DNA of 64,000 nucleotides, from positions 2,170,001 through 2,234,000 of the forward strand of contig NZ_CP056122.1 in assembly GCF_018219455.1 (NCBI RefSeq). Direction: 5' to 3'. A model generated the notes under the pieces. It made no database searches. It was not told the DNA's origin and worked only from the letters and a program-made list of their open reading frames with translations. Both the position numbers and the translations under genes were made by a program. This DNA comes from Moritella sp. 5. GTDB lineage: Bacteria > Pseudomonadota > Gammaproteobacteria > Enterobacterales > Moritellaceae. Positions 1-64,000 of this stretch are shown here, in pieces (position 1 is the stretch's first letter; each line of letters starts with the position of its first letter).

Positions 1-96
1 TTTCATGCATCCAGTAGCCGTGGGGTAATCTTATCTCGTTTGGATAATCCATATTGGAACCGCCACTATTGGCAATCAAGAAGAGTTGATTTATAA
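1..96 (+). CDS. 3' end of an unidentified upstream gene (partial)
   Basis: Frame 1 is open from the window edge to a TAA at 94-96 and encodes 31 residues ending SRRVDL. The fragment is rich in Arg, Trp and Tyr. The stop codon directly abuts the ATG of yjjX with no gap, so the two genes are probably co-transcribed and translationally coupled. I do not recognise the family from this short tail. Confidence 0.5.
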   Translation, partial: FHASSSRGVILSRLDNPYWNRHYWQSRRVDL

Positions 97-642
97 ATGA
101 TGGAACAGAAATTAATTAAAGTTATTGTTGGGTCTAAAAATCCAGTGAAGGTAAATGCTTCACGTACTGTTATTGCTCAACTGTATCCCGAGCATATTGT
201 GGAATGTGATGGTATCGACGCACCTTCGAATGTCCCAGACCAACCCATGGATGCCTCTGAGACACGTGAAGGGGCTATTAATCGCGTTAAATATTGTAAA
301 CAGAATGCAGATGCCGATTTTTATATTGCAATCGAAGGTGGCGTTGATTTACTCGATGATGGACCTGCAACATTCGCATATGTTGTTATTGCTAATAAAG
401 AACAACAGTCGGTAGGACGTAGCGCTGCGTTACCATTACCTACACCCATTTATCAATCATTATTAAACGGAGATGAATTGGGACCAGTGATGGATAAATT
501 GTTTAAGACAGTCAACATTAAACACAAAGGAGGGGCGATTGGTTTGTTAACGAATGGGCATGCAACCCGCGAAAGCAATTATACCCAAGCACTGACATTA
601 GCAATGGCCCCCTTTTTATACCCTGATCTTTATAACCAGTGA
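97..642 (+). CDS. yjjX: Inosine/xanthosine triphosphatase (YjjX family)
   Basis: This 181-residue protein matches the YjjX NTPase family in length and motifs. The N-terminal phosphate-binding segment VGSKNPVKVNA is present, as are the DQPMDASETREGAINR region, FYIAIEGGV, the RSAALPLP stretch, LGPVMD and KGGAIGLLT. The family removes non-canonical purine triphosphates (ITP, XTP), cleaning the nucleotide pool in the cytoplasm. Two adjacent ATGs (97 and 100) could start it. The first is kept because it abuts the upstream stop codon. No terminator is obvious downstream. Confidence 0.92.
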   Translation: MMEQKLIKVIVGSKNPVKVNASRTVIAQLYPEHIVECDGIDAPSNVPDQPMDASETREGAINRVKYCKQNADADFYIAIEGGVDLLDDGPATFAYVVIANKEQQSVGRSAALPLPTPIYQSLLNGDELGPVMDKLFKTVNIKHKGGAIGLLTNGHATRESNYTQALTLAMAPFLYPDLYNQ

Positions 643-785
643 TCTTTAATCGTTCATGATTTGTGTCGCTAATATTCTTATATAAATAGTCACTTCATAT
701 ACGTAGTTACTTTGATCTAGCTATCATTTTAGATTGTTATTTAAACGCTTTGTAATTTAGTATGAGTAAACATAATAATCGCTAT

Positions 786-800
786 TGATAATCATTCTCA
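786..800 (+). promoter_or_regulatory. Fur box (7-1-7) upstream of the cysteine-rich small gene
   Basis: TGATAATCATTCTCA is a near-perfect 7-1-7 Fur inverted repeat, differing from TGATAATnATTATCA at one base. It sits 55 bp before the small gene at 855 and just ahead of a 12-codon leader ORF. This suggests iron-dependent repression. Confidence 0.75.
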
Positions 801-812
801 ATTGGGGTTATT

Positions 813-851
813 ATGAATATATGGAGCTATAGCGCGTTTATAAGGGATTAA
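813..851 (+). other. Possible 12-residue leader ORF before the Fur-controlled gene
   Basis: An ATG preceded by a purine-rich GGGG stretch (804-807) opens a 12-codon frame (MNIWSYSAFIRD) ending in TAA at 849-851, three bases before the ATG of the next gene. The close spacing would allow translational coupling, as described for uof-fur in E. coli. It may be fortuitous. Confidence 0.3.
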
Positions 852-854
852 ATC

Positions 855-1118
855 ATGTCTTCTAAGGTTAATTTAAGTATATCGAGTTCGAAACTTGCAG
901 AGTTGATTCAGGCGGGTCATCTTTGTGCGGCTGATCTCAACTGTTTAGACCCAGAGTCTAAGCGGCAAGTTTGGCAGCTTTGTTTATGGAGCTGTAATAA
1001 GCGAGTGCATTGTACTAAATCATGTACACGGCAGTGTAATAGTGATGATTGCGAAGGAACTAAAACGCGTACCGCTAAGATAGAAAAATCAGCATTAATC
1101 ACAGTTAATGCTGATTAA
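855..1118 (+). CDS. Small cysteine-rich protein of unknown function, predicted Fur-regulated
   Basis: This 87-residue, probably cytoplasmic protein has no signal peptide or membrane segment. It contains eight cysteines in an unusual series: CAADLNC near residue 24, LCLWSC near 43-47, then C at about 53, 57, 61 and 66. The tail is basic. The N-terminal part (SKLAELIQAGHLCAADLNCLDPESKRQVWQ, in two pieces) looks like a short helical domain. The start is supported by AAGGGA 7 bp upstream. The Fur box at 786-800 suggests expression in iron starvation. Metal binding is an inference from the cysteine pattern, and I cannot assign a family. Confidence 0.75.
   Translation: MSSKVNLSISSSKLAELIQAGHLCAADLNCLDPESKRQVWQLCLWSCNKRVHCTKSCTRQCNSDDCEGTKTRTAKIEKSALITVNAD
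1087..1116. terminator. 12-bp perfect hairpin, copy 1 of a repeated element
   Basis: AATCAGCATTAA and its exact reverse complement are separated by six bases, and the right arm overlaps the stop codon of the small gene at 855. It lies between convergent genes and could terminate both. An almost identical copy occurs at 3584-3613. Confidence 0.6.
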
Positions 1119-1126
1119 CCGTTAGA

Positions 1127-2041
1127 TTATAACTGTAATTTTTTAAACCGTAGTTGTTTTATGAATGGCATTAATAACGGTGTTATTAATGGTAATAATA
1201 TCCCGACGATAATGAGCGAAAAGGCAATCATCTTGTTTATGCCTAATTGTTCGTTATAAAAGATGACCGATCCTAATAGAGCAAAAATAGGCACTAATAG
1301 TTTAAATGGACTCATCATACTGAGCGGGTATTTAATTAGCATTTTGTTCCATACCCAATAGCCTAATAAGGTTGTTGGATAAGCCTGAAACAAGACAGAG
1401 CCAAAAGCTGTTGGATTGAATTTCGTGCTTAACTCGCTATAAAGATTAACGCCATTGACGATATACGCCATAGTAAATAACGGCAGCGGTGCAAAAAGGC
1501 AAGACCAAGCGACAAAAGCAAACATATCTTTAATATTCAATTTTTTAACCATTAAGCTAATGATGCTCATGCTTAGGGCGCCAGTGAGTGCAAATACAAA
1601 ACCGATTAAGGTAACCGAACCATCAGTAATATTGGCAATAAAGATAAGCCCCACTAAGGTCAATGCGAGTCCTATTTTTAAACTCGTATTAATGCGCTCT
1701 TTTAGAAAGACGATACCCATTAGTACGCTAATAAATACGCTGAACTCAAGTATCAAACTCGCTGTTCCAGCCGATAAACCTGAATAAATAGCCATAGACA
1801 TCATACCCCATAGGCCAACTCCAAATGTAATGCCATAGAGTGCGAGATAACGCCACTTGACATCCGGCTTACGAACAAACAAGACCGCTGGAAATGCTGC
1901 AAAGGTGAAACGTAGCCCTGTTAAAATAAAGGGGTCTATGTTGTCCACACCCGCTTTAATCACGGAGAAATTGAAACCCCATAGACAAGTTACCGCGATA
2001 ATGATGAATAAGTGAATAGGTGCTATTGATCTTCCGTGCAT
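1127..2041 (-). CDS. EamA/DMT-family inner-membrane exporter
   Basis: This 304-residue protein has about ten hydrophobic helices arranged as two EamA repeats. It resembles E. coli EamA (cysteine/O-acetylserine exporter) in phrases such as CLWGFNFSVIKAG, GLRFTFAAFPAVLF, LLGYWVWNKML and PFKLLVPIFALLG. The substrate is unknown, but small amino acids or derivatives are typical. It is transcribed divergently from the MocR-type regulator at 2156, a classic exporter/regulator pair. The start ATG is at the 5' end of the shared intergenic region. Confidence 0.85.
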   Translation of the reverse strand: MHGRSIAPIHLFIIIAVTCLWGFNFSVIKAGVDNIDPFILTGLRFTFAAFPAVLFVRKPDVKWRYLALYGITFGVGLWGMMSMAIYSGLSAGTASLILEFSVFISVLMGIVFLKERINTSLKIGLALTLVGLIFIANITDGSVTLIGFVFALTGALSMSIISLMVKKLNIKDMFAFVAWSCLFAPLPLFTMAYIVNGVNLYSELSTKFNPTAFGSVLFQAYPTTLLGYWVWNKMLIKYPLSMMSPFKLLVPIFALLGSVIFYNEQLGINKMIAFSLIIVGILLPLITPLLMPFIKQLRFKKLQL

Positions 2042-2155
2042 ATGAATACTCCGTTGTTTTATTGTTTGACTAGTATGTTGCTTTCACAAATAATAAACAG
2101 ATGCAGTTTTTGTTATTTTTTAGAGTACAGTTTTAATTTTGATGGGGAGGGAAGG

Positions 2156-3595
2156 ATGACCGCACGTTATATTACAATTTCAGATAATATTATTAACGAC
2201 ATTGATAAAGGTATGTTACTTGTCGATAAACGAATGCCGTCGTTACGGCAGTTTACCCAGTTGCATAATGTGAGTATGACAACAGCGAATAATTGCTATC
2301 AGCGTTTACTCGATTTAGGTTGGTTGCATGCAAAGCCGCAAATTGGCTATTTTATTACTCAGCCTTTGAATAAACAAAATACCCCAATATACCCTCAATT
2401 CAACGCTCAAGTTGCAAAGCCTAAAGTTGGTCAATCCATTGATCAAGGATTACGTGGTCCATTTTATACCGCGCAATTGCCTGCTGACTTGTTACCTCAA
2501 GACATTTTGAATCGCTGTTTGCGACGTGCTAACCAAAAAGTTGGTTCAGATCTATTTGCATACCCTGATTATCAAGGTGACATGAGCTTACGTACCGCAT
2601 TAGCCGATCATTTTACGCAACAGCACTTTCCTTTAACGGCGGATCATTTGGTTGTTACTAATGGTTGTATCGATGCTGTGCGTAGTGCCATTGAAGTCAC
2701 GACTAATCCAGGGGACACGGTCGCGATTTCATCACCTTGTTTTAATGGTTTATTGAACTTACTTGAAAATATGGGGCGATTAGTGCTTGAGATACCTTGT
2801 TATCAATCACAGCTAGATTTAGAACAACTTGAATCTTTACTCAAAGCTAAGCGTATTTCTGCGTGTTTATTTAGCGCTAACCATATAAATCCACAAGGGT
2901 TTTGTTTAAGTAATCAACAAAAACAACGCATTGCTGAGCTTGCAGCTGATTATCGAGTGCCTGTTATCGAAGATGACATTTATCTGGAGTTAAGCTATTC
3001 CAATACAACCCCTTTACCAATTAAGTATTGGGATAAATCTGGCTGGGTATTGTGGTGTAGTTCGGTATCTAAGACGATTGCTGCAGGGTACCGTTTGGGA
3101 TGGTGTGAGCCCGGGCGTTTTTTTAATGCGTATTTACACTTGCGGAGTGTGCAGTTTTTCGGTGTTAATAATATCGTTCAACATACGGTATGCGAGTTTA
3201 TTAATACGGGGAATTATGCAAAACACCTTAAAAAATTAACGCTAACCCTAGCTGCACATGCACGGCAGTACCATAGTTTACTACGGGAATTACTCCCCAC
3301 AAATACTAAAATCAGTGTTGCCGAAGGTGGTATGGTTATTTGGTTACAACTTGATAATATGGATAGTCAAAGCGTATTAAATGAAGCGTTGAAAAAAGGG
3401 ATTTCGTTCCGTTCTGGGAGTGAATTTACCACGCTTGATTATTATCAAAACTGCTTAAGATTAAACATAGGCTGGCCGATTGTTAAAAATGAGAAAGATA
3501 ATGCCGAAAAACAAGCACAATCGTTAGCCTTGAGGGAGCAACTGGTGCTCTTGTGCGGGCTTATTAATGAGAATGTCATAAAGAATCAGCATTAA
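2156..3595 (+). CDS. MocR/PdxR-type GntR regulator with aminotransferase-like domain
   Basis: The protein is 479 residues. It has an N-terminal GntR winged helix (about 5-75, including MPSLRQFTQLHNVSMTT) followed by a fold-type I aminotransferase domain. The PLP-site signatures are present: NPQG loop (NHINPQGF), EDDIY, and SSVSKT with the Schiff-base lysine. The start at 2156 is chosen because GGGGAGGGAAGG precedes it and the GntR domain begins immediately after. A longer frame from 2036 would overlap the divergent exporter start and adds an unlikely leader. It probably controls the neighbouring exporter gene. Confidence 0.87.
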   Translation: MTARYITISDNIINDIDKGMLLVDKRMPSLRQFTQLHNVSMTTANNCYQRLLDLGWLHAKPQIGYFITQPLNKQNTPIYPQFNAQVAKPKVGQSIDQGLRGPFYTAQLPADLLPQDILNRCLRRANQKVGSDLFAYPDYQGDMSLRTALADHFTQQHFPLTADHLVVTNGCIDAVRSAIEVTTNPGDTVAISSPCFNGLLNLLENMGRLVLEIPCYQSQLDLEQLESLLKAKRISACLFSANHINPQGFCLSNQQKQRIAELAADYRVPVIEDDIYLELSYSNTTPLPIKYWDKSGWVLWCSSVSKTIAAGYRLGWCEPGRFFNAYLHLRSVQFFGVNNIVQHTVCEFINTGNYAKHLKKLTLTLAAHARQYHSLLRELLPTNTKISVAEGGMVIWLQLDNMDSQSVLNEALKKGISFRSGSEFTTLDYYQNCLRLNIGWPIVKNEKDNAEKQAQSLALREQLVLLCGLINENVIKNQH

Positions 3596-3613
3596 TTACA
3601 ATTAATGCTGATT
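3584..3613. terminator. 12-bp perfect hairpin, copy 2 of the repeated element
   Basis: The same two 12-nt arms as at 1087-1116 flank a six-base loop that differs at two positions. As in copy 1, the hairpin overlaps the stop codon of the upstream plus-strand gene and separates convergent genes. It is a terminator or a small dispersed palindromic repeat. Confidence 0.6.
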
Positions 3614-3627
3614 GATTTAATCGTCCT

Positions 3628-4653
3628 CTATCCTTCATTTAATACATCTGTTGCTGTGCCGTTGTAGACCTCGGCAGCCAGTAATATGGATTCATGCAGG
3701 GTAGGATGGGCATGTACTGTATGCGCAATATTGTCTGCCGTGAACTTGTTGTGAATGGCTAAACAAATCTCACCAAATATTTCATCGGCATTGTTACCCA
3801 TAGTCCCGCCACCGATTAATGTGTTGTCATCGGTATTAAAGATTAATTTAGTTAGACCATTGGTATTTACGTCCGTATTCGCGCGACCAAGTGAACGCCA
3901 TGGTATGTTGATCACTTTATAATTTAACGCACTGATAGCCAGTTTCTTTTCTGTCCAGCCGAGCCAGGCCACTGTCGGGAAGCTGGTGGCCATGAAAGGA
4001 TGGGTTAATAAATCGAGTTGTGAGTCGGCATCGTCAGCAATAAATATCGCATCATAATCCGTGCCCTTCAGCATTTTATTTTTGCTGGTTACGGATAGCT
4101 GAACGTGATGATCCGTGCAGTTAAAAGCGGTTATTTCTGCTTGTGGTTTTATTTTGAAAAGCCGTTTTACATAACGCTGAAAGGCTTTATTGATGTCTTT
4201 ATCTAGTTCTGGAAATACTTCATCGCCAGTAATGAAGATATCAACATTCGAGCCTAATGCTTGATAGATGGTCGCAATCTCAATCGAGTCTATACCTGCA
4301 CCAATGACAGCAAGTTTTGCCGGAATGAATTGTATAGCTGCGGCTTCATTGTAATGCCAAATACGTTTATTACCTGCAGGGCTAAGTATTTTACATTCTT
4401 CAGTGTATGGATTTATTTTCGCCGATTCGACAGTGTCAGTTAGATTAGTTACGTAACCTTGATGATTAAAGTAATATTGGCTTTCAAGTTGATCTAATTT
4501 ACGTTGAATCGCAGCAAGGTCAATATTTGGTTCTAAATATTCAATACCTTGGTTTTTAGCCTCTTTAATACTCCGAATTGATTTAGCTATATTCAGTAGG
4601 GCATGAGTCCGGATCATTGTAGTATTGCAATTTTGTGGTTGGCTCGTGTTCAT
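3628..4653 (-). CDS. Degenerate dihydrolipoamide-dehydrogenase-like protein lacking redox motifs
   Basis: This 341-residue protein aligns with Lpd over the NAD-binding fold (LAVIGAGIDSIEIATIYQ, near residue 117) and over the C-terminal dimerisation domain. That domain contains FPW..RSLGRA..., LIGGGTMGNNADE, GEICLAI and HAHPTLHES, so the HPTLHE catalytic base motif of Lpd survives. It lacks the N-terminal GxGxxG FAD site and the CxxxxC redox disulfide, and it is about 130 residues shorter than Lpd (about 475). It cannot be a normal dehydrogenase. It may be a pseudo-enzyme or a remnant that kept its frame. It has no obvious 2-oxoacid dehydrogenase neighbours. Confidence 0.75.
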   Translation of the reverse strand: MNTSQPQNCNTTMIRTHALLNIAKSIRSIKEAKNQGIEYLEPNIDLAAIQRKLDQLESQYYFNHQGYVTNLTDTVESAKINPYTEECKILSPAGNKRIWHYNEAAAIQFIPAKLAVIGAGIDSIEIATIYQALGSNVDIFITGDEVFPELDKDINKAFQRYVKRLFKIKPQAEITAFNCTDHHVQLSVTSKNKMLKGTDYDAIFIADDADSQLDLLTHPFMATSFPTVAWLGWTEKKLAISALNYKVINIPWRSLGRANTDVNTNGLTKLIFNTDDNTLIGGGTMGNNADEIFGEICLAIHNKFTADNIAHTVHAHPTLHESILLAAEVYNGTATDVLNEG

Positions 4654-4829
4654 TGACTGTTTCCCTCTATCTCGCAGAGCTGTTTAATTAACATCGAGTA
4701 CCCATTTGTGGGTGTATTTAAGCAGTTTATTGCGAGTTTAACAATGTTTACCTCACTATTTAGCTTTATAAGTAAGTAATAATAGGTAGATCTGTTAAAC
4801 TGATCGCATCATTATCAACAGATGAAATA

Positions 4830-5417
4830 ATGACTATGAATAGACGTTTGTGGACGCCATTAATATCTTCTGTACTGATTGCAGGTAGCTTAGGGGGTTA
4901 TTATTTATTGAGCGATTATCAGCGCTTAGAGACGCAGCAAGCGGTAATAGCTGCTGCCCCTTTCGAACAGCTTTCTGTGCTAGAAATAAGTGATAAGCGT
5001 ATTTTAAACCTTCAAGACAAGCTTTATGATGATAAGCAAAATGCGACGCTTTGGTTTCAACTTGGTAATGCTTACCTGTATAACGGCGAATATGACAACG
5101 CTTTATTAGTGTTTGATTATTCAATAAAATTAACACCTAGTCCAACGGCCACGCTGTATTCAGCAAAGGCTTCTGCATTATATTATGCGGGAGGACAGCA
5201 TTTAACGGTAGAGGTTGAAGCATTACTTGAGCAGGCATTATCACTCGAAGTCAATAATCAAACGGCATTAATGATGTTAGCGTCAAATGAATTTATGAAT
5301 GTGCGTTATCAACAAGCAATCGACCTTTGGGTACAGTTGCTTGACTCTGATCAGCAAGGGTTAGATAGAGTATCAATTATCAATTCAATTAATCAAGCTA
5401 AACAATTTATTCGATAA
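4830..5417 (+). CDS. nrfG: Cytochrome c nitrite reductase haem-attachment factor NrfG (TPR protein)
   Basis: This 195-residue protein has one N-terminal membrane anchor (about 8-27) and a periplasmic TPR domain. It matches NrfG/CcmH C-terminal domains in LWFQLGNAYLYNGEYDNAL, TATLYSAKASALYY, ALSLEVNNQTALMMLASNEFM and QAIDLWVQLL. NrfG works with NrfE and NrfF to attach the Lys-ligated haem to NrfA. It lies convergent to nrfA and is separated from nrfEF by 4.5 kb, unlike the E. coli nrfABCDEFG order. A second in-frame ATG at 4836 is an alternative start. Confidence 0.88.
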   Translation: MTMNRRLWTPLISSVLIAGSLGGYYLLSDYQRLETQQAVIAAAPFEQLSVLEISDKRILNLQDKLYDDKQNATLWFQLGNAYLYNGEYDNALLVFDYSIKLTPSPTATLYSAKASALYYAGGQHLTVEVEALLEQALSLEVNNQTALMMLASNEFMNVRYQQAIDLWVQLLDSDQQGLDRVSIINSINQAKQFIR

Positions 5418-5444
5418 CAACGGATTAAATAGTATTTATTAAAT

Positions 5445-5473
5445 AAAAATGCCAACATTATGTTGGCATTTTT
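5445..5473. terminator. Bidirectional terminator between nrfG and nrfA
   Basis: AAAAATGCCAACA pairs perfectly with TGTTGGCATTTTT across a three-base loop. It has T-runs on both strands and sits between two convergent stop codons. Confidence 0.92.
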
Positions 5474-5491
5474 GTTGTACTTTACGAATGA

Positions 5492-6931
5492 CTAATAAGT
5501 CGCTTCGCGTTTTTCTGCTTCAGCTTCCCATTTTGGTACAAGTGTTTTCAAGAATTCAGCTTTCTCTTTATTCATCTTGTCCATATCCATACCAAGAGCT
5601 TTTTGTGCAAGCTCTTTTGTTGAGATATCAGGGATCGCTACTGGTTCTGTAATACCTTTCTTAGCAAGTAAGCGAACCAATTGAGTTCGTGCATCTGTTG
5701 CACGGTCTAACGCTGTACCTAATATGCGTAATGCAACTTCAGGAGCATGCATGTGCACACCATGAGAGGCAATTGCATAATCCCAGCGCCATTGTGCATG
5801 ACGGATGTTAAGTTGGATCTCATCCATTTCAGCTTGTGTTGCGCCGACATCCCAAGCTGCTTTTGCTTCAAAGTGCGCTGCAACGATTTGTTTTTCAGCC
5901 AGCAGTTTCATTTCTTGAACTTGCTGTTTACGCGTTTTAACAACATCTTGTAGCATTTCTTTCGTTTGTGTATGACAGTTTGCACACGTATCTTGGAAAC
6001 GGTCAAATGGGTTACCCACTTTATGATCCGTGAACACTGTTCCGTCTGCGTTTTTCACTTTAGGCATATGACAATCAACACATGTTACGTTGTTTTTACC
6101 GTGAATACCTTCGCGCCATGTTTCATAACCAGGATGCTGTGCTTTTAACATTGGCGTTTTAGACAGCTTGTGTGTCCAATCTTTAAAGCCAATTTCGTCA
6201 TAATATTCTTCCATTTGGTCAACAGAAGTACCTTTATCCCATGGGAATTTAACGGCTTTTGTTGGACCAGTGAAGTAGTACTCTACGTGGCATTGCGCAC
6301 AAACTTGCGCTTGTTGATCAAGACGACCTTGCTCTGCAAATGGCTTGCCAATTGCTTCCATTGCTCGTTCAACGTGTGGACGAGTCAGTTTTAGCGCCGG
6401 TTCACCATTTTTAAATGCGTCACTACGGGTATCATGACAATCGGCACAACCAATTGCATTGACCACTTCAGCGCCACCTTTAGCCCATTTACCCGAGAAG
6501 TAAGCATCTTCACCGTTTTCTTCAATAAAGCGTGCTACGTCAGGGCCTTTACAACTCCAGCAAGACATGACCATTGGGCCACTCTTCGCATTCGTTGGTC
6601 CACCTGTGCGTAAGGTATTACGAATGTCATCAATTGCATAGAAATGACCACGAGCCTTATTATAGTCTTTAGAAAAACCATAACCTGCCCACATGATGAC
6701 CATATTTGGATCATCTTGTAATGCATCTTCTATTTCTTTACTTTCGCTAGTCGCTTTCCAGGTTTTATACTGATCTGGATGGGCTTGTTCGAATTTTTCA
6801 TTACGTGGTTCTAATTTTTCTGATACTTGATCAGCAGCAAATACAGTACTACTGCTAGCACCAAGCAATAACGTCACGAGCAGAACTGTAACGCCTGAGG
6901 CTGGTTTTAGAGTTTTATATATACTAGCCAT
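5492..6931 (-). CDS. nrfA: Periplasmic pentahaem cytochrome c nitrite reductase (ammonia-forming)
   Basis: This 479-residue protein has a Sec signal peptide (cleavage near VFAAD, about 33). It carries the hallmark active-site haem motif CWSCK (124-128) with Lys as axial ligand. Four CxxCH motifs follow: CADCH, CAQCH, CVDCH and CANCH. It reduces nitrite to ammonium with six electrons in the periplasm during anaerobic respiration. The start is supported by GGAGA upstream. The gene is divergent from nrfB across a long AT-rich intergenic region and convergent with nrfG. All catalytic motifs are intact. Confidence 0.97.
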
Positions 6932-7573
6932 GTTGTCTCCAATTATTAATTATTTAGATTGACCAAGCGTTGTGAGGGTGGCAATAAATAAGAATTGGAA
7001 ATGTAGTTATATATTTTAATTTAACATTTCATATCTGAAGGGTTATTTTAAAACATATAATTACGTTATTTAAAATATCTCAAACCTACCTATATATAAA
7101 TACAAATCGAACGTTACCGTCGTGTTTATTGTTTTTGATCAATATGCTTAAAGCTAAGCCTTGTGATGCGAGATTAATAATAAGAATATAATCTGGGAAT
7201 GGGTGTTATACACTAAATGACACACGCTGACATTTATTTACATTTGAATAACAACTCATGCTACCTTTAAAACAAGGGGTTACAGCTTTGTTGATGTATA
7301 TCTCAAATATGGCATTAACTCATTGTAGGTATGTGTTATTTGTTTTTAATTTTTCTATTTTAAAATATAGTGAATTCGTTAAGCGTTGTGGCTGGCATAT
7401 ATAAATAAGAATTATTCTTAATTAGAATTAGTGTTACTCAGTAAAACAAATAATTGTTAAGTTAAAATTACTTTTAATTTAAAAACTTTGTTTGTTTGAA
7501 TAATTAAACTAACGAAAATTAAAATGTATTTTAATTGAAGTACATTTTTATAATTCTCATAGAAGGATGCAAA
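6932..7573. promoter_or_regulatory. Divergent nrfA / nrfB regulatory region (642 bp)
   Basis: This region has no gene and is very AT-rich. A 14-bp FNR-like site (TTGTTTTTGATCAA, 7129-7142) matches TTGATnnnnATCAA at nine of ten positions. A single NarL/NarP-type heptamer TACCTAT lies at 7087-7093. A 7-1-7 palindrome (TAAGAAT-T-ATTCTTA) lies at 7406-7420. About 32 bp beginning AAGCGTTGTG is found at 6965-6996 and again at 7381-7413. Anaerobic and nitrite control would be expected for nrf. Promoters cannot be fixed by eye. Confidence 0.55.
7129..7142. promoter_or_regulatory. FNR-like binding site
   Basis: TTGTTTTTGATCAA has one mismatch to the FNR dyad TTGAT-N4-ATCAA. It lies about 200 bp from the nrfA start and 430 bp from the nrfB start. 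This fits oxygen-responsive control but is distant from both starts. Confidence 0.5.
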
Positions 7574-8179
7574 ATGGGTAATGTAAAATTAGCCATACGT
7601 ACAACGATTAGCTTTCTGCTGTTCATATGTATCTATGGTTTTAATTTCAGTGTTACTGCAGAGTCGTCAGATCGTCAGAACGTTGATCCGAATACTGACA
7701 GCCGACATGAAGTAACGTTTATTCGTGACAGTGATTATGCGTGTACGCAATGCCATAAAGACTCGAAAGAAACACGACAAGGTACGCATGGTGAAAAAGT
7801 CGTCGCAGAAATTGGCCGAGACCTTAAATGTGTTGAATGCCATAATTCGATTGGTCCAGACCACCGCGAAAATCCCTCTCAAGTTACCAAGTTCTCTGCA
7901 GCTCAATCTCAAATCGGCACACATAAAACCCTGCTTGATTTTGACGCTATCTTAAAAGCAACGGGCAATTGTACTGAATGTCATACATCAGAACGATTAC
8001 AAGATAAAACGTGGGTACATGATGTCCATGCGAAAAAAGCCACTTGTTCATCTTGTCATGTGATACATGCCGATGGTGAAAAAGAAGGCATGCAAGCGCT
8101 AGAACGTAAGGCTCAGATTGCGCAATGCGTCGATTGTCATAAAGACTTTAACTTGAAAAAAGAAGATAAGGGAGAATGA
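7574..8179 (+). CDS. nrfB: Pentahaem c-type cytochrome NrfB
   Basis: This protein of about 201 residues has an N-terminal signal peptide (cleavage near SVTAES) and five CxxCH motifs: CTQCH, CVECH, CTECH, CSSCH and CVDCH. Five haems and this length match NrfB, the soluble electron donor to NrfA. The start at 7574 is preferred because AGAAGGA lies just upstream. An in-frame ATG at 7535 adds 13 residues with no ribosome binding site. It begins the nrfBCDEF operon, with one base between its stop and nrfC. Confidence 0.92.
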   Translation: MGNVKLAIRTTISFLLFICIYGFNFSVTAESSDRQNVDPNTDSRHEVTFIRDSDYACTQCHKDSKETRQGTHGEKVVAEIGRDLKCVECHNSIGPDHRENPSQVTKFSAAQSQIGTHKTLLDFDAILKATGNCTECHTSERLQDKTWVHDVHAKKATCSSCHVIHADGEKEGMQALERKAQIAQCVDCHKDFNLKKEDKGE

Positions 8180-8180
8180 C

Positions 8181-8867
8181 ATGGCCTGTTCTAGACGAAA
8201 CTTATTAATAGGTGCTGGTGCGGTTATCTTCACCACCGGCGTCTCTACAGTCGCGATAGCCAAAAAATCATTAGTCGCTACGCAAGAAGACGGAGATAAA
8301 CGCTACGGTATGGTTTTTGATGAAACGGCTTGTATTGGTTGTACTGCATGTACAGATGCCTGCCGTGAAACAAATAATGTGCCAGAAGGTGTTTCTCGCT
8401 TAAAAATAGAGCGTAGTGCGCCGATGGGTGAGTACCCAGATGTTGACTACACATTTAGCCGTATCTCGTGTCAACACTGTGATAATGCGCCCTGTGTGAC
8501 AGTTTGTCCAACGGGTGCGTCGTATGTTGATCTAAAAACCGGCATTGTTGATGTGCATGGCGATAAGTGTGTGGGTTGTGGCTATTGCTTAGCTGCATGC
8601 CCGTATCAAGTGCGCTTCTTCCATCCTGAAACGAAATCTGCAGATAAATGTAACTTCTGTCGTGATACCAACCTAAAAGCCGGTAAATTGCCTGCTTGTG
8701 TGGAATCGTGTCCGACTAACGCACTGACCTTTGGTGATCTTAATGATCCAACGAGTGAGATAAACAAAGTGATTGCAAGTAACGCTGTTTATCGTTCGAA
8801 AGTAGAGCTCGGTACCGAACCGAAACTGTATAAAGTGGCAGACACAAAAGGGGAGATAAAACGATGA
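8181..8867 (+). CDS. nrfC: Periplasmic 4x[4Fe-4S] ferredoxin NrfC
   Basis: This 228-residue protein begins with a twin-arginine signal (SRRNLLIGAGAV). It contains four cysteine clusters typical of NrfC/PsrB-type ferredoxins: CIGCTACTDAC, CQHCDNAPCVTVCP, CVGCGYCLAACP and a CNFC...CVESCP pair. It passes electrons from the quinol oxidase subunit NrfD to NrfB. It overlaps nrfD by four bases (ATGA), indicating translational coupling. Confidence 0.95.
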   Translation: MACSRRNLLIGAGAVIFTTGVSTVAIAKKSLVATQEDGDKRYGMVFDETACIGCTACTDACRETNNVPEGVSRLKIERSAPMGEYPDVDYTFSRISCQHCDNAPCVTVCPTGASYVDLKTGIVDVHGDKCVGCGYCLAACPYQVRFFHPETKSADKCNFCRDTNLKAGKLPACVESCPTNALTFGDLNDPTSEINKVIASNAVYRSKVELGTEPKLYKVADTKGEIKR

Positions 8868-9832
8868 ATACATTTATAAGTGCTTTTACGTTTGATTCTT
8901 TAGTATGGGACTGGATCATTGCTGTGTACCTGTTTTTAACCGGCATGTCAGCAGGGATGGTATTAATTTCTATCCATTTGAAACGTAAGGTGATTGAAGG
9001 TAAAGCGTCAGCTAATGGTATTATCAAAGCTACCGCAATTTTAGCGCCGTTGGGGATCATGTCAGGCTTAACCATTCTGATCTTTCACTTAACTAAACCA
9101 TTAGCGTTTTGGAAGATCTTAGTTTACTTTAACCCAACTTCTGTTATGTCGATGGGCGTGATCTTATTCCAAGTTTATATGGTTATTCTATTTACTTGGA
9201 TCGCGGTGATGTTCAAAGAAGAGTTAGCGACATTACTTCAGAAGCTATTTAAAGATCGCCTTGCTTTTGTTAATCCTATTGTAGATAAAATCGCTAAATT
9301 CGAGAATGCGTTAGAGCTATTTTTAGCACTGCTTGCTGCGATGTTAGCCGCTTATACTGGCTTTTTATTATCGGCATTGAAAAGCTATCCGATGTTAAAC
9401 AACCCTGTATTACCAGTGCTGTTTATCTTCTCGAGTGTGTCATCAGGTGCTGCGGCGTGTTTAATGCTGGGTGTTGTTGGTTTTAAAGAATCATTCCATA
9501 GTAAAAGCGTTAAATGGATCCACAGTATTGAACGTCCAGTTGTTGTGTTCGAATTGTTTGTGTTACTTACTTTCTTCACTGGTCTTATTTTTGGTGGTGG
9601 TCAGAAAGAAGCAGCGGCAATGGCTGCAATTGGTGGTGATTTTTGGGCATCATGGTTCTGGTACGGGGTAGTTGGCACAGGTATGTTAATGCCATTAGCG
9701 TTAAACTTTTTTGTGCCAGCTCAGTCGCGTCATAACAAAGTGTTTGTATTGTTAGTGACATCACTCAGTCTTGCAGGTGTGTTAATGCTACGTACATTTA
9801 TTTTGTATGCGGGACAGATGACGGTCGTTTAA
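8864..9832 (+). CDS. nrfD: Membrane quinol dehydrogenase subunit NrfD
   Basis: This 322-residue polytopic protein of the NrfD/PsrC family has about eight hydrophobic helices. It includes the N-terminal WDWIIAVYLFLTGMSAG segment and the conserved FWKILVYFNPTSVMSMG. It oxidises menaquinol in the inner membrane and passes electrons to NrfC. Its start overlaps the nrfC stop. A 69-bp gap follows before nrfE, with a weak imperfect stem near 9861-9883. Confidence 0.94.
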   Translation: MNTFISAFTFDSLVWDWIIAVYLFLTGMSAGMVLISIHLKRKVIEGKASANGIIKATAILAPLGIMSGLTILIFHLTKPLAFWKILVYFNPTSVMSMGVILFQVYMVILFTWIAVMFKEELATLLQKLFKDRLAFVNPIVDKIAKFENALELFLALLAAMLAAYTGFLLSALKSYPMLNNPVLPVLFIFSSVSSGAAACLMLGVVGFKESFHSKSVKWIHSIERPVVVFELFVLLTFFTGLIFGGGQKEAAAMAAIGGDFWASWFWYGVVGTGMLMPLALNFFVPAQSRHNKVFVLLVTSLSLAGVLMLRTFILYAGQMTVV

Positions 9833-9901
9833 CGAGTGTTTTAATGACTTGAGTATAAAGTAAGAGGGTTCATTAGGGCTCTCTTTGTTTTCCTATTATT
9901 A

Positions 9902-11788
9902 ATGGATCCATTTATGATCCCAGAAATTGCATTATTTTCGCTTATCCTTGGTACCTTATGCGCTATTTTAGGTGCCGCTATTCCTTTGTTTGGCATTGCG
10001 AGTAAACAACCGCAACTTAGCCGTTATTCATGGCCACTGAGTTATGGCGCATTTATCGCTGTGGCGACGTCAATTGGTCTACTTGCTTATAGCTTCACCG
10101 TGGATGATTTTTCTGTTGGTTATATTGCTCAACACTCTAATTCACAGCTGCCCGTCTTTTTTAAGATTGCCGCGGTATGGGGTGGGCATGAAGGATCATT
10201 ATTATTTTGGGTGTTTTCTCTGTCTGTATGGTCTGCGGCTATTGCCTTCGTTAACCGTAATCATAACCAGGTTTTTATCAGTCGAGTATTAATTGTTTTA
10301 AGCCTATTAACGGCAGCGTTTGGCTTATTCACCTTGTTGGCCTCAAACCCGTTTTCACGTTTGTTTCCTGTACCAATGCAAGGACGAGATTTACATCCGA
10401 TGTTACAAGATATTGGCCTTATTTTTCATCCTCCACTGTTGTATATGGGCTATGTCGGATTTTCGGGTGCGTTTGCTTTTGCGGTCGCTGCGTTAACGAT
10501 GCCAGATATTAATATCCCTTGGCCAGAGTGGAGCCGAACTTGGACGCTTGCAGCTTGGGTTATGCTAACGGGAGGCATCGCACTTGGCGCTTGGTGGGCT
10601 TATTATGAACTGGGTTGGGGAGGCTGGTGGTTTTGGGATCCCGTTGAAAATGCGTCATTGCTGCCCTGGTTAACAGGTACTGCATTAGTGCATTCATTGA
10701 TAGCCAGTGAAAAGCGTCAGGCCTTGATTAACTGGAGTTTACTACTGTCCATATTTACATTTAGCTTAAGTTTACTGGGTACATTTGTGGTTCGATCAGG
10801 GATCTTAACATCAGTGCATGCATTTGCAGTAGATCCAACTCGTGGACTTGTACTCTTGGTGATCCTAGGTATTTGCGTGGTGGTACCATTAACCTTGTTC
10901 ATGTTACAAAGCGGTAAGATTAAACCTTTGCGATTACGCAGTATGGTTAGTCGAGAAGTATTGTTTTTAATGCTAAATAGTTTGCTGGTGGTTGCAACAT
11001 TATCGATATTGCTCGGGACTTTTTATCCGATGGTATTCCAAGTATTTAATCTTGCGAGTATTTCGGTTGGTGCGCCTTTCTTTAATACCGTATTTGTCCC
11101 CTTGGCATTGTTATGTTTTGTGTTAATGGGTATTTCACCCTTTATACATTGGAAAAAAACCAACTTTAATGGCATAAACACGAAGCTGGTATTAGTTTGG
11201 GTATCTTCTGTTGTCGTCGGCTCTGTGGCTAGTTACTTATTTAATGATAGCTTGTCAGTGTTTGTATCACTGGTATTGATATTGTGCGCTGCAGTGGCTA
11301 TGTCGAGTTTATTTGGCGGTGTGAGTATTCGCCATTTAGGCATGACTGTTGCGCATGTTGGTGTCGCTATTACAGCTGTTGGAGTACTGCTTGTCAGTTA
11401 CGAATCGACGGAAGTAAGTGCCAAAATGAGTCCTGGTAGTTCTGTAGTTTTAGGCGATATAACCGTTAACTATATAGAGACTGAGTGGTTGGTCGCGTCT
11501 AATTATACCGCAGAGCAGGCGGTACTTGAGGTCGTTGATAAGGACGGGCATATTGTACAATTGAAACCACAAAAACGGCATTATCCAGTCCGAGTGATGA
11601 ATATGAGTGAACCTGCTATTCATTCTAGTTGGCTACGTGATATCTACATCACCATGGGTGAGAAAATAGACCGTCATTCATATGCAATTAGAATACAAAA
11701 TAGGGCGTTTATTAGTTGGCTATGGGCGGGAAGTATAATGATGATGCTTGGTGGCCTGTTAGCAATAGGACAACGTTATGCTAAATAA
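9902..11788 (+). CDS. nrfE: Haem lyase subunit NrfE (CcmF family)
   Basis: This 628-residue, roughly 14-helix protein carries the WWD haem-handling motif (WGGWWFWDPVENAS, around residue 240). It also has the CcmF signatures WGGHEGSLLFW, QGRDLHPMLQD and FHPPLLYMGYVG. With NrfF and NrfG it forms the lyase that attaches haem to the CWSCK site of NrfA. The start is uncertain. ATG 9902 has a poor ribosome binding site, and ATG 9914 (MIPEIALF) also fits the family N-terminus. nrfF follows after 39 bases. Confidence 0.93.
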   Translation: MDPFMIPEIALFSLILGTLCAILGAAIPLFGIASKQPQLSRYSWPLSYGAFIAVATSIGLLAYSFTVDDFSVGYIAQHSNSQLPVFFKIAAVWGGHEGSLLFWVFSLSVWSAAIAFVNRNHNQVFISRVLIVLSLLTAAFGLFTLLASNPFSRLFPVPMQGRDLHPMLQDIGLIFHPPLLYMGYVGFSGAFAFAVAALTMPDINIPWPEWSRTWTLAAWVMLTGGIALGAWWAYYELGWGGWWFWDPVENASLLPWLTGTALVHSLIASEKRQALINWSLLLSIFTFSLSLLGTFVVRSGILTSVHAFAVDPTRGLVLLVILGICVVVPLTLFMLQSGKIKPLRLRSMVSREVLFLMLNSLLVVATLSILLGTFYPMVFQVFNLASISVGAPFFNTVFVPLALLCFVLMGISPFIHWKKTNFNGINTKLVLVWVSSVVVGSVASYLFNDSLSVFVSLVLILCAAVAMSSLFGGVSIRHLGMTVAHVGVAITAVGVLLVSYESTEVSAKMSPGSSVVLGDITVNYIETEWLVASNYTAEQAVLEVVDKDGHIVQLKPQKRHYPVRVMNMSEPAIHSSWLRDIYITMGEKIDRHSYAIRIQNRAFISWLWAGSIMMMLGGLLAIGQRYAK

Positions 11789-11827
11789 TAAAAAGTAAGT
11801 GAATAATCAATATAAGGACGAAGTAAA

Positions 11828-12274
11828 ATGAAGTTGTCATCGGTGTATTTGTTTATTTTTATCATACTAGTTGTATCGCCTCTATCTGCAAAGTTACAAA
11901 CAGAATACAACATATCATCGAGTGTTGAATCACAGCAATCGGTAGAAATATTTGAGTTCAATTCTGTTGGCACTCAAAATCGGGCCATTAACTTAGCACG
12001 CCAATTACGTTGCCCTCAATGCCGAAACCAGAACCTGATGGAGTCAAATTCCTCGATAGCCAAAGATTTGCGACTTAAAGTGTATTTGATGGTGAATGAA
12101 GGCAAAACCGATCGACAAGTGATAGATTTTCTGACTCACCGTTTTGGTGATGTGGTTTTGTATAAACCTAAATTTGAACCAAGAACTTATGTACTGTGGC
12201 TTGGACCCTTGTTTCTTATTATGTTATTTGGTTGGTGTGGTTATCGCAAAGTAACTGTATCAATAGCTAATTAA
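11828..12274 (+). CDS. nrfF: Haem lyase thiol-reductase subunit NrfF (CcmH/CcmL-like)
   Basis: This 148-residue protein has a signal peptide or N-terminal anchor, then the LRCPQCRNQNLMESN motif with the CxxC redox pair that reduces apocytochrome thiols. The three-helix domain (DLRLKVYLMVNEGKTDRQVIDFL..RFGDVVLYKP) and a C-terminal membrane helix (about 122-138) follow. It is a normal-length family member. It is preceded by AAGGACGAAG and is the last gene of nrfBCDEF. The expected nrfG is instead at 4830. Confidence 0.93.
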   Translation: MKLSSVYLFIFIILVVSPLSAKLQTEYNISSSVESQQSVEIFEFNSVGTQNRAINLARQLRCPQCRNQNLMESNSSIAKDLRLKVYLMVNEGKTDRQVIDFLTHRFGDVVLYKPKFEPRTYVLWLGPLFLIMLFGWCGYRKVTVSIAN

Positions 12275-12370
12275 TTTTACTTTACTTATATATTAATTCT
12301 AAGCCTTGACTTACCTAGAATTAAATACCCATTAAGTGATGCTTCAAGGTTGGTTATATTGTTTCTTTTA

Positions 12371-12393
12371 TAATCTAATCTCTAATTAGATTA
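12371..12393. terminator. Perfect 9-bp inverted repeat after nrfF
   Basis: TAATCTAAT and ATTAGATTA flank a five-base loop about 100 bp after the nrfF stop. There is no T-run on the plus strand, so terminator function is uncertain. It could equally be an operator for the lipase operon. Confidence 0.35.
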
Positions 12394-12460
12394 AAATTCC
12401 ACATTTAAAATAAAACGCTAAAAATCAAACTTTTATGCACAAATACATTGTCTTAATTTA

Positions 12461-12476
12461 TTGATCTTAATCACAT
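12461..12476. promoter_or_regulatory. CRP/FNR-like site upstream of the lipase operon
   Basis: ATTGATCTTAATCACA (from 12460) matches the CRP dyad TGTGATCTAGATCACA at about 12 of 16 positions, with a perfect right half (TCACA). The inner TTGATCTTAATCAC is also one base off the FNR dyad. It lies about 110 bp before the lipase start, so catabolite or oxygen control is plausible. Confidence 0.4.
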
Positions 12477-12585
12477 TTATTCAACGTGACTACCTGTAAT
12501 GTTTACTTGTTTTTATTCAGTAAAACTCAGTTCTGGCTCTCTGAACTGATTTGTTAACTTAAATTTAATAATAAAGGATAGACAA

Positions 12586-13527
12586 ATGAAACGGATTTTT
12601 ACATTTTTCACTCTATGTTTAATTGTATTTAGTAGTCAGGCTAAAGGCTTCATGAATAGTTCGAGCTATAAGGGCTACACAGAAACGAAATATCCCATTG
12701 TTTTAGTCCATGGGTTGTTTGGTTTTGATTCCATTTTGGGTATTGATTATTTTTATGGTGTTACTCGTGCTCTAAGTAGAAGTGGTGCTGAGGTGTATGT
12801 AGCCCAAGTATCTGCGGCGAATACTACCGAAGTTCGTGGCGAGCAGTTATTAGCACAGGTTGAAGAGATTTTAGCGGCTACTGGTGCTGATAAAGTTAAC
12901 TTAATTGGTCACAGCCATGGCGGTCCAACATCGCGTTATGTGGCATCTGTAGCGCCACAATACGTGGCGTCAGTAACGAGCATTGGTGGTGTGAATAAAG
13001 GTTCACGTGTTGCAGATATTTTACGTGGAGAGGTGCCAGAGGGTTCGGTATCTGAGAAATTAATAGCTTCTATGGCTAATGGCTTAAGTAAGTTAATTAC
13101 TTTTCTTTCTCGTGGAGGGAAGCTACCACAAGATACAGTTGCTGCATTAGAAGCGTTAACAACTAAAAACTCACTAAAATTTAATGAATCGTATCCAGAA
13201 GGTGTGCCTACAACCGCATGTGGTGAAGGTGATTATGTTGCTGGGAATGGGGTTTACTATTACTCATGGAGCGGTAGTTCTAACTTTACTAATGTGTTAG
13301 ACCCAATGGATTTAGCGCTTACTCTGACTGGTAAGGCTTTTAATGTTCCAAATGATGGCCTTGTTTCTTCGTGCAGTTCACGCTTAGGTAAAGTAATTCG
13401 CGATAATTATAGAATGAATCATATGGATGAAGTTAATCAAACTTTGGGTCTTCATCATTTATTTGAAACTGATCCTAAAACTTTATATCGTCAACATGCT
13501 AACCGTTTAAAACTACAAGGTTTATAG
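12586..13527 (+). CDS. Secreted triacylglycerol lipase, Pseudomonas-type (family I)
   Basis: This 313-residue alpha/beta hydrolase has a signal peptide (cleavage near SSQAKG). The oxyanion segment VLVHGLFGFDS and nucleophile elbow GHSHGG (Ser near 109) are visible. A likely catalytic Asp lies in VPNDGLVSS and a His in the LGLHH segment. Two cysteines (near TACGEG and SSCSSR) could form the disulfide of subfamily I.1/I.2 lipases. It would hydrolyse triglycerides outside the cell after type II secretion. The foldase gene follows after two bases, as is typical. Confidence 0.93.
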   Translation: MKRIFTFFTLCLIVFSSQAKGFMNSSSYKGYTETKYPIVLVHGLFGFDSILGIDYFYGVTRALSRSGAEVYVAQVSAANTTEVRGEQLLAQVEEILAATGADKVNLIGHSHGGPTSRYVASVAPQYVASVTSIGGVNKGSRVADILRGEVPEGSVSEKLIASMANGLSKLITFLSRGGKLPQDTVAALEALTTKNSLKFNESYPEGVPTTACGEGDYVAGNGVYYYSWSGSSNFTNVLDPMDLALTLTGKAFNVPNDGLVSSCSSRLGKVIRDNYRMNHMDEVNQTLGLHHLFETDPKTLYRQHANRLKLQGL

Positions 13528-13529
13528 AA

Positions 13530-14402
13530 ATGAAAAAGATCGTATTAACGCTGGTAGTTTTAATCGTAGTCGTTACTGCGATCTTTATCTATACGGATAA
13601 CACGAATAAGCAAATGCAAGCGCAATCGTTCCAGTCAAAATCACAGCAGGATACTGCTATTGATTCAACATTTGATCGCGATACATTTGAATATTTTTTA
13701 TCGGGATTAGGTGAGGTTGAGTTGGATGATTTACAAGCGAAATTTATACAGTTTAATTCGCAGCGTCCTGCTGACTCACAAATAGATAAGGCATTATTTC
13801 AGCAATATATTAACTATAAAACCTATTTACAGACGCTAGAATCTAATGCTAGCTCTGATGAATTTGGTTTAGAGGATCTGATGGCGCTAAATGATCTATT
13901 ACTTGCTGCTCAGCTTAAGTTTTTTACACCTGAACAACAAAAAGATCTGTTCGCAGACGAAAACCAACTTAGAACGATGACATTGAAAAAACTAGCACTC
14001 CAGCAAGTCGCAGCATCGGAAGAGGAGTTTGATGTACTATGGCAACAAGAATTACAGTTACTTCCTGAAGAAGAACAGGTAGTGTATAAAAATGCGGCCT
14101 TAATGGGGTCGTTAGCAGATACGAAAGGGTTGGATACGCAAGAAAAGTACTTAATACGTCAAGATCTGGTGGGGGATGAAGGAGCACAACGTTTAGCTGA
14201 ATTAGATGAAAAAAATAATGCGTTTAGTACCCAGCTTGATGATTATTTAGTTGAGCGCCAAGTGCTAATGGCGGATGACAACTTAACGGATGAAGAGCTT
14301 GAATTCGCGATAACAGACTTACGTGAGGTCCGTTTTTCTACTGCACAATTGCGTAGGATTAAAGCATTGGAGCGCATTCATGATGTTAATACAGAATCAT
14401 AG
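13530..14402 (+). CDS. lifO: Lipase-specific steric foldase (Lif/LipB)
   Basis: This 290-residue protein has an N-terminal membrane anchor (about 4-23) and a periplasmic, acidic, almost all-helical body. It contains the foldase motif FDRDTFEYFLSGLGE (family RxxFDYxLSxxGE). The later YLIRQDLVGDEGAQRLAELDE segment matches the mid-protein Lif signature R..xxG.eAA..L...E. It folds the upstream lipase into its active state before secretion. The position directly after the lipase (two-base gap) supports a dedicated pair. Confidence 0.92.
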   Translation: MKKIVLTLVVLIVVVTAIFIYTDNTNKQMQAQSFQSKSQQDTAIDSTFDRDTFEYFLSGLGEVELDDLQAKFIQFNSQRPADSQIDKALFQQYINYKTYLQTLESNASSDEFGLEDLMALNDLLLAAQLKFFTPEQQKDLFADENQLRTMTLKKLALQQVAASEEEFDVLWQQELQLLPEEEQVVYKNAALMGSLADTKGLDTQEKYLIRQDLVGDEGAQRLAELDEKNNAFSTQLDDYLVERQVLMADDNLTDEELEFAITDLREVRFSTAQLRRIKALERIHDVNTES

Positions 14403-14483
14403 TCATTAATAAATGCGAAAGGTCTTTTTTAAGTGATTGTTTTATTTGTAGATTTACTCGTCGAGTATCATATACCATTATAA

Positions 14484-14523
14484 ACCAGCTATTTGGCGCT
14501 AGTTCGCCGAATACATAGCTGGT
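14484..14523. terminator. Large hairpin overlapping the 3' end of the LysR gene
   Basis: ACCAGCTAT (14484-14492) pairs with ATAGCTGGT (14515-14523), with an inner TTGGCG/CGCC(G)AA stem. It spans the LysR stop codon at 14499-14501 and lies between convergent genes. Confidence 0.55.
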
Positions 14524-15413
14524 TGCTCTGCTTTCCAGTCGAACACATGCTGAATAAATGCCTGAACTCTAGCAGGCTGTTTATCTCTATCCCGGTACAT
14601 CAAAATAACTTGGCGGTCTTGGCCACACCAGTCTGGTAGTATCGGTACCAATCCATGACCCTTATGCTGTTCTCCATTAAAGTAATAAGGTGGCATCCAG
14701 CTGATTCCCATACCTTCTTTAACAGCATCCCTGACCAACAACACATCATTTGATTTAAACGAAAACTCAGTACTGATCTCATAAACTTCGCGAGTTTGCT
14801 TATGACGCATAATCCATCTGGGGGAGGTACTGACTGACAGTAATTTATGATCCAGTAAATTTGAAGGGTGATGAATAGTGGGGTGTTGGTCCAGATAAAG
14901 GGTCGATGCACAAAGAGCAAATGAGCTTTGCCAGAGATCACGAGCAATCCAGTCTGTCTCCTGAGCATCTCCAACTCGGAATGCGACATCGACTTGCTCG
15001 GCGGTGAGATTAATCTTTTCGTTCTGTACCTGTAAATCGATACTGATGGACGGATGTTTCAGGTAAAAATCATAGATGCAGTGTTTGAGCCAGGCCTGTG
15101 TCATATTCATTGGCGCTGTAATTTTAATGTGCCCCTCAAGTTGCTGCCGGTCAATTTCAATAAGTTGCTTCACATTATGTAATCCATTAATAAATGGCTG
15201 ACATAACTGACAGTAGCGGATGCCATCACTGGTTAGGGAGAAATGATGAGCACTCCTTTCGATTAGCCTGCAGTTGAGTTGCTGCTCCAACCGTTTTAGC
15301 CTACGACTGAGGGTAGCCAATGGTATGTCTAGTTTCTTTGCTGCAACGGTCAGGTTTTGATACTGAGAGATTTGTACGAAAAGATACAAATCATCCAATG
15401 AATGATTTCTCAT
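14499..15413 (-). CDS. LysR-family transcriptional regulator
   Basis: This 304-residue protein has an N-terminal winged helix (NLTVAAKKLDIPLATLSRRLKRLEQQL, in the first 40 residues) and a LysR substrate-binding domain. The style (SFALCASTLYLDQ, LVPILPDW, YRDRDKQPARVQAFIQ) resembles the AaeR/DsdC-like LTTR group often paired with exporters. It is divergent from the EamA transporter at 15503, with a 90-bp shared promoter region, and probably regulates it. The inducer is unknown. Confidence 0.88.
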   Translation of the reverse strand: MRNHSLDDLYLFVQISQYQNLTVAAKKLDIPLATLSRRLKRLEQQLNCRLIERSAHHFSLTSDGIRYCQLCQPFINGLHNVKQLIEIDRQQLEGHIKITAPMNMTQAWLKHCIYDFYLKHPSISIDLQVQNEKINLTAEQVDVAFRVGDAQETDWIARDLWQSSFALCASTLYLDQHPTIHHPSNLLDHKLLSVSTSPRWIMRHKQTREVYEISTEFSFKSNDVLLVRDAVKEGMGISWMPPYYFNGEQHKGHGLVPILPDWCGQDRQVILMYRDRDKQPARVQAFIQHVFDWKAEQPAMYSAN

Positions 15414-15502
15414 TTTTGATAACTAAGCTCTTAAATCTGTCTATTAACAAACAATTATGCAATCTATATTCTGTTAGCACAAGTCATTAGATAGGTAACA
15501 CA

Positions 15503-16441
15503 ATGAGAAATAATTATAAAATCTGGCTGGGCGCGGTATTGGCTATTTTTTTCTGGGGGAGTAACTTTAATGCTATTAGTGCGTTGAGCCCAGAATTAAC
15601 CCCTATCACAGCGGCTGCAATTCGTTTTTCGATAGCGGTGTTTGCCCTCCTTATTCTACGCTTATTATCGAAACATCCTGAATCGATACTGTCAAATAAG
15701 GACAAAGGCTATCTGCTGTTGCTCTCTATTATTGGGGTGTTCATCCAAAACAGCGCCTTGTTTTTGGCTATGCGGTATACTTCGGCTGTCAACGGGTCTG
15801 TTATTATGGCGAACATGCCACTCGCTGGTCTGTTGCTTTCGGCACTATTATTACGTACTCGGATCACCTTTTATCATATCGTTGGTATCTGTATTAGTCT
15901 GTTTGGTGTGTTGTTGGTGATCACCGATGGAAACTGGCACCAGATACTCTTGAGGAAGGGTGATCTTCTCGTTGTTTTAGCCTTGGCTGGTGGTTGTTTG
16001 TATACAATTCTGGCGAAAAAATGGGTACCGCATGTACCTGTACCTCAGTTTGTCAGGTGGACATTGGGACTCGGACTAATACAAATGTTATTAACTGCTT
16101 GCTGGCTTGAATCCCCTGTTGATGTTTACCAAAGCATGACACTGAAAGATCTCGTACTACTGTCCTACATGGGGATTTTAGGTACTTTAGTCGCTTACTT
16201 TTTATGGATGAAGGCAACTCAAACAATTGGACCACAGAAAGTAACATCTATGTTTAATCTTATTCCTATGTTTACTTTACTGATTAGCATGTCCATGGGC
16301 ACCCAGCCTCATCTATTACAGTTAACTGGGATTACCTGCATTACTGTCGGAGTCATTTTTGCTAATGCTTACCCGTCACTGAAACGGATATTCATATCGT
16401 TTAAACTGCAATATACAATTAAACACAGTAGCTTAAAGTAA
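15503..16441 (+). CDS. EamA/DMT-family transporter
   Basis: This 312-residue polytopic protein has about ten helices and duplicated EamA domains (AVLAIFFWGSNFNAISAL, GTLVAYFLWMKATQTIGPQKVTSMFNLIPMFTLL). It probably exports small metabolites from the cytoplasm, with unknown substrate. The divergent LysR gene is the likely regulator. It is unrelated in close sequence to the EamA protein at 1127-2041, so this is not a recent duplication. Confidence 0.85.
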   Translation: MRNNYKIWLGAVLAIFFWGSNFNAISALSPELTPITAAAIRFSIAVFALLILRLLSKHPESILSNKDKGYLLLLSIIGVFIQNSALFLAMRYTSAVNGSVIMANMPLAGLLLSALLLRTRITFYHIVGICISLFGVLLVITDGNWHQILLRKGDLLVVLALAGGCLYTILAKKWVPHVPVPQFVRWTLGLGLIQMLLTACWLESPVDVYQSMTLKDLVLLSYMGILGTLVAYFLWMKATQTIGPQKVTSMFNLIPMFTLLISMSMGTQPHLLQLTGITCITVGVIFANAYPSLKRIFISFKLQYTIKHSSLK

Positions 16442-16499
16442 CATTGATATAAAGGACTCCCCCCTCTTACTGTGCAGAAGTGGAGCTACATGATTTATA

Positions 16500-16883
16500 C
16501 TAATCTTCATTCGCTTTTAAATAAAGATCTATACTCGGCAGGAATACCCTATATATATCAGGATTTTTTTTGTTTGTTGATGTGGCAAAACCCTTACTTG
16601 AATAAAACCATTCATTAATTGTTGTATTTGAGTTTTTAATAATTATTTTTGCTTCAAATGTAGGCCTACGCTTTGTAAAGATACGATCTTTTTTAGATAA
16701 ATTAATTTCTAATTTTTGTATAATTGAAGGATCAACGAGCTCTTTTATTTCTTTTCCTTTTAGGTTGTAAATGGTCACTGTTTTAGTCGACGTATTAACA
16801 ACCGAATGTGTTGATTGACACGCTGTTATTAGGATTGAAAAACATAAAATAGGGGTTAGTTTCCAATATTTTTTTTTCATCAT
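16500..16883 (-). CDS. Small outer-membrane-type lipoprotein, unknown function
   Basis: This 127-residue protein has a lipobox (LITAC, Cys near residue 22) after a short hydrophobic signal. The body is a predicted beta-rich domain with many Lys and Thr residues and no recognisable motif. It lies 60 bp downstream of the metalloprotease gene on the same strand, beyond a hairpin, so it may be expressed separately. Codon use is somewhat more AT-rich than its neighbours. No family assigned. Confidence 0.65.
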   Translation of the reverse strand: MMKKKYWKLTPILCFSILITACQSTHSVVNTSTKTVTIYNLKGKEIKELVDPSIIQKLEINLSKKDRIFTKRRPTFEAKIIIKNSNTTINEWFYSSKGFATSTNKKNPDIYRVFLPSIDLYLKANED

Positions 16884-16900
16884 TCACCTTGTTCTATCTT

Positions 16901-16934
16901 AACCAAGGCACTGTAAAGAGAGAGTGCCTTGGTT
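16901..16934. terminator. 12-bp perfect hairpin after the metalloprotease gene
   Basis: AACCAAGGCACT and AGTGCCTTGGTT flank a ten-base loop and start nine bases after the protease stop codon. The strongest T-run (TTTTTT) is on the plus strand. On the minus strand it may act as a weaker terminator or attenuator before the lipoprotein gene. Confidence 0.7.
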
Positions 16935-16942
16935 TTTTGCCG

Positions 16943-19900
16943 CTATTTGATACGTCTAAATAATGTAAGTAAGCCGATAGTTAGTATACTAAATATCCCA
17001 ACGCTACCTCCACTCGTGTTTTCTTCTAGTTTTACTGATTGTGGTGGTATCGAATTGATATTATTCACTTTAACCGTAACTTCTTCAATTGACGTAGCAC
17101 TTTTTGAGTCAGACACTACTATCTCGAATATGAGTTCAGCAGCTTTAGATATTTCAGGAACAATAAAATTGGCTCTGGCTTTATCTGCATTTATCAGCAC
17201 AACATCAGGACCTGAAATTTGTGTCCAATTGAATGTTAGTACACCATGTTCAGGGTCTGTACTATTACTTGCATCTAATACAACATTTTCACTTTCTCGG
17301 GTAGAAATGTTGAGATTCGGAATATTTATCACAGGTGGTTGGTTTGGTTCGATAAGCTTAGGCATGACCTTGACTGTCATACGCTCAGTTGATGCCGAAT
17401 TTTGTGGGTCTGATACCTTTATTTCAAATATGAGTTCAGTAGAGGCCGACACGTCAGGAGCAATAAAATTGGTTTTGGCTTTGTCTGCATTTATCAGCAC
17501 AACATCGGGACCTGAAACTTGTGTCCAATTGAATGTTAGTACACTATTTTCAGGGTCAGTGCTATTACTTGCATCTAATACAACATTTTCTTTTTCGTGA
17601 ATTGAAATGTTGAGATCCGGAATATTTATCACAGGTGGTTGGTTTGGTGGCATCTTACAGCTAAAAGCGCTGGAAATGATCTTCCAACTAATTAATTCAC
17701 CTGTGCCGATTGAGTCAACATCAGCAACATTTAATGTCCAAGTTCCGTTCGTGTCTTCCCCTCGGAATACAGAGAGACTCTCAACTGGCGTTAGTGTTAA
17801 TGGGTAATTACCTTGTATATTTGCGCTGTAATCACCAGGTTTTCTGGCTTTCAATTTAACTTGGGTACCATGAGGAGAAGTTAAGAGTAGTGTTATATCC
17901 CCTGAATAAGGATGAGATATATTAACCTCCACTGAGATGGAACTATTTGGTGCACTATTTGTTAACGTGAGTTGATCATTGATACCTGAGTTATCATTAT
18001 CTGGTATGGCTTTATTGGGTGTTGATTGTTGGGAGACAAGGTTTCCAGGTTTTCCTGTAGGAATCAAGAAACTAAAATTGTGGGTCCTTGGACTATTGTT
18101 ATATTGATATTGGGCAGATAGTGTAAGTGGTATTCCTGCACCGCAAATATGGTTATGTGGAATTGTAAATTGATAATTTTTTAGGTTATTATCTATAGAG
18201 TTAGCGATTAAGTCAGGGTAACGGCTTGAAGGTTGATTAATATCTATATTTGATGAACTAGATAATGAGCCTATTATACCTGATAGTGTTGCAGGTGACT
18301 TATTATTCAATGGAATTTGTATATTAACGGTTTCACCTGGTTCGGCAGTTACATCGTTACCTGAACTGAGGATTATAACGGGTTTAGCCTTCATGGCTTC
18401 AAGTATATTTACTTGGCTAAAGTGTTTAAAGAAAACCCTCGCGTGTGCCTTAGAAGGGAAGAGTTTTTGAGCTGTGCTTACGATTGAATTCGCTAGATCT
18501 GGCATCGTTAAACCCTGGCCCAATCCAAATTGTGATTCTAATATAATAGTATCAATTTCGGATCTGGGGATCCCGAGATCTAATAGTTCTAAGTGAGCTT
18601 GTGTAAGCGGTGTAGACCATAGTTCATCACCGTTTTGTCCATTTACTCCGGTATGGGCTGGATAAGTTTTTGTTGGGTCGTAACTGAATGTGGTTCTGTC
18701 TGAACGACGTCCGCCCCATGAAATTCCATCCCATGAGAACACTTTTTCAGGTTTAAAAGTACGCCCGTTAGTCGTTGAATAACGGTAAGAGTTCGCCCAG
18801 TAATCACCAAATCCCTCACCCATCGCGCCAGTATCACCGCCATACCATTGATCATTTATAGACTTATTAATGGCATGCCCATATTCATGAAGAATTACAT
18901 CACTATCTTCATTATCATCAACGCCACCATGACCAAATGATAAACGATTCGTTCCTGGAGAGAAGTAAGAGTTGTCTGCTCCTTTGGCACCGTTTGTATC
19001 AACAGCAATCGAATTGAACTGTATACCTTTCTTTCCTGAATATCCCAAGCTTTGAATATAACGTTGGCTTTGATCTATGTGATAGTAGGTCATTGCATCA
19101 TTAAAAGCATTATCACCTCGTTTGGCTGTCCAGCTTCCATTTTCTGTTGTGCTTGGTTCTGTGTTTGGAGCATCCCAGTCTACGATTTTAACCCATGGCC
19201 CACTTAGGTGATAGTGCCCATTAATTAAGCTTACCTCGTTAAGCGACCTTGTTACATAAGCGGACGAGAATCTATTTTCCGATGAATTATCTTCAATCGT
19301 ATTATCTTTTAAATCTATAATTGGATTAGAGGAGAATACTAAAGCTTGGGCATTTATAGATGTTGATATTACATTGTAAGTGTTTGATTTATTATCCTGA
19401 TGTAGTTCCGCTAACGCGTCATCTAATGCCTTATGCTGCTTATTTATTGGAAATGGAGACCATTTCCCATTATTTGAATTTGAATTGGCATTTTTATTAA
19501 TAGGTAGATCAATACGCGTAACATTTATAACGCTATTGTCTTTTGCGTTAATATTAAATTCCCAATCTCCTTGTGGGTTTGAGACCGAGATATTCACTTT
19601 ATAAGAAAGCTGAAAGGTTGTTCCCATATTTAAATATGTTAATTGGGATGTTGGCTTGATATGTAAAATGCCAGATGCTTGTAGAAATTCCCACGCCGTC
19701 TTTATTGCCATATCCGCACTTATATTCTTTTTACTATGAATGTTGCTTTTTTTAAAGACTGGATAAGTATTATTGTAGACACGAGTGATTTGATTATTTT
19801 TATTAATGGATACAATTATTGTGCTGCTTTCAACTGGGATGTCGTTTACAAACTGTTTAAAGTAAAAATGCTTAGATATTAGGCTTGATTTGGTTGAGGT

Positions 19901-20164
19901 TAATTTCAAGCTATTAATGATTGATTCAATCTGGTATCGCTTTTTATTATCCTTGAGATATTGGAACGCTATATCCTGCTGACGTATTGGTAAACCATTT
20001 GTATAGGCTGATTTATTTGTTTGTTGTATTGGATTAACGTCTAATTTGACAGAACTACGAAAGTCATTATGTGTTGTATTGGTTGCAAGTTCAGCATAGG
20101 AAGGTACTGATAATATTAACGAGAGTGCTGTTGCTATAGCCGTTTTTTTTTTGGATAAACCCAT
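16943..20164 (-). CDS. Secreted M36-type (fungalysin-like) zinc metalloprotease with P domain, two PKD-like repeats and GlyGly-CTERM tail
   Basis: This protein is 1073 residues. A signal peptide (to about 24) is followed by an FTP-type propeptide. The catalytic domain has HEYGH (near 428) and the downstream ligand Glu in GEGFGDYW (near 450). A linker leads to a proprotein-convertase P domain (about 715-830, HPYSGDITLLLTSPHGT). Two nearly identical PKD/REJ-like repeats (about 840-935 and 940-1035) follow. The C-terminal SGGSVGIFSILTIGLLTLFRRIK stretch has the Gly-Gly, hydrophobic helix and basic end of GlyGly-CTERM substrates processed by rhombosortase. It is likely type II secreted. GGAGA precedes the start. 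Confidence 0.88.
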   Translation of the reverse strand: MGLSKKKTAIATALSLILSVPSYAELATNTTHNDFRSSVKLDVNPIQQTNKSAYTNGLPIRQQDIAFQYLKDNKKRYQIESIINSLKLTSTKSSLISKHFYFKQFVNDIPVESSTIIVSINKNNQITRVYNNTYPVFKKSNIHSKKNISADMAIKTAWEFLQASGILHIKPTSQLTYLNMGTTFQLSYKVNISVSNPQGDWEFNINAKDNSVINVTRIDLPINKNANSNSNNGKWSPFPINKQHKALDDALAELHQDNKSNTYNVISTSINAQALVFSSNPIIDLKDNTIEDNSSENRFSSAYVTRSLNEVSLINGHYHLSGPWVKIVDWDAPNTEPSTTENGSWTAKRGDNAFNDAMTYYHIDQSQRYIQSLGYSGKKGIQFNSIAVDTNGAKGADNSYFSPGTNRLSFGHGGVDDNEDSDVILHEYGHAINKSINDQWYGGDTGAMGEGFGDYWANSYRYSTTNGRTFKPEKVFSWDGISWGGRRSDRTTFSYDPTKTYPAHTGVNGQNGDELWSTPLTQAHLELLDLGIPRSEIDTIILESQFGLGQGLTMPDLANSIVSTAQKLFPSKAHARVFFKHFSQVNILEAMKAKPVIILSSGNDVTAEPGETVNIQIPLNNKSPATLSGIIGSLSSSSNIDINQPSSRYPDLIANSIDNNLKNYQFTIPHNHICGAGIPLTLSAQYQYNNSPRTHNFSFLIPTGKPGNLVSQQSTPNKAIPDNDNSGINDQLTLTNSAPNSSISVEVNISHPYSGDITLLLTSPHGTQVKLKARKPGDYSANIQGNYPLTLTPVESLSVFRGEDTNGTWTLNVADVDSIGTGELISWKIISSAFSCKMPPNQPPVINIPDLNISIHEKENVVLDASNSTDPENSVLTFNWTQVSGPDVVLINADKAKTNFIAPDVSASTELIFEIKVSDPQNSASTERMTVKVMPKLIEPNQPPVINIPNLNISTRESENVVLDASNSTDPEHGVLTFNWTQISGPDVVLINADKARANFIVPEISKAAELIFEIVVSDSKSATSIEEVTVKVNNINSIPPQSVKLEENTSGGSVGIFSILTIGLLTLFRRIK
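17051..17645 (-). repeat. Tandem ~300-bp intragenic duplication (PKD-like repeats)
   Basis: Two consecutive units of about 300 bp inside the protease gene match closely. For example, the stretch around 17188-17260 recurs at 17488-17560 with few differences. They encode the two PKD-like domains. The high DNA similarity suggests a recent internal duplication. Confidence 0.85.
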
Positions 20165-20534
20165 TTTATCTCCAAGTAATCTGCGAGTTGTTTCTATGAT
20201 CTTTAGCTATATTTCGAGAGAGAACGTACGAGAAGTGTTTATTTGAGATAAACTCATATTTTATGAACTTTCAGTTACGAAGATATCAACTATTTCATAA
20301 GAAAATTACACTTAAAATTATTATATTTCAACCTTGTTATGTATTTAGTTCTTGTTTTATCACAATATTTAATCATCGAGTATCATGCATCTCTTATTTT
20401 TATCATGATAGTTTTTAAGTAAAGAACAAATATCAAAGCAGTAATTAATATATTGTTAGCTACGGCAGGGTTAGGAGTAACTGTTGTGAATGCGACAACA
20501 TGAACTGCCGTATTCACTTTTACTCGATATTGAA
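20165..20534. other. Intergenic region (370 bp) with nested inverted repeats
   Basis: No gene is seen. TACGGCAG (20461-20468) pairs with CTGCCGTA (20505-20512), and inside it TGTTGT (20482-20487) pairs with ACAACA (20495-20500). This lies just after the DUF368 stop codon and may be its terminator or a structured RNA. The rest is AT-rich and includes the protease promoter. Confidence 0.4.
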
Positions 20535-21452
20535 CTAAGATGCTTTTTCTGCGGTCTTTTCTAAGGCCAAGATAAGTATAACAGCAGCAAGCATCGCAAC
20601 GATAGCATACGCTAACAATGCTGGCTGACCTGTTACTTGTTCGAAGCTAAAGGGTGAAAGGTTACGTTCTAGCAGTGGCACTTCAAGGCCACTTGAATTA
20701 GTACGCCAAGTTAGCGTTTCTTTCCATGGCCACACTTTACCAAGCGTACCTATCATTAATCCGGTTAAAAACGTCAGTGCGATATCGCGGTAGTGTTTTA
20801 GTACCCAGGTAAGCACGTGCGAGAAAGTAAGAATACCAATGGCACAACCTGCGGCAAACGTACCTAGGGTGACAATATCGATAGACTTAGCAGCAGCAAG
20901 GATCGGTGCATACATACCTAACATTAACAGGATAAAACTACCTGAAATACCCGGTAATATCATGGCACAAATCGCAATTGAGCCAGCAAGTAAAATATTG
21001 ATCGAGGTCGGTTCAAGATTAAGCGGTTGCAGTACGGTAATACTATATGCAAATCCAATGCCGATGATGACAGCTACAAAGCGGCTGACTTTCCAGAATT
21101 CGACCTGCTTAAACATGTGGTTTACCGAGATGATGATTAAACCGAAGAAGAAAGACCACAGTGGAATAGGATGCGTATGTAACATCCAAGTGATCACTCG
21201 TGCCAACGTAAAGATACTCGTCAGAATACCCGCTAGTAACACTATCAAGAATGTACCATTGATATAATCAAAAGCAGCTTTTAGGCCATCCTTTCTGATC
21301 ATGCCGATTAGGCTTGGAGTAATACGACTAATACTGCCTAACAGAGTATCGTAAATGCCGGTAATGAAGGCAATTGTACCACCTGACACACCTGGTACAA
21401 CGTCTGCTGCGCCCATCGCCATGCCTTTTATAAAGATAGAAACTTTACTCAT
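20535..21452 (-). CDS. DUF368 membrane protein, undecaprenyl-phosphate translocase family (PopT)
   Basis: This 305-residue polytopic protein has the DUF368 signature GMAMGAADVVPGVSGGTIAF at the N-terminus and a second repeat-like ILPGISGSFILLMLGMY. DUF368 proteins were recently shown to recycle undecaprenyl phosphate across the inner membrane (PopT in Vibrio cholerae), supporting cell-wall and polysaccharide synthesis. GGAGA lies before the ATG. It appears monocistronic. Confidence 0.9.
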   Translation of the reverse strand: MSKVSIFIKGMAMGAADVVPGVSGGTIAFITGIYDTLLGSISRITPSLIGMIRKDGLKAAFDYINGTFLIVLLAGILTSIFTLARVITWMLHTHPIPLWSFFFGLIIISVNHMFKQVEFWKVSRFVAVIIGIGFAYSITVLQPLNLEPTSINILLAGSIAICAMILPGISGSFILLMLGMYAPILAAAKSIDIVTLGTFAAGCAIGILTFSHVLTWVLKHYRDIALTFLTGLMIGTLGKVWPWKETLTWRTNSSGLEVPLLERNLSPFSFEQVTGQPALLAYAIVAMLAAVILILALEKTAEKAS

Positions 21453-21812
21453 GATTCTCCGTATAATTTATTGATTAAAGGTCAAATTTAACAGCATTAT
21501 AAACTGTTTTAGTGAAAATATGTCATTATCGTAAATACATTTTCCATTTCGCATAAATAATCCTATACGTTATTTATTGATCGAAACTTATGATAGAAAG
21601 CGATATAAGTGTGATCAGTGGTCGGTTTTATGTGAAGTTATAAAGCGGATTATTTTTGTTGTTACTTTGGTGTTTATTATCAACGATCACGCTTTTTATC
21701 TATGTTCATGCTTAATTGTGATCCCAACTAAATATTTAATATTATTGTATTCTAAATGTCATATTCTTAATTTAACCTCGGGTCCGCTATAACAACAATC
21801 AAAGGATTTGAT
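21453..21812. other. Intergenic region (360 bp), promoter for the sphingomyelinase operon
   Basis: This AT-rich sequence lies between divergent genes. A 71-codon frame at 21577-21792 has no ribosome binding site and an implausible composition, so it is not called. AAAGGA at 21801-21806 is the ribosome binding site for the GTG start at 21813. I see no clear operator. Confidence 0.4.
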
Positions 21813-23150
21813 GTGAATATACTAAAAAATGTAATAACAACAACTTGCCTCACTTGTGTTATGAGTGCGTCTGCACTTGCCGACAGTGATATTTACCTTA
21901 CTAATAACTCTAACCAGACTATGTCTATTCAAGTTAACCATACCGGTTCAGATTTACTTGAAGAAGGCGCGGAATGGAAACAATATGTGCAAACACTTAA
22001 ACCATGGGAAACTAAAATGGTATTAAGTTTTAATCGCTGGAAAGGGGTTAAGTCTGGTGATACTTATCAATTCGAAACACTTGTAACTAATGAAAATGGC
22101 GAGTCGCTGTCTTTGCTACAACAAGTGAAAGGATATTGGTATAAATCAACACTTGATCATGGTGCGAGTGCCAATGATGTTGCGCTAAACTGGGCGGATG
22201 ATCGTGATACTTACCGTTATCAATCGCAATATAACAGTAACAGCAAGAGTACTGAAATCGCGTTTAAAGCGAGTGCAACTGGCCGTTATGATGATATTTA
22301 TTACAGTATCACACCGCAAAAAATTGATGAACAGCCTGTAGCAGACGCAGGTACACTCAAAGTCATGTCATATAATGTCTGGGCTCTGCCTGTGATTGCA
22401 AAGCACATCGGTGACCGTTTTCAGGAAATTCCGAAGCATTTAAAAGGCTATGATGTACTCATGCTACAGGAAGTCTTTGCTTCTGGTCGTGATGCATTTT
22501 TGCGAGATCTTGCTAAAGAATACCCGTATCAAACGAAGATGTTAGCTTCTCCTGGGATTAATATTTACGATGGTGGTGTGACTATTGTGAGTCGCTATCC
22601 AATTGTTAATGAAGGGCAGTACGTCTATCCCGATTGCTCTGGTACAGACTGCTTTGCTGATAAAGGCGTAAATTATGCTGAAGTGATCAAAAATGGTCAG
22701 GCGTACCATGTATTAGCAACCCATACCGCGTCGTTTGATACTGATACCGCACGTGAATACCGCCAACGTCAATTCCGCCAGATGCGCAATTTTGCACAAG
22801 CGCAGAATATTCCAGCCACTGACACAGTTGTCTACGGTGGTGATTTTAATGTGAATAAGCTTAAATTCCCAACTGACTATCACCAGATGTTTGTGAACCT
22901 TAGCGCTGATGAACCGCAATATGCAGGTTATACAGAGTCAACGTTCGACCCGCGTATTAATGATTATGCAGGAAGTGCACTATCGGGTGGTGAAAATATC
23001 GAATATCTTGATTATGTTGTTGTCAGTAATGAGTTTGCTAAGCGAAATGACAATATAAACACTGTCAAAATACCGCGTACAACGGTTGCTAGTTTATGGA
23101 AACATTGGAATCTATCCGACCATTTCCCTGTTAAAGCAGTGATACGTTAA
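21813..23150 (+). CDS. Secreted sphingomyelinase-like phosphodiesterase (endonuclease/exonuclease/phosphatase fold)
   Basis: This 445-residue protein has a signal peptide (cleavage near ALADSD). A beta-rich N-terminal domain (about 25-165) precedes the DNase I-like catalytic domain. Catalytic residues are recognisable: MSYNVW (Asn), LQEVF (metal Glu), ATHTAS (His), GGDFNV (Asp/Asn) and LSDHFPV (Asp-His). Neutral sphingomyelinase C proteins share this pattern, so it probably cleaves sphingomyelin or a related phospholipid extracellularly. It uses a GTG start six bases after AAAGGA. Its TAA overlaps the ATG of the foldase-like gene (TAATG), indicating coupled translation. Confidence 0.82.
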   Translation: MNILKNVITTTCLTCVMSASALADSDIYLTNNSNQTMSIQVNHTGSDLLEEGAEWKQYVQTLKPWETKMVLSFNRWKGVKSGDTYQFETLVTNENGESLSLLQQVKGYWYKSTLDHGASANDVALNWADDRDTYRYQSQYNSNSKSTEIAFKASATGRYDDIYYSITPQKIDEQPVADAGTLKVMSYNVWALPVIAKHIGDRFQEIPKHLKGYDVLMLQEVFASGRDAFLRDLAKEYPYQTKMLASPGINIYDGGVTIVSRYPIVNEGQYVYPDCSGTDCFADKGVNYAEVIKNGQAYHVLATHTASFDTDTAREYRQRQFRQMRNFAQAQNIPATDTVVYGGDFNVNKLKFPTDYHQMFVNLSADEPQYAGYTESTFDPRINDYAGSALSGGENIEYLDYVVVSNEFAKRNDNINTVKIPRTTVASLWKHWNLSDHFPVKAVIR

Positions 23151-24118
23151 TGCGGTTACCTTTACTATTAATAAGCGTTGCCTTTATGGGCAGCGTTTAT
23201 TTCTTCATCACCAATGAAAATAAACTGAACTCAGTTGAGCAAGAAAGTGCATTATCTAAAATCGTAAGTTCAACAATACAACCGACAGACATGGCATCGA
23301 ATCAAGCTAAAGAAAAGATGCACGTTAAAGAACAGATGCAAGTTAATGAAAATATGCCCGAGCAAGATACCTCATTGCAAGGCACACAAGGTCAGACGCT
23401 AATGGCGGCGATAACGTCATTTTGGCAGCAATGTCGCAGACATAATAATTGTGATAAATTGTTAGCCAAACAGCGGTTGCTACTTGATGATGATCGTTAT
23501 CAGTTGTTAGTTAACTTTCCTGTGAACCAGCAGGAAGAGCAACGTATGATGGGGGAATCGTTAATCAGTCAGGATGCAAGTTTGGCGGATAAAATCGCCA
23601 ATGTTAAAGCGATTAGAGAGCAGGTGTGGGGTGACGATGCAGCGCTGTTATTTCAGCAGCAAGATACCTATTATGACTACCGTTTATCGTTATCGGATCC
23701 TGATAGTCGATTTAGCCAGACTCATAACGCGGATGATTTTATCAATGCATACAACACTATGTTGGCAGAACGGGCTAATGACTTAGATAGCTTTGCGTTA
23801 AGTTCTGATACCGCCAAATATGAAGAGGCATTGCAGTTAATCCCACCGTCTATGCCTGAAGATGAAACAGCCAGAATCAAGGCTGATCTGGCTTCGCAAT
23901 ATCTCACCGCTAGCGAACGACAATCTATTGTTAACCGAGAGCAGCAAGTGGATAAGCAAGAGCAAGAAATAACGGATTACCAGCAAGGATTAAATGAACT
24001 TGAGGTAACACTTGCTAATGAACGAGCAACATCAAAGGAAACCATGAATGATGAAGATTGGCAGGTTTATAAAGCGGAACGTTTATATCAATATCGTCTT
24101 AACTTTTTTAGTTTTTAG
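23150..24118 (+). CDS. Lipase-foldase (Lif)-like periplasmic protein coupled to the sphingomyelinase
   Basis: This 322-residue protein has an N-terminal membrane anchor (about 4-20), a polar linker, then a long alpha-helical, Gln/Glu-rich body. The segment AIREQVWGDDAALLFQQQDTYY carries the R..xxG.eAA.lF..e...y signature of Lif foldases, and IPPSMPEDETARIKADLA resembles the following Lif region. The FDYxLSxxGE-type motif is not evident, so this is a divergent member. It overlaps the sphingomyelinase stop by one base. By context it should fold that enzyme rather than a lipase. That role is inferred. Confidence 0.68.
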   Translation: MRLPLLLISVAFMGSVYFFITNENKLNSVEQESALSKIVSSTIQPTDMASNQAKEKMHVKEQMQVNENMPEQDTSLQGTQGQTLMAAITSFWQQCRRHNNCDKLLAKQRLLLDDDRYQLLVNFPVNQQEEQRMMGESLISQDASLADKIANVKAIREQVWGDDAALLFQQQDTYYDYRLSLSDPDSRFSQTHNADDFINAYNTMLAERANDLDSFALSSDTAKYEEALQLIPPSMPEDETARIKADLASQYLTASERQSIVNREQQVDKQEQEITDYQQGLNELEVTLANERATSKETMNDEDWQVYKAERLYQYRLNFFSF

Positions 24119-24183
24119 TTTGTATTAAAAAGCTTAATGAAAAAGTCATGTTTCCTTCATGTTAACGGCGCAGACTAGATTAA

Positions 24184-24203
24184 CATCTGGGCTATACCAG
24201 ATG
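24184..24203. terminator. 7-bp inverted repeat between the foldase-like gene and the phosphodiesterase
   Basis: CATCTGG and CCAGATG flank a six-base loop, followed by TAATTTTG. It lies 65 bp after the foldase-like stop and 30 bp before the next start. It could be a terminator or a site controlling the downstream gene. Confidence 0.45.
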
Positions 24204-24233
24204 TAATTTTGTGAAGTCGACAAGGAGATGACC

Positions 24234-25991
24234 ATGAAGAAGACGATGATAATTGCGTTATTAACTGTTGGGGTAGGGATGCAAGTACCCTCTGTGTTAG
24301 CGGCCAATAAAGCCGTGTTATTGGGTATTGATGGGGTGCAATGGGAAAAAGTACAAATTTTAAATACCCCAAACTTTGATCGCTTAAATATCAACAAAGC
24401 GTATACGGGTGGTATGAAAGGTTATGACAATGAGCAGTTAACATCAAGTGGACCTGGCTGGGCGACAATTTTAACGGGTGTTTGGGTTAATAAACATAAC
24501 GTTGATACTAACAGTGCAGGTTTGGCTAATGCCGATTTTCCCAGTATTTTTAAACGCATTAATGATGCGAACCCGATATTAACTCAAGCGTCATTAGTGC
24601 ATTGGTCTCCGATTAATACGCAGTTTTTCACTCAAGATATTACTAATGTTGAGCGGGTCGAAAGTGGCATCAGTGATGCGGATGTAACGTCCGCGACAAT
24701 TAGTGAAATAAATAAAGGTACTGATTTTGTATTTGCACACTTAGATGACCCTGACCATCATGGGCACAGTACGTGTTTTGGTAGCGCTTATAACAAGAGT
24801 ATTATTACTGCTGATCAGCAATTGGGTGAAATCCTAGACGCAATTGAGTCGGCTGAAAGAAAAAGTGGCGATAATTGGCTGCTAATGGTAACGACAGATC
24901 ATGGTCGTGACAGCTTAGGTTGTGGTCATGGTGCGCAGAAGCTGAATCAAAAAACCATCTTTATCGGCAGTAATGAACCAGTTAATGCTGAGCTTACCGA
25001 GAAATCGGTTGGTGCAAATAATGATTTTTCAGGACTTTATGGTTACGCGGCACAAACGTCGATTGTACCGACTTTATTAACCCACTTGGGAATTAAGGTT
25101 GAACCAAAATGGAAATTGGATGGTCCATCACTTATCGGTGAGTTAGGTGTTCGTAAATTAGTGGCAAGTACTGATGGTCATTTACAGTGGATAAATGAGA
25201 GTGACGATGATATTCGCATTTATCGTAATGATATTTTGGTTGATATATTGTCTGCGCAAAAAAAATCGTGGCAAGACAATGCGAATACTCGGTTGGGTAT
25301 AGTAGATTATGTTCTTGCGAGTAACGCTAATCCAGTCGCTTTTCGAAATAATGTGATGGATGTAAATGCAGGGCTAAGTTGGAGCTTATCGCGAGGCTAT
25401 TTCTTCCGCAGTGATACGCAATATGTACGTTATAACAAAGTATTGGATAAAGCAGAAGATGGTTACCCTCGCGCTGTGAATGAGAGTAATTGGCCTGGTC
25501 TTGGTGCTTATCGTGAAAACCTTGTCGCCAGTTTCCATAAAGACAGTGACACGGCTTACTTCTTTACTCACGATGGACAATATTTATCTTACGACCTTAA
25601 TACAGACTCAGTGAGAGACGGTTATCCGAAAGCGGTTGACGCTACCACGTGGTCAGGGCTTGAAGCATATGCTGACAACATCGTTGCCACATTACGCTGG
25701 AAAGGTAATAAAGTTTATTTCTTCCTTGATGATGGAATTTATTTACGTTATGACTTAGTTAACGATAGCGTTGACAGTGGTTATCCAAAACCGATAAATG
25801 ATTCAACTTGGCCTGGTCTGGGGGCTTATGCACAACAGATTACGGCTGCCATTTATTGGGATGATACCCGAGCATATTTCTTCTTGGATGGTCAACGTTA
25901 TATTCGCTATAGTATAACGCGTGATCGTGCTGATAGTGGTTACCCTAAACCGACCAATGATAGTACATGGCCAGGTCTGTTAGGGATGTAA
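24234..25991 (+). CDS. Secreted type I phosphodiesterase (NPP/alkaline phosphatase superfamily) with C-terminal hemopexin repeats
   Basis: This protein is 585 residues with a signal peptide (cleavage near SVLAAN). The N-terminal 300 residues show the NPP metal pattern: GIDG near 32, a candidate nucleophile in SSGPGWATILTG, DDPDHHGH, TTDHGR and GHG. Residues of about 385-585 form four hemopexin-type repeats, each with an aromatic YFF...YxRY core and a DxGYPxPxNxSTWPGL end. AAGGAG at 24222-24227 fits ATG 24234. The ATG at 24228 overlaps the ribosome binding site and is rejected. Related animal NPP6/NPP7 act on choline phospholipids and sphingomyelin, but the substrate here is unknown. Confidence 0.82.
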   Translation: MKKTMIIALLTVGVGMQVPSVLAANKAVLLGIDGVQWEKVQILNTPNFDRLNINKAYTGGMKGYDNEQLTSSGPGWATILTGVWVNKHNVDTNSAGLANADFPSIFKRINDANPILTQASLVHWSPINTQFFTQDITNVERVESGISDADVTSATISEINKGTDFVFAHLDDPDHHGHSTCFGSAYNKSIITADQQLGEILDAIESAERKSGDNWLLMVTTDHGRDSLGCGHGAQKLNQKTIFIGSNEPVNAELTEKSVGANNDFSGLYGYAAQTSIVPTLLTHLGIKVEPKWKLDGPSLIGELGVRKLVASTDGHLQWINESDDDIRIYRNDILVDILSAQKKSWQDNANTRLGIVDYVLASNANPVAFRNNVMDVNAGLSWSLSRGYFFRSDTQYVRYNKVLDKAEDGYPRAVNESNWPGLGAYRENLVASFHKDSDTAYFFTHDGQYLSYDLNTDSVRDGYPKAVDATTWSGLEAYADNIVATLRWKGNKVYFFLDDGIYLRYDLVNDSVDSGYPKPINDSTWPGLGAYAQQITAAIYWDDTRAYFFLDGQRYIRYSITRDRADSGYPKPTNDSTWPGLLGM

Positions 25992-26004
25992 TAGGGCCTA
26001 ACTT

Positions 26005-26040
26005 AACAACCAAAACGAGATGCTGTTTTGGTTGTTTTTA
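26005..26040 (+). terminator. Rho-independent terminator after the hemopexin phosphodiesterase
   Basis: AACAACCAAAAC pairs perfectly with GTTTTGGTTGTT over an eight-base loop and is followed by TTTT. It lies about 15 bp after the stop codon. Confidence 0.9.
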
Positions 26041-26057
26041 TATTCGCTAAGCCGTTA

Positions 26058-26120
26058 TTGGACAAAAGTGGCTTAGAGTTATTGTGCTAACCGAGATAAT
26101 ATACATTAGATTTTGTAGGG
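26058..26120 (+). repeat. Diverged direct repeat, copy A (flanks the MBL gene)
   Basis: This 63-bp stretch starts TTGGACAAAAGTGGCTTA and matches 27227-27290 at roughly three quarters of positions with one indel. It lies immediately downstream of the MBL-fold gene. Confidence 0.65.
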
Positions 26121-26140
26121 AAATTTAAGCCTATTTTAAA

Positions 26141-26986
26141 TCAAATAATTACGCTGCGTCCTGTTGGGAAGTACTCAAGGGTATCACCAAGCACGCCTTT
26201 TAATATTTCATAGGCTTTCATACCTGTACAATGGCCAGTATAGAGCTTATCTATTGGATAAGTGAGCATGGTTTCACCAATTGCCTCTATGTCTTTCTTT
26301 GTTCCGCCAATACTATTAAATAAAGGTAGTCCGACCAAATGAAATCCACCGACAACAGCCTTAACTCTCGTGTTTGGAAACAATTCAATAGCGGTTTCAA
26401 TCATATTGAGCACCCCACTATGAGCACAACCAGTAAATACTATAAGACCATCATCTTCTTTGATGACTAAGAGTAACTCATGGTCAAATGTGTCGGGTTT
26501 ACAGCCATCACCTGAATCAGTAAAGAGATATTTATTACCTTTTGGCTGTTCATACTTACGACTCAGACTTGTAATAATAAAAATATTTGGCCGTATCTCA
26601 GTAGTTTTATTAATGAAGCTGAATCGACCACTAGCTTTGTTTAATAATGCTTTATCAATACCCACATTACTTTTGAAACCAAACGCTTTGAAACTATAAT
26701 CAGTTTCTGTACATTCGCGGAAATAGACCTGTGCCTTAGAATTTCGGTCAAGGAAATGAGTGACGCCATTACAGTGATCATGATGACGGTGCGAAATAAT
26801 TGCAGCATCAACATCTTCCATCTTAATGCCTAATAAAATGGCATTATCACAAAAGGCTTTACTGCTACCAGCATCAAACAGAATTTCTTGCCCCATCGTT
26901 TTTATATGAAAAGATAACCCTCTTTCAACCTTAAGGTCTGTTCTATCATCTAATCGAGTATTATCAATTAACACTGTCAGTATCAT
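26141..26986 (-). CDS. MBL-fold metallohydrolase (COG1237-like)
   Basis: This 281-residue cytoplasmic protein has the metallo-beta-lactamase fold. The HRHHDHC motif (near residue 66), GCAHSG, GGFHL and GHCTGMKAYE supply the metal ligands. It resembles COG1237 enzymes annotated as dihydropterin-related phosphate synthases from archaea and bacteria, whose bacterial role is unclear. It is a single gene bracketed by two diverged direct repeats, which suggests acquisition as a unit. No partner genes are nearby. Confidence 0.82.
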   Translation of the reverse strand: MILTVLIDNTRLDDRTDLKVERGLSFHIKTMGQEILFDAGSSKAFCDNAILLGIKMEDVDAAIISHRHHDHCNGVTHFLDRNSKAQVYFRECTETDYSFKAFGFKSNVGIDKALLNKASGRFSFINKTTEIRPNIFIITSLSRKYEQPKGNKYLFTDSGDGCKPDTFDHELLLVIKEDDGLIVFTGCAHSGVLNMIETAIELFPNTRVKAVVGGFHLVGLPLFNSIGGTKKDIEAIGETMLTYPIDKLYTGHCTGMKAYEILKGVLGDTLEYFPTGRSVII

Positions 26987-27200
26987 ATCGACTTCCTAAA
27001 CCATTGTTTAGTTAAGTCTACTATACCTGAATTTTCATGTGCCATTATTTACACTAGTTTATTAATGTTACTAACTACTTAACAGCCATTTAACCACTCA
27101 GATAAAGCCCTCTTTAATGCTTACATGATAAATGTATGGCGAAGTGTCATGAACAAAATATGAATGAGTAGATGCTCTAACTCACTTTGGGGCAATTTTT

Positions 27201-27221
27201 AGTTAGCAAGGCTAGCTAACT
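27201..27221. repeat. 7-bp inverted repeat upstream of copy B
   Basis: AGTTAGC and GCTAACT flank AAGGCTA. It is preceded by a related CTAACTCACTTTGG at 27177-27190 and followed by CTAACTCATTCTTGG, so small repeats cluster at this edge of the MBL unit. Confidence 0.45.
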
Positions 27222-27226
27222 CATTC

Positions 27227-27290
27227 TTGGACATAAATGGCTTAACGCTATTGTTCTAGCCGATGGTAATACGTATTAGACTTTGTAAGG
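27227..27290 (+). repeat. Diverged direct repeat, copy B (flanks the MBL gene)
   Basis: This is the counterpart of 26058-26120 in the same orientation, upstream of the MBL-fold gene and 70 bp before the acyltransferase gene. The shared core includes TTGGACA, TGGCTTA, CTATTGT/TTATTGT and the TTTGTA end. Confidence 0.65.
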
Positions 27291-27361
27291 TCAAGGTCTT
27301 TTATTCATCCTATACTTTATGCAAAATGAGTCTTTTTACCACTAAATGTTAAGGTAATGTC

Positions 27362-28450
27362 ATGGATAAGTTGATTCCGGACAGTAGCAATGGCTTGGAT
27401 ATCGCGTTAGATAGTAAAAAAATTCCCTGCTTGGACGGTATAAGGGTAGTAGCTGTGTCTTTAGTCATGTTGTACCATAGTTTTGGATGGATTGGTGGGA
27501 GGCTCGGAGTAAGTGCTTTTTTTGTATTAAGTGGTTTTTTAATAACTTGGTTGTTACTTAAGGAAACCGCGGCCAAAAGTCGTGTTTCTCTGAGTGGGTT
27601 TTATCGGAGGAGATCTCTCAGGATTTTTCCTGCCTATTTTTTTTTCCTGTTTGTTGTTTTTACAATAGAGTATATACAGTCCGATGAGACTATACGCAAA
27701 TTCATAATGCCTTCAATTTTTTATTATTATAACTATTACTATCCAATTGTTGGTGAAAAACATGAGCAGCTAAGTCATATATGGTCATTGTGCGTAGAGG
27801 AGCAATTTTATCTTTTATGGCCGATATTATTTATTGTATGCTTTAGATATGGTCAAAATGTTCAAACCTTATTTCTAGCGGTTGTTTTGGTTGCGGGGTT
27901 AATATGGCGTTATGTCGCTTACTTTCATCTCGGTTTCGAAGATAAGTGGCTATACCGGACATTTGATGCTCGATTTGATAACTTGGCAATAGGTTGTTTG
28001 TTGGCAGTTCTACTTTTTAACATTAATAGTAGAAGATATATTTCAGGTTTTGTGTACAAAGGTTGGTTGTTTCCCATTCTTATTGGAGCGCTTTTACTGT
28101 CGAGGTTTGTAGGTAAAGCATATCCAGGTTATTCCTATACACTTGGGTTTAGTGTGGAGGCGATAATTATATCTGTCATGTTGGTATTAGCACTAGCTCG
28201 CCATAGAGAGAAGCCATTTTTATGGCTAAGTTCAAAGTATGCGGTATCAATAGGAGCGATTTCATATCCGATGTATCTGTATCATGAAATTGGGGCTGGA
28301 ATATCTGACAAAGCCTCGGGGGTTCTTGAGCAGAATTTCAGCATATCTCTACCGTACGTGTTGGTTGCTATAGCCGGGTTCGGGGTAACTTTATTGTTAG
28401 CAGGGTGTTCGTATAGGATCATTGAAAGGCCATTTTTGGCGTTGAAATAG
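27362..28450 (+). CDS. Acyltransferase 3 family (OafA/NodX-like) membrane protein
   Basis: This 362-residue protein has about ten membrane helices. It contains the family opening CLDGIRVVAVSLVMLYHSFG (conserved His) and the RLGVSAFFVLSGFLITWLL, FYRRRSLRIFPAYF and WSLCVEEQFYLLWP motifs. Such enzymes O-acetylate or acylate surface polysaccharides or lipid A in the inner membrane. It stands alone with no surface-polysaccharide genes nearby. Its AT content and weak ribosome binding site suggest an accessory gene. Confidence 0.9.
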   Translation: MDKLIPDSSNGLDIALDSKKIPCLDGIRVVAVSLVMLYHSFGWIGGRLGVSAFFVLSGFLITWLLLKETAAKSRVSLSGFYRRRSLRIFPAYFFFLFVVFTIEYIQSDETIRKFIMPSIFYYYNYYYPIVGEKHEQLSHIWSLCVEEQFYLLWPILFIVCFRYGQNVQTLFLAVVLVAGLIWRYVAYFHLGFEDKWLYRTFDARFDNLAIGCLLAVLLFNINSRRYISGFVYKGWLFPILIGALLLSRFVGKAYPGYSYTLGFSVEAIIISVMLVLALARHREKPFLWLSSKYAVSIGAISYPMYLYHEIGAGISDKASGVLEQNFSISLPYVLVAIAGFGVTLLLAGCSYRIIERPFLALK

Positions 28451-28540
28451 CGTTTACATGATAGGGCTTTAGAGAGGCTATTTAGGCTCTTCCGCTTGCT
28501 TTATTAGTCCGTGATTTGATCAAATTGATACCTTCACAAA

Positions 28541-29149
28541 TTAGAGTTGGTGCCAAATATCCGTGACAACGGGCAGCATAGAGCCTACCAACAAAATTGC
28601 CATAATCATATTGAAGCAGCGCTGATAAACCCTATTTTCAAGACATTCACGTAGCCAGGTTCCGAATATTAGCCAAATACCAACACACGGGAAAGAAGCG
28701 ATAAAAAAGGTAAACGCAATGGTCACATTCTGCGATAAGAAGCTGTCTCCTACTGTGGTAAACGCAGAAATAGCGCCAATGGCCACCACCCATGCTTTGG
28801 CATTCACCCATTGAAACAAGGCTCCTTTTATAAACCCAAACGGCTTCGCTTGCTGGTCGGCTGACCCAACGTTAGTCGCTCTGGCAATTTGCCACGCCAA
28901 ATAAAGTAAGTATGCGGTACCTATCGTTTTTATGGCCAAATCCAAATGGGGAAACAAAATAAACAGCTGACCAAAACCGAGTCCGACTAATAACAGCATC
29001 ACCGTAAAACCCACGCATATCCCCGTCAGTAAGGGCAGGCTTCTTCGTACACCGAAATTTAGCCCAGAGGTCATCACCATGATGTTATTCGGCCCCGGTG
29101 TTACCGAAGATGTGATGGCAAATAATGCCACAGACAATAAGTATTCCAA
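28541..29149 (-). CDS. RhtB/LysE-family amino-acid exporter
   Basis: This 202-residue protein has six hydrophobic helices. It carries the family signature SSVTPGPNNIMVMTSGLNFG near the N-terminus and the WVNAKAWVVAIGA segment. The TTG start at 29149 is chosen because AGGAGG lies 6-7 bases upstream and it gives the usual length and N-terminus (LEYLLSVALF). The frame can be extended to 29218, but that adds a non-family leader. It is divergent from a 5'-truncated XRE-cupin regulator that would normally control it. Confidence 0.85.
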   Translation of the reverse strand: MEYLLSVALFAITSSVTPGPNNIMVMTSGLNFGVRRSLPLLTGICVGFTVMLLLVGLGFGQLFILFPHLDLAIKTIGTAYLLYLAWQIARATNVGSADQQAKPFGFIKGALFQWVNAKAWVVAIGAISAFTTVGDSFLSQNVTIAFTFFIASFPCVGIWLIFGTWLRECLENRVYQRCFNMIMAILLVGSMLPVVTDIWHQL

Positions 29150-29165
29150 ACTTAACTCCTCCTGA

Positions 29166-29666
29166 TACTTCCATGTAATCGCAACACTGTATTCAGCTCG
29201 ACGTGCAAGCATAGCCAAATCAACTTTATCTCAATTAGAAAATGGAGTAGGTAACCCTAGTATTGAAACCCTATGGTCCATTTGTGTGGTGCTGGATATC
29301 CCTTTTTCACGTCTGATCGAATCACCAAGTCCAAAGACGAAAGTCATTCGCTATGGTGAAGGAGAATCCGTATTTTCTAAGTGCAAAGACTACCAAGCGA
29401 CTTTGCTTTCCTCGTGTCCAGCCAATGTAAGTCGTGATATATACTGGATTGAAGTGAGTCTAGGTGAACCTTTCTATTCAAAACCGCACAATCCTGGAGT
29501 CATAGAACACGTGATTATAACGAAAGGATGTGCCAGAGTAGGTTTAAAATCAAACTCTTACGTTCTGACTGAAGGGGACTATATTACCTATCCCGGCGAC
29601 TTGCCGCATATGTTTGAAGCATTGCAAGAAGGCACGTGTGGCATGTTAATTTCGGAATACCGATGA
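29166..29666 (+). pseudogene. 5'-truncated XRE-cupin transcriptional regulator
   Basis: The frame is open from a TGA at 29163-29165. It encodes the second half of an HTH_3 domain (ARRASIAKSTLSQLENG, about 29196-29246) and the following linker IETLWSICVVLDIPFSRLIE. A complete cupin domain ends the protein (EHVIITKGCARVGL, EGDYITYPGDLPHMF). There is no ATG before the HTH, and the first helix is missing. A GTG at 29286 would give a 126-residue cupin without DNA-binding helices. The promoter and ribosome binding site of the divergent exporter occupy the space where the 5' end should be. Confidence 0.6.
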
Positions 29667-29677
29667 CCACCAGGATG

Positions 29678-29691
29678 GGTGATTTATCACC
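29678..29691. terminator. Small hairpin after the cupin reading frame
   Basis: GGTGAT-TT-ATCACC lies 12 bp after the stop codon at 29666. An alternative TTTATC/GATAAA pairing lies beside it. There is no strong T-run. Confidence 0.3.
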
Positions 29692-29709
29692 TTATCGTAG
29701 ATAAAAGAA

Positions 29710-29988
29710 ACAAGGTGTCACATTTTATAAGGTAGTCAGAAGGTGGACATTGAACCAACTTACAGGTATTTAAAGTGCTACATAGATAGGACTTTTTATT
29801 CTCGTTATTCAACTTAATTACTCTGGCCGTTATAATTCCGTAAACATGAAGTTAACGACATATTCATTGTTTAACCTGCAATATCGAGACATTTAACCAC
29901 TTACTTCAAAATATTCTTCCTTTTTATTTTAAACGTTTTTAATGTAACACTCGAAATTTAAGAAACAAAAATTGATGTGACACCTTGT
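29710..29988. mobile_element. 279-bp segment with 14-bp perfect terminal inverted repeats (MITE-like candidate)
   Basis: ACAAGGTGTCACAT at 29710-29723 and its exact reverse complement at 29975-29988 enclose 251 bp of very AT-rich DNA with no gene. This is the size and form of a miniature transposable element. I see no convincing target-site duplication, and the arms could instead be paired operator sites. It occupies most of the 504-bp gap before the lipoprotein gene at 30171. Confidence 0.4.
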
Positions 29989-30170
29989 TGTAAAACACTG
30001 CGTGAAGCTAGCTTAAATAGATGTTTTTATTCTGAAAACAGAAAAAATTTACTTTTATTTACGGATAGAATAGTCATATCATTATTCAATAATATGATTA
30101 GTGACCTAATGGTAACTTCAATCGCCCGTGACAACATCATAACATTACTTAAATTACCCAGAGGGAATAT

Positions 30171-32057
30171 ATGAACACAATAAGAATGGCATTTTTTATG
30201 GCCATTATACTTTCACTGACAGGTTGTGAATGGGATGATAAGTTAGATATTAGTAAAGCAGATATTAATGAACCAGATGTTAAACAACCAATTTATATAA
30301 CAGGGCATTATTACGACAAAGGACATTTTGATAAAAGCCAAAATTATGAAAATGCCTTTTCCAATAACTTCACTGAAGAAAATGTAGAAATACATAGCTA
30401 TGTAGTTATTGAATTTGACAACGAGGTCGATCCTGCCTCAATTACAGATAGTACAGTTCAAATTAAAAGGCTGCATATGGAAGATACCCCTTTTGCAGAT
30501 TCTGAGCTAAATAATAATAATATAATTAGTGGTAATTGGGTTCTAAGTACTGACAATAAAAGTCTTACTTTTAAACCTGCTTATAAACCTTATTTAGATC
30601 GCTCGACATTTGCTTACTATACAGAAAGTAAGCCTAACTGGAATGGCCTAAAACCAGGCTATGAATATCAAGTAACTATCTCTGAAAGCATCACATCTGC
30701 CGACGGTGCTGTGTTAAGCACTCCAGCTAAAGAGTTAACATGGACGTTCAAAACAACGGATGTAGACTACGGCTTATACTGGTTTAAAAATTCAACGGAT
30801 GCAGTTAAATATATCCCGGGGCGAAAAATTGATAAATCTTACTATGCTCCTGAAAATGATACTTTAATTTATGCTCACGGCTGGCAGCAAGAAAGTGTTG
30901 TTGCAGACTATAGACGGGAAGGTTTTAACCATTTTGTTAACAGTGAAACCTCAGGATTTTCCAGTGGAATGACTGAAACTATGGATCTCGTGAGTATTTG
31001 GAAAGATAAGAGCTGGAACTTTGGCGCATTCTATTGGAATCAGATAGCGGATGATGATGATAATGCAAAATCTTCAGTCGGAGCTGCTGTACCCTATAAG
31101 GCCGAGTCTAAGATTTGGAATACAATTCAAATGCGTTATGCCGTATCACCTTATTCACTAACGGGTTCTGCACGTCAGGATAAACCGATTAAGCCAGAGG
31201 ATGTGTGGGAATATGATCGCCAAGACGTAAATAACCCGACTAAACCTATGTCAGTTATATTGGCGGAAATTTTGGAGAGTGCACTTGATGAAATGGATGA
31301 TAATGAGTTTAGACTTGCAGGTCACTCTCTTGGAAGCCAGATGGTGCATGGGGCGGCTTATATTTTAAGTGAAAACAAGAAGAGTGCAGCTTTAATTCCT
31401 GATAGGTTAGCGCTGATTGACCCATACTGGGCGGGGGCAAACGTAGCTGATGATTACTGGGATGAGCATCCGGCAAAAGCACTGGTTACAACGGCTACAG
31501 AGCATAGGGACACAGATAAAGAGGCTGCATTAGCCACAGGTTTATCTGGCTACTACAATCCCGGTTATTCTGGACAACCTTGGAATGAAGAGATCAACCG
31601 ATCGATTGCCGAACAGCTTGCTTTAGATAACGTTGCAATTGCCTTTTATGACGTATCTAGCACTAGTGATGGATTCTCAGGTGTTTCGGGTGTTTATTAT
31701 GGTGGCTTAAATACTCCAGAGCGAGATATTGCAGCAATCAGTTATCTTAAAACGCCTTGGATTCATACAAATGAATATAAAAAACTAGGTCAGAAGCATG
31801 TGAATGGCCGCTTGTGGTATTTATGGCAAATTGCGTTTGATGCTAAAGATATAAATAGTGGCTTTTCTGCATCAACAGCGACTAACTCCTTGATCGATTT
31901 AATGAATGCGAAAAAAACCGAAAAAGGTCGTTGGGTAATAACAGCAGGGCAAAGTACAGCAACCCCTGAAGATGACGTATTTGAGTTAAGCCATGAACAA
32001 AAAGACCTCGGTAATTGGTGGTCATCATGGCATAACAGTAAATCATGGCAAGAGTAG
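30171..32057 (+). CDS. Lipoprotein lipase/esterase-like alpha/beta hydrolase with N-terminal Ig-like domain
   Basis: This 628-residue protein has a lipobox (SLTGC, Cys near residue 19). Residues of about 60-200 form a Big_5-type Ig-like domain (VVIEFDNEVDPASITDSTVQI, GYEYQVTISESITSADG, LTWTFKTT). A catalytic alpha/beta hydrolase domain follows, with TLIYAHGWQQES as oxyanion region and AGHSLGSQ as nucleophile elbow (Ser near 382), then LALIDPYW. It is probably anchored at the cell surface or secreted. The substrate is unknown, with lipids or esters likely. AGAGGGA precedes the ATG. Confidence 0.75.
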   Translation: MNTIRMAFFMAIILSLTGCEWDDKLDISKADINEPDVKQPIYITGHYYDKGHFDKSQNYENAFSNNFTEENVEIHSYVVIEFDNEVDPASITDSTVQIKRLHMEDTPFADSELNNNNIISGNWVLSTDNKSLTFKPAYKPYLDRSTFAYYTESKPNWNGLKPGYEYQVTISESITSADGAVLSTPAKELTWTFKTTDVDYGLYWFKNSTDAVKYIPGRKIDKSYYAPENDTLIYAHGWQQESVVADYRREGFNHFVNSETSGFSSGMTETMDLVSIWKDKSWNFGAFYWNQIADDDDNAKSSVGAAVPYKAESKIWNTIQMRYAVSPYSLTGSARQDKPIKPEDVWEYDRQDVNNPTKPMSVILAEILESALDEMDDNEFRLAGHSLGSQMVHGAAYILSENKKSAALIPDRLALIDPYWAGANVADDYWDEHPAKALVTTATEHRDTDKEAALATGLSGYYNPGYSGQPWNEEINRSIAEQLALDNVAIAFYDVSSTSDGFSGVSGVYYGGLNTPERDIAAISYLKTPWIHTNEYKKLGQKHVNGRLWYLWQIAFDAKDINSGFSASTATNSLIDLMNAKKTEKGRWVITAGQSTATPEDDVFELSHEQKDLGNWWSSWHNSKSWQE

Positions 32058-32118
32058 AAATAACAACATTGTAAAAATACTAATCACTCCATAAACTTCA
32101 GCGATCCTACCGCTGGGC

Positions 32119-32154
32119 AATAATCCCTAATCTTGTTTAAGGTTGGGGATTATT
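32119..32154. terminator. Bidirectional terminator between convergent hydrolase genes
   Basis: AATAATCCC pairs with GGGATTATT, and the stem continues through TAATCTT/AAGGTTG with G-U pairs over a four-base loop. It lies between the stops of the genes ending at 32057 and 32177. Confidence 0.8.
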
Positions 32155-32176
32155 TGTTATATTAAAATGCTTCAAT

Positions 32177-33052
32177 CTACAGCGAGGGAGCATTGTTTTC
32201 TAACCAAGTTAAAGGGTGCTGCCATAGATGATTGGCCTTGCGACTAAAAAACTTCATGTGGCCGATTTCACTTAAATTACATGCTTCAGGCGATAAGGTC
32301 AGTGTTTCCGCGTTTATATTTTCAAAAACGGTCAACATATCAGCGACATTAGCATCAATGGCGATGTCATCATCGGTGGCGTTTACCCATAGGGAAGGCG
32401 TTGAAAGTGTATTGTACAGGTGATTATGTACCGATTTTCCAAAGGCTGTCTTCACATAACCTTGTCCATTACACCAATGACGCCATTGCTGGGCAACAGC
32501 TTTAGGCAAGGGTTCTCCCATGCCAAGCAACTGCGATTTTGTATGGCCAAAAATCAGGTTACTCATTGGGATGAACAGGTTCATAAAGAATTGTGCTTTT
32601 ATAGCATAAGGCATTTTCATATTTTTTAAGCGGCCAGAAGAACTAGCAAATGTGAAAATAGAACTGAAGTCTGTTGCATTATGCATTAACCCGACTAGTT
32701 GACCACCGGCGCTGTGACCAATCAGGTGATAAGCGCTGTCTGGGTAGGTTGTTTTGAGAAATTCAAGGATTGCGGGCATATCTTGCTCGCCCCAACACTG
32801 CAATGATGCGGTACTGGCATTGATTTTACCCGATAGTGACTTTCCAATGCCTCGGTTATCAAAGGTGATCACTGCATATCCATGCTGGGCTAAAAAACTG
32901 GCGAAACTTTTGTAAAACTGTTGTGTTATTCCTGTAGCAGGGCCGAGCAATACTGCCGCTTTCACCTCACTTATGGGGTTGAAAAGTGTGGCGGAAAGTT
33001 TGCAGCCATCTTGGCAATAAACGTCTACTTCATTTATTAAAAAATCATTCAT
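32177..33052 (-). CDS. Alpha/beta hydrolase (COG4757-type)
   Basis: This 291-residue cytoplasmic protein shows GPATGITQQFYKSFA, ITFDNRGIGKS, nucleophile elbow LIGHSAGGQ (Ser near 115), an acid residue in NATDDDIA and a His in EIGHMKFF. It belongs to a conserved family of uncharacterised proteobacterial hydrolases. The substrate is unknown. It appears monocistronic, and its 275-bp upstream gap is shared with the LysE gene at 33328. Confidence 0.82.
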   Translation of the reverse strand: MNDFLINEVDVYCQDGCKLSATLFNPISEVKAAVLLGPATGITQQFYKSFASFLAQHGYAVITFDNRGIGKSLSGKINASTASLQCWGEQDMPAILEFLKTTYPDSAYHLIGHSAGGQLVGLMHNATDFSSIFTFASSSGRLKNMKMPYAIKAQFFMNLFIPMSNLIFGHTKSQLLGMGEPLPKAVAQQWRHWCNGQGYVKTAFGKSVHNHLYNTLSTPSLWVNATDDDIAIDANVADMLTVFENINAETLTLSPEACNLSEIGHMKFFSRKANHLWQHPLTWLENNAPSL

Positions 33053-33327
33053 TTCAAGTCCATATGCTTAGAGTAACATTTCAACAACATTGTACATGAG
33101 GTCATACCAGTTGCAACGCTTCATCCGAAAAATAAAGGTATTTGGTGTTATAACGAAAGGAGGGACTGAAGGTTATTAGGTTTTTAATCAATGAAACAAG
33201 CCTGCTTGTCTGCTGAGTACTGGTAAATACAGTTAATCGTCACTCGCTATTTAGCTATTAATGTCACTATAATACGCTTTACACTGCTTATTTAGCATGT
33301 TTCTGAGACTTTTATTAGGATTCAAAA

Positions 33328-33957
33328 ATGACGATTAATACTTTGATGGCCTTCGCTGGCATCGTTTTTTTATTGGCAATTATTCCAGGGCCCAACGCCC
33401 TGCTAATTTTGTATACCTCATTGGCTCAAGGGAAGCGATTTGCGTTCGTTAATATAGTCGGTGTAGGTTTCGGTTTTTTGATTCATGCCTTTGTATCAGC
33501 GCAAGGGTTAAGCCTGTTACTGTCACAGTCTGCTGTGGCTTTTAATCTCTTTAAATGGTTAGGGGTCGGTTATTTACTGTGGCTAGGCGTGAGTAATATC
33601 AAGAACGGCCTAAAGCTGTCTGAGTTAACATTAGATCCGAATAAACGCGCGATTAATCCGTCTTTACTTAGTAGCTTTACAAAAGGATTGTTAACCAATT
33701 TACTCAATCCCAAGATTGTGTTGTTCTATTTGTCTATCTTCCCCCAATTTATTTCGCCACAACATATTTTAGAACAAAGCATGATGCTAGGGCTTGTTCA
33801 GGCGTTGGTTGTGGCTAGCTGGTTCCTTGTGGTCATTATTTTTGCTACGAAGCTTAAAGCGTTGCTGACAACACCTAAAATAGCGAAGTGGTTAAACTAT
33901 GTTAGTGGTGGACTCTTTGTTAGTTTTGGCGTGAGTTTAGCCAGTACTAGGGTGTAA
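33328..33957 (+). CDS. LysE/RhtB-family exporter
   Basis: This 209-residue protein has six membrane helices. It contains the LysE signature AIIPGPNALLILYTSLAQGKR and GLLTNLLNPKIVLFYLSIFPQF. It likely exports an amino acid or a quorum-type small molecule. It is not closely similar to the RhtB protein at 28541-29149. There is no adjacent regulator. Confidence 0.88.
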   Translation: MTINTLMAFAGIVFLLAIIPGPNALLILYTSLAQGKRFAFVNIVGVGFGFLIHAFVSAQGLSLLLSQSAVAFNLFKWLGVGYLLWLGVSNIKNGLKLSELTLDPNKRAINPSLLSSFTKGLLTNLLNPKIVLFYLSIFPQFISPQHILEQSMMLGLVQALVVASWFLVVIIFATKLKALLTTPKIAKWLNYVSGGLFVSFGVSLASTRV

Positions 33958-33999
33958 TTTTCTCTTTTCTTTATTTTTGTTAACTTAAAATTTGTTGAT

Positions 34000-34024
34000 T
34001 TCTTTCAGCTATTCACTGAAAGAA
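34000..34024. terminator. 9-bp perfect hairpin between convergent genes
   Basis: TTCTTTCAG and CTGAAAGAA flank a seven-base loop between the LysE stop (33957) and the ToxS-like stop (34044). Confidence 0.7.
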
Positions 34025-34043
34025 TTCGGTATGTTTTTAACGA

Positions 34044-34526
34044 TCACTCTTTTACCACCACTTGAATCGCTATCATATGGGGAGCCCAGCCATTAGTAGC
34101 GACGATCATATAATCATTGTTTAACTCTTCAACTAATTGGATTTTTTGATAGCCAGCTAATTTACGGTTAGCACTGATATACTCATTATATAAAGGGATC
34201 TTGTTGTAATCTTTGATGTATGCTCGATTCTCTGTTTCATTAAAGAGAGTTATTGTGTATTGACCCGGTGCATTTTTATTTATTTCTCCAGTACTTTTAG
34301 CCTCAATGATATTTTTCAGCCCTGTCTCCGTAAATATGACATTGGACTCAAAGCTATGCTTCTTCACAAACATTTCAAAATGACGTGTTGCATTGTAAGA
34401 ACCATCAGAAGAGTGGATGAACATTGCTCCATTAATTGCTGCCTTAGGGCCTGTTTTTAGGCTGACAATAATGGACGTCACCATAATAATGAAGCCAAAA
34501 CAAAAAAATGCGGTCCTAATGTTCAT
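34044..34526 (-). CDS. Small membrane-anchored periplasmic partner of the ToxR-like regulator (ToxS/VtrC-like by context)
   Basis: This 160-residue protein has one N-terminal membrane helix (about 5-24) and a periplasmic domain of alpha/beta character. I see no direct sequence match to ToxS. The size, topology and 11-bp overlap with the upstream ToxR-like gene match the co-component arrangement of ToxR/ToxS, TcpP/TcpH and VtrA/VtrC. In those pairs the small partner stabilises the regulator's periplasmic domain or helps it bind bile salts. The function here is inferred from context only. Confidence 0.65.
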   Translation of the reverse strand: MNIRTAFFCFGFIIMVTSIIVSLKTGPKAAINGAMFIHSSDGSYNATRHFEMFVKKHSFESNVIFTETGLKNIIEAKSTGEINKNAPGQYTITLFNETENRAYIKDYNKIPLYNEYISANRKLAGYQKIQLVEELNNDYMIVATNGWAPHMIAIQVVVKE

Positions 34527-35382
34527 GATATTGAATTTCGTCCTTGATTAACTGAGTTATTAATTCTACATCATCACCACTATTTAACATGAAAATGACA
34601 TTGATTGGTTTGAGAGACTCTTTTAATATAACGAGAGAAAGTGTGTTTTCTACGTGCATAATAACCAATCTAATAGGGGGATGCGTTTTCTGTAATGCCT
34701 CTATATAGGGAAGTAAGCGTAGTGAAACTATTTCCCCTCGCTCTTTGTTATCCCAAAACATGGTGAGGCTGGCACTATCTGTTATCGTTTCTGGAACTAT
34801 TATCGATGTGGTATCAGGAGTATTGATGTCATGCTTTCTTATCGATGGATAAATGAAAGCAATAAGCAGACAAATAACACCACTAATAAATTGCCATGAG
34901 TGTAGCCAACTATATTTATTGCCTATTGAATGGTTAGCCATATCCTTTTGAGCTGGGATAGAGGCATCGTGAGTATTCTTTTCTTGCTCACTTGTATCAG
35001 GGGATAATATTTTACCCTCAGCCTTTTCTTCGATCAGAGTACGATCAAAAGTAGGATCATCTATGATCTCAACGACACAGCTGTCTAGCTTATAACCTAT
35101 TTTTGGGATAGTTTTTAGATGTTTTTGATCTTTACCATTATCGTCAATCACATTGCGTATATTACTAATAGCTTGTGCTACTGAACCTTCAGATACATGC
35201 TTTCCAGCCCAAGCATATTCTAATAATTTGTGTTTATGTACAATATTTCCCGAATTTTCACATAATAGAAGCAAGACTAAAAAGTCGTGGCTCCCTATGC
35301 GTTTTTCTTCATCTGTGATTGTGTTTTTCAACATGGAGTAATCTGAAATAAGAACCCACTGCTTTACTTTATACATAGACAC
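34516..35382 (-). CDS. ToxR-like transmembrane transcriptional activator
   Basis: This 288-residue protein has an N-terminal OmpR/PhoB-type winged helix. The visible motifs are GSHDFLVLLLLCENSGNIVHKHKLLEYAW (in two parts), VSEGSVAQAISNIRNVI and KTIPKIGYKL. A charged linker follows, then a single membrane helix (WQFISGVICLLIAFIYPS, about 165-183) and a 100-residue periplasmic domain. This is the architecture of ToxR, TcpP, CadC and VtrA. It overlaps its small partner gene by 11 bp. The signal and targets are unknown. The divergent lipoprotein gene at 35806 is one candidate target. Confidence 0.85.
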   Translation of the reverse strand: MSMYKVKQWVLISDYSMLKNTITDEEKRIGSHDFLVLLLLCENSGNIVHKHKLLEYAWAGKHVSEGSVAQAISNIRNVIDDNGKDQKHLKTIPKIGYKLDSCVVEIIDDPTFDRTLIEEKAEGKILSPDTSEQEKNTHDASIPAQKDMANHSIGNKYSWLHSWQFISGVICLLIAFIYPSIRKHDINTPDTTSIIVPETITDSASLTMFWDNKERGEIVSLRLLPYIEALQKTHPPIRLVIMHVENTLSLVILKESLKPINVIFMLNSGDDVELITQLIKDEIQYHEH

Positions 35383-35563
35383 GCCGATATGTTATTTATC
35401 ATAAAAAGTATAACTTAATTTTTCATGTGAATTAAGGTGTAGATATAGAGTGGGCATAGACTATTACAGAGAGCGATAAATTGAAAGCATAAACCCTAAA
35501 AATCATGAGTTTGAGAATTTTTTGATAAATTTAAAGTTTAATTAATATAGTTTTGATATTTAA

Positions 35564-35660
35564 TTTAGGTATACATAAATTGACCATTATTATTAATGGC
35601 TAAGAAAGCGAGGTCAATCCTGACTAAGGGGCACTGTATAGCTTTTAATTAACGGATTGA
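35564..35660 (+). pseudogene. Decayed duplicate of the 3' end of alkC
   Basis: These 97 bp align without gaps to 39871-39967, the last 32 codons and stop of the AlkC gene, at about 80% identity by eye. The copy ends at the equivalent TGA. The codon CAA (Gln in INGQESK) has become TAA, and most differences are transitions. No convincing match continues upstream of about 35525. It is a relic showing that an alkC copy or recombination endpoint once lay here. Confidence 0.75.
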
Positions 35661-35805
35661 AAATCACATTTACTTGCTCAATTATGGTGTGTAAGAGAGT
35701 GTATAAGGTATGTATGCGTGTGTAAAATTGAGAGGTCTAATAAAGCATTCCTATTTTATTTTTGATACTTTCATTTCTAATATTTACATGAATGAGAACA
35801 CTGTT

Positions 35806-37023
35806 ATGGTAATAAAAAAATCGTATATAGCCGCAATGATTATGACTTCTTTATTAGTCGGCTGTAACTCTAGTTCTAGAACTAGTTCTACTTCTACTTC
35901 TACTTCTACTTCATCAACAGTGACAGTCGTTGGTATTTCATCAGTACCTAAAGCGCTTTCAGATAAATATACGAAAGCGCTTAGGTTTGACCGATATACT
36001 GCTGTAATTACACCAAATGGACAGGCAATACATATTATTGCTCAAGATCAGTTAAGCAATAACCAAATAGTCAGAGCTCGTTCGGTTCTAGCTCATTATT
36101 TAACGAATTATACTTCATCTAAGTATGGGAGTGATAAGTCTTCGGTTGCTAATAAAATGGCAGGGAATGGTGCGACGTTACTATTACTAAATGGAAGTGA
36201 TGATGGGAAGAATCCGGCAGCTGAATTAGATGGTCAACCGCTCTATCAAAATGAGATACAAGTTGAAGGAGATGAGTGGTATATCAAGCAAGATTATAAA
36301 CACCGAGATGCAACATTTGAAGAAATTTTGCATATGGTTCATGACACTGGTATTGGTGTTGACCAAAATGAAGAGTTTATAGGTTCACTACCTGCATATC
36401 AAAGCGATATTCGAAGCGCGCAAGTCGGGGCTATGACAGGTCGTATATGGGGTTTGGGCAATGACAATAAAGATTGGATTGTAGAACTTACAGCTGAAAA
36501 TAGTTTATCTCAGGAGTATTTTGCAGCTGCTATCGACTCTTATTATGGTTTATGGGGCGCTTGGAAACAGAAAGACTTGAACAGCGGAGGAATGTGGGGA
36601 ATATATCTAGCAAAAACAAGAGCCGATATTAAAACAAAAGATCCTTTAGGTGCTGCTTTAATAGGGGATTTTTTCCACCCTTATTTAACTTACAATGCTC
36701 GAATAGATGAAAGTTTCGATGGGACATTCAGTCTTAGGTATAATGAGTTAAAGCCGTACACAAACCATTCTCGATACTTAAAAGACGTTAGTTTAACGGG
36801 TAATAAAAACACAAATGTTGTTGTGAATGAACTCGACAATAACATTACAGGGAATTCAGGTAGTAATACCGTTATATTTTCTGGTGATGTAGGCAATTAT
36901 ACAATAACTAAATTAAGTGGTAACTCATATTTAGTTGAAGATCATAGAGATAGTGGTGATGGAAAGGTAACGCTTCAAAAAATAGAAAGCTTGAAGTTTA
37001 ATGATGCGATTGAAAAATTGTAA
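35806..37023 (+). CDS. Secreted lipoprotein with Ser/Thr linker and RTX-type C-terminal module, unknown function
   Basis: This protein of about 405 residues has a lipobox (LLVGC) and a low-complexity Ser/Thr linker encoded by TACTTC repeats. A central region of about 250 residues contains EEILHMVHDTGIGVDQNEEF, which might be a degenerate metal site. The C-terminal stretch NNITGNSGSNTVIFSGDVGNYTI (in two pieces) ending IESLKFNDA resembles the terminal module of RTX/VCBS-type proteins. ATG 35806 is preferred over 35710 because it gives a proper lipoprotein signal. Its neighbours include a ToxR-like pair and SUKH/DUF6968 genes. Confidence 0.65.
   Translation: MVIKKSYIAAMIMTSLLVGCNSSSRTSSTSTSTSTSSTVTVVGISSVPKALSDKYTKALRFDRYTAVITPNGQAIHIIAQDQLSNNQIVRARSVLAHYLTNYTSSKYGSDKSSVANKMAGNGATLLLLNGSDDGKNPAAELDGQPLYQNEIQVEGDEWYIKQDYKHRDATFEEILHMVHDTGIGVDQNEEFIGSLPAYQSDIRSAQVGAMTGRIWGLGNDNKDWIVELTAENSLSQEYFAAAIDSYYGLWGAWKQKDLNSGGMWGIYLAKTRADIKTKDPLGAALIGDFFHPYLTYNARIDESFDGTFSLRYNELKPYTNHSRYLKDVSLTGNKNTNVVVNELDNNITGNSGSNTVIFSGDVGNYTITKLSGNSYLVEDHRDSGDGKVTLQKIESLKFNDAIEKL
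35889..35912 (+). repeat. TACTTC hexanucleotide repeat x4 inside the lipoprotein gene
   Basis: Four perfect 6-bp units encode the Ser/Thr linker after the lipobox. Gain or loss of units would change linker length by two residues without a frameshift. Confidence 0.9.
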
Positions 37024-37039
37024 ATCCAAATTTTTGGAG

Positions 37040-37069
37040 GTAATATCTATCAATATTGATAGATATTAC
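37040..37069. terminator. Perfect 30-bp palindrome between convergent genes
   Basis: GTAATATCTATCAA is followed by TA and its exact reverse complement, so the whole 30 bp is self-complementary. It lies 17 bp after the lipoprotein stop and 20 bp from the SUKH stop. It is probably a bidirectional terminator, but there is no T-run, and it could be a protein-binding or cruciform site. Confidence 0.6.
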
Positions 37070-37089
37070 TCACTTTATTGTAGGAGATC

Positions 37090-37539
37090 TTAAAGCTCGT
37101 TGAACTCATCGAGCCATTCGGTGAAAGAATTAGATACTTGCGTAACACTGCAAGCACCATAGTTAAAAAACCATACCGGCACATCTGTTTGTTGACTTGC
37201 ACAATCGCTAAGTTTGAAACAAAACATGTTGCCCTTACAATCTGACGCAAACAAAATATGCCCCTTTGGCATGCCGCTCATTTCATATAGCTGTGATAGC
37301 GAAGCGACATCTTCCAGGCTTAAAAAATCTTGTACTTCAGAAATATCGGAATTCAAATCACAAATTTTAGTTAATACATTTGGCGTGTGAACCAAGCCAT
37401 AGGTAGAGATTAAATATTTATATGAGTCCGGTAAAATTCCCTTCAACTTTGATTCAAGCTCTGTAATATCCTGAGTATTGATTGGTACCATGGCGTTTTT
37501 ACTGCCCCAGTTTTTTACAAATGTATCAATGCTATTCAT
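37090..37539 (-). CDS. SMI1/KNR4 (SUKH) family protein, immunity-like
   Basis: This 149-residue protein shows the SUKH pattern: an N-terminal acidic helix (ITELESKLKGILPDSYKYLISTYG), a central strand-rich part with GHILFASDCKGNMFCF, and a closing VSNSFTEWLDEF. The ATG at 37539 has GGAG nine bases upstream, and an extended frame to 37554 would start with TTG. SUKH proteins often give immunity to polymorphic toxins, but no toxin with a recognisable nuclease domain is adjacent. The lipoprotein at 35806 is the nearest secreted candidate. Confidence 0.75.
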   Translation of the reverse strand: MNSIDTFVKNWGSKNAMVPINTQDITELESKLKGILPDSYKYLISTYGLVHTPNVLTKICDLNSDISEVQDFLSLEDVASLSQLYEMSGMPKGHILFASDCKGNMFCFKLSDCASQQTDVPVWFFNYGACSVTQVSNSFTEWLDEFNEL

Positions 37540-37694
37540 TTCAAAGTACTCCAAAATCGCTAACGGACTATTACCGTGATTACGATTAAATTCGTCTTAA
37601 TTTTATAATGAAAACAAGATACACATGATGAGCAGATGATTCAATTTATTATTGATGTATTTATTATTTGTCAGAAAGTATTGCTAAGTAGCGA

Positions 37695-38000
37695 TTAGCT
37701 CGCTGTAGATTGCGTTGGAAAGTAGACTGATAATATGTCTAATTCATACTCTAAGTCTTGAGGTAAATAAAACGTCCATCCCTTTCGGACTAATGGCTCA
37801 AAAACGTATTTTAAGCATTGAACAACCAAGCAGAGCGACTGCAGAGCATCAATGCCATAAACGTATTCACAAAATGACAGCGCTGTAATTTCAACCTTAC
37901 AGCGGTAATCTGCACCATCAGGTTCTGGTATACCAATACAAACTTTCAAGGTTAATAAGGTATCATCTGGTTTTTTTGCTACATATTCACTCGTGATCAA
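37695..38000 (-). CDS. DUF6968-like small protein
   Basis: This 101-residue protein resembles DUF6968 members in VCIGIPEPDGADYRCKVEI, CEYVYGIDALQSLCLVVQCL and the aromatic tail. It uses a TTG start (38000) with GGAG six to seven bases upstream. DUF6968-type proteins are often found near toxin/immunity islands but lack an established function. It is transcribed in the same direction as the SUKH gene 140 bp away. Family assignment is from memory of motifs. Confidence 0.55.
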   Translation of the reverse strand: MITSEYVAKKPDDTLLTLKVCIGIPEPDGADYRCKVEITALSFCEYVYGIDALQSLCLVVQCLKYVFEPLVRKGWTFYLPQDLEYELDILSVYFPTQSTAS

Positions 38001-38301
38001 TTGTTGCTCCGTTATCTTCTTCTATCATCAAGATATATTTTAAAATGCCATATTTATACTTATTGCATGTCTCGTATACAGAATAACATCATTTTTGCAG
38101 TAAACGCCGCTGCGGTATTAACTCGAACAGTAGGCCAAACATAGATTATTTTATATGGGATGATAGGCGTATTTCTCAATCACATTCATATTATCAATGA
38201 ATACTATATAAATCATCAATTAGACTATATGTATTAGTTTTGGCAAAGTAGCGTTATCGGGTCTGCAAGGACTAAACGGATAAAACATAAGGGAAAATAC
38301 C
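38001..38301. other. Intergenic region (301 bp), nothing recognised
   Basis: This lies between divergent genes. GGGAAAA near 38291 serves the RidA start. I see no operator or repeat. Confidence 0.4.
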
Positions 38302-38715
38302 ATGGCGAATAAACAAGGATTTCATAACAAAGATTTACCTGACATGCGTAATGCTTTCAGTTGGGGGTTGAAATTGAGTGACTTCAAGGAGATATTTTTT
38401 GTCACGGGTCATGCCGATTGTAACCCGCAATTTATAACTCAACATCCAGGTGATCCAGTTGCACAGACACGTCTTATTCTTGCTCAGATGAAGGACTTTC
38501 TAGAAGAGGCAGGATTCAGCATCGATGATATCGTACGCACTGATTGGACATTCGTTAATGAAGTCAGCGGAGAGCAATTTGGTGAAATAGCGGCAGTATG
38601 GGAAGAGTTTCTGGTTGATGTAGAGGTTAAACCTGCCACTGGTACATTACGTTATGTTCAACGCTTAGGTATGGCCGATATGATGGTTGAATATGAAATG
38701 ATGCTAGCAAGGTAA
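38302..38715 (+). CDS. RidA (YjgF/YER057c/UK114) family protein
   Basis: This 137-residue protein has the RidA fold motifs: FFVTGHADCNP, GDPVAQTRLILAQMKDFLEEAGFSIDDIVRTDWTFVN (in pieces) and the C-terminal MVEYEMMLA. The deaminase arginine may be in TLRYVQR, but its exact position differs from classic RidA (PARxxV). It is therefore a subfamily member that may lack enamine/imine deaminase activity. It is followed by alkC after 127 bp. Confidence 0.85.
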   Translation: MANKQGFHNKDLPDMRNAFSWGLKLSDFKEIFFVTGHADCNPQFITQHPGDPVAQTRLILAQMKDFLEEAGFSIDDIVRTDWTFVNEVSGEQFGEIAAVWEEFLVDVEVKPATGTLRYVQRLGMADMMVEYEMMLAR

Positions 38716-38842
38716 TGCAGTTGGAGATTTTAGTTATCACACTAGCCCAAATCATTTAAATTAATCCAGTCTTGCTATATAGTTTTATCCATACAGTTTT
38801 ATCAATCGCCGCATTGATTACCATTAGGATGAGAATTTACTT

Positions 38843-39967
38843 ATGGCTGAGTTATTTAAGGACGTTTATTGCCCTGCATTTTATGAGCAATTTTCGGAGG
38901 TGTTAACTAAGGTATTACCTGACTTTGATTCCATTAAATTTAACCAAATGATCTTTAATGAACGCTTTGCTGATTATGAACTAAAGCAACGTATGCATCA
39001 TACGGCGGAAGTCTTACATCATTTTATGCCTGAAGATTTTAGCTCTGCTGTTGTAACTCTCAAACGCATTATTGATGAACTGCGTGGACAGGGGATTAAA
39101 GAACGCAGTATTGAATATATGTGTTTGCCTGATTATATCGAGACATATGGATTGGACTATTACGACAGTGCTGTCGATTGCTTTGAATATGTAACCCAAT
39201 ACACCAGCTGTGAATTTGCTGTTAGACCTTTCATTATACGTTATCCTGCTAAAATGTTAGTGCAGCTGCTGGCGTGGACTACACACGAGAGTCGCCATGT
39301 ACGCCGCTTAGCCAGCGAAGGTTCACGACCTAGATTACCTTGGGCGATGGCATTGCCAGCATTTAAAAAAGATCCGACGCCTTTGTTACCCATTTTAACA
39401 GCATTGAAATTCGATAACTGTGAAGTTGTGAGGCGCAGTGTAGCGAATAATCTCAATGACATTGCTAAAGATAACAGCGATGTAGTAGTGCATGTAACAA
39501 CGCTTTGGTTAGGAGACAACGCACTGACAGATAAACTCGTCAAACATGCGTGTCGTACTTTACTCAAGCAAGCTCAGCCAGAGATAATGGCACTGTTTGG
39601 CTTTCAACAAGACCTAATTACGCTTACTGAAATGTCGATCACGACACCTGTTGTAAAAGTAGGGGGCAAGCTGACGTTTAACTTCACGATTAATAACACG
39701 AGTGGTTCACCACAAAAATTACGTTTGGAATACGGGCTGTATTATCTTAAAAAGAATGGAACATTGGCGCGAAAAGTATTTAAAATCACTGAACGCGTTA
39801 TTGCTGGGAATACAGAAGAACAGATAACGCGTCATCAAAGCTTTAAAGTGATCAGTACCCGTGTGTTTCATTTAGGCATGCATAAACTGGCCATTATTAT
39901 TAATGGCCAAGAAAGCAAGATCAGTACTGAAAAAGAGGCGTTGTATAGCTTTGAATTAACAAGTTGA
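38843..39967 (+). CDS. alkC: AlkC-type DNA alkylation repair glycosylase (HEAT-like repeats plus Ig-like C-terminal domain)
   Basis: This 374-residue protein has N-terminal and central HEAT-like repeats (about 1-255) with the signature AWTTHESRHVRRLASEGSRPRLPW and the DNCEVVRRSVANNLNDIAKD repeat. An Ig-like domain of about 105 residues (SITTPVVKVGGKLTFNFTINNTS onward) completes it. This is the AlkC architecture. The enzyme removes 3-methyladenine-type lesions without base flipping. All parts are present. A decayed copy of its last 97 bp lies at 35564-35660. Confidence 0.88.
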   Translation: MAELFKDVYCPAFYEQFSEVLTKVLPDFDSIKFNQMIFNERFADYELKQRMHHTAEVLHHFMPEDFSSAVVTLKRIIDELRGQGIKERSIEYMCLPDYIETYGLDYYDSAVDCFEYVTQYTSCEFAVRPFIIRYPAKMLVQLLAWTTHESRHVRRLASEGSRPRLPWAMALPAFKKDPTPLLPILTALKFDNCEVVRRSVANNLNDIAKDNSDVVVHVTTLWLGDNALTDKLVKHACRTLLKQAQPEIMALFGFQQDLITLTEMSITTPVVKVGGKLTFNFTINNTSGSPQKLRLEYGLYYLKKNGTLARKVFKITERVIAGNTEEQITRHQSFKVISTRVFHLGMHKLAIIINGQESKISTEKEALYSFELTS

Positions 39968-41103
39968 TCGTTTTAATAAGCGAGTGGATGCTCATGACTA
40001 AAAGTCACTGAATTTCCATGCGCTAACTTCATTATCCATCATCATAGGGGCGAATAGATATTGTTTGTTTGCGCCTATATCTACTAAGTTCGGCGGTCGA
40101 AAAGTCGCTGTTCATGCCTTTACCTCAACTGCCAACTAACAGTTCACCTTGCTGAACTAATGAATACGTCAGAACCCACTGTATTGCCTATTGAAATAGA
40201 ATTTGCGCTGGTGGCAAATAACGGATTAATGTCATTTTTATGTTATTGATAAGTGACTTTGATTTAAAAGTAATCGCGAAGAAAAATAACTTACTGCAGA
40301 CAGATATATATCTGTACTTACGTGAATTATAAAAACTGCCTTTGATTTGATTTGATTAGGGCAGGGTAATCACTTTTACTTTGTGGTAAACAGAGCGATT
40401 AAATGGCGGTCTGATGGACCGATGCACAATACTTTAGTTAGAGTAAATCAACGCTTTATCAAGGAACCTATCACTGCACATACCGGCACTCGATCAAATG
40501 TTCTACCCTGCGGAAGAGCTTCAACCGTTTAAGATGGTAGCGACAACAACACCTTTTGATCTTGAGAATTATTTTAAAGTACCAGGATTTAAAAATTAGC
40601 GCGTATCGAATGTCCTCTATATTTAGAGGATAGATGATCGGCAGTTTACTTCGTCGTTATTATTAACTTAGTTTTAATCCATTCCCCCTATATTGAAATA
40701 ATCCATCTATTAAATCTATTTCGTCGAAATTTTCAGTGCGATACAGTCAATTAACACTTGGTTGGTAAATAAAATGGCAGGTCTTTACAGATTAACGATA
40801 GATAATTTCGGATTGCGAGTCAGCACATTAGTATCACCAAGTCACGTTGATAGTATCAAAACATTGTTTTGTTGGTTTTTTAGCACGGTTGATAATGTGT
40901 GTTCTATTTGATAATGCGTTTATATTAATTTGATTTTTTATTCACATAAGTTTGATGGTGTTTTTATGCTTATTTAGATCTTAAATGTTAACTTTCATGA
41001 GTGTTAAATGTCAGCTATTAACGCTAGGTAGACAAGTACTTAACATTAACTGACTGTGTTTAATTACGATCTTTTTATAGTGATATACAAGGAAAGGAAT
41101 TTC
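39968..41103. other. 1.1-kb non-coding region with gene debris
   Basis: No intact gene is seen. Short coding-like fragments occur at 40160-40249 (30 codons starting MNTSEPTVLPIEIEFALV) and 40447-40599. Hairpins lie at 40141-40158 (AGTTCA/TGAACT) and 40613-40630 (TCCTCTA/TAGAGGA), and a 16-bp palindrome at 40300-40315. The last 150 bp carries the promoter of the pore-former gene, with AGGAAAGGAA as ribosome binding site. Confidence 0.5.
40447..40599 (+). pseudogene. Possible C-terminal remnant of an unknown gene
   Basis: The frame after a TAA at 40444 encodes 50 residues ending DLENYFKVPGFKN, with protein-like composition and no start at its beginning. An ATG at 40498 would give 33 residues. 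A 7-bp hairpin (40613-40630) follows the stop like a terminator. Probably the tail of a deleted gene. Confidence 0.35.
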
Positions 41104-42429
41104 ATGAATAAAAAATATTTTAAAATGAGCTATGCAGCTCTATTCGTTGCATCTGGTTTAGCTAATGCAAGTCCAATTGATGGTATTGATGATGCTTATT
41201 TCCACGGTGCTGATCAATTTCAAGCATATAAAGACCCAAGAACTGCATGCGATGTTTTCAATCAGAAAGTCAAGTATATTAATAGTGTACTTAGTCAGAC
41301 TGAAGGTGCTGGACATATTAGCAACCTATGCCAAGCCGTACGGTTTACTGATGGTCAAATTGAAGATACATACTATTTGACTACTGTTAATGGCGCTTAC
41401 CAAGATGGCAGCAATAGTTACCCTGTTACGGAGCAACTTGATGTTGCACGTACCATCGACTTATTAATGTTTTCGCAATCGAATAAAACAGACTATGTCG
41501 TTATTGTTGATGGTTCTGTCGATGTATCAAAACAGACTGTTAATTACGGTGGTGAAATAAGTTGGTATGACGAAAATGTTCTTCCATTCTTTTGGTACCG
41601 GGAAGGATATATTGGGCAAGTTTTCCATGGTAATTCTCAGTTTAATTATATTGCTGGTGAATCTGCATATGCCTCGGCGGAATTTAAAGCTATGCAAGAG
41701 ACTAATGACGACTCGGAAATTGAGCGTTTAACTTGGAAATATTTAGCTGACACATGCGGTGATGGTGCTATAAATGCAAGCTGTATTCCTCAAGGGAAGG
41801 GGTTTGGGAACCAGTTAATTGGTACTGAAACATTTCCATCATCAACCAATGCGGCTGGAAATACGGTTGATATTGCTAATAGTACCTCTTTCAGCTTTAA
41901 TATTACTGGTGATTTTCAGGCGAGTAAATCAGATGGACCTTCTGCTGGTTTAGGCGTTGGTTTTGGATTCGATCAAACGACATCCTCATCTCAAACACAT
42001 AATGTATTGACGCTGAAATCTGTAGGTCAAGGTAATGACATTGGTACTGCTGTTACGCAAAAAATCAATACTCTTGCACTAGGGGCAGCTGCTGAAGATT
42101 ATCAGGCTAGTAATGATGGCTGGAATCGTGTTGTCAATGCGGCAGAAATTTGGGGTGAAGACCTTTATCGTAGCTATCCTTTAACAAGTTATGAAGCATG
42201 GCAAGAGAATTACACAGAGGATTCTAGTTCTTGTACGTCGCAAAACCTTATTTTTGGTAATTCACTTAAAATTGCTCGTACACATTTAAATATGTATGGC
42301 TCTAATTGGGATATTGCAGACGAAGATACAAAAATAGCGGATGCTGATTACGGTGTTGTGGTTGCTACAGAATGTACAACTGACCAAAAAGGTCAAACAT
42401 TCCGTCTTAAAAAAGAAACATTATTATAA
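41104..42429 (+). CDS. Predicted secreted leukocidin/VCC-like beta-barrel pore-forming protein
   Basis: This 441-residue protein has a signal peptide (cleavage near LANASP). The stretch FSFNITGDFQASKSDGPSAGL, continuing into Gly/Ser/Thr-rich alternating sequence, parallels the stem region of Vibrio cholerae cytolysin (TGGVEVSGDGPKAKL). The Trp/Tyr-rich C-terminal half fits a leukocidin fold with rim contacts. There is no pro-domain of the VCC type. Instead a small separate gene follows after 13 bp. ATG 41104 is chosen because AGGAAAGGAA precedes it. The family call rests on motif resemblance. Confidence 0.6.
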   Translation: MNKKYFKMSYAALFVASGLANASPIDGIDDAYFHGADQFQAYKDPRTACDVFNQKVKYINSVLSQTEGAGHISNLCQAVRFTDGQIEDTYYLTTVNGAYQDGSNSYPVTEQLDVARTIDLLMFSQSNKTDYVVIVDGSVDVSKQTVNYGGEISWYDENVLPFFWYREGYIGQVFHGNSQFNYIAGESAYASAEFKAMQETNDDSEIERLTWKYLADTCGDGAINASCIPQGKGFGNQLIGTETFPSSTNAAGNTVDIANSTSFSFNITGDFQASKSDGPSAGLGVGFGFDQTTSSSQTHNVLTLKSVGQGNDIGTAVTQKINTLALGAAAEDYQASNDGWNRVVNAAEIWGEDLYRSYPLTSYEAWQENYTEDSSSCTSQNLIFGNSLKIARTHLNMYGSNWDIADEDTKIADADYGVVVATECTTDQKGQTFRLKKETLL

Positions 42430-42442
42430 TAGGGAGATCGAG

Positions 42443-42889
42443 ATGAATTTATTTAAAAATACTATTGCTGTAGGCATGCTACTACTTACATCTGGCGTGA
42501 ATGCATCAAGTTTAGATTCTGTTAGCGCTCAAAATAATGGTGTTTTTCTTGCTATGCAACAATTACAGCTTGAGCAAGGTAAGCCCGGAAGCCGGAGTGT
42601 TGTTAATGCCGACATCTTATTTATTGATAGTAATATTACTAAGGTTGATCAACTGACTAAAAAGATGTTATCTGCGTATAACGCTATTGTTATCATTGGT
42701 GATAAATCAAACAATAAAACATTAATGATTGACCTTTTTGGTTTTGGTGTTCAACGTGATGTTATTGCAATTAGTAATATTCATGATTTAAAAACAAGAG
42801 AAATTAATACTTATAATGTTGGTAAAGATACAGCTGATATGAAAGTTGCTACTGTGTTATCTAGTGTGATCTCAAAACATATTAACTAA
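42443..42889 (+). CDS. Small secreted protein resembling VvhB / hemolysin pro-domain chaperone
   Basis: This 148-residue protein has a signal peptide (cleavage near GVNASS). The core NADILFIDSNITKVDQLTK, then AIVIIGDKSNNKTLMIDLF, aligns in pattern with the N-terminal chaperone domain of V. cholerae cytolysin (VLVDFSQISD ... FIVITEHKGELLFTPFD). That domain exists as the separate protein VvhB in V. vulnificus. It lies 13 bp after the pore-former gene, with GGGAGA as ribosome binding site. It is likely a periplasmic folding helper for that protein, which is an inference. Confidence 0.58.
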   Translation: MNLFKNTIAVGMLLLTSGVNASSLDSVSAQNNGVFLAMQQLQLEQGKPGSRSVVNADILFIDSNITKVDQLTKKMLSAYNAIVIIGDKSNNKTLMIDLFGFGVQRDVIAISNIHDLKTREINTYNVGKDTADMKVATVLSSVISKHIN

Positions 42890-42911
42890 GTTATAATTTA
42901 ACTGTACTTCT

Positions 42912-42938
42912 AACCACTGCTTAGCAGTGGTTTTTTTA
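42912..42938. terminator. Terminator between the pore-former operon and the convergent sphingomyelinase
   Basis: AACCACTGC-TTA-GCAGTGGTT is followed by a run of T on the plus strand, 22 bp after the stop at 42889. Confidence 0.92.
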
Positions 42939-42986
42939 TTCAACGCCTTCACATTATAAACGTCACCGTCACCTTTTGTTTATTGA

Positions 42987-44450
42987 CTAACGGTAATACA
43001 GTTCATGCGACCAATCTGTGTAGGTAGCTTCAGGCATTTCTATTACAAATAGGCCATCGTTTTTAAATGGCATTGTTGCTGAAATCATCCATCCGTGTCC
43101 ATCGGGTAGCAGGTACTCATCAGGTCCTAATTCTGAATGATCATACATATAGATTTCATCACCATCTTTGATACAGCCGCTTTGCGGGCTTTTACGTCGT
43201 ATTTTTAAGTAATCAGCGGCATTATTTTCTCGTGCGTAGTAATAACCCGACAAATTCCAATTCCAAAAGTAATTCGAATAGTTACCTGTGAGTGATAGTT
43301 GGATGTAATCATCATCATGTACGCAAAATGCATTTTTAGGTATCCAAGTATCAAGTTTAAATTCTATCGATAACGGATTATTCATATCGGTGGTTGTGAT
43401 CCACTGCTCAGTATCAGCTTTAACGTAACTACCCGTATCTACGTGTTCAATTTTGATATTGTTGTACGGTGTGTTGCTTGGTCTAAAGCTTTGGGCTAGT
43501 GTCGTGTTATCAGCATATTCAAAAGCGGTTACAGGGAAATGATCTGAGTATTCATAAGCATAATATTTGTCAAGTGTACCTGATATTTCTACTTTCGGTG
43601 ATATCACATCGAGTATTTGGTTGTGCCAAAATTGAGGTTGTTGGTGATTCTTTTCAACCAAGATATAGTCGAGTAATTGACCTTTTAGGTTGGGATAACT
43701 GTCGTATGCTAACGCATTCACAGTTGGATCCCATGAATAGTCAGCACCAGCAAAACTGTCGGGTTCAGAGCTGTTTAAAGCTAATAACATTGAATTAAAT
43801 TCAGTTGAATTTTTGGCTACATTCAAATCGCCTGCAATGATGACCATTTCATTATTCGGGATGTTTTGTTGGGCGATATACTGGGTAATTTCTTCGAATT
43901 GTTGAGCTCGTATAGAGGCTGGATTTGAGCAACCGGGATCATCTGCCTGTACGTGTGTGGCGATAATATGGAATAACTTATTATCTTTCTTAATTTTGAT
44001 GTAAACAAAACCTTTTTGAGATAGACCGTCTGCGCCACAAGCATTGGAAAATATATGCTGTGCTTTGTACATTATCGGATAACGGCTCATCATAAATACA
44101 CCGCCATCTTCGGGGGTTGACGGACTCCAACTTCCGTCTGTGTTGTCCCAACCATTTATTTGTCGACCTAGAACAGGGGTGTAATAAGGGAAGCGTTCTT
44201 TTAATCCATCAGAGATAATTTGACTACTTTCATTATCAAATGCTTCGTTAAAAGAAACAATATCTGTGATGTCAAAAATGTTGGATTGTGTAAGAAGTTC
44301 CGCTCTTTTCGTTTGGCTGGTATGAAATAGTGTGCTTGAGAGCATATACACGTTATAACTCATTATTTTAGGTGGAGCCGTGTATTCCTCGGCGTTAATC
44401 ATCGAGCTTGTTAGTATAGGTGCAGCTAAAATTAGATGTTTAATATTCAC
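42987..44450 (-). CDS. Secreted sphingomyelinase C with C-terminal extension
   Basis: This 487-residue protein has a signal peptide (cleavage near SMINAE). The DNase I-like catalytic domain has MSYNVYM (Asn), FNEAFDN (metal Glu), ATHVQAD (His), AGDLNV and YSDHFPV. The SWDPTVN...YPNLKGQLLDYIL segment is characteristic of bacterial sphingomyelinase C/beta-toxin. Residues of about 320-487 form an extra beta-rich domain, as in the longer Leptospira-type enzymes. It probably hydrolyses sphingomyelin of host or prey membranes. It uses a GTG start. It is convergent with the pore-former operon. Confidence 0.87.
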   Translation of the reverse strand: MNIKHLILAAPILTSSMINAEEYTAPPKIMSYNVYMLSSTLFHTSQTKRAELLTQSNIFDITDIVSFNEAFDNESSQIISDGLKERFPYYTPVLGRQINGWDNTDGSWSPSTPEDGGVFMMSRYPIMYKAQHIFSNACGADGLSQKGFVYIKIKKDNKLFHIIATHVQADDPGCSNPASIRAQQFEEITQYIAQQNIPNNEMVIIAGDLNVAKNSTEFNSMLLALNSSEPDSFAGADYSWDPTVNALAYDSYPNLKGQLLDYILVEKNHQQPQFWHNQILDVISPKVEISGTLDKYYAYEYSDHFPVTAFEYADNTTLAQSFRPSNTPYNNIKIEHVDTGSYVKADTEQWITTTDMNNPLSIEFKLDTWIPKNAFCVHDDDYIQLSLTGNYSNYFWNWNLSGYYYARENNAADYLKIRRKSPQSGCIKDGDEIYMYDHSELGPDEYLLPDGHGWMISATMPFKNDGLFVIEMPEATYTDWSHELYYR

Positions 44451-44851
44451 TTGAGTCCATCGTTTATTATTTTATTGTATTTCAATAGTGTCATACGGCA
44501 CTTATAACTTACATACGGGTATTCATATAAAAACATCAAATATTTATTATAATAATTATAGTGTTAAGTGGTTCTGATTTAATCTATTTATGAAGACTTT
44601 ATGAGAATGGATATGCGTGAAAATAACTGAGCATAAAGGGCATATTTAGTTATTTTATCTTATTGTCATATTTGAGAATTAACCGGGTATGAAATTTTAA
44701 TCAAAGATGTATTTATATCTTTTATGATGTTTGAGATAAAAAATCTCTGCTCAATACGCTATCTAACATTACTATTTGCCCTAATCCTGCACTTAAACTA
44801 GACTCATTAAAATAATTAAACACGAGAGTGCGAAGGGTTCAGGAGAACATC
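44451..44851. other. Intergenic region (401 bp), nothing recognised
   Basis: This AT-rich spacer lies between divergent secreted-protein genes and presumably contains both promoters. CAGGAGA at 44840-44846 serves the start at 44852. I see no clear operator. Confidence 0.35.
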
Positions 44852-45310
44852 ATGATAAAAAAAATCGGTATTATTTGCTTGGTATCGGCTTTGAATTTTC
44901 CGGCCGTAGCAGCGAATCAATGCAACATTATTAAAAGTACTGTGTATGACACCTTTACCGCGATTGATGCTGCACGTATAGACCTTGAGACGTATCAAGC
45001 CGTTATAACTGATGATTCAACGTTTAAATTTGCTAATTGGCCTGCTTCTAAGGGGCGAGAGGCTATTCGTAAAGCACAAAAAGATTTCTTTAGCTCTGTT
45101 AAAGGCATGAGTCACAAGTTGCAGCGTATCTGGATAGATGAATGTAATGTAGCTGCAGAGGGGGTAGTGACTTATACCACAAAAGATAATAGACAAGTGT
45201 CTATCCCATTTGTCGATACGTTTATCTATGACAGTGATAACAAGGTGAGAGCTGTTAATATATACATAGATATCTCACCTTTAGAAAGTCAGAGTTCAGC
45301 TGCGCCGTAA
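44852..45310 (+). CDS. Periplasmic NTF2/SnoaL-like protein
   Basis: This 152-residue protein has a signal peptide (cleavage near AVAANQ). The cone-shaped NTF2-like fold is suggested by an N-terminal helix pair (TVYDTFTAIDAARIDLETYQAVITDD, in pieces), the FKFANWPASKGREAIRKAQKDFF segment, and strands ending VDTFIYDSDNKVRAVNIYIDISPL. Many such proteins bind small molecules or act as isomerases, and there is no assigned role here. ATG 44852 with AGGAGA is preferred over 44828. Confidence 0.7.
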   Translation: MIKKIGIICLVSALNFPAVAANQCNIIKSTVYDTFTAIDAARIDLETYQAVITDDSTFKFANWPASKGREAIRKAQKDFFSSVKGMSHKLQRIWIDECNVAAEGVVTYTTKDNRQVSIPFVDTFIYDSDNKVRAVNIYIDISPLESQSSAAP

Positions 45311-45350
45311 ACGATAGCGTCATATTGCGTCATGTTGTTACCTTCGTTCT

Positions 45351-45378
45351 ACACCCCATATTAATCGGAATGGGGTGT
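45351..45378. terminator. Bidirectional terminator
   Basis: ACACCCCAT pairs with ATGGGGTGT. An outer CCTTCGTT/AACGAAAG pairing extends the stem. It sits between convergent stops at 45310 and 45392. Confidence 0.82.
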
Positions 45379-45391
45379 GGAAAACGAAAGC

Positions 45392-46033
45392 TTATTTTTC
45401 ACCATAAATAGCAAAGCTATAACCAAACTGAGCTGCCCAGAGCTGATTTCCGTAATCGAAATGCCACCACTCATCTTCGTCAGATCGAAAGCCTGCACTT
45501 TCCATAGCCTGGCGCAACAGTCGGCGATTATCTCTTATCGCTATATCTCTTCCATCTTCTTCGTAGTAAAGCGTTGCAGCTTCTGCTCCGAAGTGATCGA
45601 AGCAAGTCCCCATATCAAGTTCGTTTCCATCTAAGTCAACTAATGTCAGATCAACAGATCCACCAGTCGCATGAGGTGGAACGCGTTCAGGATTATCTGG
45701 AACAGTGACAAACTTTCCAACTTCCTCCTTCAGTTGATCCTCATCCCATTCGGGGTGTTCTGTGCTGAGCTCTGACCAATATTTTTTATAAATATTATTT
45801 TGGACTTCTCTTGATCTCCAAGGATCCCAAATTTTGAAACGGTATTCTCCTAGGCGGTTACTAATCTGTATCAATTTGTTTACAACGCTCTCTCTAGCAT
45901 AGAGATTTGGGTCATCTGAAAGGCCCATATTGAAATAGGCTGGTTCAAGGATGAAGCCGAGTTCAGCAAGACAGAGCAGGGGTTCACCGTTTTCTTGTAT
46001 TGGTATTTGTTCAAAAACAATATTCGTCATCAA
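45392..46033 (-). CDS. D-alanyl-D-alanine dipeptidase, VanX/DdpX family (M15D)
   Basis: This 213-residue protein has the M15D zinc motif region HATGGSVDLTLVDLDG (SxHxxGxAxD type, His and Asp ligands near 120), the catalytic EDEWWHFDYG (Glu and third His), and an upstream WDPWRSREVQ with the conserved Arg. There is no signal peptide, consistent with a cytoplasmic D-Ala-D-Ala dipeptidase for cell-wall turnover. No vanHA or ddp transport genes are nearby, so a resistance role is unlikely. Confidence 0.88.
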   Translation of the reverse strand: MMTNIVFEQIPIQENGEPLLCLAELGFILEPAYFNMGLSDDPNLYARESVVNKLIQISNRLGEYRFKIWDPWRSREVQNNIYKKYWSELSTEHPEWDEDQLKEEVGKFVTVPDNPERVPPHATGGSVDLTLVDLDGNELDMGTCFDHFGAEAATLYYEEDGRDIAIRDNRRLLRQAMESAGFRSDEDEWWHFDYGNQLWAAQFGYSFAIYGEK

Positions 46034-46551
46034 TTTTATTCCTAGATACGAGCGTATAACGCCAAATTTGGTAGCGAGTAATCTTATTTAATGCTACGCA
46101 CATCAATATACGGGCTATATTATCTTAAATAAACAGTAGTGTTAAGCCTTCTAAATATGTATATTATTTGTTACCAAACTGGTTGTTATCACCAAATGAT
46201 CTTGTATTTACAGATTAATTTATAATAATCGTGACATAAAACACTTGCATCTAAATTACATTTAAATTACATTGTCGCCATTAAATCGAGCTCCTCGATT
46301 ATTTTGTTTTTATATGGACTTTAAAATACAGTGATACAAATCATTAATCACACATTTCGTATTTCCCTACCGTACTTCTGATCTCTGATTAGCGCGAGCG
46401 CTTTACCGCTTTGCCTAAAATTTAGCATTTTCTATCTGTTGCTCAACGCAGCTATCTGTTCGCTTGTTTAAACTCTTGTCTTTAGCGTGATTAAAACGTT
46501 TTTAGGCGATTAAACATTCGAATATGCATTTTTTTATTTAAAATTTGAAGA
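46034..46551. promoter_or_regulatory. Regulatory region (518 bp) upstream of the norspermidine operon
   Basis: No gene is seen. The 11-bp sequence TAAATTACATT is present twice in direct tandem at 46252-46273. A short GCGC-rich dyad (AGCG-CGA-GCGCT) lies at about 46394-46405. Region length suggests a long leader. The ribosome binding site before 46552 is modest (TTGAAG). Confidence 0.4.
46252..46273 (+). repeat. 11-bp tandem direct repeat, possible operator
   Basis: TAAATTACATT occurs twice with no gap, so the copies are one helical turn apart. It lies about 280 bp before the diaminobutyrate decarboxylase start. Confidence 0.5.
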
Positions 46552-48096
46552 ATGATGAAAAACTCAAACCAAAACTCAAATCACAACAGTGATTGGTCTG
46601 ATGTATTCGTACATCTTGATCCTAAAGCACAACCGCATTATCTTAACGCTATCGAGCATTCTGCACGCGAATTATCAGCGATGTTTACTGCTGTTGACGC
46701 ACCGTATTCAGGGCTTGAACCTGCGCAGTTAAATGCAAAAATCATGGCGATGCCAATTGGTAAATCGCCGATTGCCCCCTTGGCTGAAATCATTTCTAAC
46801 AATGTTAACCTAATTGGTAAAAACTCAATTATCGTGCAACATCCGCATTGTATTGCGCATTTACACACGCCACCGTTAATCCCGGCGCTTGCTGCCGAAA
46901 CGATTATATCGGCATTAAATCAATCAATGGATTCATGGGACCAAGCGTCTTCTGCTACCTATGTAGAACAAAAAATGACAGATTGGTTGTGTGAGTTATT
47001 CGGTTATAACCTTGAGCATTCAGCAACAAGCAATGGCGCTGATGGTGTGTTTACCAGTGGTGGCACGCAAAGTAACTTAATGGGTCTGTTATTGGCACGT
47101 GACCGTGCCGTAGAACAAATCTCAGGTGAAAGCGTGCAGAAAGATGGTTTACCAAGTTACGCGAAAAAGTTGCGCATCCTGTGTTCACAAACAAGTCATT
47201 TTACCGTGCAAAAATCAGCATCCTTAATGGGACTGGGTGAACGTGCCGTGGTTACTGTGGCGACTGACGAGTTTGGTTGTTTAGATATGAACGCGCTAAC
47301 TGCAACGATTGCCGATCTAGAGTCGCAAGACTTGATCCCATTCTGTGTAGTTGGTACGGCAGGTACGACAGACCTTGGTGCAATTGATGATCTGCAAGCG
47401 ATTGCGGCTATCAGCGAACAGCATAATATGTGGTTCCACGTTGATGGTGCTTATGGTGGCGCATTAATCCTAAGCTCACACAAAGATCGTCTGGCTGGTA
47501 TTGAGCTAGCGGATTCGATTAGCACCGATTTTCACAAGTTGTTCTTCCAACCGATTAGCTGCGGCGCATTACTGATTCGTGATAACCACAATTTCAAATA
47601 CTTGTTACATCATGCGGACTATCTTAATCGTGAAACTGACGAACTACCAAACTTGGTGGATAAATCAATTGCGACAACAAAACGTTTTGATGCGTTGAAA
47701 CTGTTGATGTCTATGCAAGCGTTAGGGACTGATAAATTTGGTGCGATGTACGATCACCTAATCAGCTTAACGCAAGATGTAGGCGGGTTAGTGACAGCGA
47801 CAGACAAGTTTGAACTGTTGGCGCAACCGCAATTAAGCACCGTGTTATTTAGATATAACCATTTATCTACAAACAGTGATGTAAGCATTGAGCATGAAGA
47901 AGAAATCAGCATGATCAATCAGCGTTTACGTTTAGATCTGTTAACAGCAGGCCAAGCAGTATTGGGCGAAACCAAAATTAATGGTTATACCTGCTTAAAA
48001 CTGACGATTTTGAATCCGTGTTTACAGTTAAGTGATTTTGAAAGCTTGTTTAGCAAGATCGCTGATTTTGCTGAACTTCAAAGTTATATCAATTAG
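46552..48096 (+). CDS. L-2,4-diaminobutyrate decarboxylase (PLP, group II)
   Basis: This 514-residue fold-type I decarboxylase shows TSGGTQSNLMGLLLARD, HVDGAYGGAL (PLP Asp) and TDFHKLFFQP (Schiff-base Lys). In this operon it makes 1,3-diaminopropane from diaminobutyrate, the aminopropyl acceptor for norspermidine. In vibrios this activity is fused to the aminotransferase. Here the two are separate genes at opposite ends of the operon. The start MMKNSNQ has two adjacent ATGs. Confidence 0.9.
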   Translation: MMKNSNQNSNHNSDWSDVFVHLDPKAQPHYLNAIEHSARELSAMFTAVDAPYSGLEPAQLNAKIMAMPIGKSPIAPLAEIISNNVNLIGKNSIIVQHPHCIAHLHTPPLIPALAAETIISALNQSMDSWDQASSATYVEQKMTDWLCELFGYNLEHSATSNGADGVFTSGGTQSNLMGLLLARDRAVEQISGESVQKDGLPSYAKKLRILCSQTSHFTVQKSASLMGLGERAVVTVATDEFGCLDMNALTATIADLESQDLIPFCVVGTAGTTDLGAIDDLQAIAAISEQHNMWFHVDGAYGGALILSSHKDRLAGIELADSISTDFHKLFFQPISCGALLIRDNHNFKYLLHHADYLNRETDELPNLVDKSIATTKRFDALKLLMSMQALGTDKFGAMYDHLISLTQDVGGLVTATDKFELLAQPQLSTVLFRYNHLSTNSDVSIEHEEEISMINQRLRLDLLTAGQAVLGETKINGYTCLKLTILNPCLQLSDFESLFSKIADFAELQSYIN

Positions 48097-48109
48097 AGCT
48101 ATATCAAAT

Positions 48110-48175
48110 AACGCTAGCTTAGCGTTTATATCAATAAATATAACAGTGGTTGATCTGTTTCGAATAGATCAGCCA
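48110..48175. other. Two intercistronic hairpins in the norspermidine operon
   Basis: AACGCTA-GCT-TAGCGTT (48110-48126) and TGGTTGATCT (48147-48156) paired with AGATCAGCCA (48166-48175, one G-U pair) lie in the 119-bp gap. Neither has a T-run. They may set processing or partial termination between the decarboxylase and dehydrogenase genes. Confidence 0.55.
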
Positions 48176-48215
48176 TTTATAAAATAACAATAAAGAATAA
48201 GTTTAAGGAATAGAT

Positions 48216-49436
48216 ATGTCTGTATTACAAATTGGTGCTGGTGGTGTTGGTTGGGTTATTGCGCATAAATGTGCTCAAAACAATGACGTGTTTGGTGATA
48301 TCACAATCGCTTCACGTACAATCGCTAAATGTGACAAGATCATCACAAGTGTTCATCATCGCGACAACTTAAAAGACAAGACTCGCAGCTTAGTATCACG
48401 TGAAATCAACGTTGATAACAAAGATTGTCTAATTGCACTGATTGAAGAAGTGAATCCGGATCTTGTAATCAATGCCGGTCCTCCATGGGTTAACGTGGCA
48501 ATTATGGCTGCGTGTGTAGCAACTAAAACGGCTTACCTTGATACATCTGTTGCAACGGATTTATGCAGTGAAGGTCAGCAAGTACCTGAGGCTTATGATC
48601 CACAATGGGCATTCCGTGACGACTTCGAAAAAGCCGGTATCACAGGTATTCTTGGTGCAGGTTTTGATCCAGGTGTAGTAAGCGTATTTGCAACGTATGC
48701 TTATAAGCACTTGTTTGACGAAATCGATAGTATTGACGTTATGGATGTAAACGCGGGTGATCACGGTCAACGCTTTGCAACTAACTTCGATCCAGAAACA
48801 AACATGTTAGAGATCTTAGGTGATTCATTCTACTTTGAAAACAAAGAATGGCATCAAGTGCCTTGCCACAGCCGTGTAATGGAATTTGATTTCCCAGTTG
48901 TTGGTCAACAAAAAGTGTATTCAATGGCGCACGATGAAGTACGTTCATTAGCAGAATTCATTCCAGCTAAACGTATTGAGTTCTGGATGGGTTTCTCTGA
49001 CAATTACTTAAACTATTTCAATGTAATGCGTGACATTGGTTTATTAAGCCAAGTACCAGTAACAACAACGGACGGTATAACGGTTGAACCACTGAAAGTA
49101 TTAAAAGCGATCTTACCGGATCCTACTTCACTTGCTGAAGGCTACACAGGTAAAACCTGTATCGGTACTTGGGTACGTGGAACGAAAGCTGGCAAGCCGC
49201 GTAGCGTATTCGTTTACAATATTTGTGATCACGAAGAAGCCTACAAAGAAGTTGAGCACCAAGCGATTTCTTACACAACGGGTGTACCAGCAATCACTGC
49301 TGCATTGCTTTACTTCCAAGGTAAGTGGAGCGAGGCTGGTTTGTTCAACGTAGAACAGCTTAACCCTGATGACTTCTTAGAATTGATGCCACGCATTGGT
49401 CTAACGTGGGAAGTTCAAGAGTTGGATTGCGAGTAA
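48216..49436 (+). CDS. Carboxynorspermidine dehydrogenase (saccharopine dehydrogenase-like)
   Basis: This 406-residue protein has an N-terminal Rossmann fold ([19 protein letters not shown]), [29 protein letters not shown] and [17 protein letters not shown]. It reduces the Schiff base of aspartate semialdehyde with diaminopropane (or putrescine) to carboxynorspermidine (or carboxyspermidine) using NADPH. AAGGAA precedes the ATG. Its TAA overlaps the ATG of nspC by one base (TAATG). Confidence 0.92.
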
Positions 49437-50608
49437 TGTCGGCGACTGAAGTAGCGATTACAAGTACGCTGAAAACACCGTATTTCATGATTCACGAAGA
49501 CAAACTGTTGCGTAATCTTGAGATCTGCAAGCAGTTAAAAGATCTTTCTGGCGTGAAACTGGTATTGGCATTGAAGTGTTTCTCTACATGGGGAACATTC
49601 AACACCATCAGTAAATACCTTGACGGTACAACCAGCAGTGGTCCTTATGAAGTGCAGCTCGGTCACGACACATTTCCTGGTGAAACACATGCTTATAGCG
49701 TGGGTTACAGCGAAGATGACGTGATTGCTGTGCGAGATATAGCCGATAAAATTATTTTTAATTCGGTATCACAACTTGAACGCATGCAACCTTTGTTAAA
49801 CGCAGTGAGCAGCGTTGGGCTACGTATAAACCCTGAAGTGAGCTATGCAGGCCAAGATCTTGCCGATCCAGCGCGTGCATATTCTCGCTTAGGTGTTAAA
49901 CAAGCAGGGTTAACTGCGAAAACAGTGTCTAAACTTGATGGTCTGATGTTCCACATGAATTGTGAAAACAAGGATTTTGTTGCTTACAGCACTATTCTTA
50001 ACACAATTTCAGAACAGTTTTCAGCGCACTTAGATCAAGTATCTTGGGTTAGCTTAGGCGGTGGCTTGTTCTTCACTTATCCGGGTTACCCTGTGGCAGA
50101 CTTAGCATTAGCGCTTAAAGCCTTTGCTGAAAAGCACCAAGTACAGCTTTATTTGGAACCGGGTGAAGCGGTTATTACTGATACGACAGATCTAGTTGTG
50201 TCGGTATTAGATGTTGTTGAAAATGATAAAAAAACCGCGATTGTAGACAGTGCAACTGAAGCACATCGTTTAGATACCCTAATCTATAATGAGCCTGCGA
50301 GTTTTGCTGAAGCAAGAGAAGATGGCGAACATCCTTACATTATTGGCAGCTGTTCATGTCTGGCGGGGGATATATTTGGTGAGGCCAATTTTCCACAGCC
50401 ATTGCAAGTCGGTGATCGTTTAACTATTAAGGATTCAGCGGGTTACACCATGGTGAAACTGAACTGGTTTAATGGCCTTAAAATGCCAAGTATCTACTAC
50501 AAGCGTATTGCTAGCGATGACGTTAATGGGACGCGTGTTGAAGGTAAAATAGAAACCTTGAATCAATTTGATTATCAGGATTTCAAGGCCACGTTGGGTC
50601 AAGATTAA
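49436..50608 (+). CDS. nspC: Carboxynorspermidine decarboxylase
   Basis: This 390-residue alanine-racemase-fold PLP decarboxylase has the active-site Lys in [38 protein letters not shown] and LEPGEAVI. The cysteine of SCSCLAGD contributes to the second active site. It forms norspermidine or spermidine. The ATG at 49436 overlaps the upstream stop, and an upstream extension to 49406 lies wholly inside the previous gene and is rejected. The aminotransferase gene follows after 53 bp. Confidence 0.94.
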
Positions 50609-50661
50609 TCTTGCCGAATGTAAGTAACAATATGACTGATACCTTTCACAAGGTGGCAATT

Positions 50662-52125
50662 ATGAATAAAAGATCAGAGAAGGTTGGAAACGACGTGAGC
50701 GAAGTTTTAAATTATGTGACAGAAATGAATAATGGTGAGTCAGTGATGCGTCCACAAACGCCCGCTGTGTTAAATCTTGCTTCGTTTCTGAGTCAGTCTG
50801 CACGTGTGCTAGCGACTAATAGCTATTTACAACGCCAAGAACAGCGTGAATCAAATGCACGCAGTTATCCGCGTCGTTTGCCATTTGCGTTAAAACGCGG
50901 GCAAGGTATCTTTGTTGAAGATACTGAACAACAGATTTTTATTGATTGTTTAGCTGCTGCTGGTACGTTAGCACTGGGTCATAGTCACCCCGATGTGACA
51001 GAAGCTTTGATACAAGCTGTGCAATCAGAAGTACCAATGCAAACGTTAGATCTGATGACACCTGTTAAAGATCAGTTTATGACGCAATTATTGGATCTGC
51101 TACCGGGTAATATGGCTGAACATGCACGCATTCAAATGTGTAGCCCTTGTGGTTCAGATGCAGTTGAAGCTGCATTAAAATTGGCTAAAATTGCCACTGG
51201 TCGTCGTTCTATACTGGCATTTTCGGGTGCTTATCATGGCATGACGCATGGCGCGTTAGCTATGATGGGTAATTTAGGACCTAAATCTGCATTGAGTATG
51301 ACAGGGGCTGATGTGCAAATTATGCCATTCCCGTATGCTCCTCGCTGTCCTTATGGATTAGGTGAAACAGGGATTAAAGCCAGTCTTTATCAACTAGAGA
51401 CGATGCTAACCGATCCTGAATCGGGTGTTGCTAAACCCGCTGCAATCATTGTTGAAGCAGTGCAGGGCGAAGCCGGTTCATTACCTGCAGATCCAACATG
51501 GCTTAAAGGTTTACGTGATATTACTAAACGTCACGGTATTGTCCTTATCATTGATGAAATTCAAGCGGGTATGGGGCGTACGGGTAAAGTATTTGCCTTC
51601 GAACATGCAGATATCGAACCTGATGTGATCGTGGTATCTAAAGCACTAGGTGGTGGACAACCATTAGCGGCAGTCATTTATCATAGTGACTTTGATAAAT
51701 GGGAACCAGGAGCACACGCGGGGACATTCCGTGGTAATCAATTGGCTATGGCCTCGGGGTTGGTGGTGATGCGTCACCTTGCGCAAGACCAACTGCATTT
51801 ACATGCGGGTGCAATGGGCGCTAAGTTAAAGCATGACTTAGAAGCGATGGAAAGTGACGTTATCGGTGACGTTCGTGGCCGTGGTTTGATGTTAGGTATC
51901 GAAATTGTTGATCCTAATGGTGAACGAGATGCGTTAGGTAATCGACCGCAAGATGGTCGACGTGCGAAAGACATTCAACAAGCGGCATTACGCCGTGGTT
52001 TGATTATCGAATTAGGCGGCCGCTTTGGTTCAACGATTCGGATGTTACCACCACTGATTATCCAGCCTGAGGAGATTGATGTGGTTGTCGCTATCTTAAC
52101 GGATGCGGTTAACTCAGTTGGTTAA
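50662..52125 (+). CDS. Diaminobutyrate-2-oxoglutarate aminotransferase
   Basis: This class III aminotransferase is about 487 residues. The motifs are QMCSPCGSDAVEAALKLA, GAYHGMTHGAL, IIDEIQAGMGRTGKVFAFEH and VVSKALGGGQPLAAVI (PLP Lys). It converts aspartate semialdehyde to 2,4-diaminobutyrate, the substrate of the first gene in the operon. Candidate starts are TTG 50611, ATG 50632 and ATG 50662. The last has AAGGTGG at a good distance and is preferred. It is the final gene of the four-gene operon. Confidence 0.9.
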   Translation: MNKRSEKVGNDVSEVLNYVTEMNNGESVMRPQTPAVLNLASFLSQSARVLATNSYLQRQEQRESNARSYPRRLPFALKRGQGIFVEDTEQQIFIDCLAAAGTLALGHSHPDVTEALIQAVQSEVPMQTLDLMTPVKDQFMTQLLDLLPGNMAEHARIQMCSPCGSDAVEAALKLAKIATGRRSILAFSGAYHGMTHGALAMMGNLGPKSALSMTGADVQIMPFPYAPRCPYGLGETGIKASLYQLETMLTDPESGVAKPAAIIVEAVQGEAGSLPADPTWLKGLRDITKRHGIVLIIDEIQAGMGRTGKVFAFEHADIEPDVIVVSKALGGGQPLAAVIYHSDFDKWEPGAHAGTFRGNQLAMASGLVVMRHLAQDQLHLHAGAMGAKLKHDLEAMESDVIGDVRGRGLMLGIEIVDPNGERDALGNRPQDGRRAKDIQQAALRRGLIIELGGRFGSTIRMLPPLIIQPEEIDVVVAILTDAVNSVG

Positions 52126-52160
52126 TGGTTAAATAGCTATAGCTAACATTTCAACTTAAT

Positions 52161-52206
52161 AAAAAGGCCTTTAGTACTGTATAAAACAATGCCAAAGGCC
52201 TTTTTT
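52161..52206. terminator. Terminator after the norspermidine operon
   Basis: AAAAAGGCCTTT (52161-52172) pairs with AAAGGCCTTTTT (52194-52205), followed by T. It is bidirectional and also ends the chemoreceptor gene at 52241. Confidence 0.88.
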
Positions 52207-52240
52207 GTTCGCGTACTTTGAGTTTGTTACTTACAACGTC

Positions 52241-54154
52241 TTATCTTAGTTTAAACTGACCCACAATAGCGACTAACTGCTCATTTGAACTTGCTAGATC
52301 ACGTGTACTATCCATCGTTTTCTCACCGTTCGTGGTAAGCTGATTAACCATACTTTGGATCATAGTCATGTTACGGTTAATTTCTTCCGTTACTGAGCTT
52401 TGCTCCTCAGCCGCTGTTGCGATCTGAATACCAAGATCGTTAATCTGCATTACTGATGTCGTCATTGAATCAAGATTATCATTTACGCTAGCAGTTGTTG
52501 TTGCTGTTTGTTGGCAACTTGCTTTAGTTATGTCCATAGCTCGGACAACAATGTCTGCACCATTTCGTAAACGAGTTAGCATTTCGTTAATTTCAGAGGT
52601 GCTTTGCTGTGTGCGTGCTGCCAATGTACGGACCTCATCTGCAACAACGGCAAAGCCACGACCTTGCTCACCAGCACGTGCGGCTTCAATTGCAGCATTC
52701 AATGCCAGTAAGTTAGTTTGGTCGGCGATTTCACCAATAACGCTTAATACAGTACTAATCTTATGGGTATCTTCATTCATTGTTTGAATGTTCAGAGCCA
52801 TCGCTTCAACTTCATTAACTAAGTCTGCAACACCATGTACAGCACCTTCTACTACAGCCTTTGATTGATGCGCTTCATCTGCCGATTTTTGAGTGAAGGT
52901 TGCTGACTGGGCTGCATTTTGAGCAACACTATCCGCTGTTGAACTCATTTCTGTTACTGCAACTACAACTTGATCTGTTTCACTTGCATGGTCGATTAAT
53001 ACTGTGTTGTTGTGTTCCGTTTGCGATCTTAATTGCTCAATACCAGATGAAATATGATCTGTTGATTGTGATATTTCTAACATCATATCTTGTAAGTTGA
53101 TCACGAAACGATTTACTGCTTCAGCTATTTGACCTAAATCATCATTACTATTTACAGCTAAACGTTGTGTTAAATCTGCATTACCTTGAGCAAGATCTTG
53201 AACTGTCGATTTTAACGCAAGAATTGGGCGATATAATCGATTAAGAGCGGCATATACGATTGCTGATGCTATAAGAATAAGTAAGAGGGCACTTAATGTG
53301 CTGTCTTTTAATAGCTTTTGTACTACTGCATAGTGAGCAGATTGGTCTACTGTGATGAGTAAATGCCAGCTTATCGAATCATCTAACTTGATGCTTTCAA
53401 AGTAGCTTACTTTATCAGCACCATTAACAGTGAAGTTTATTACGCCTTCATCTTTGTTTAGCATTTCTTGTTGTAGTTGCGAATAACCGCTATCATCAGC
53501 TAGCCTGCTTTGTCCTGGATTACGGATCTGCTCTGTTGATGCGATTGTGGTGCCTTGGTTATCGTGTAAGCTTGTTACCGCGTTGGCAAATGCTGATGCA
53601 CGAACCATCTCATTTAGCACACCTAACTCGATATCGGCAAGCAATACACCTTCAAGTTGACCATTTTTATAAAACGGTGAAGCAATACTAATAAGTAATT
53701 GTTTAGTTAGCGCATCTTTATACATTGCGGTAACGATCGTAGTACGCTTTTGTTGTGCTAGGATATACCAGTCACGTGTACGAGGATCGTAGCTTGCTAA
53801 ATCTCGTTTACCACTTGCTGCGCCATAAGAACGACCATCTTCAAAACCGACTACAATATCACTGGCTTTTGTCGCTGCGGTGATTTGTCGAACCATTAAA
53901 TGTAGTTGCTCGTCATCACGTGCTTGCGAAAAATCGGGTGCAGTCGCAATTAAACCTTCTTTAATAGTTTGAAACCAAGTGTTGATCTTTGCCGATGTGG
54001 TATCCACTTTTAATACAGAGTAATTATTGATATTACTCGACATTGAAGAAGATAACTGACGATAAGAAAATAAGTTAGAAATAGTTAAGGTTATTATTAA
54101 GAGCAGAATAATGACAGATATTATTCGCCCTTTAAAACTTGATAGAAAATCCAC
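52241..54154 (-). CDS. Methyl-accepting chemotaxis protein with dCache sensor (paralogue 1 of 4)
   Basis: This protein is 637 residues: TM1 (about 11-31), periplasmic dCache_1 domain (about 35-275), TM2 (about 287-306), HAMP, then the cytoplasmic signalling hairpin with tip [35 protein letters not shown] (in pieces). The amino-acid-binding motif of PctA-type dCache domains is complete: Y122, R127, W129, Y130, Y145, D147 and D174, each one residue off the PctA numbering I recall. An amino-acid attractant is therefore predicted. GTG start with AAGGG upstream. No C-terminal CheR pentapeptide. Confidence 0.93.
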
Positions 54155-54323
54155 GTGAACAAATACCCTTTAATGATTAGAAATCTTGCTATTCGACTGA
54201 TTTGCCAATATATATTCAGATTATGGCAATTTTTTGAACATCCTATCATTCATATGAAGGTTTCGGTAGGGTTTTGTAAGCTTATGTAACGTTAGTTTTG
54301 GCGTGAAGTTCTTGATTGTTGTT

Positions 54324-54368
54324 AAATATTTAACTTTGTGGCTATAAACGCCACAAAGTTAAATATTT
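54324..54368. terminator. 19-bp perfect hairpin between chemoreceptor genes 1 and 2
   Basis: AAATATTTAACTTTGTGGC and its exact reverse complement flank a seven-base loop, ten bases after the stop of paralogue 2. Each receptor gene therefore appears to be transcribed separately. Confidence 0.8.
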
Positions 54369-54378
54369 TATATTGTGG

Positions 54379-56292
54379 CTATTCTAGTTTAAATTGGCCA
54401 ACAATAGCTAATAGCTGTTCATTACAACTTGCTAGATTACGTGTGCTGTCCATGGTCTTTTCGCCATTTTCAGTAAGTTGATTAACCATGCTTTGGATCA
54501 TCGTCATATTACGGTTAATTTCTTCGGTCACCGAACTTTGTTCTTCAGCCGCTGTAGCTATTTGGATGCCAAGATCATTAATTTGCATGACAGAGTCAGT
54601 CATTGAGTCGAGGTTATCATTGACACTTGCTGTCGTCGCGGCTGTTTGTTGACAGCTTGCTTTAGTGATGTCCATCGCTCGTACAACCATATCGGCCCCG
54701 TTACGTAAGCGTGTAAGCATCTCGTTAATTTCAGATGTACTTTGTTGAGTTCTTGCTGCAAGTGTACGAACTTCGTCAGCAACCACGGCAAAGCCACGAC
54801 CTTGCTCACCTGCACGCGCAGCTTCAATTGCAGCATTTAATGCAAGTAGGTTAGTTTGGTCTGCAATTTCGCCAATCACACTTAATACTGAACTGATCTT
54901 ATGGGTATCTTCATTCATTGTTTGAATGTTAAGCGCCATCGCTTCAACTTCATTCACTAAGTCAGCCACCCCATGTACAGCACCTTCGACAACGGCTTTT
55001 GAGCTGTGAGCATCGTCAGTTGTTCGCTGAGTGAAGGTGGCAGATTGCGCGGCACTTTGAGCAACACTATCTGCTGTTGAGCTCATTTCTGTTACCGCAA
55101 CAACCACTTGATCTGTTTCACTTGCATGATCGATAAGTACTGAATTGTTACGCTCTGTCTGTGCTTTTAATTGCTCAACACCCATTGATATATGGTCTGT
55201 TGATTCTGATATTTCTAACATCATACGTTGTAAATTACTGACAAACGCATTCACTGATTCGGCAATTTGACCGAGGTCATCACGGCTATTCACCTCTAAG
55301 CGTCGAGTCAGGTCTGCATCGCCTTGTGCTAAGTCATAAACAGTCGCTTTTAAAGCCAGGATAGGTCGGTATAAACGTGAAAGGGCGATAAATATAATAA
55401 TCGAGGCAAGAATGACAAGTAATACATTGCTTATGATTGAGTTATTCAGGCTGTTTTGAACAGGTAAGAAAAGCACTGATTTATCAATGGTAACAATAAT
55501 TTTCCAGCTTGATTTATCATCTAATTGTAGGCTTGTATAGTAAACAATTTGGTTTATACCATTGTTTTCAAGTTCAAATGAGCCTGTATTATTTTCAAAA
55601 ATCTCTCTTTGAAGCCTTGTATAAGCACTACTATAAGATTGCATTTTGTTACCAATGACTTCTCGTTCATCTGTCGATGCGATTGTCATCGTATTGATAT
55701 CATATAGACTGGTAGTGGCTCCCAAAAATGCTGATTTGTTGATCATATCTTTAAGCATATTTAAGTTAATATCAGCTAATAGTACACCTTTAAATTGGCC
55801 ATCTTCATAAAAAGGTTCGGCAATACTGATGAGCAATTCACCAGAGATAGCATGCTTATAAATGTCGGTGATTACTGTCGTTTGATTTTGGCGTGCACTT
55901 TTATACCAAGCTCTTGTTCTTGCATCCAAGACAGATAATGGAATAAATCCCTCTAATGCGCTAAATGTACGCCCATCTTCATAACCTACAATTATATCAG
56001 TAGCTTTAGTGGAATTCGCAACTTGTTTCACCATGCGTAATGTCTGTTCATCGTCTCTCGTTATCGCAAAACTTGGTGCCGTCTGAGTTAATGCATCTTT
56101 AATGGTTTCAAACCAGTCGGTAATTTTATCAGTAGTACTTTGGACTTTTAATTTTGAGTATTGATCAATATTGTTTACCATTGAATTTGATAATTGCTTA
56201 TAGGAAATATAACTCGCAATTGTCAGTGAGGTTATCAATAATAAAATAACAACCGAGATGATTCTTCCTTTAAAACTCGCCATAAAGCCCAT
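54379..56292 (-). CDS. Methyl-accepting chemotaxis protein with dCache sensor (paralogue 2 of 4)
   Basis: This is a 637-residue receptor with the same layout as paralogue 1 and a nearly identical signalling domain. The ligand pocket differs: position 122 is Leu instead of Tyr and 147 is His instead of Asp, while R127, W129, Y130, Y145 and D174 remain. The specificity is therefore probably altered. ATG 56292 (AAAGGA upstream) is chosen because it gives exactly the length and N-terminus of the other three (FKGRIISV). The frame could be extended to 56325. Confidence 0.92.
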
Positions 56293-56516
56293 GAAATAAA
56301 ATCCTTTGAAATTATAGTTATTCATACTTTAATGATTAAAAATACGTATTCACTTTGTATAAATGTTTATTGGTGTGTGATAGTCAGCGGATGATATATA
56401 CAAGATAACTTGTTGTATATACTTAGTGTCGACAATTCAGTGAAAACTTACGATGGCTTACAATTGTAAGAAGAGCTTCAAACAATAATCACTTTTAAAT
56501 GGCCATTATTAAATCG

Positions 56517-56544
56517 GTAGACCTTCAAAATGATGAAGGCCTAC
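56517..56544. terminator. Hairpin after chemoreceptor gene 3
   Basis: GTAGACCTTC pairs with GAAGGCCTAC with one mismatch over an eight-base loop, just after the stop at 56556 on the minus strand. Confidence 0.6.
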
Positions 56545-56555
56545 ATCAAATCAAA

Positions 56556-58469
56556 TTATTGCAGCTTGAACTGTCCAACAATGGTAACCAGTTGATCATT
56601 CGTACTTGCTAGAGTATGTGTACTGTCCATGGTTTTTCCACCATTTTCGGTTAGTTGAGAAACCATGCTTTGAATCATTGTCATGTTACGGTTTATTTCT
56701 TCTGTTACTGAGCTTTGTTCTTCTGCTGCTGTCGCAATTTGAATACCGAGATCATTAATCTGCATAACTGAATTCGTCATAGAATCAAGACTCTCATTCA
56801 CACTTGCTGTTGTATCTGCGGTTTGCTGACAACTCAATTTCGTTGCGTCCATGGCTTTTACAACGGTATCTGCACCACTGCGTAAGCGAGTTAGCATCTC
56901 ATTAATCTCTGAGGTACTTTGCTGGGTTCTTGCCGCTAGCGTTCTAACTTCATCTGCAACCACCGCGAAGCCTCGACCTTGTTCACCTGCACGTGCCGCT
57001 TCAATCGCAGCATTTAGCGCGAGTAGGTTAGTTTGATCTGCAATTTCACCAATCACACTTAATACCGAGCTAATTTTGTGAGTATCTTCATTCATAGTTT
57101 GAATGTTTAACGCCATTGCTTCAACTTCATTTACTAAGTCTGCAACCCCGTTTACTGCACCTTGAACGACCGTTTTAGATTGGTGTGCCTCATCGGTTGA
57201 TTTTTGTGTGAAGGTTGCACTTTGCGCAGCACTTTGAGCCACACTGTCAGCAGTCGAACTCATTTCTGTTACTGCGACAACGACCTGATCTGTTTCACTT
57301 GCGTGGTCAATTAATACGCTATTATTGTGTTCTGTATGGGATCTAAGTTGCTCAATACCGCTAGAAATATGTGTTGTTGATTGCGATATTTCTAACATGA
57401 TTGTTTGGAGATTAGCAATAAAGGTATTTACCGCTTCAGCAATCTGCCCTAAATCATCTTTACTTGTTACTTCAAGTCGCTGGGTTAAATCGCCATTACC
57501 TTGCGCCAGGTCTTGAACCGTCGATTTCAGTGCGATGATTGGTTGGTAGAGTTTATTCAGACAAATGAATATTAACAAGGTCACAATAAGCGTCATTATA
57601 ATCGCAGTGATAAGCGAATCTTCTAAGCTGTCTGCGATCACAGCGTAGTGAGCCTTTTTATCTACCGTTACCAATATATGCCAGCTTAGCTGGTTATCAA
57701 GTTTAATTGAATCAAAATAGCTGATTTTTTCTTTGCCATTAACGGGATGGGTTAGCTTACCAGCGTCTCCTGTTAGCATTGCCTGTTGTAGTTCTGTTAG
57801 AGCACTATTGTCTGCAAGTTTTGATTTTCCTGGATCTTCTATTTTATCTGTTGACGCGATTATAGTGCCAGTCTCGTCAAATAGGCTAGTGCTCGCATGG
57901 TCAGATGCTGATGATTTAACGATATCTTCAAGTATGTTTAGCTCGATATCAGCAAGTAATACACCGACCAGTTGCCCATCTTTATAGAAAGGTTCGGCAA
58001 TACTCACTAATAAATTATTAGTCAGTGCGTCTTTATACATCGGGGTTATAATTGTTGTACCTGTACGTTTCGCGTCTTCATACCAAGCACGAGAACGAGG
58101 GTCGTAATCAGCGACATAACGAGTGCCTGTCATAGCACTGTACGAGCTGCCATCTTCAAACCCAACAAGAATATCCGTTGCTTTTGTTGATGCATTAATC
58201 TGTTGAACCATTAAGTTAATTTGGTAATCGTTATGCGGTTTAGCAAAGTCAGGAGCTGTTCCGATTAAACCATCTTTAATAGTTTGAAACCATGTGTTTA
58301 TTTTGTCTGACGTGCTATGTATTTTTAGTGTTGAGTAGCGGTCGATATCTTCTTTAATTAATAAAGACATTTGACGATAAGAAAGTAAGTTCGAAATTGC
58401 TAGCGTTGTAATAAGCAGTAACATAATAACTGTAATTATCCGGCCTTTAAAACTTGATAAGACATTCAC
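56556..58469 (-). CDS. Methyl-accepting chemotaxis protein with dCache sensor (paralogue 3 of 4)
   Basis: This 637-residue receptor has TM1, dCache_1, TM2, HAMP and a signalling domain. The pocket motif [13 protein letters not shown] and LLADIEL keeps all the amino-acid-binding positions, as in paralogue 1. GTG start with AAGGA nine bases upstream. A perfect sigma-28-type -10 (GCCGATAA on the minus strand, 58557-58564) lies upstream but lacks a convincing -35. The signalling tip is identical to paralogues 1 and 2. Confidence 0.93.
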
Positions 58470-58781
58470 GTGGGTACATCCTTATAATCATTAGTATCGG
58501 GAGTGTTAATGCGCATGATAACGCGACAACACTATCGTAATTACATTGTTATTAGCTTATCGGCAGGGGAAATAGACATCGCATTTTTAATGCCCAATAG
58601 TTGATCTTGGTCACTAAACTTTAGTATCTCTAATCATTAAGTATTAATGCATACATTGGGTTGGATTGAGTTTTGAGGGATTTAGAGTGGTTATATTTGT
58701 GAGGCTTTAGCGGGCGTTAGCAATGAATTAATGCGTTGTTCCAAAGTTGAATAAGGTTCAACGCATTGCTTAAAGATTTAT
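58470..58781. other. Intergenic region between chemoreceptors 3 and 4
   Basis: Contains the promoter of paralogue 3 and the terminator of paralogue 4. AATGCGTTG (58730-58738) pairs with CAACGCATT (58759-58767), and an alternative smaller stem GTTGAA/TTCAAC (58746-58762) lies inside. No gene. Confidence 0.5.
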
Positions 58782-60695
58782 TTATTTCAGTTTGAACTGG
58801 CTAACAATACTCATTAGCTGTGTATTACTACTTGCTAAGTCATGGGTGCTATTGAGTGTCTTTTCACTGTTACTTGTTAATTGCTGTACCATATGTTGAA
58901 TCGCGGTCATGTTACGATTAATTTCTTCCGTTACTGAGCTTTGTTCTTCTGCCGCTGTGGCGATTTGAATGCCAAGATCGTTTATTTGAAGTACTGATTC
59001 TGTCATTGAATCTAGGCTTTCATTCACACTTCCTGTCGTTTCCGCTGTTTGTTCGCAGCTCGTTTTTGTGGTTTTCATTGCTTGCACTACAGAGTCCGCA
59101 CCGCTACGTAATCGGGTTAGCATATCGTTAATTTCAGAGGTACTTTGTTGTGTTCTGGCTGCTAACGTTCGCACTTCATCTGCGACGACGGCGAATCCAC
59201 GACCTTGATCACCTGCTCGAGCAGCTTCAATTGCGGCGTTTAATGCGAGTAAATTCGTTTGGTCTGCAATTTCTCCAATGACGCTTAATACTGAGTTAAT
59301 TTTATTGGTATCTTCGTTCATGGTTTGAATGTTCAATGCCATCTTATCCACTTCTGTAACGAGTTCTGCAACGCCAAATACCGCACCTTTAACCACTTCT
59401 TTAGAACGTTTAGCTTCATCTGTTGATTTTTGTGTGAAGGTAGCCGATTGCGCAGCACTTTGAGCAACGCTATCTGCTGTAGAACTCATCTCTGTAATAG
59501 CAACAACAATCTGTTCTGTTTCCGATGCATGCTCTAGTAATACATTATTATTGTGTACCGTCTGCGAACGAAGTGCTTCAATACCATCTGAGATATAGGT
59601 TGTTGATTGTGATATGTCTAACATCATGCTTTGTAAATTAAGCGTGAATTTATTCACTGCGTCTGCAATCAGGCCTAAGTCATCATTGCTTTGAACATCG
59701 ATACGGCGGGTTAAATCAGCATTGCCATTAGCAAGATCTACAATTGTTTCTTTTAGTGTGAGGATAGGGCGATATAAACGGTTTAAGGATAATAAGCTAA
59801 TAATAGATGCCAGAATCACGAGGATGAATCCAGTGATAAGTGCGCTGTTTAAACCTTCTTCAATCTCGATAAAGTGAGAAGACTTGTCTACTGTGATAGC
59901 TACTTTCCAAGAAATAGTATCATTAAGGTTTAATGTTGTGAAATACGCAAGCGTTGTTTTCTTGTCTTGGCTAAATTCGAAAGTACCTTCTTCGTTACTT
60001 GAGATCATGTCTTTAAGTGGTGTCAATGTAGCATTAGCTGAGTCCATCGGCTTACCTACGATTTGACGTTCATCTGTTGACGCGATGGTCATGCCTGTCA
60101 TGTCATATAAATTAAGCGTGGTATCTGCAAATGATGAATTCTTAATAAAGTTACTTACTGTTTCTAAGCGAATATCAGCTAATAATGCCCCTGAAAATTG
60201 GCCATTATTATAGAAGGGTTCAGCAATACTTATCATCAATCCGCCCGTTGTAGCATCACTGTAAATACCGGTAATGATTGTAGAGCCTTTTTGTTTTGCA
60301 TCTTTATACCAGTCGCGAGTACGTGGATCATAGCTTTCTAAACTTAGCTTACCGTCTATGGCTGTAATTGCTTTACCGTCTTCATAAGCAGCCAAAATAT
60401 CATTTGCGTCGGTAGCGAGAAATACTTGTTTCACCATGAGTAATAATTGTTCATCATCACGAGGGATTGCAAAATCAGGCGCTGTTGCAGCTAAACCTTT
60501 TTTGATGCCTTGAAACCAACTATTAATTTTGTTGGCTGTGCTATCGACTTGTAGCTGTGAATATTTATCAATATTACCTACGATAGAAGTAGATAATTGT
60601 CGGTAAGAAATAAAACTCGATATCACGAGTGAGGAAATAACGAGTAATATCACTACTGTAATGATACGGCCTTTAAAACTGGATAAAAAATTCAC
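58782..60695 (-). CDS. Methyl-accepting chemotaxis protein with dCache sensor (paralogue 4 of 4)
   Basis: This 637-residue receptor is the most diverged of the four. The signalling tip reads [11 protein letters not shown] instead of GEQGRGF, and the flanking helices carry several substitutions. The dCache pocket keeps the amino-acid motif ([21 protein letters not shown]). GTG start with TAAGGA upstream. Upstream DNA to 61054 (359 bp) holds no gene and is AT-rich. Confidence 0.93.
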
Positions 60696-61054
60696 GTTAA
60701 CATAATCCTTACATAACGGTATTAATTGATAGTAGAAGGGTAGATGTGGAAGCTGTAGACATAGCCCGCAGGATAATAGCCATATGGTTCTTTATTGTAT
60801 ATTTCTTTATATTATAATCTGTATCTAGATCACTTTAATTGCGGCTAACTACCTATTAATTTGTAATTATCATTATTTAATGACCAGCAAAGTCGGTGGT
60901 CATAGTGTTATGAACTTATTTATCTTGATAGTCGTTATGGCGTCACTTAATTGATCTATATCATACCGAAAGTAAAGCTAAGTAATATAATTAGACACTG
61001 ATAATAATCCATTGTAGGCTCTCAAAACTTCCAACTTATGGTCCCCTATTTATT

Positions 61055-61732
61055 ATGAAATCTATCTTTAAGCCGTTATTATTCGTTCTTGTTTCTTTCT
61101 TTGCGCTTACTGGCTGCAGTGAGGACAATAGTCCAAAAGAAGGGAACGAATATACAATTATCCCGACGCCTATGTCTGATTTACCTGATGTTGTAGAGAT
61201 TTTTTCCCTTGCGTGCGGCAATTGTAAGAACATGGAAACAATGATTCCTGTAATGGAAGATATGACCAAAATAGATTTTGCCAAAACCCACGTAACGTTT
61301 AATGAAAGTGCGCAACGTTCGGCTTATGTTTATTATGCAGCAGCAAATCAAAATGGTGGTAAACCGAGTTCAGAGATGATGGCTGATTTGTTTACTTATA
61401 CGCAAAGTGGTGCGGGTGCAGACAATCATGATCATGGAGAAGGTCAAAAGAATGAAGAACCTGTTAAAATTATGACGCCAGCACAGAAAAAAGAACAGAT
61501 GATAACCATATTTAAAAAATATAACATGAAGAGCCCAATCGATTTAAACCAAGCTGAACATGAAGCGGTATATCAGAAAATGGTTAAAGCAGAAGAGATT
61601 GTGACTAACGCTAATATTGCATCTGTACCTGTTTTTTTAGTAAAAGGTAAGTACTTAGTTAATTCAGGTGCGCATAAAACATTAAAAGATCTGGCTGCGA
61701 CTATTTCTTACTTAAATACTTTAGAGCAATAG
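61055..61732 (+). CDS. DsbA-like thiol:disulfide lipoprotein
   Basis: This 225-residue lipoprotein (lipobox ALTGC, Cys near 21) has a thioredoxin-like fold with active site CGNC (near 54-57), following VVEIFSLA as in DsbA. The cis-proline loop is ASVPVFLVKGKYLVN. A His/Asp/Glu-rich insertion (NHDHGEGQKNEEP, around 127-139) interrupts the helical domain and could bind metal. It is likely a periplasmic oxidant or isomerase tethered to the membrane. It is a single gene with its own terminator, and there is no dsbB nearby. Confidence 0.85.
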   Translation: MKSIFKPLLFVLVSFFALTGCSEDNSPKEGNEYTIIPTPMSDLPDVVEIFSLACGNCKNMETMIPVMEDMTKIDFAKTHVTFNESAQRSAYVYYAAANQNGGKPSSEMMADLFTYTQSGAGADNHDHGEGQKNEEPVKIMTPAQKKEQMITIFKKYNMKSPIDLNQAEHEAVYQKMVKAEEIVTNANIASVPVFLVKGKYLVNSGAHKTLKDLAATISYLNTLEQ

Positions 61733-61769
61733 CCTTTAATTACATCATATAACAGATATCAATACTGAG

Positions 61770-61798
61770 GAGTTGCATTTATGTGGCTCTTTTTTTTT
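61770..61798 (+). terminator. Rho-independent terminator after the DsbA-like gene
   Basis: GAGTTGCA pairs with TGTGGCTC (with G-U pairs) over a four-base loop and is followed by nine T. Confidence 0.85.
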
Positions 61799-62010
61799 GC
61801 ACTTCTTCAGGGTTAAATATCGAATAGTTGTATATTATGTGTTTTTATATCGACTTTCATTCAAAGGTTAATAGTATTGTTTGTGATGGCAAGCAGGTAC
61901 TATTGTAGTTCATTTGATAAATAATATGGTAAAAATGGTTGATAACAGTAGACATTATGTTTAATGAATTTTATTATTCTCTGTAATAATTAAACAGAGA
62001 AGTATATGCA

Positions 62011-62850
62011 ATGACATTAGCAGCAATTGATTACCGCGCAGAGAACAGCGCTGAAGCGTTTGTAAAATCGCTTCGTGAAACAGGTTTTGGTGTATTAACT
62101 AATCACCCGATTAATCCGGAATTAGTTCGAACTATTTATACTGAATGGCAAGCGTTTTTCGAAACAGAAGAAAAACATGATTTCTTATTTAAACCTGAAA
62201 CGCAAGATGGTTTTTTCCCTGCAACTGTTTCTGAAACAGCAAAAGGCCACAGTGTTAAAGATATTAAAGAATATTTCCATGTATATACTTGGGGCCGTAT
62301 TCCTGAGTCATTAAAAGAGAATATTCTAGCGTATTACGAGCAAGCAAATGCACTTGCCGCTGAGCTACTTGATTGGGTTGAAGAATTTTCACCTGCCGAT
62401 GTGTCTGCTACATACAGCATGCCATTGTCAAAAATGGTTGAAGAAAGCTCGCTTACGCTACTACGCGTATTACATTACCCACCAATGACGGGCGATGAAG
62501 AAATGGGTGCTATTCGAGCAGCGGCACATGAAGATATTAACATGTTAACAGTGTTACCTGCTGCTAATGAGCCAGGTTTACAAGTACAGAAACAAGATGG
62601 TAGCTGGTTAGATGTACCAAGTGATTTTGGTAACATCATTATTAACATTGGTGACATGCTGCAAGAAGCATCGGGTGGTTATTTTCCATCGACAACGCAC
62701 CGAGTGATAAACCCTGAAGGTGCTGATATGACTAAAGCGCGTGTTTCGCTACCGCTATTTTTACACCCTAATTCAGAGGTTGTATTATCAGAGCGTTATA
62801 CCGCAGGTGAATATTTAACAGAAAGACTGCGTGAGCTAGGTGTTCTTTAA
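62011..62850 (+). CDS. 2-oxoglutarate/Fe(II)-dependent oxygenase, isopenicillin N synthase family
   Basis: This 279-residue cytoplasmic enzyme has the facial triad HxD in AAHEDINMLTVLP (near 171-173) and a distal His in STTHRVINP (near 230). An Arg in RVSLPLFLHP would bind 2-oxoglutarate. The N-terminus (GFGVLTNHPINPELV) is typical of the DIOX_N domain. The reaction is unknown, since the family includes hydroxylases and cyclases. AGAGAAG precedes the ATG. Confidence 0.88.
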   Translation: MTLAAIDYRAENSAEAFVKSLRETGFGVLTNHPINPELVRTIYTEWQAFFETEEKHDFLFKPETQDGFFPATVSETAKGHSVKDIKEYFHVYTWGRIPESLKENILAYYEQANALAAELLDWVEEFSPADVSATYSMPLSKMVEESSLTLLRVLHYPPMTGDEEMGAIRAAAHEDINMLTVLPAANEPGLQVQKQDGSWLDVPSDFGNIIINIGDMLQEASGGYFPSTTHRVINPEGADMTKARVSLPLFLHPNSEVVLSERYTAGEYLTERLRELGVL

Positions 62851-62874
62851 CATTCTAGACTAAAAGTATTTAAT

Positions 62875-62917
62875 AACGAAAACATCAAGTATTGCTCGGA
62901 TAGTTGATGTTTTCGTT
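62875..62917. terminator. Bidirectional terminator between oxygenase and cytidine deaminase
   Basis: AACGAAAACATCAA (62875-62888) pairs perfectly with TTGATGTTTTCGTT (62904-62917) between convergent stops. Confidence 0.88.
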
Positions 62918-62923
62918 TATTGT

Positions 62924-63838
62924 TTAACTTGCTAATAAGTATTGATAATTCACAACGCCTATTTCAGATACCAATACTTGTGTTGCTTGTGCATGACTCA
63001 TCTTCGTTTCTGCTTTTTCAACCAAGATCATCGCCTCAATATCGGCCAATTCAAATCCCGCTAAATTCAAATTAATTAACACGGATTGCAGTGGTGATAG
63101 CGATGGATTAAATGCCGCATTCTCAATGTAACGACCTGTAATTACAGTACCTGATGTTGTTCTTAACGCGATGCCAGCATGGCAATGGCTGTAGGGTGCA
63201 TAGCTTGTATTTACTGCTTGAAGTGCGACCTCAGTAAGTGTTGAATTATGACCACTAATTGCGGATGCTGAGTCGCTACTAAGTGTCAACGATACCGCTT
63301 CTGCAGTAAGAAGGGGAGAGGTTACACCTAAGTCACTTGGGCCAAATGAATCGGGTAATAGGGCTGACAGTGGTTTGCTACCGCTGGCTTCAAGGTTCAC
63401 AATTAATTCGTTGGCACAGCTTAATTCATTCATAAACTGGCGGCAGTGACCACAGGGGCTTGCGGTAATTGTAATATCTAAAATTTCAGTTTCATGGTGA
63501 CTAAATACATTATTGATAGCGGCTTGTTCAGCATGAACACTGTTGAATAATGCTTGATTCGAAAATTCATAGTTAGCACCGAAATACAGATTACCAGATC
63601 CTGCTCGTGCAATTGCGCCGACATTAAATTCAGAGATCGGTGCAACAGAATAGGCAGCAGCGAGGGGTAACAAACTGAATAATAATTCAGGTGTTTCAAG
63701 TGCTGAATGCAGTTGTAATAAATCGACATCGGCAGCGCTAATGACACCTTTAAAATCAGGTTTAGAGATTATAGGTAGAACATGGCTTTGAAGTGATGTC
63801 GGTAAACTGGAAAGTGCTGTTTGAAGATTTTTTTTCAT
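62924..63838 (-). CDS. cdd: Cytidine deaminase
   Basis: This 304-residue protein is of the long, dimeric E. coli Cdd type. The catalytic domain has HAEQAA (zinc His and catalytic Glu) and ITASPCGHCRQFMNEL (two zinc Cys). A second, catalytically inactive domain (TEVALQAVNTSYAPYSHCHAG, in pieces) follows. It deaminates cytidine and deoxycytidine in pyrimidine salvage. The N-terminal ATG follows a modest AAGGCC on the minus strand. Confidence 0.93.
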   Translation of the reverse strand: MKKNLQTALSSLPTSLQSHVLPIISKPDFKGVISAADVDLLQLHSALETPELLFSLLPLAAAYSVAPISEFNVGAIARAGSGNLYFGANYEFSNQALFNSVHAEQAAINNVFSHHETEILDITITASPCGHCRQFMNELSCANELIVNLEASGSKPLSALLPDSFGPSDLGVTSPLLTAEAVSLTLSSDSASAISGHNSTLTEVALQAVNTSYAPYSHCHAGIALRTTSGTVITGRYIENAAFNPSLSPLQSVLINLNLAGFELADIEAMILVEKAETKMSHAQATQVLVSEIGVVNYQYLLAS

Positions 63839-63856
63839 AAAAATTGGCCTTATTAA

Positions 63857-63902
63857 AAAGTGGCACTGAATAGAGAATTAAATTCTATCTGAGTGCCACT
63901 TT
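63857..63902 (-). terminator. Terminator for a leftward gene entering from the right edge
   Basis: AAAGTGGCACT pairs perfectly with AGTGCCACTTT, with an inner AT-rich stem. The T-run (five T) is on the minus strand, fitting the partial gene that ends at 63942. Confidence 0.8.
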
Positions 63903-63941
63903 GCAACTAAATCCAATTTATTACAAGATCAAAGCTCTAAA

Positions 63942-63998
63942 TTATAAAACTTTTAGTACTAAACCGTTTAGATAATAACCTTCTGGATAGAAGCTAGC
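63942..63998 (-). CDS. 3' end of a gene continuing beyond the window (partial)
   Basis: The minus-strand frame is open from the window edge to TAA at 63942-63944 and ends FYPEGYYLNGLVLKVL. It is followed by a strong terminator at 63857-63902, which supports a real gene end. The family cannot be recognised from 18 residues. Confidence 0.5.
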   Translation of the reverse strand, partial: ASFYPEGYYLNGLVLKVL

Positions 63999-64000
63999 CG

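Follow-up and report, generated by a model that had tools for sequence, protein, structure and literature searches.

Whether a membrane-anchored helper related to the lipase-specific foldases (Lif) could have taken on an enzyme of an unrelated fold is the question raised by a gene pair in Moritella sp. 5. Lif is a textbook steric chaperone, and the passages of the literature drawn on here describe it together with lipases only. The stretch of DNA analysed (64,000 nucleotides, hereafter the window) carries a sphingomyelinase gene at 21813..23150 (+; GTG start, 445 aa), the proposed client, followed by a partner gene at 23150..24118 (+; ATG start, 322 aa), which encodes a membrane-anchored helical protein and is a candidate for a sphingomyelinase chaperone or foldase. 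The two genes are coupled, with the stop codon of the sphingomyelinase and the start codon of the partner sharing one base in a TAATG junction (23148..23152, +). The coordinates, gene order and one-base overlap all agree with a preliminary description of this locus, as does the separate location at 12586-14402 of an ordinary lipase/Lif pair, which consists of a lipase at 12586..13527 (+; PF00561, E 6e-20) and a Lif at 13530..14402 (+; PF03280, E 3e-32) and is used here for comparison. Three PF03280 foldases are present in the source Moritella genome, and the partner is none of them. A candidate intrinsic terminator at 24183..24204 (+) may close the two-gene unit, from a weak pattern scan that found 2 such sites versus 1.7 expected. 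Adjoining the pair, a gene at 24228-25991 (+) encodes a type I phosphodiesterase domain and three hemopexin repeats; genes of this type also lie beside the pair in three Moritella relatives (L004-L006), and no match lies beside it in a further locus (L007).

The product of 21813-23150 matches TIGR03395 over 286/286 model positions (E 7e-45), with a score of 153.6 bits that falls under the model's own cut-off of 248.2, and it matches PF03372 above the cut-off (E 4.5e-15). In addition, residues 176-444 are matched by seven PDB sequences of bacterial sphingomyelinases (E 1.4e-34 to 1.7e-25). Judged by its sequence, the product is a predicted secreted sphingomyelinase C with a DNase I-fold catalytic domain, the identity that had been assigned to it beforehand. 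A putative signal peptide (residues ~1-23) and a beta-rich N-terminal domain (residues ~24-165, its limits and nature as read from the sequence) precede the catalytic domain (residues ~180-445). Bacterial sphingomyelinase C enzymes (TIGR03395; PDB 2ddr, 3k55, 1zwx) have the catalytic domain in common with the client (residues ~176-444), whereas the additional N-terminal domain and the sub-cut-off TIGR03395 score set the client apart. The window also contains another, distant sphingomyelinase-like gene at 42987-44450 (-). Its 487-aa product matches PF03372 (E 3e-17) and is 27-31% identical to the client over the matched part; no partner adjoins this gene. A third sphingomyelinase-like gene occurs elsewhere in the source genome.

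With the sphingomyelinase as query, a search across 394 genomes from the order yielded a clade of 31 enzymes (~56% identity or more), comprising 10 from Moritella, 9 from family f21, 1 from f5 and 11 from f25. Family f21 is probably Vibrio, since Vibrio sp. THAF64 carries the pair, and f25 is probably Aeromonas, its sequence being G+C-rich. The partner is the next gene downstream in all 31 clade loci across the four families; a survey of whether Lif-like genes recur beside sphingomyelinase genes in other genomes had been suggested in the preliminary description, and such recurrence is seen throughout the clade. The two frames overlap by 1 base in 10 loci and by 4 bases in 11, and are separated by a 15-base gap in 8; the remaining two loci have a gap of 176 bases and a nominal 61 bases, the latter (L077) with a frame-shifted partner start region. 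All 10 Moritella loci keep the TAATG-type 1-base overlap. Vibrio sp. THAF64 shows it too, and provides a 32nd pair that brings the total to 32/32 partners beside a sphingomyelinase. Co-inheritance is faithful: ten of the 11 Moritella genomes contain the partner, as they do the pair; in the eleventh (G005) the partner is missing, and the sphingomyelinase is represented only by a broken, distant paralogue. Genome G104 harbors nothing of the pair but an in-frame remnant (L102:3972-4685) in which approximately the first 50 sphingomyelinase residues are fused to approximately the last 190 residues of the partner; a split lipase gene lies nearby on the opposite strand.

Outside the clade, 24 distant sphingomyelinase loci came up, and the 18 that were examined, some of them in the same genus, all lack a partner; these 18 represent 11 of 17 from the order-wide search and 7/7 further matches. 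The partner is no general companion of sphingomyelinases. True Lif loci have an adjoining lipase in 31/31 cases examined (of 41 PF03280 matches) and an adjoining sphingomyelinase in none. Neither in these 31 Lif loci nor in the 18 distant sphingomyelinase loci does the partner profile find a match, and where both the partner and the Lif profile match one locus, as in the window, L006 and L102, they do so through distinct genes. A class-wide search of 369 genomes with the family profile gave, outside the own genome, one weak match (L103, E 0.006), an unrelated-looking protein with no sphingomyelinase in the surrounding 2.1 kb.

Five Moritella comparisons gave dN/dS of 0.13-0.33 for the partner, a sign of purifying selection and of a real gene. 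Its first ~25 residues (23150..23224, +) form a hydrophobic, anchor-like N-terminus, recognized by eye from the sequence and 23 aligned members, and are followed by a variable polar linker (residues ~26-75; 23225..23374, +) with gapped, poorly conserved alignment columns. An N-terminal anchor followed by a variable linker is also the arrangement of Lif, and both elements are present in the partner according to the sequence and the alignments. The next region (23375..23530, +) occupies the place of Lif MD1 and contains a C-x5-C pair (C95, C101), found in 15/15 non-f25 partners in the alignment of 24 and absent in the f25 branch, whose partners are ~260 aa long and lack the MD1 region. This region alone scores 0.1% against Lif, so its assignment to MD1 is weak. 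Residues ~145-183 (23582..23698, +), including the REQVWGDDAALLF motif, align with the extended helical domain (EHD) of Lif, and residues ~235-322 (23852..24115, +), which end at R..FF, align with Lif MD2. The helical body of the partner was read from the sequence and from DSSP on a low-confidence model.

The preliminary description had pointed to an R..xxG.eAA..F signature. The corresponding stretch, AIREQVWGDDAALLFQQ, is present in the partner. In an alignment of 20 members, W160 never varies, and G161, A164, L167 and F168 hardly do. With the f25 branch included (23 members), only W160 and L167 of these five remain nearly invariant, so that AIREQVWGDDAALLFQQ alone is not a diagnostic signature. 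The REQVWGDDAALLF motif was likewise set aside as a diagnostic signature, given that sequence places it on the EHD of Lif and structure on another part.

The relationship to Lif proposed beforehand is invisible to conventional HMM searches. A search of 23150-24118 against PF03280 gave no match, and neither PF03280 nor an NCBIfam lipase-chaperone model matched the partner of the window at E up to 1. PF03280 was also absent when nine single members were compared with Pfam at E up to 10, and, for 20 members, it was absent from the 25 families listed of 45; no lipase-chaperone model occurs among all 22 NCBIfam families matched by 23 members. A Lif HMM built in this analysis reached the partners at E 1.1 at best, the family profile, run against the source genome at E up to 10, recovered no Lif, and a PDB sequence search with the family profile did not find Lif. 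Queried with the partner, the HMM collections Pfam, NCBIfam, PADLOC and PHROGs returned nothing useful, and phage records gave no match.

Several features set the partners apart from Lif. Two papers (PMC7046727, PMC13381987) present the MD1 motif of Lif, RxxFDY(F/C)L(S/T)A, as highly conserved and indispensable for activity. Its loose core, [FM][DE]Y, occurs in 0/24 partners versus 14/21 Lifs. The strict motif was found in 0/21 Lifs of this sample and is therefore a weaker marker here than in those papers. The FDY core is missing from L053 and six other Lifs of the 21, so its loss is not confined to sphingomyelinase partners; the L053 protein (L053:1330-2076, f25) is a short PF03280 foldase of 249 aa that adjoins a lipase. 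The partners also lack the C-terminal Lif tail LRxxxFxxxExKR, as read from the Lif alignment, and end at, or at most ~12 residues past, R..FF, whereas Lif runs on into the conserved ExKR tail. A neighbouring family I lipase, as found for Lif, is not the case for the partners.

Likeness to Lif appears when whole alignments are compared. Comparison with hhalign of 24 partners against 21 PF03280 proteins of the same order gave a probability of 94.5% (E 8.4e-8) over 204 colinear columns. Without Vibrio sp. THAF64 the partner alignment still reached 92.0% (E 6.6e-7; 96.6% in a separate scripted run), and 30/30 random subsamples fell between 82.9% and 95.6%. The signal emerged only once divergent partners had joined the alignment, a Moritella-only partner alignment compared with five Lifs giving 1.5%. 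The f25 branch alone scored 5.0% against Lif and 96.9% against the other partners, with which it clearly forms one family. Taken singly, segments of the partner reached at most 22% against Lif (21.8% for residues 235-322, and 1.7-11% around residues 140-185), and both segments fall in order, on the EHD and then on MD2. The coincidence of the C-x5-C pair with cysteines of the Lifs L036 and L059 was set aside as evidence: when these two rows are removed, the C-x5-C region drops out of the alignment and the remaining match is 89.7%. These two proteins (L036:1165-2085 and L059:1225-2079) are neighbouring ordinary Lifs of one genome with C-x5-C in their MD1 region. Among 180 non-redundant proteins from the window and the other loci analysed, those ranked by the partner profile directly after the family members were L103 (17%) and then a Lif (6% over 215 columns); ranked by the Lif profile, two partners came after the Lifs with weak values of 8.8% and 4.5%. 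Overall, the alignment comparisons support the partner as a remote homologue of Lif at the profile level, a part of the earlier claim that stands.

The crescent-shaped MD1-EHD-MD2 fold of Lif was looked for in structure models of the partner, which were poor (pLDDT 53.7 and 58.0), the C-terminal MD2-aligned segment being their best-predicted part. For the full-length low-confidence model, 275 chains were aligned and the 50 listed include no Lif, which does not count against a relationship. With a trimmed low-confidence model, both solved Lif complexes (2es4 and 9g8u) were among the best 68 PDB chains in the Foldseek ranking, with Z 5.5 over 51 residues and 4.9 over 98, values no higher than those of unrelated chains, and the part of Lif matched by structure differs from the part aligned by sequence.

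Compared with known systems, the partner resembles Lif/LipB/LipH (PF03280; PDB 2es4, 9g8u) in that its gene adjoins that of the client, in having an anchor, a variable linker and a predicted all-helical periplasmic body, and in a profile similarity that runs colinearly through EHD and MD2. It differs from Lif in its client, a DNase I-fold phosphodiesterase rather than a lipase, and in lacking a PF03280 match, the MD1 motif and the C-terminal tail, as well as, in f25 partners, the MD1 region. Another enzyme with a helper, PlcH of Pseudomonas aeruginosa, is not known to be a DNase I-fold enzyme. PlcR accompanies this phospholipase C/sphingomyelinase (PMC3601568), and the PlcR1/PlcR2 helper gene, like the partner gene, follows that of a sphingomyelin-cleaving enzyme; by that description PlcH is unlike the client in being exported by Tat, and PlcR2 is unlike the partner in being secreted with PlcH as a heterodimer (PMC3601568). 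CpaB, the membrane-anchored, dedicated T2SS chaperone of the protease CpaA, is likewise an anchored protein encoded beside its non-lipase T2SS substrate in the account drawn on here (PMC4713064), and it is set apart by description, with a predicted SRPBCC-like domain and with CpaA surrounding CpaB (PMC4713064, PMC7542363). Sphingomyelinases do not occur in the PMC4713064 table of T2SS chaperones, established and putative alike; one of its entries is a hypothetical anchored protein encoded next to a non-hemolytic phospholipase C. Of the features in that paper's definition of a membrane-bound T2SS chaperone, adjacency and an anchor-like N-terminus are present in the partner, and the enzyme would be the substrate (PMC4713064). 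The preliminary description had spoken of a new chaperone-client class. This is somewhat too strong, as CpaB/CpaA is already a non-lipase T2SS pair (PMC4713064) and PlcR/PlcH offers a further precedent (PMC3601568); membrane-anchored T2SS chaperones are thus already known, and what stands is that no report of a sphingomyelinase as client of a Lif-like foldase was found in the open-licence literature.

Taken together with the location and conservation of the pair, we consider it rather likely that the partner serves the adjoining sphingomyelinase as a dedicated periplasmic chaperone anchored in the membrane and has a common ancestor with the lipase-specific foldases. Through translational coupling, both proteins would reach the periplasm together. 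The sphingomyelinase would pass the membrane by Sec, and the anchored helical body may grip the emerging enzyme and, by analogy with LipH/LipA, aid it into an active, secretion-competent fold, either sterically or by holding it. The type II secretion system would then export the enzyme while the chaperone remains in the membrane. A gene for the T2SS secretin GspD is present in the source genome, from which we infer that the enzyme is a T2SS substrate; the foldase action on the sphingomyelinase is likewise conjectural. A Lif-like partner made together with a sphingomyelinase in these marine bacteria suggests that the clients of such helpers probably came to include an enzyme of quite different shape. 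That the Lif fold is not tied to alpha/beta-hydrolase clients, with one branch having switched to a DNase I-fold phosphodiesterase while it kept EHD-MD2 and lost or replaced the MD1 motif, seems to us slightly better than an even bet.

The partner might instead be a dedicated anchored secretion chaperone unrelated to Lif, invented independently like CpaB/CpaA or PlcR/PlcH, with a profile likeness that stems from long amphipathic helices. The lack of any Lif match with HMMER and the absence of the MD1 motif and the tail would suit such an origin, as would the occurrence of this gene arrangement in further T2SS chaperone systems (PMC4713064, PMC3601568). Long helices by themselves score poorly, however: the helical families HemX and OEP gave at most 3.9% in 60 control comparisons, and HemX (20 rows), OEP (22 rows) and the sphingomyelinase itself reached at most 4.3% against the partner or the Lif profile. 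Reversed profiles gave 0.2%, and none of 200 fine shuffles came near the observed score (best 30.4 versus 62.1). Only coarse block shuffles, which keep true pieces in blocks of 8-24 columns, climbed as high as 75% in the best of 80, a value that favors the independent origin. The colinearity of the match over all 204 columns speaks for common descent, and we regard an origin separate from Lif as unlikely.

A different function is also conceivable: as an anchored inhibitor, the partner might hold back the activity of the phosphodiesterase within the periplasm, or it might control release of the enzyme in some other way. Sphingomyelin is not a usual bacterial lipid, so a need for immunity is not evident; homology to Lif points to folding, and the 18 distant sphingomyelinase loci do without a partner, even in the same genus in some cases. 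These points make an inhibitor quite improbable, even though the same gene layout would suit one, and in the available account of CpaB its C-terminal tail blocks the active site of the client (PMC7542363), which means that chaperone and inhibitor roles can be joined. Even less probable, to the point of being hardly credible, is that the genes are mere neighbours in no direct working relation, with the partner serving the envelope or another client. It is true that the partner diverges at about double the rate of the enzyme (median ratio 2.1), as would befit unconnected genes. Against this stand the 31/31 association in four families, the mostly overlapping or closely spaced frames and the joint loss; the distances of partner and enzyme also correlate over the 31 pairs (r 0.96), a value that shared ancestry alone would give as well.

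If the partner is indeed a chaperone descended from the stock of Lif, steric foldases would be a re-targetable chaperone family, and the clade sphingomyelinases would be predicted to fold or be secreted poorly when expressed alone. A Lif relative with an unrelated client fold would help to separate the parts of a foldase used for client recognition from those used for the folding action, and it asks whether MD1 is needed at all. The pair is a system that can be tested in laboratory strains. Elsewhere in the window, a row of four genes lies at 52241-60695 (-), encoding proteins of 637, 648, 637 and 637 aa; three of these were scanned, and all three are dCache-HAMP-MCP chemotaxis receptors.
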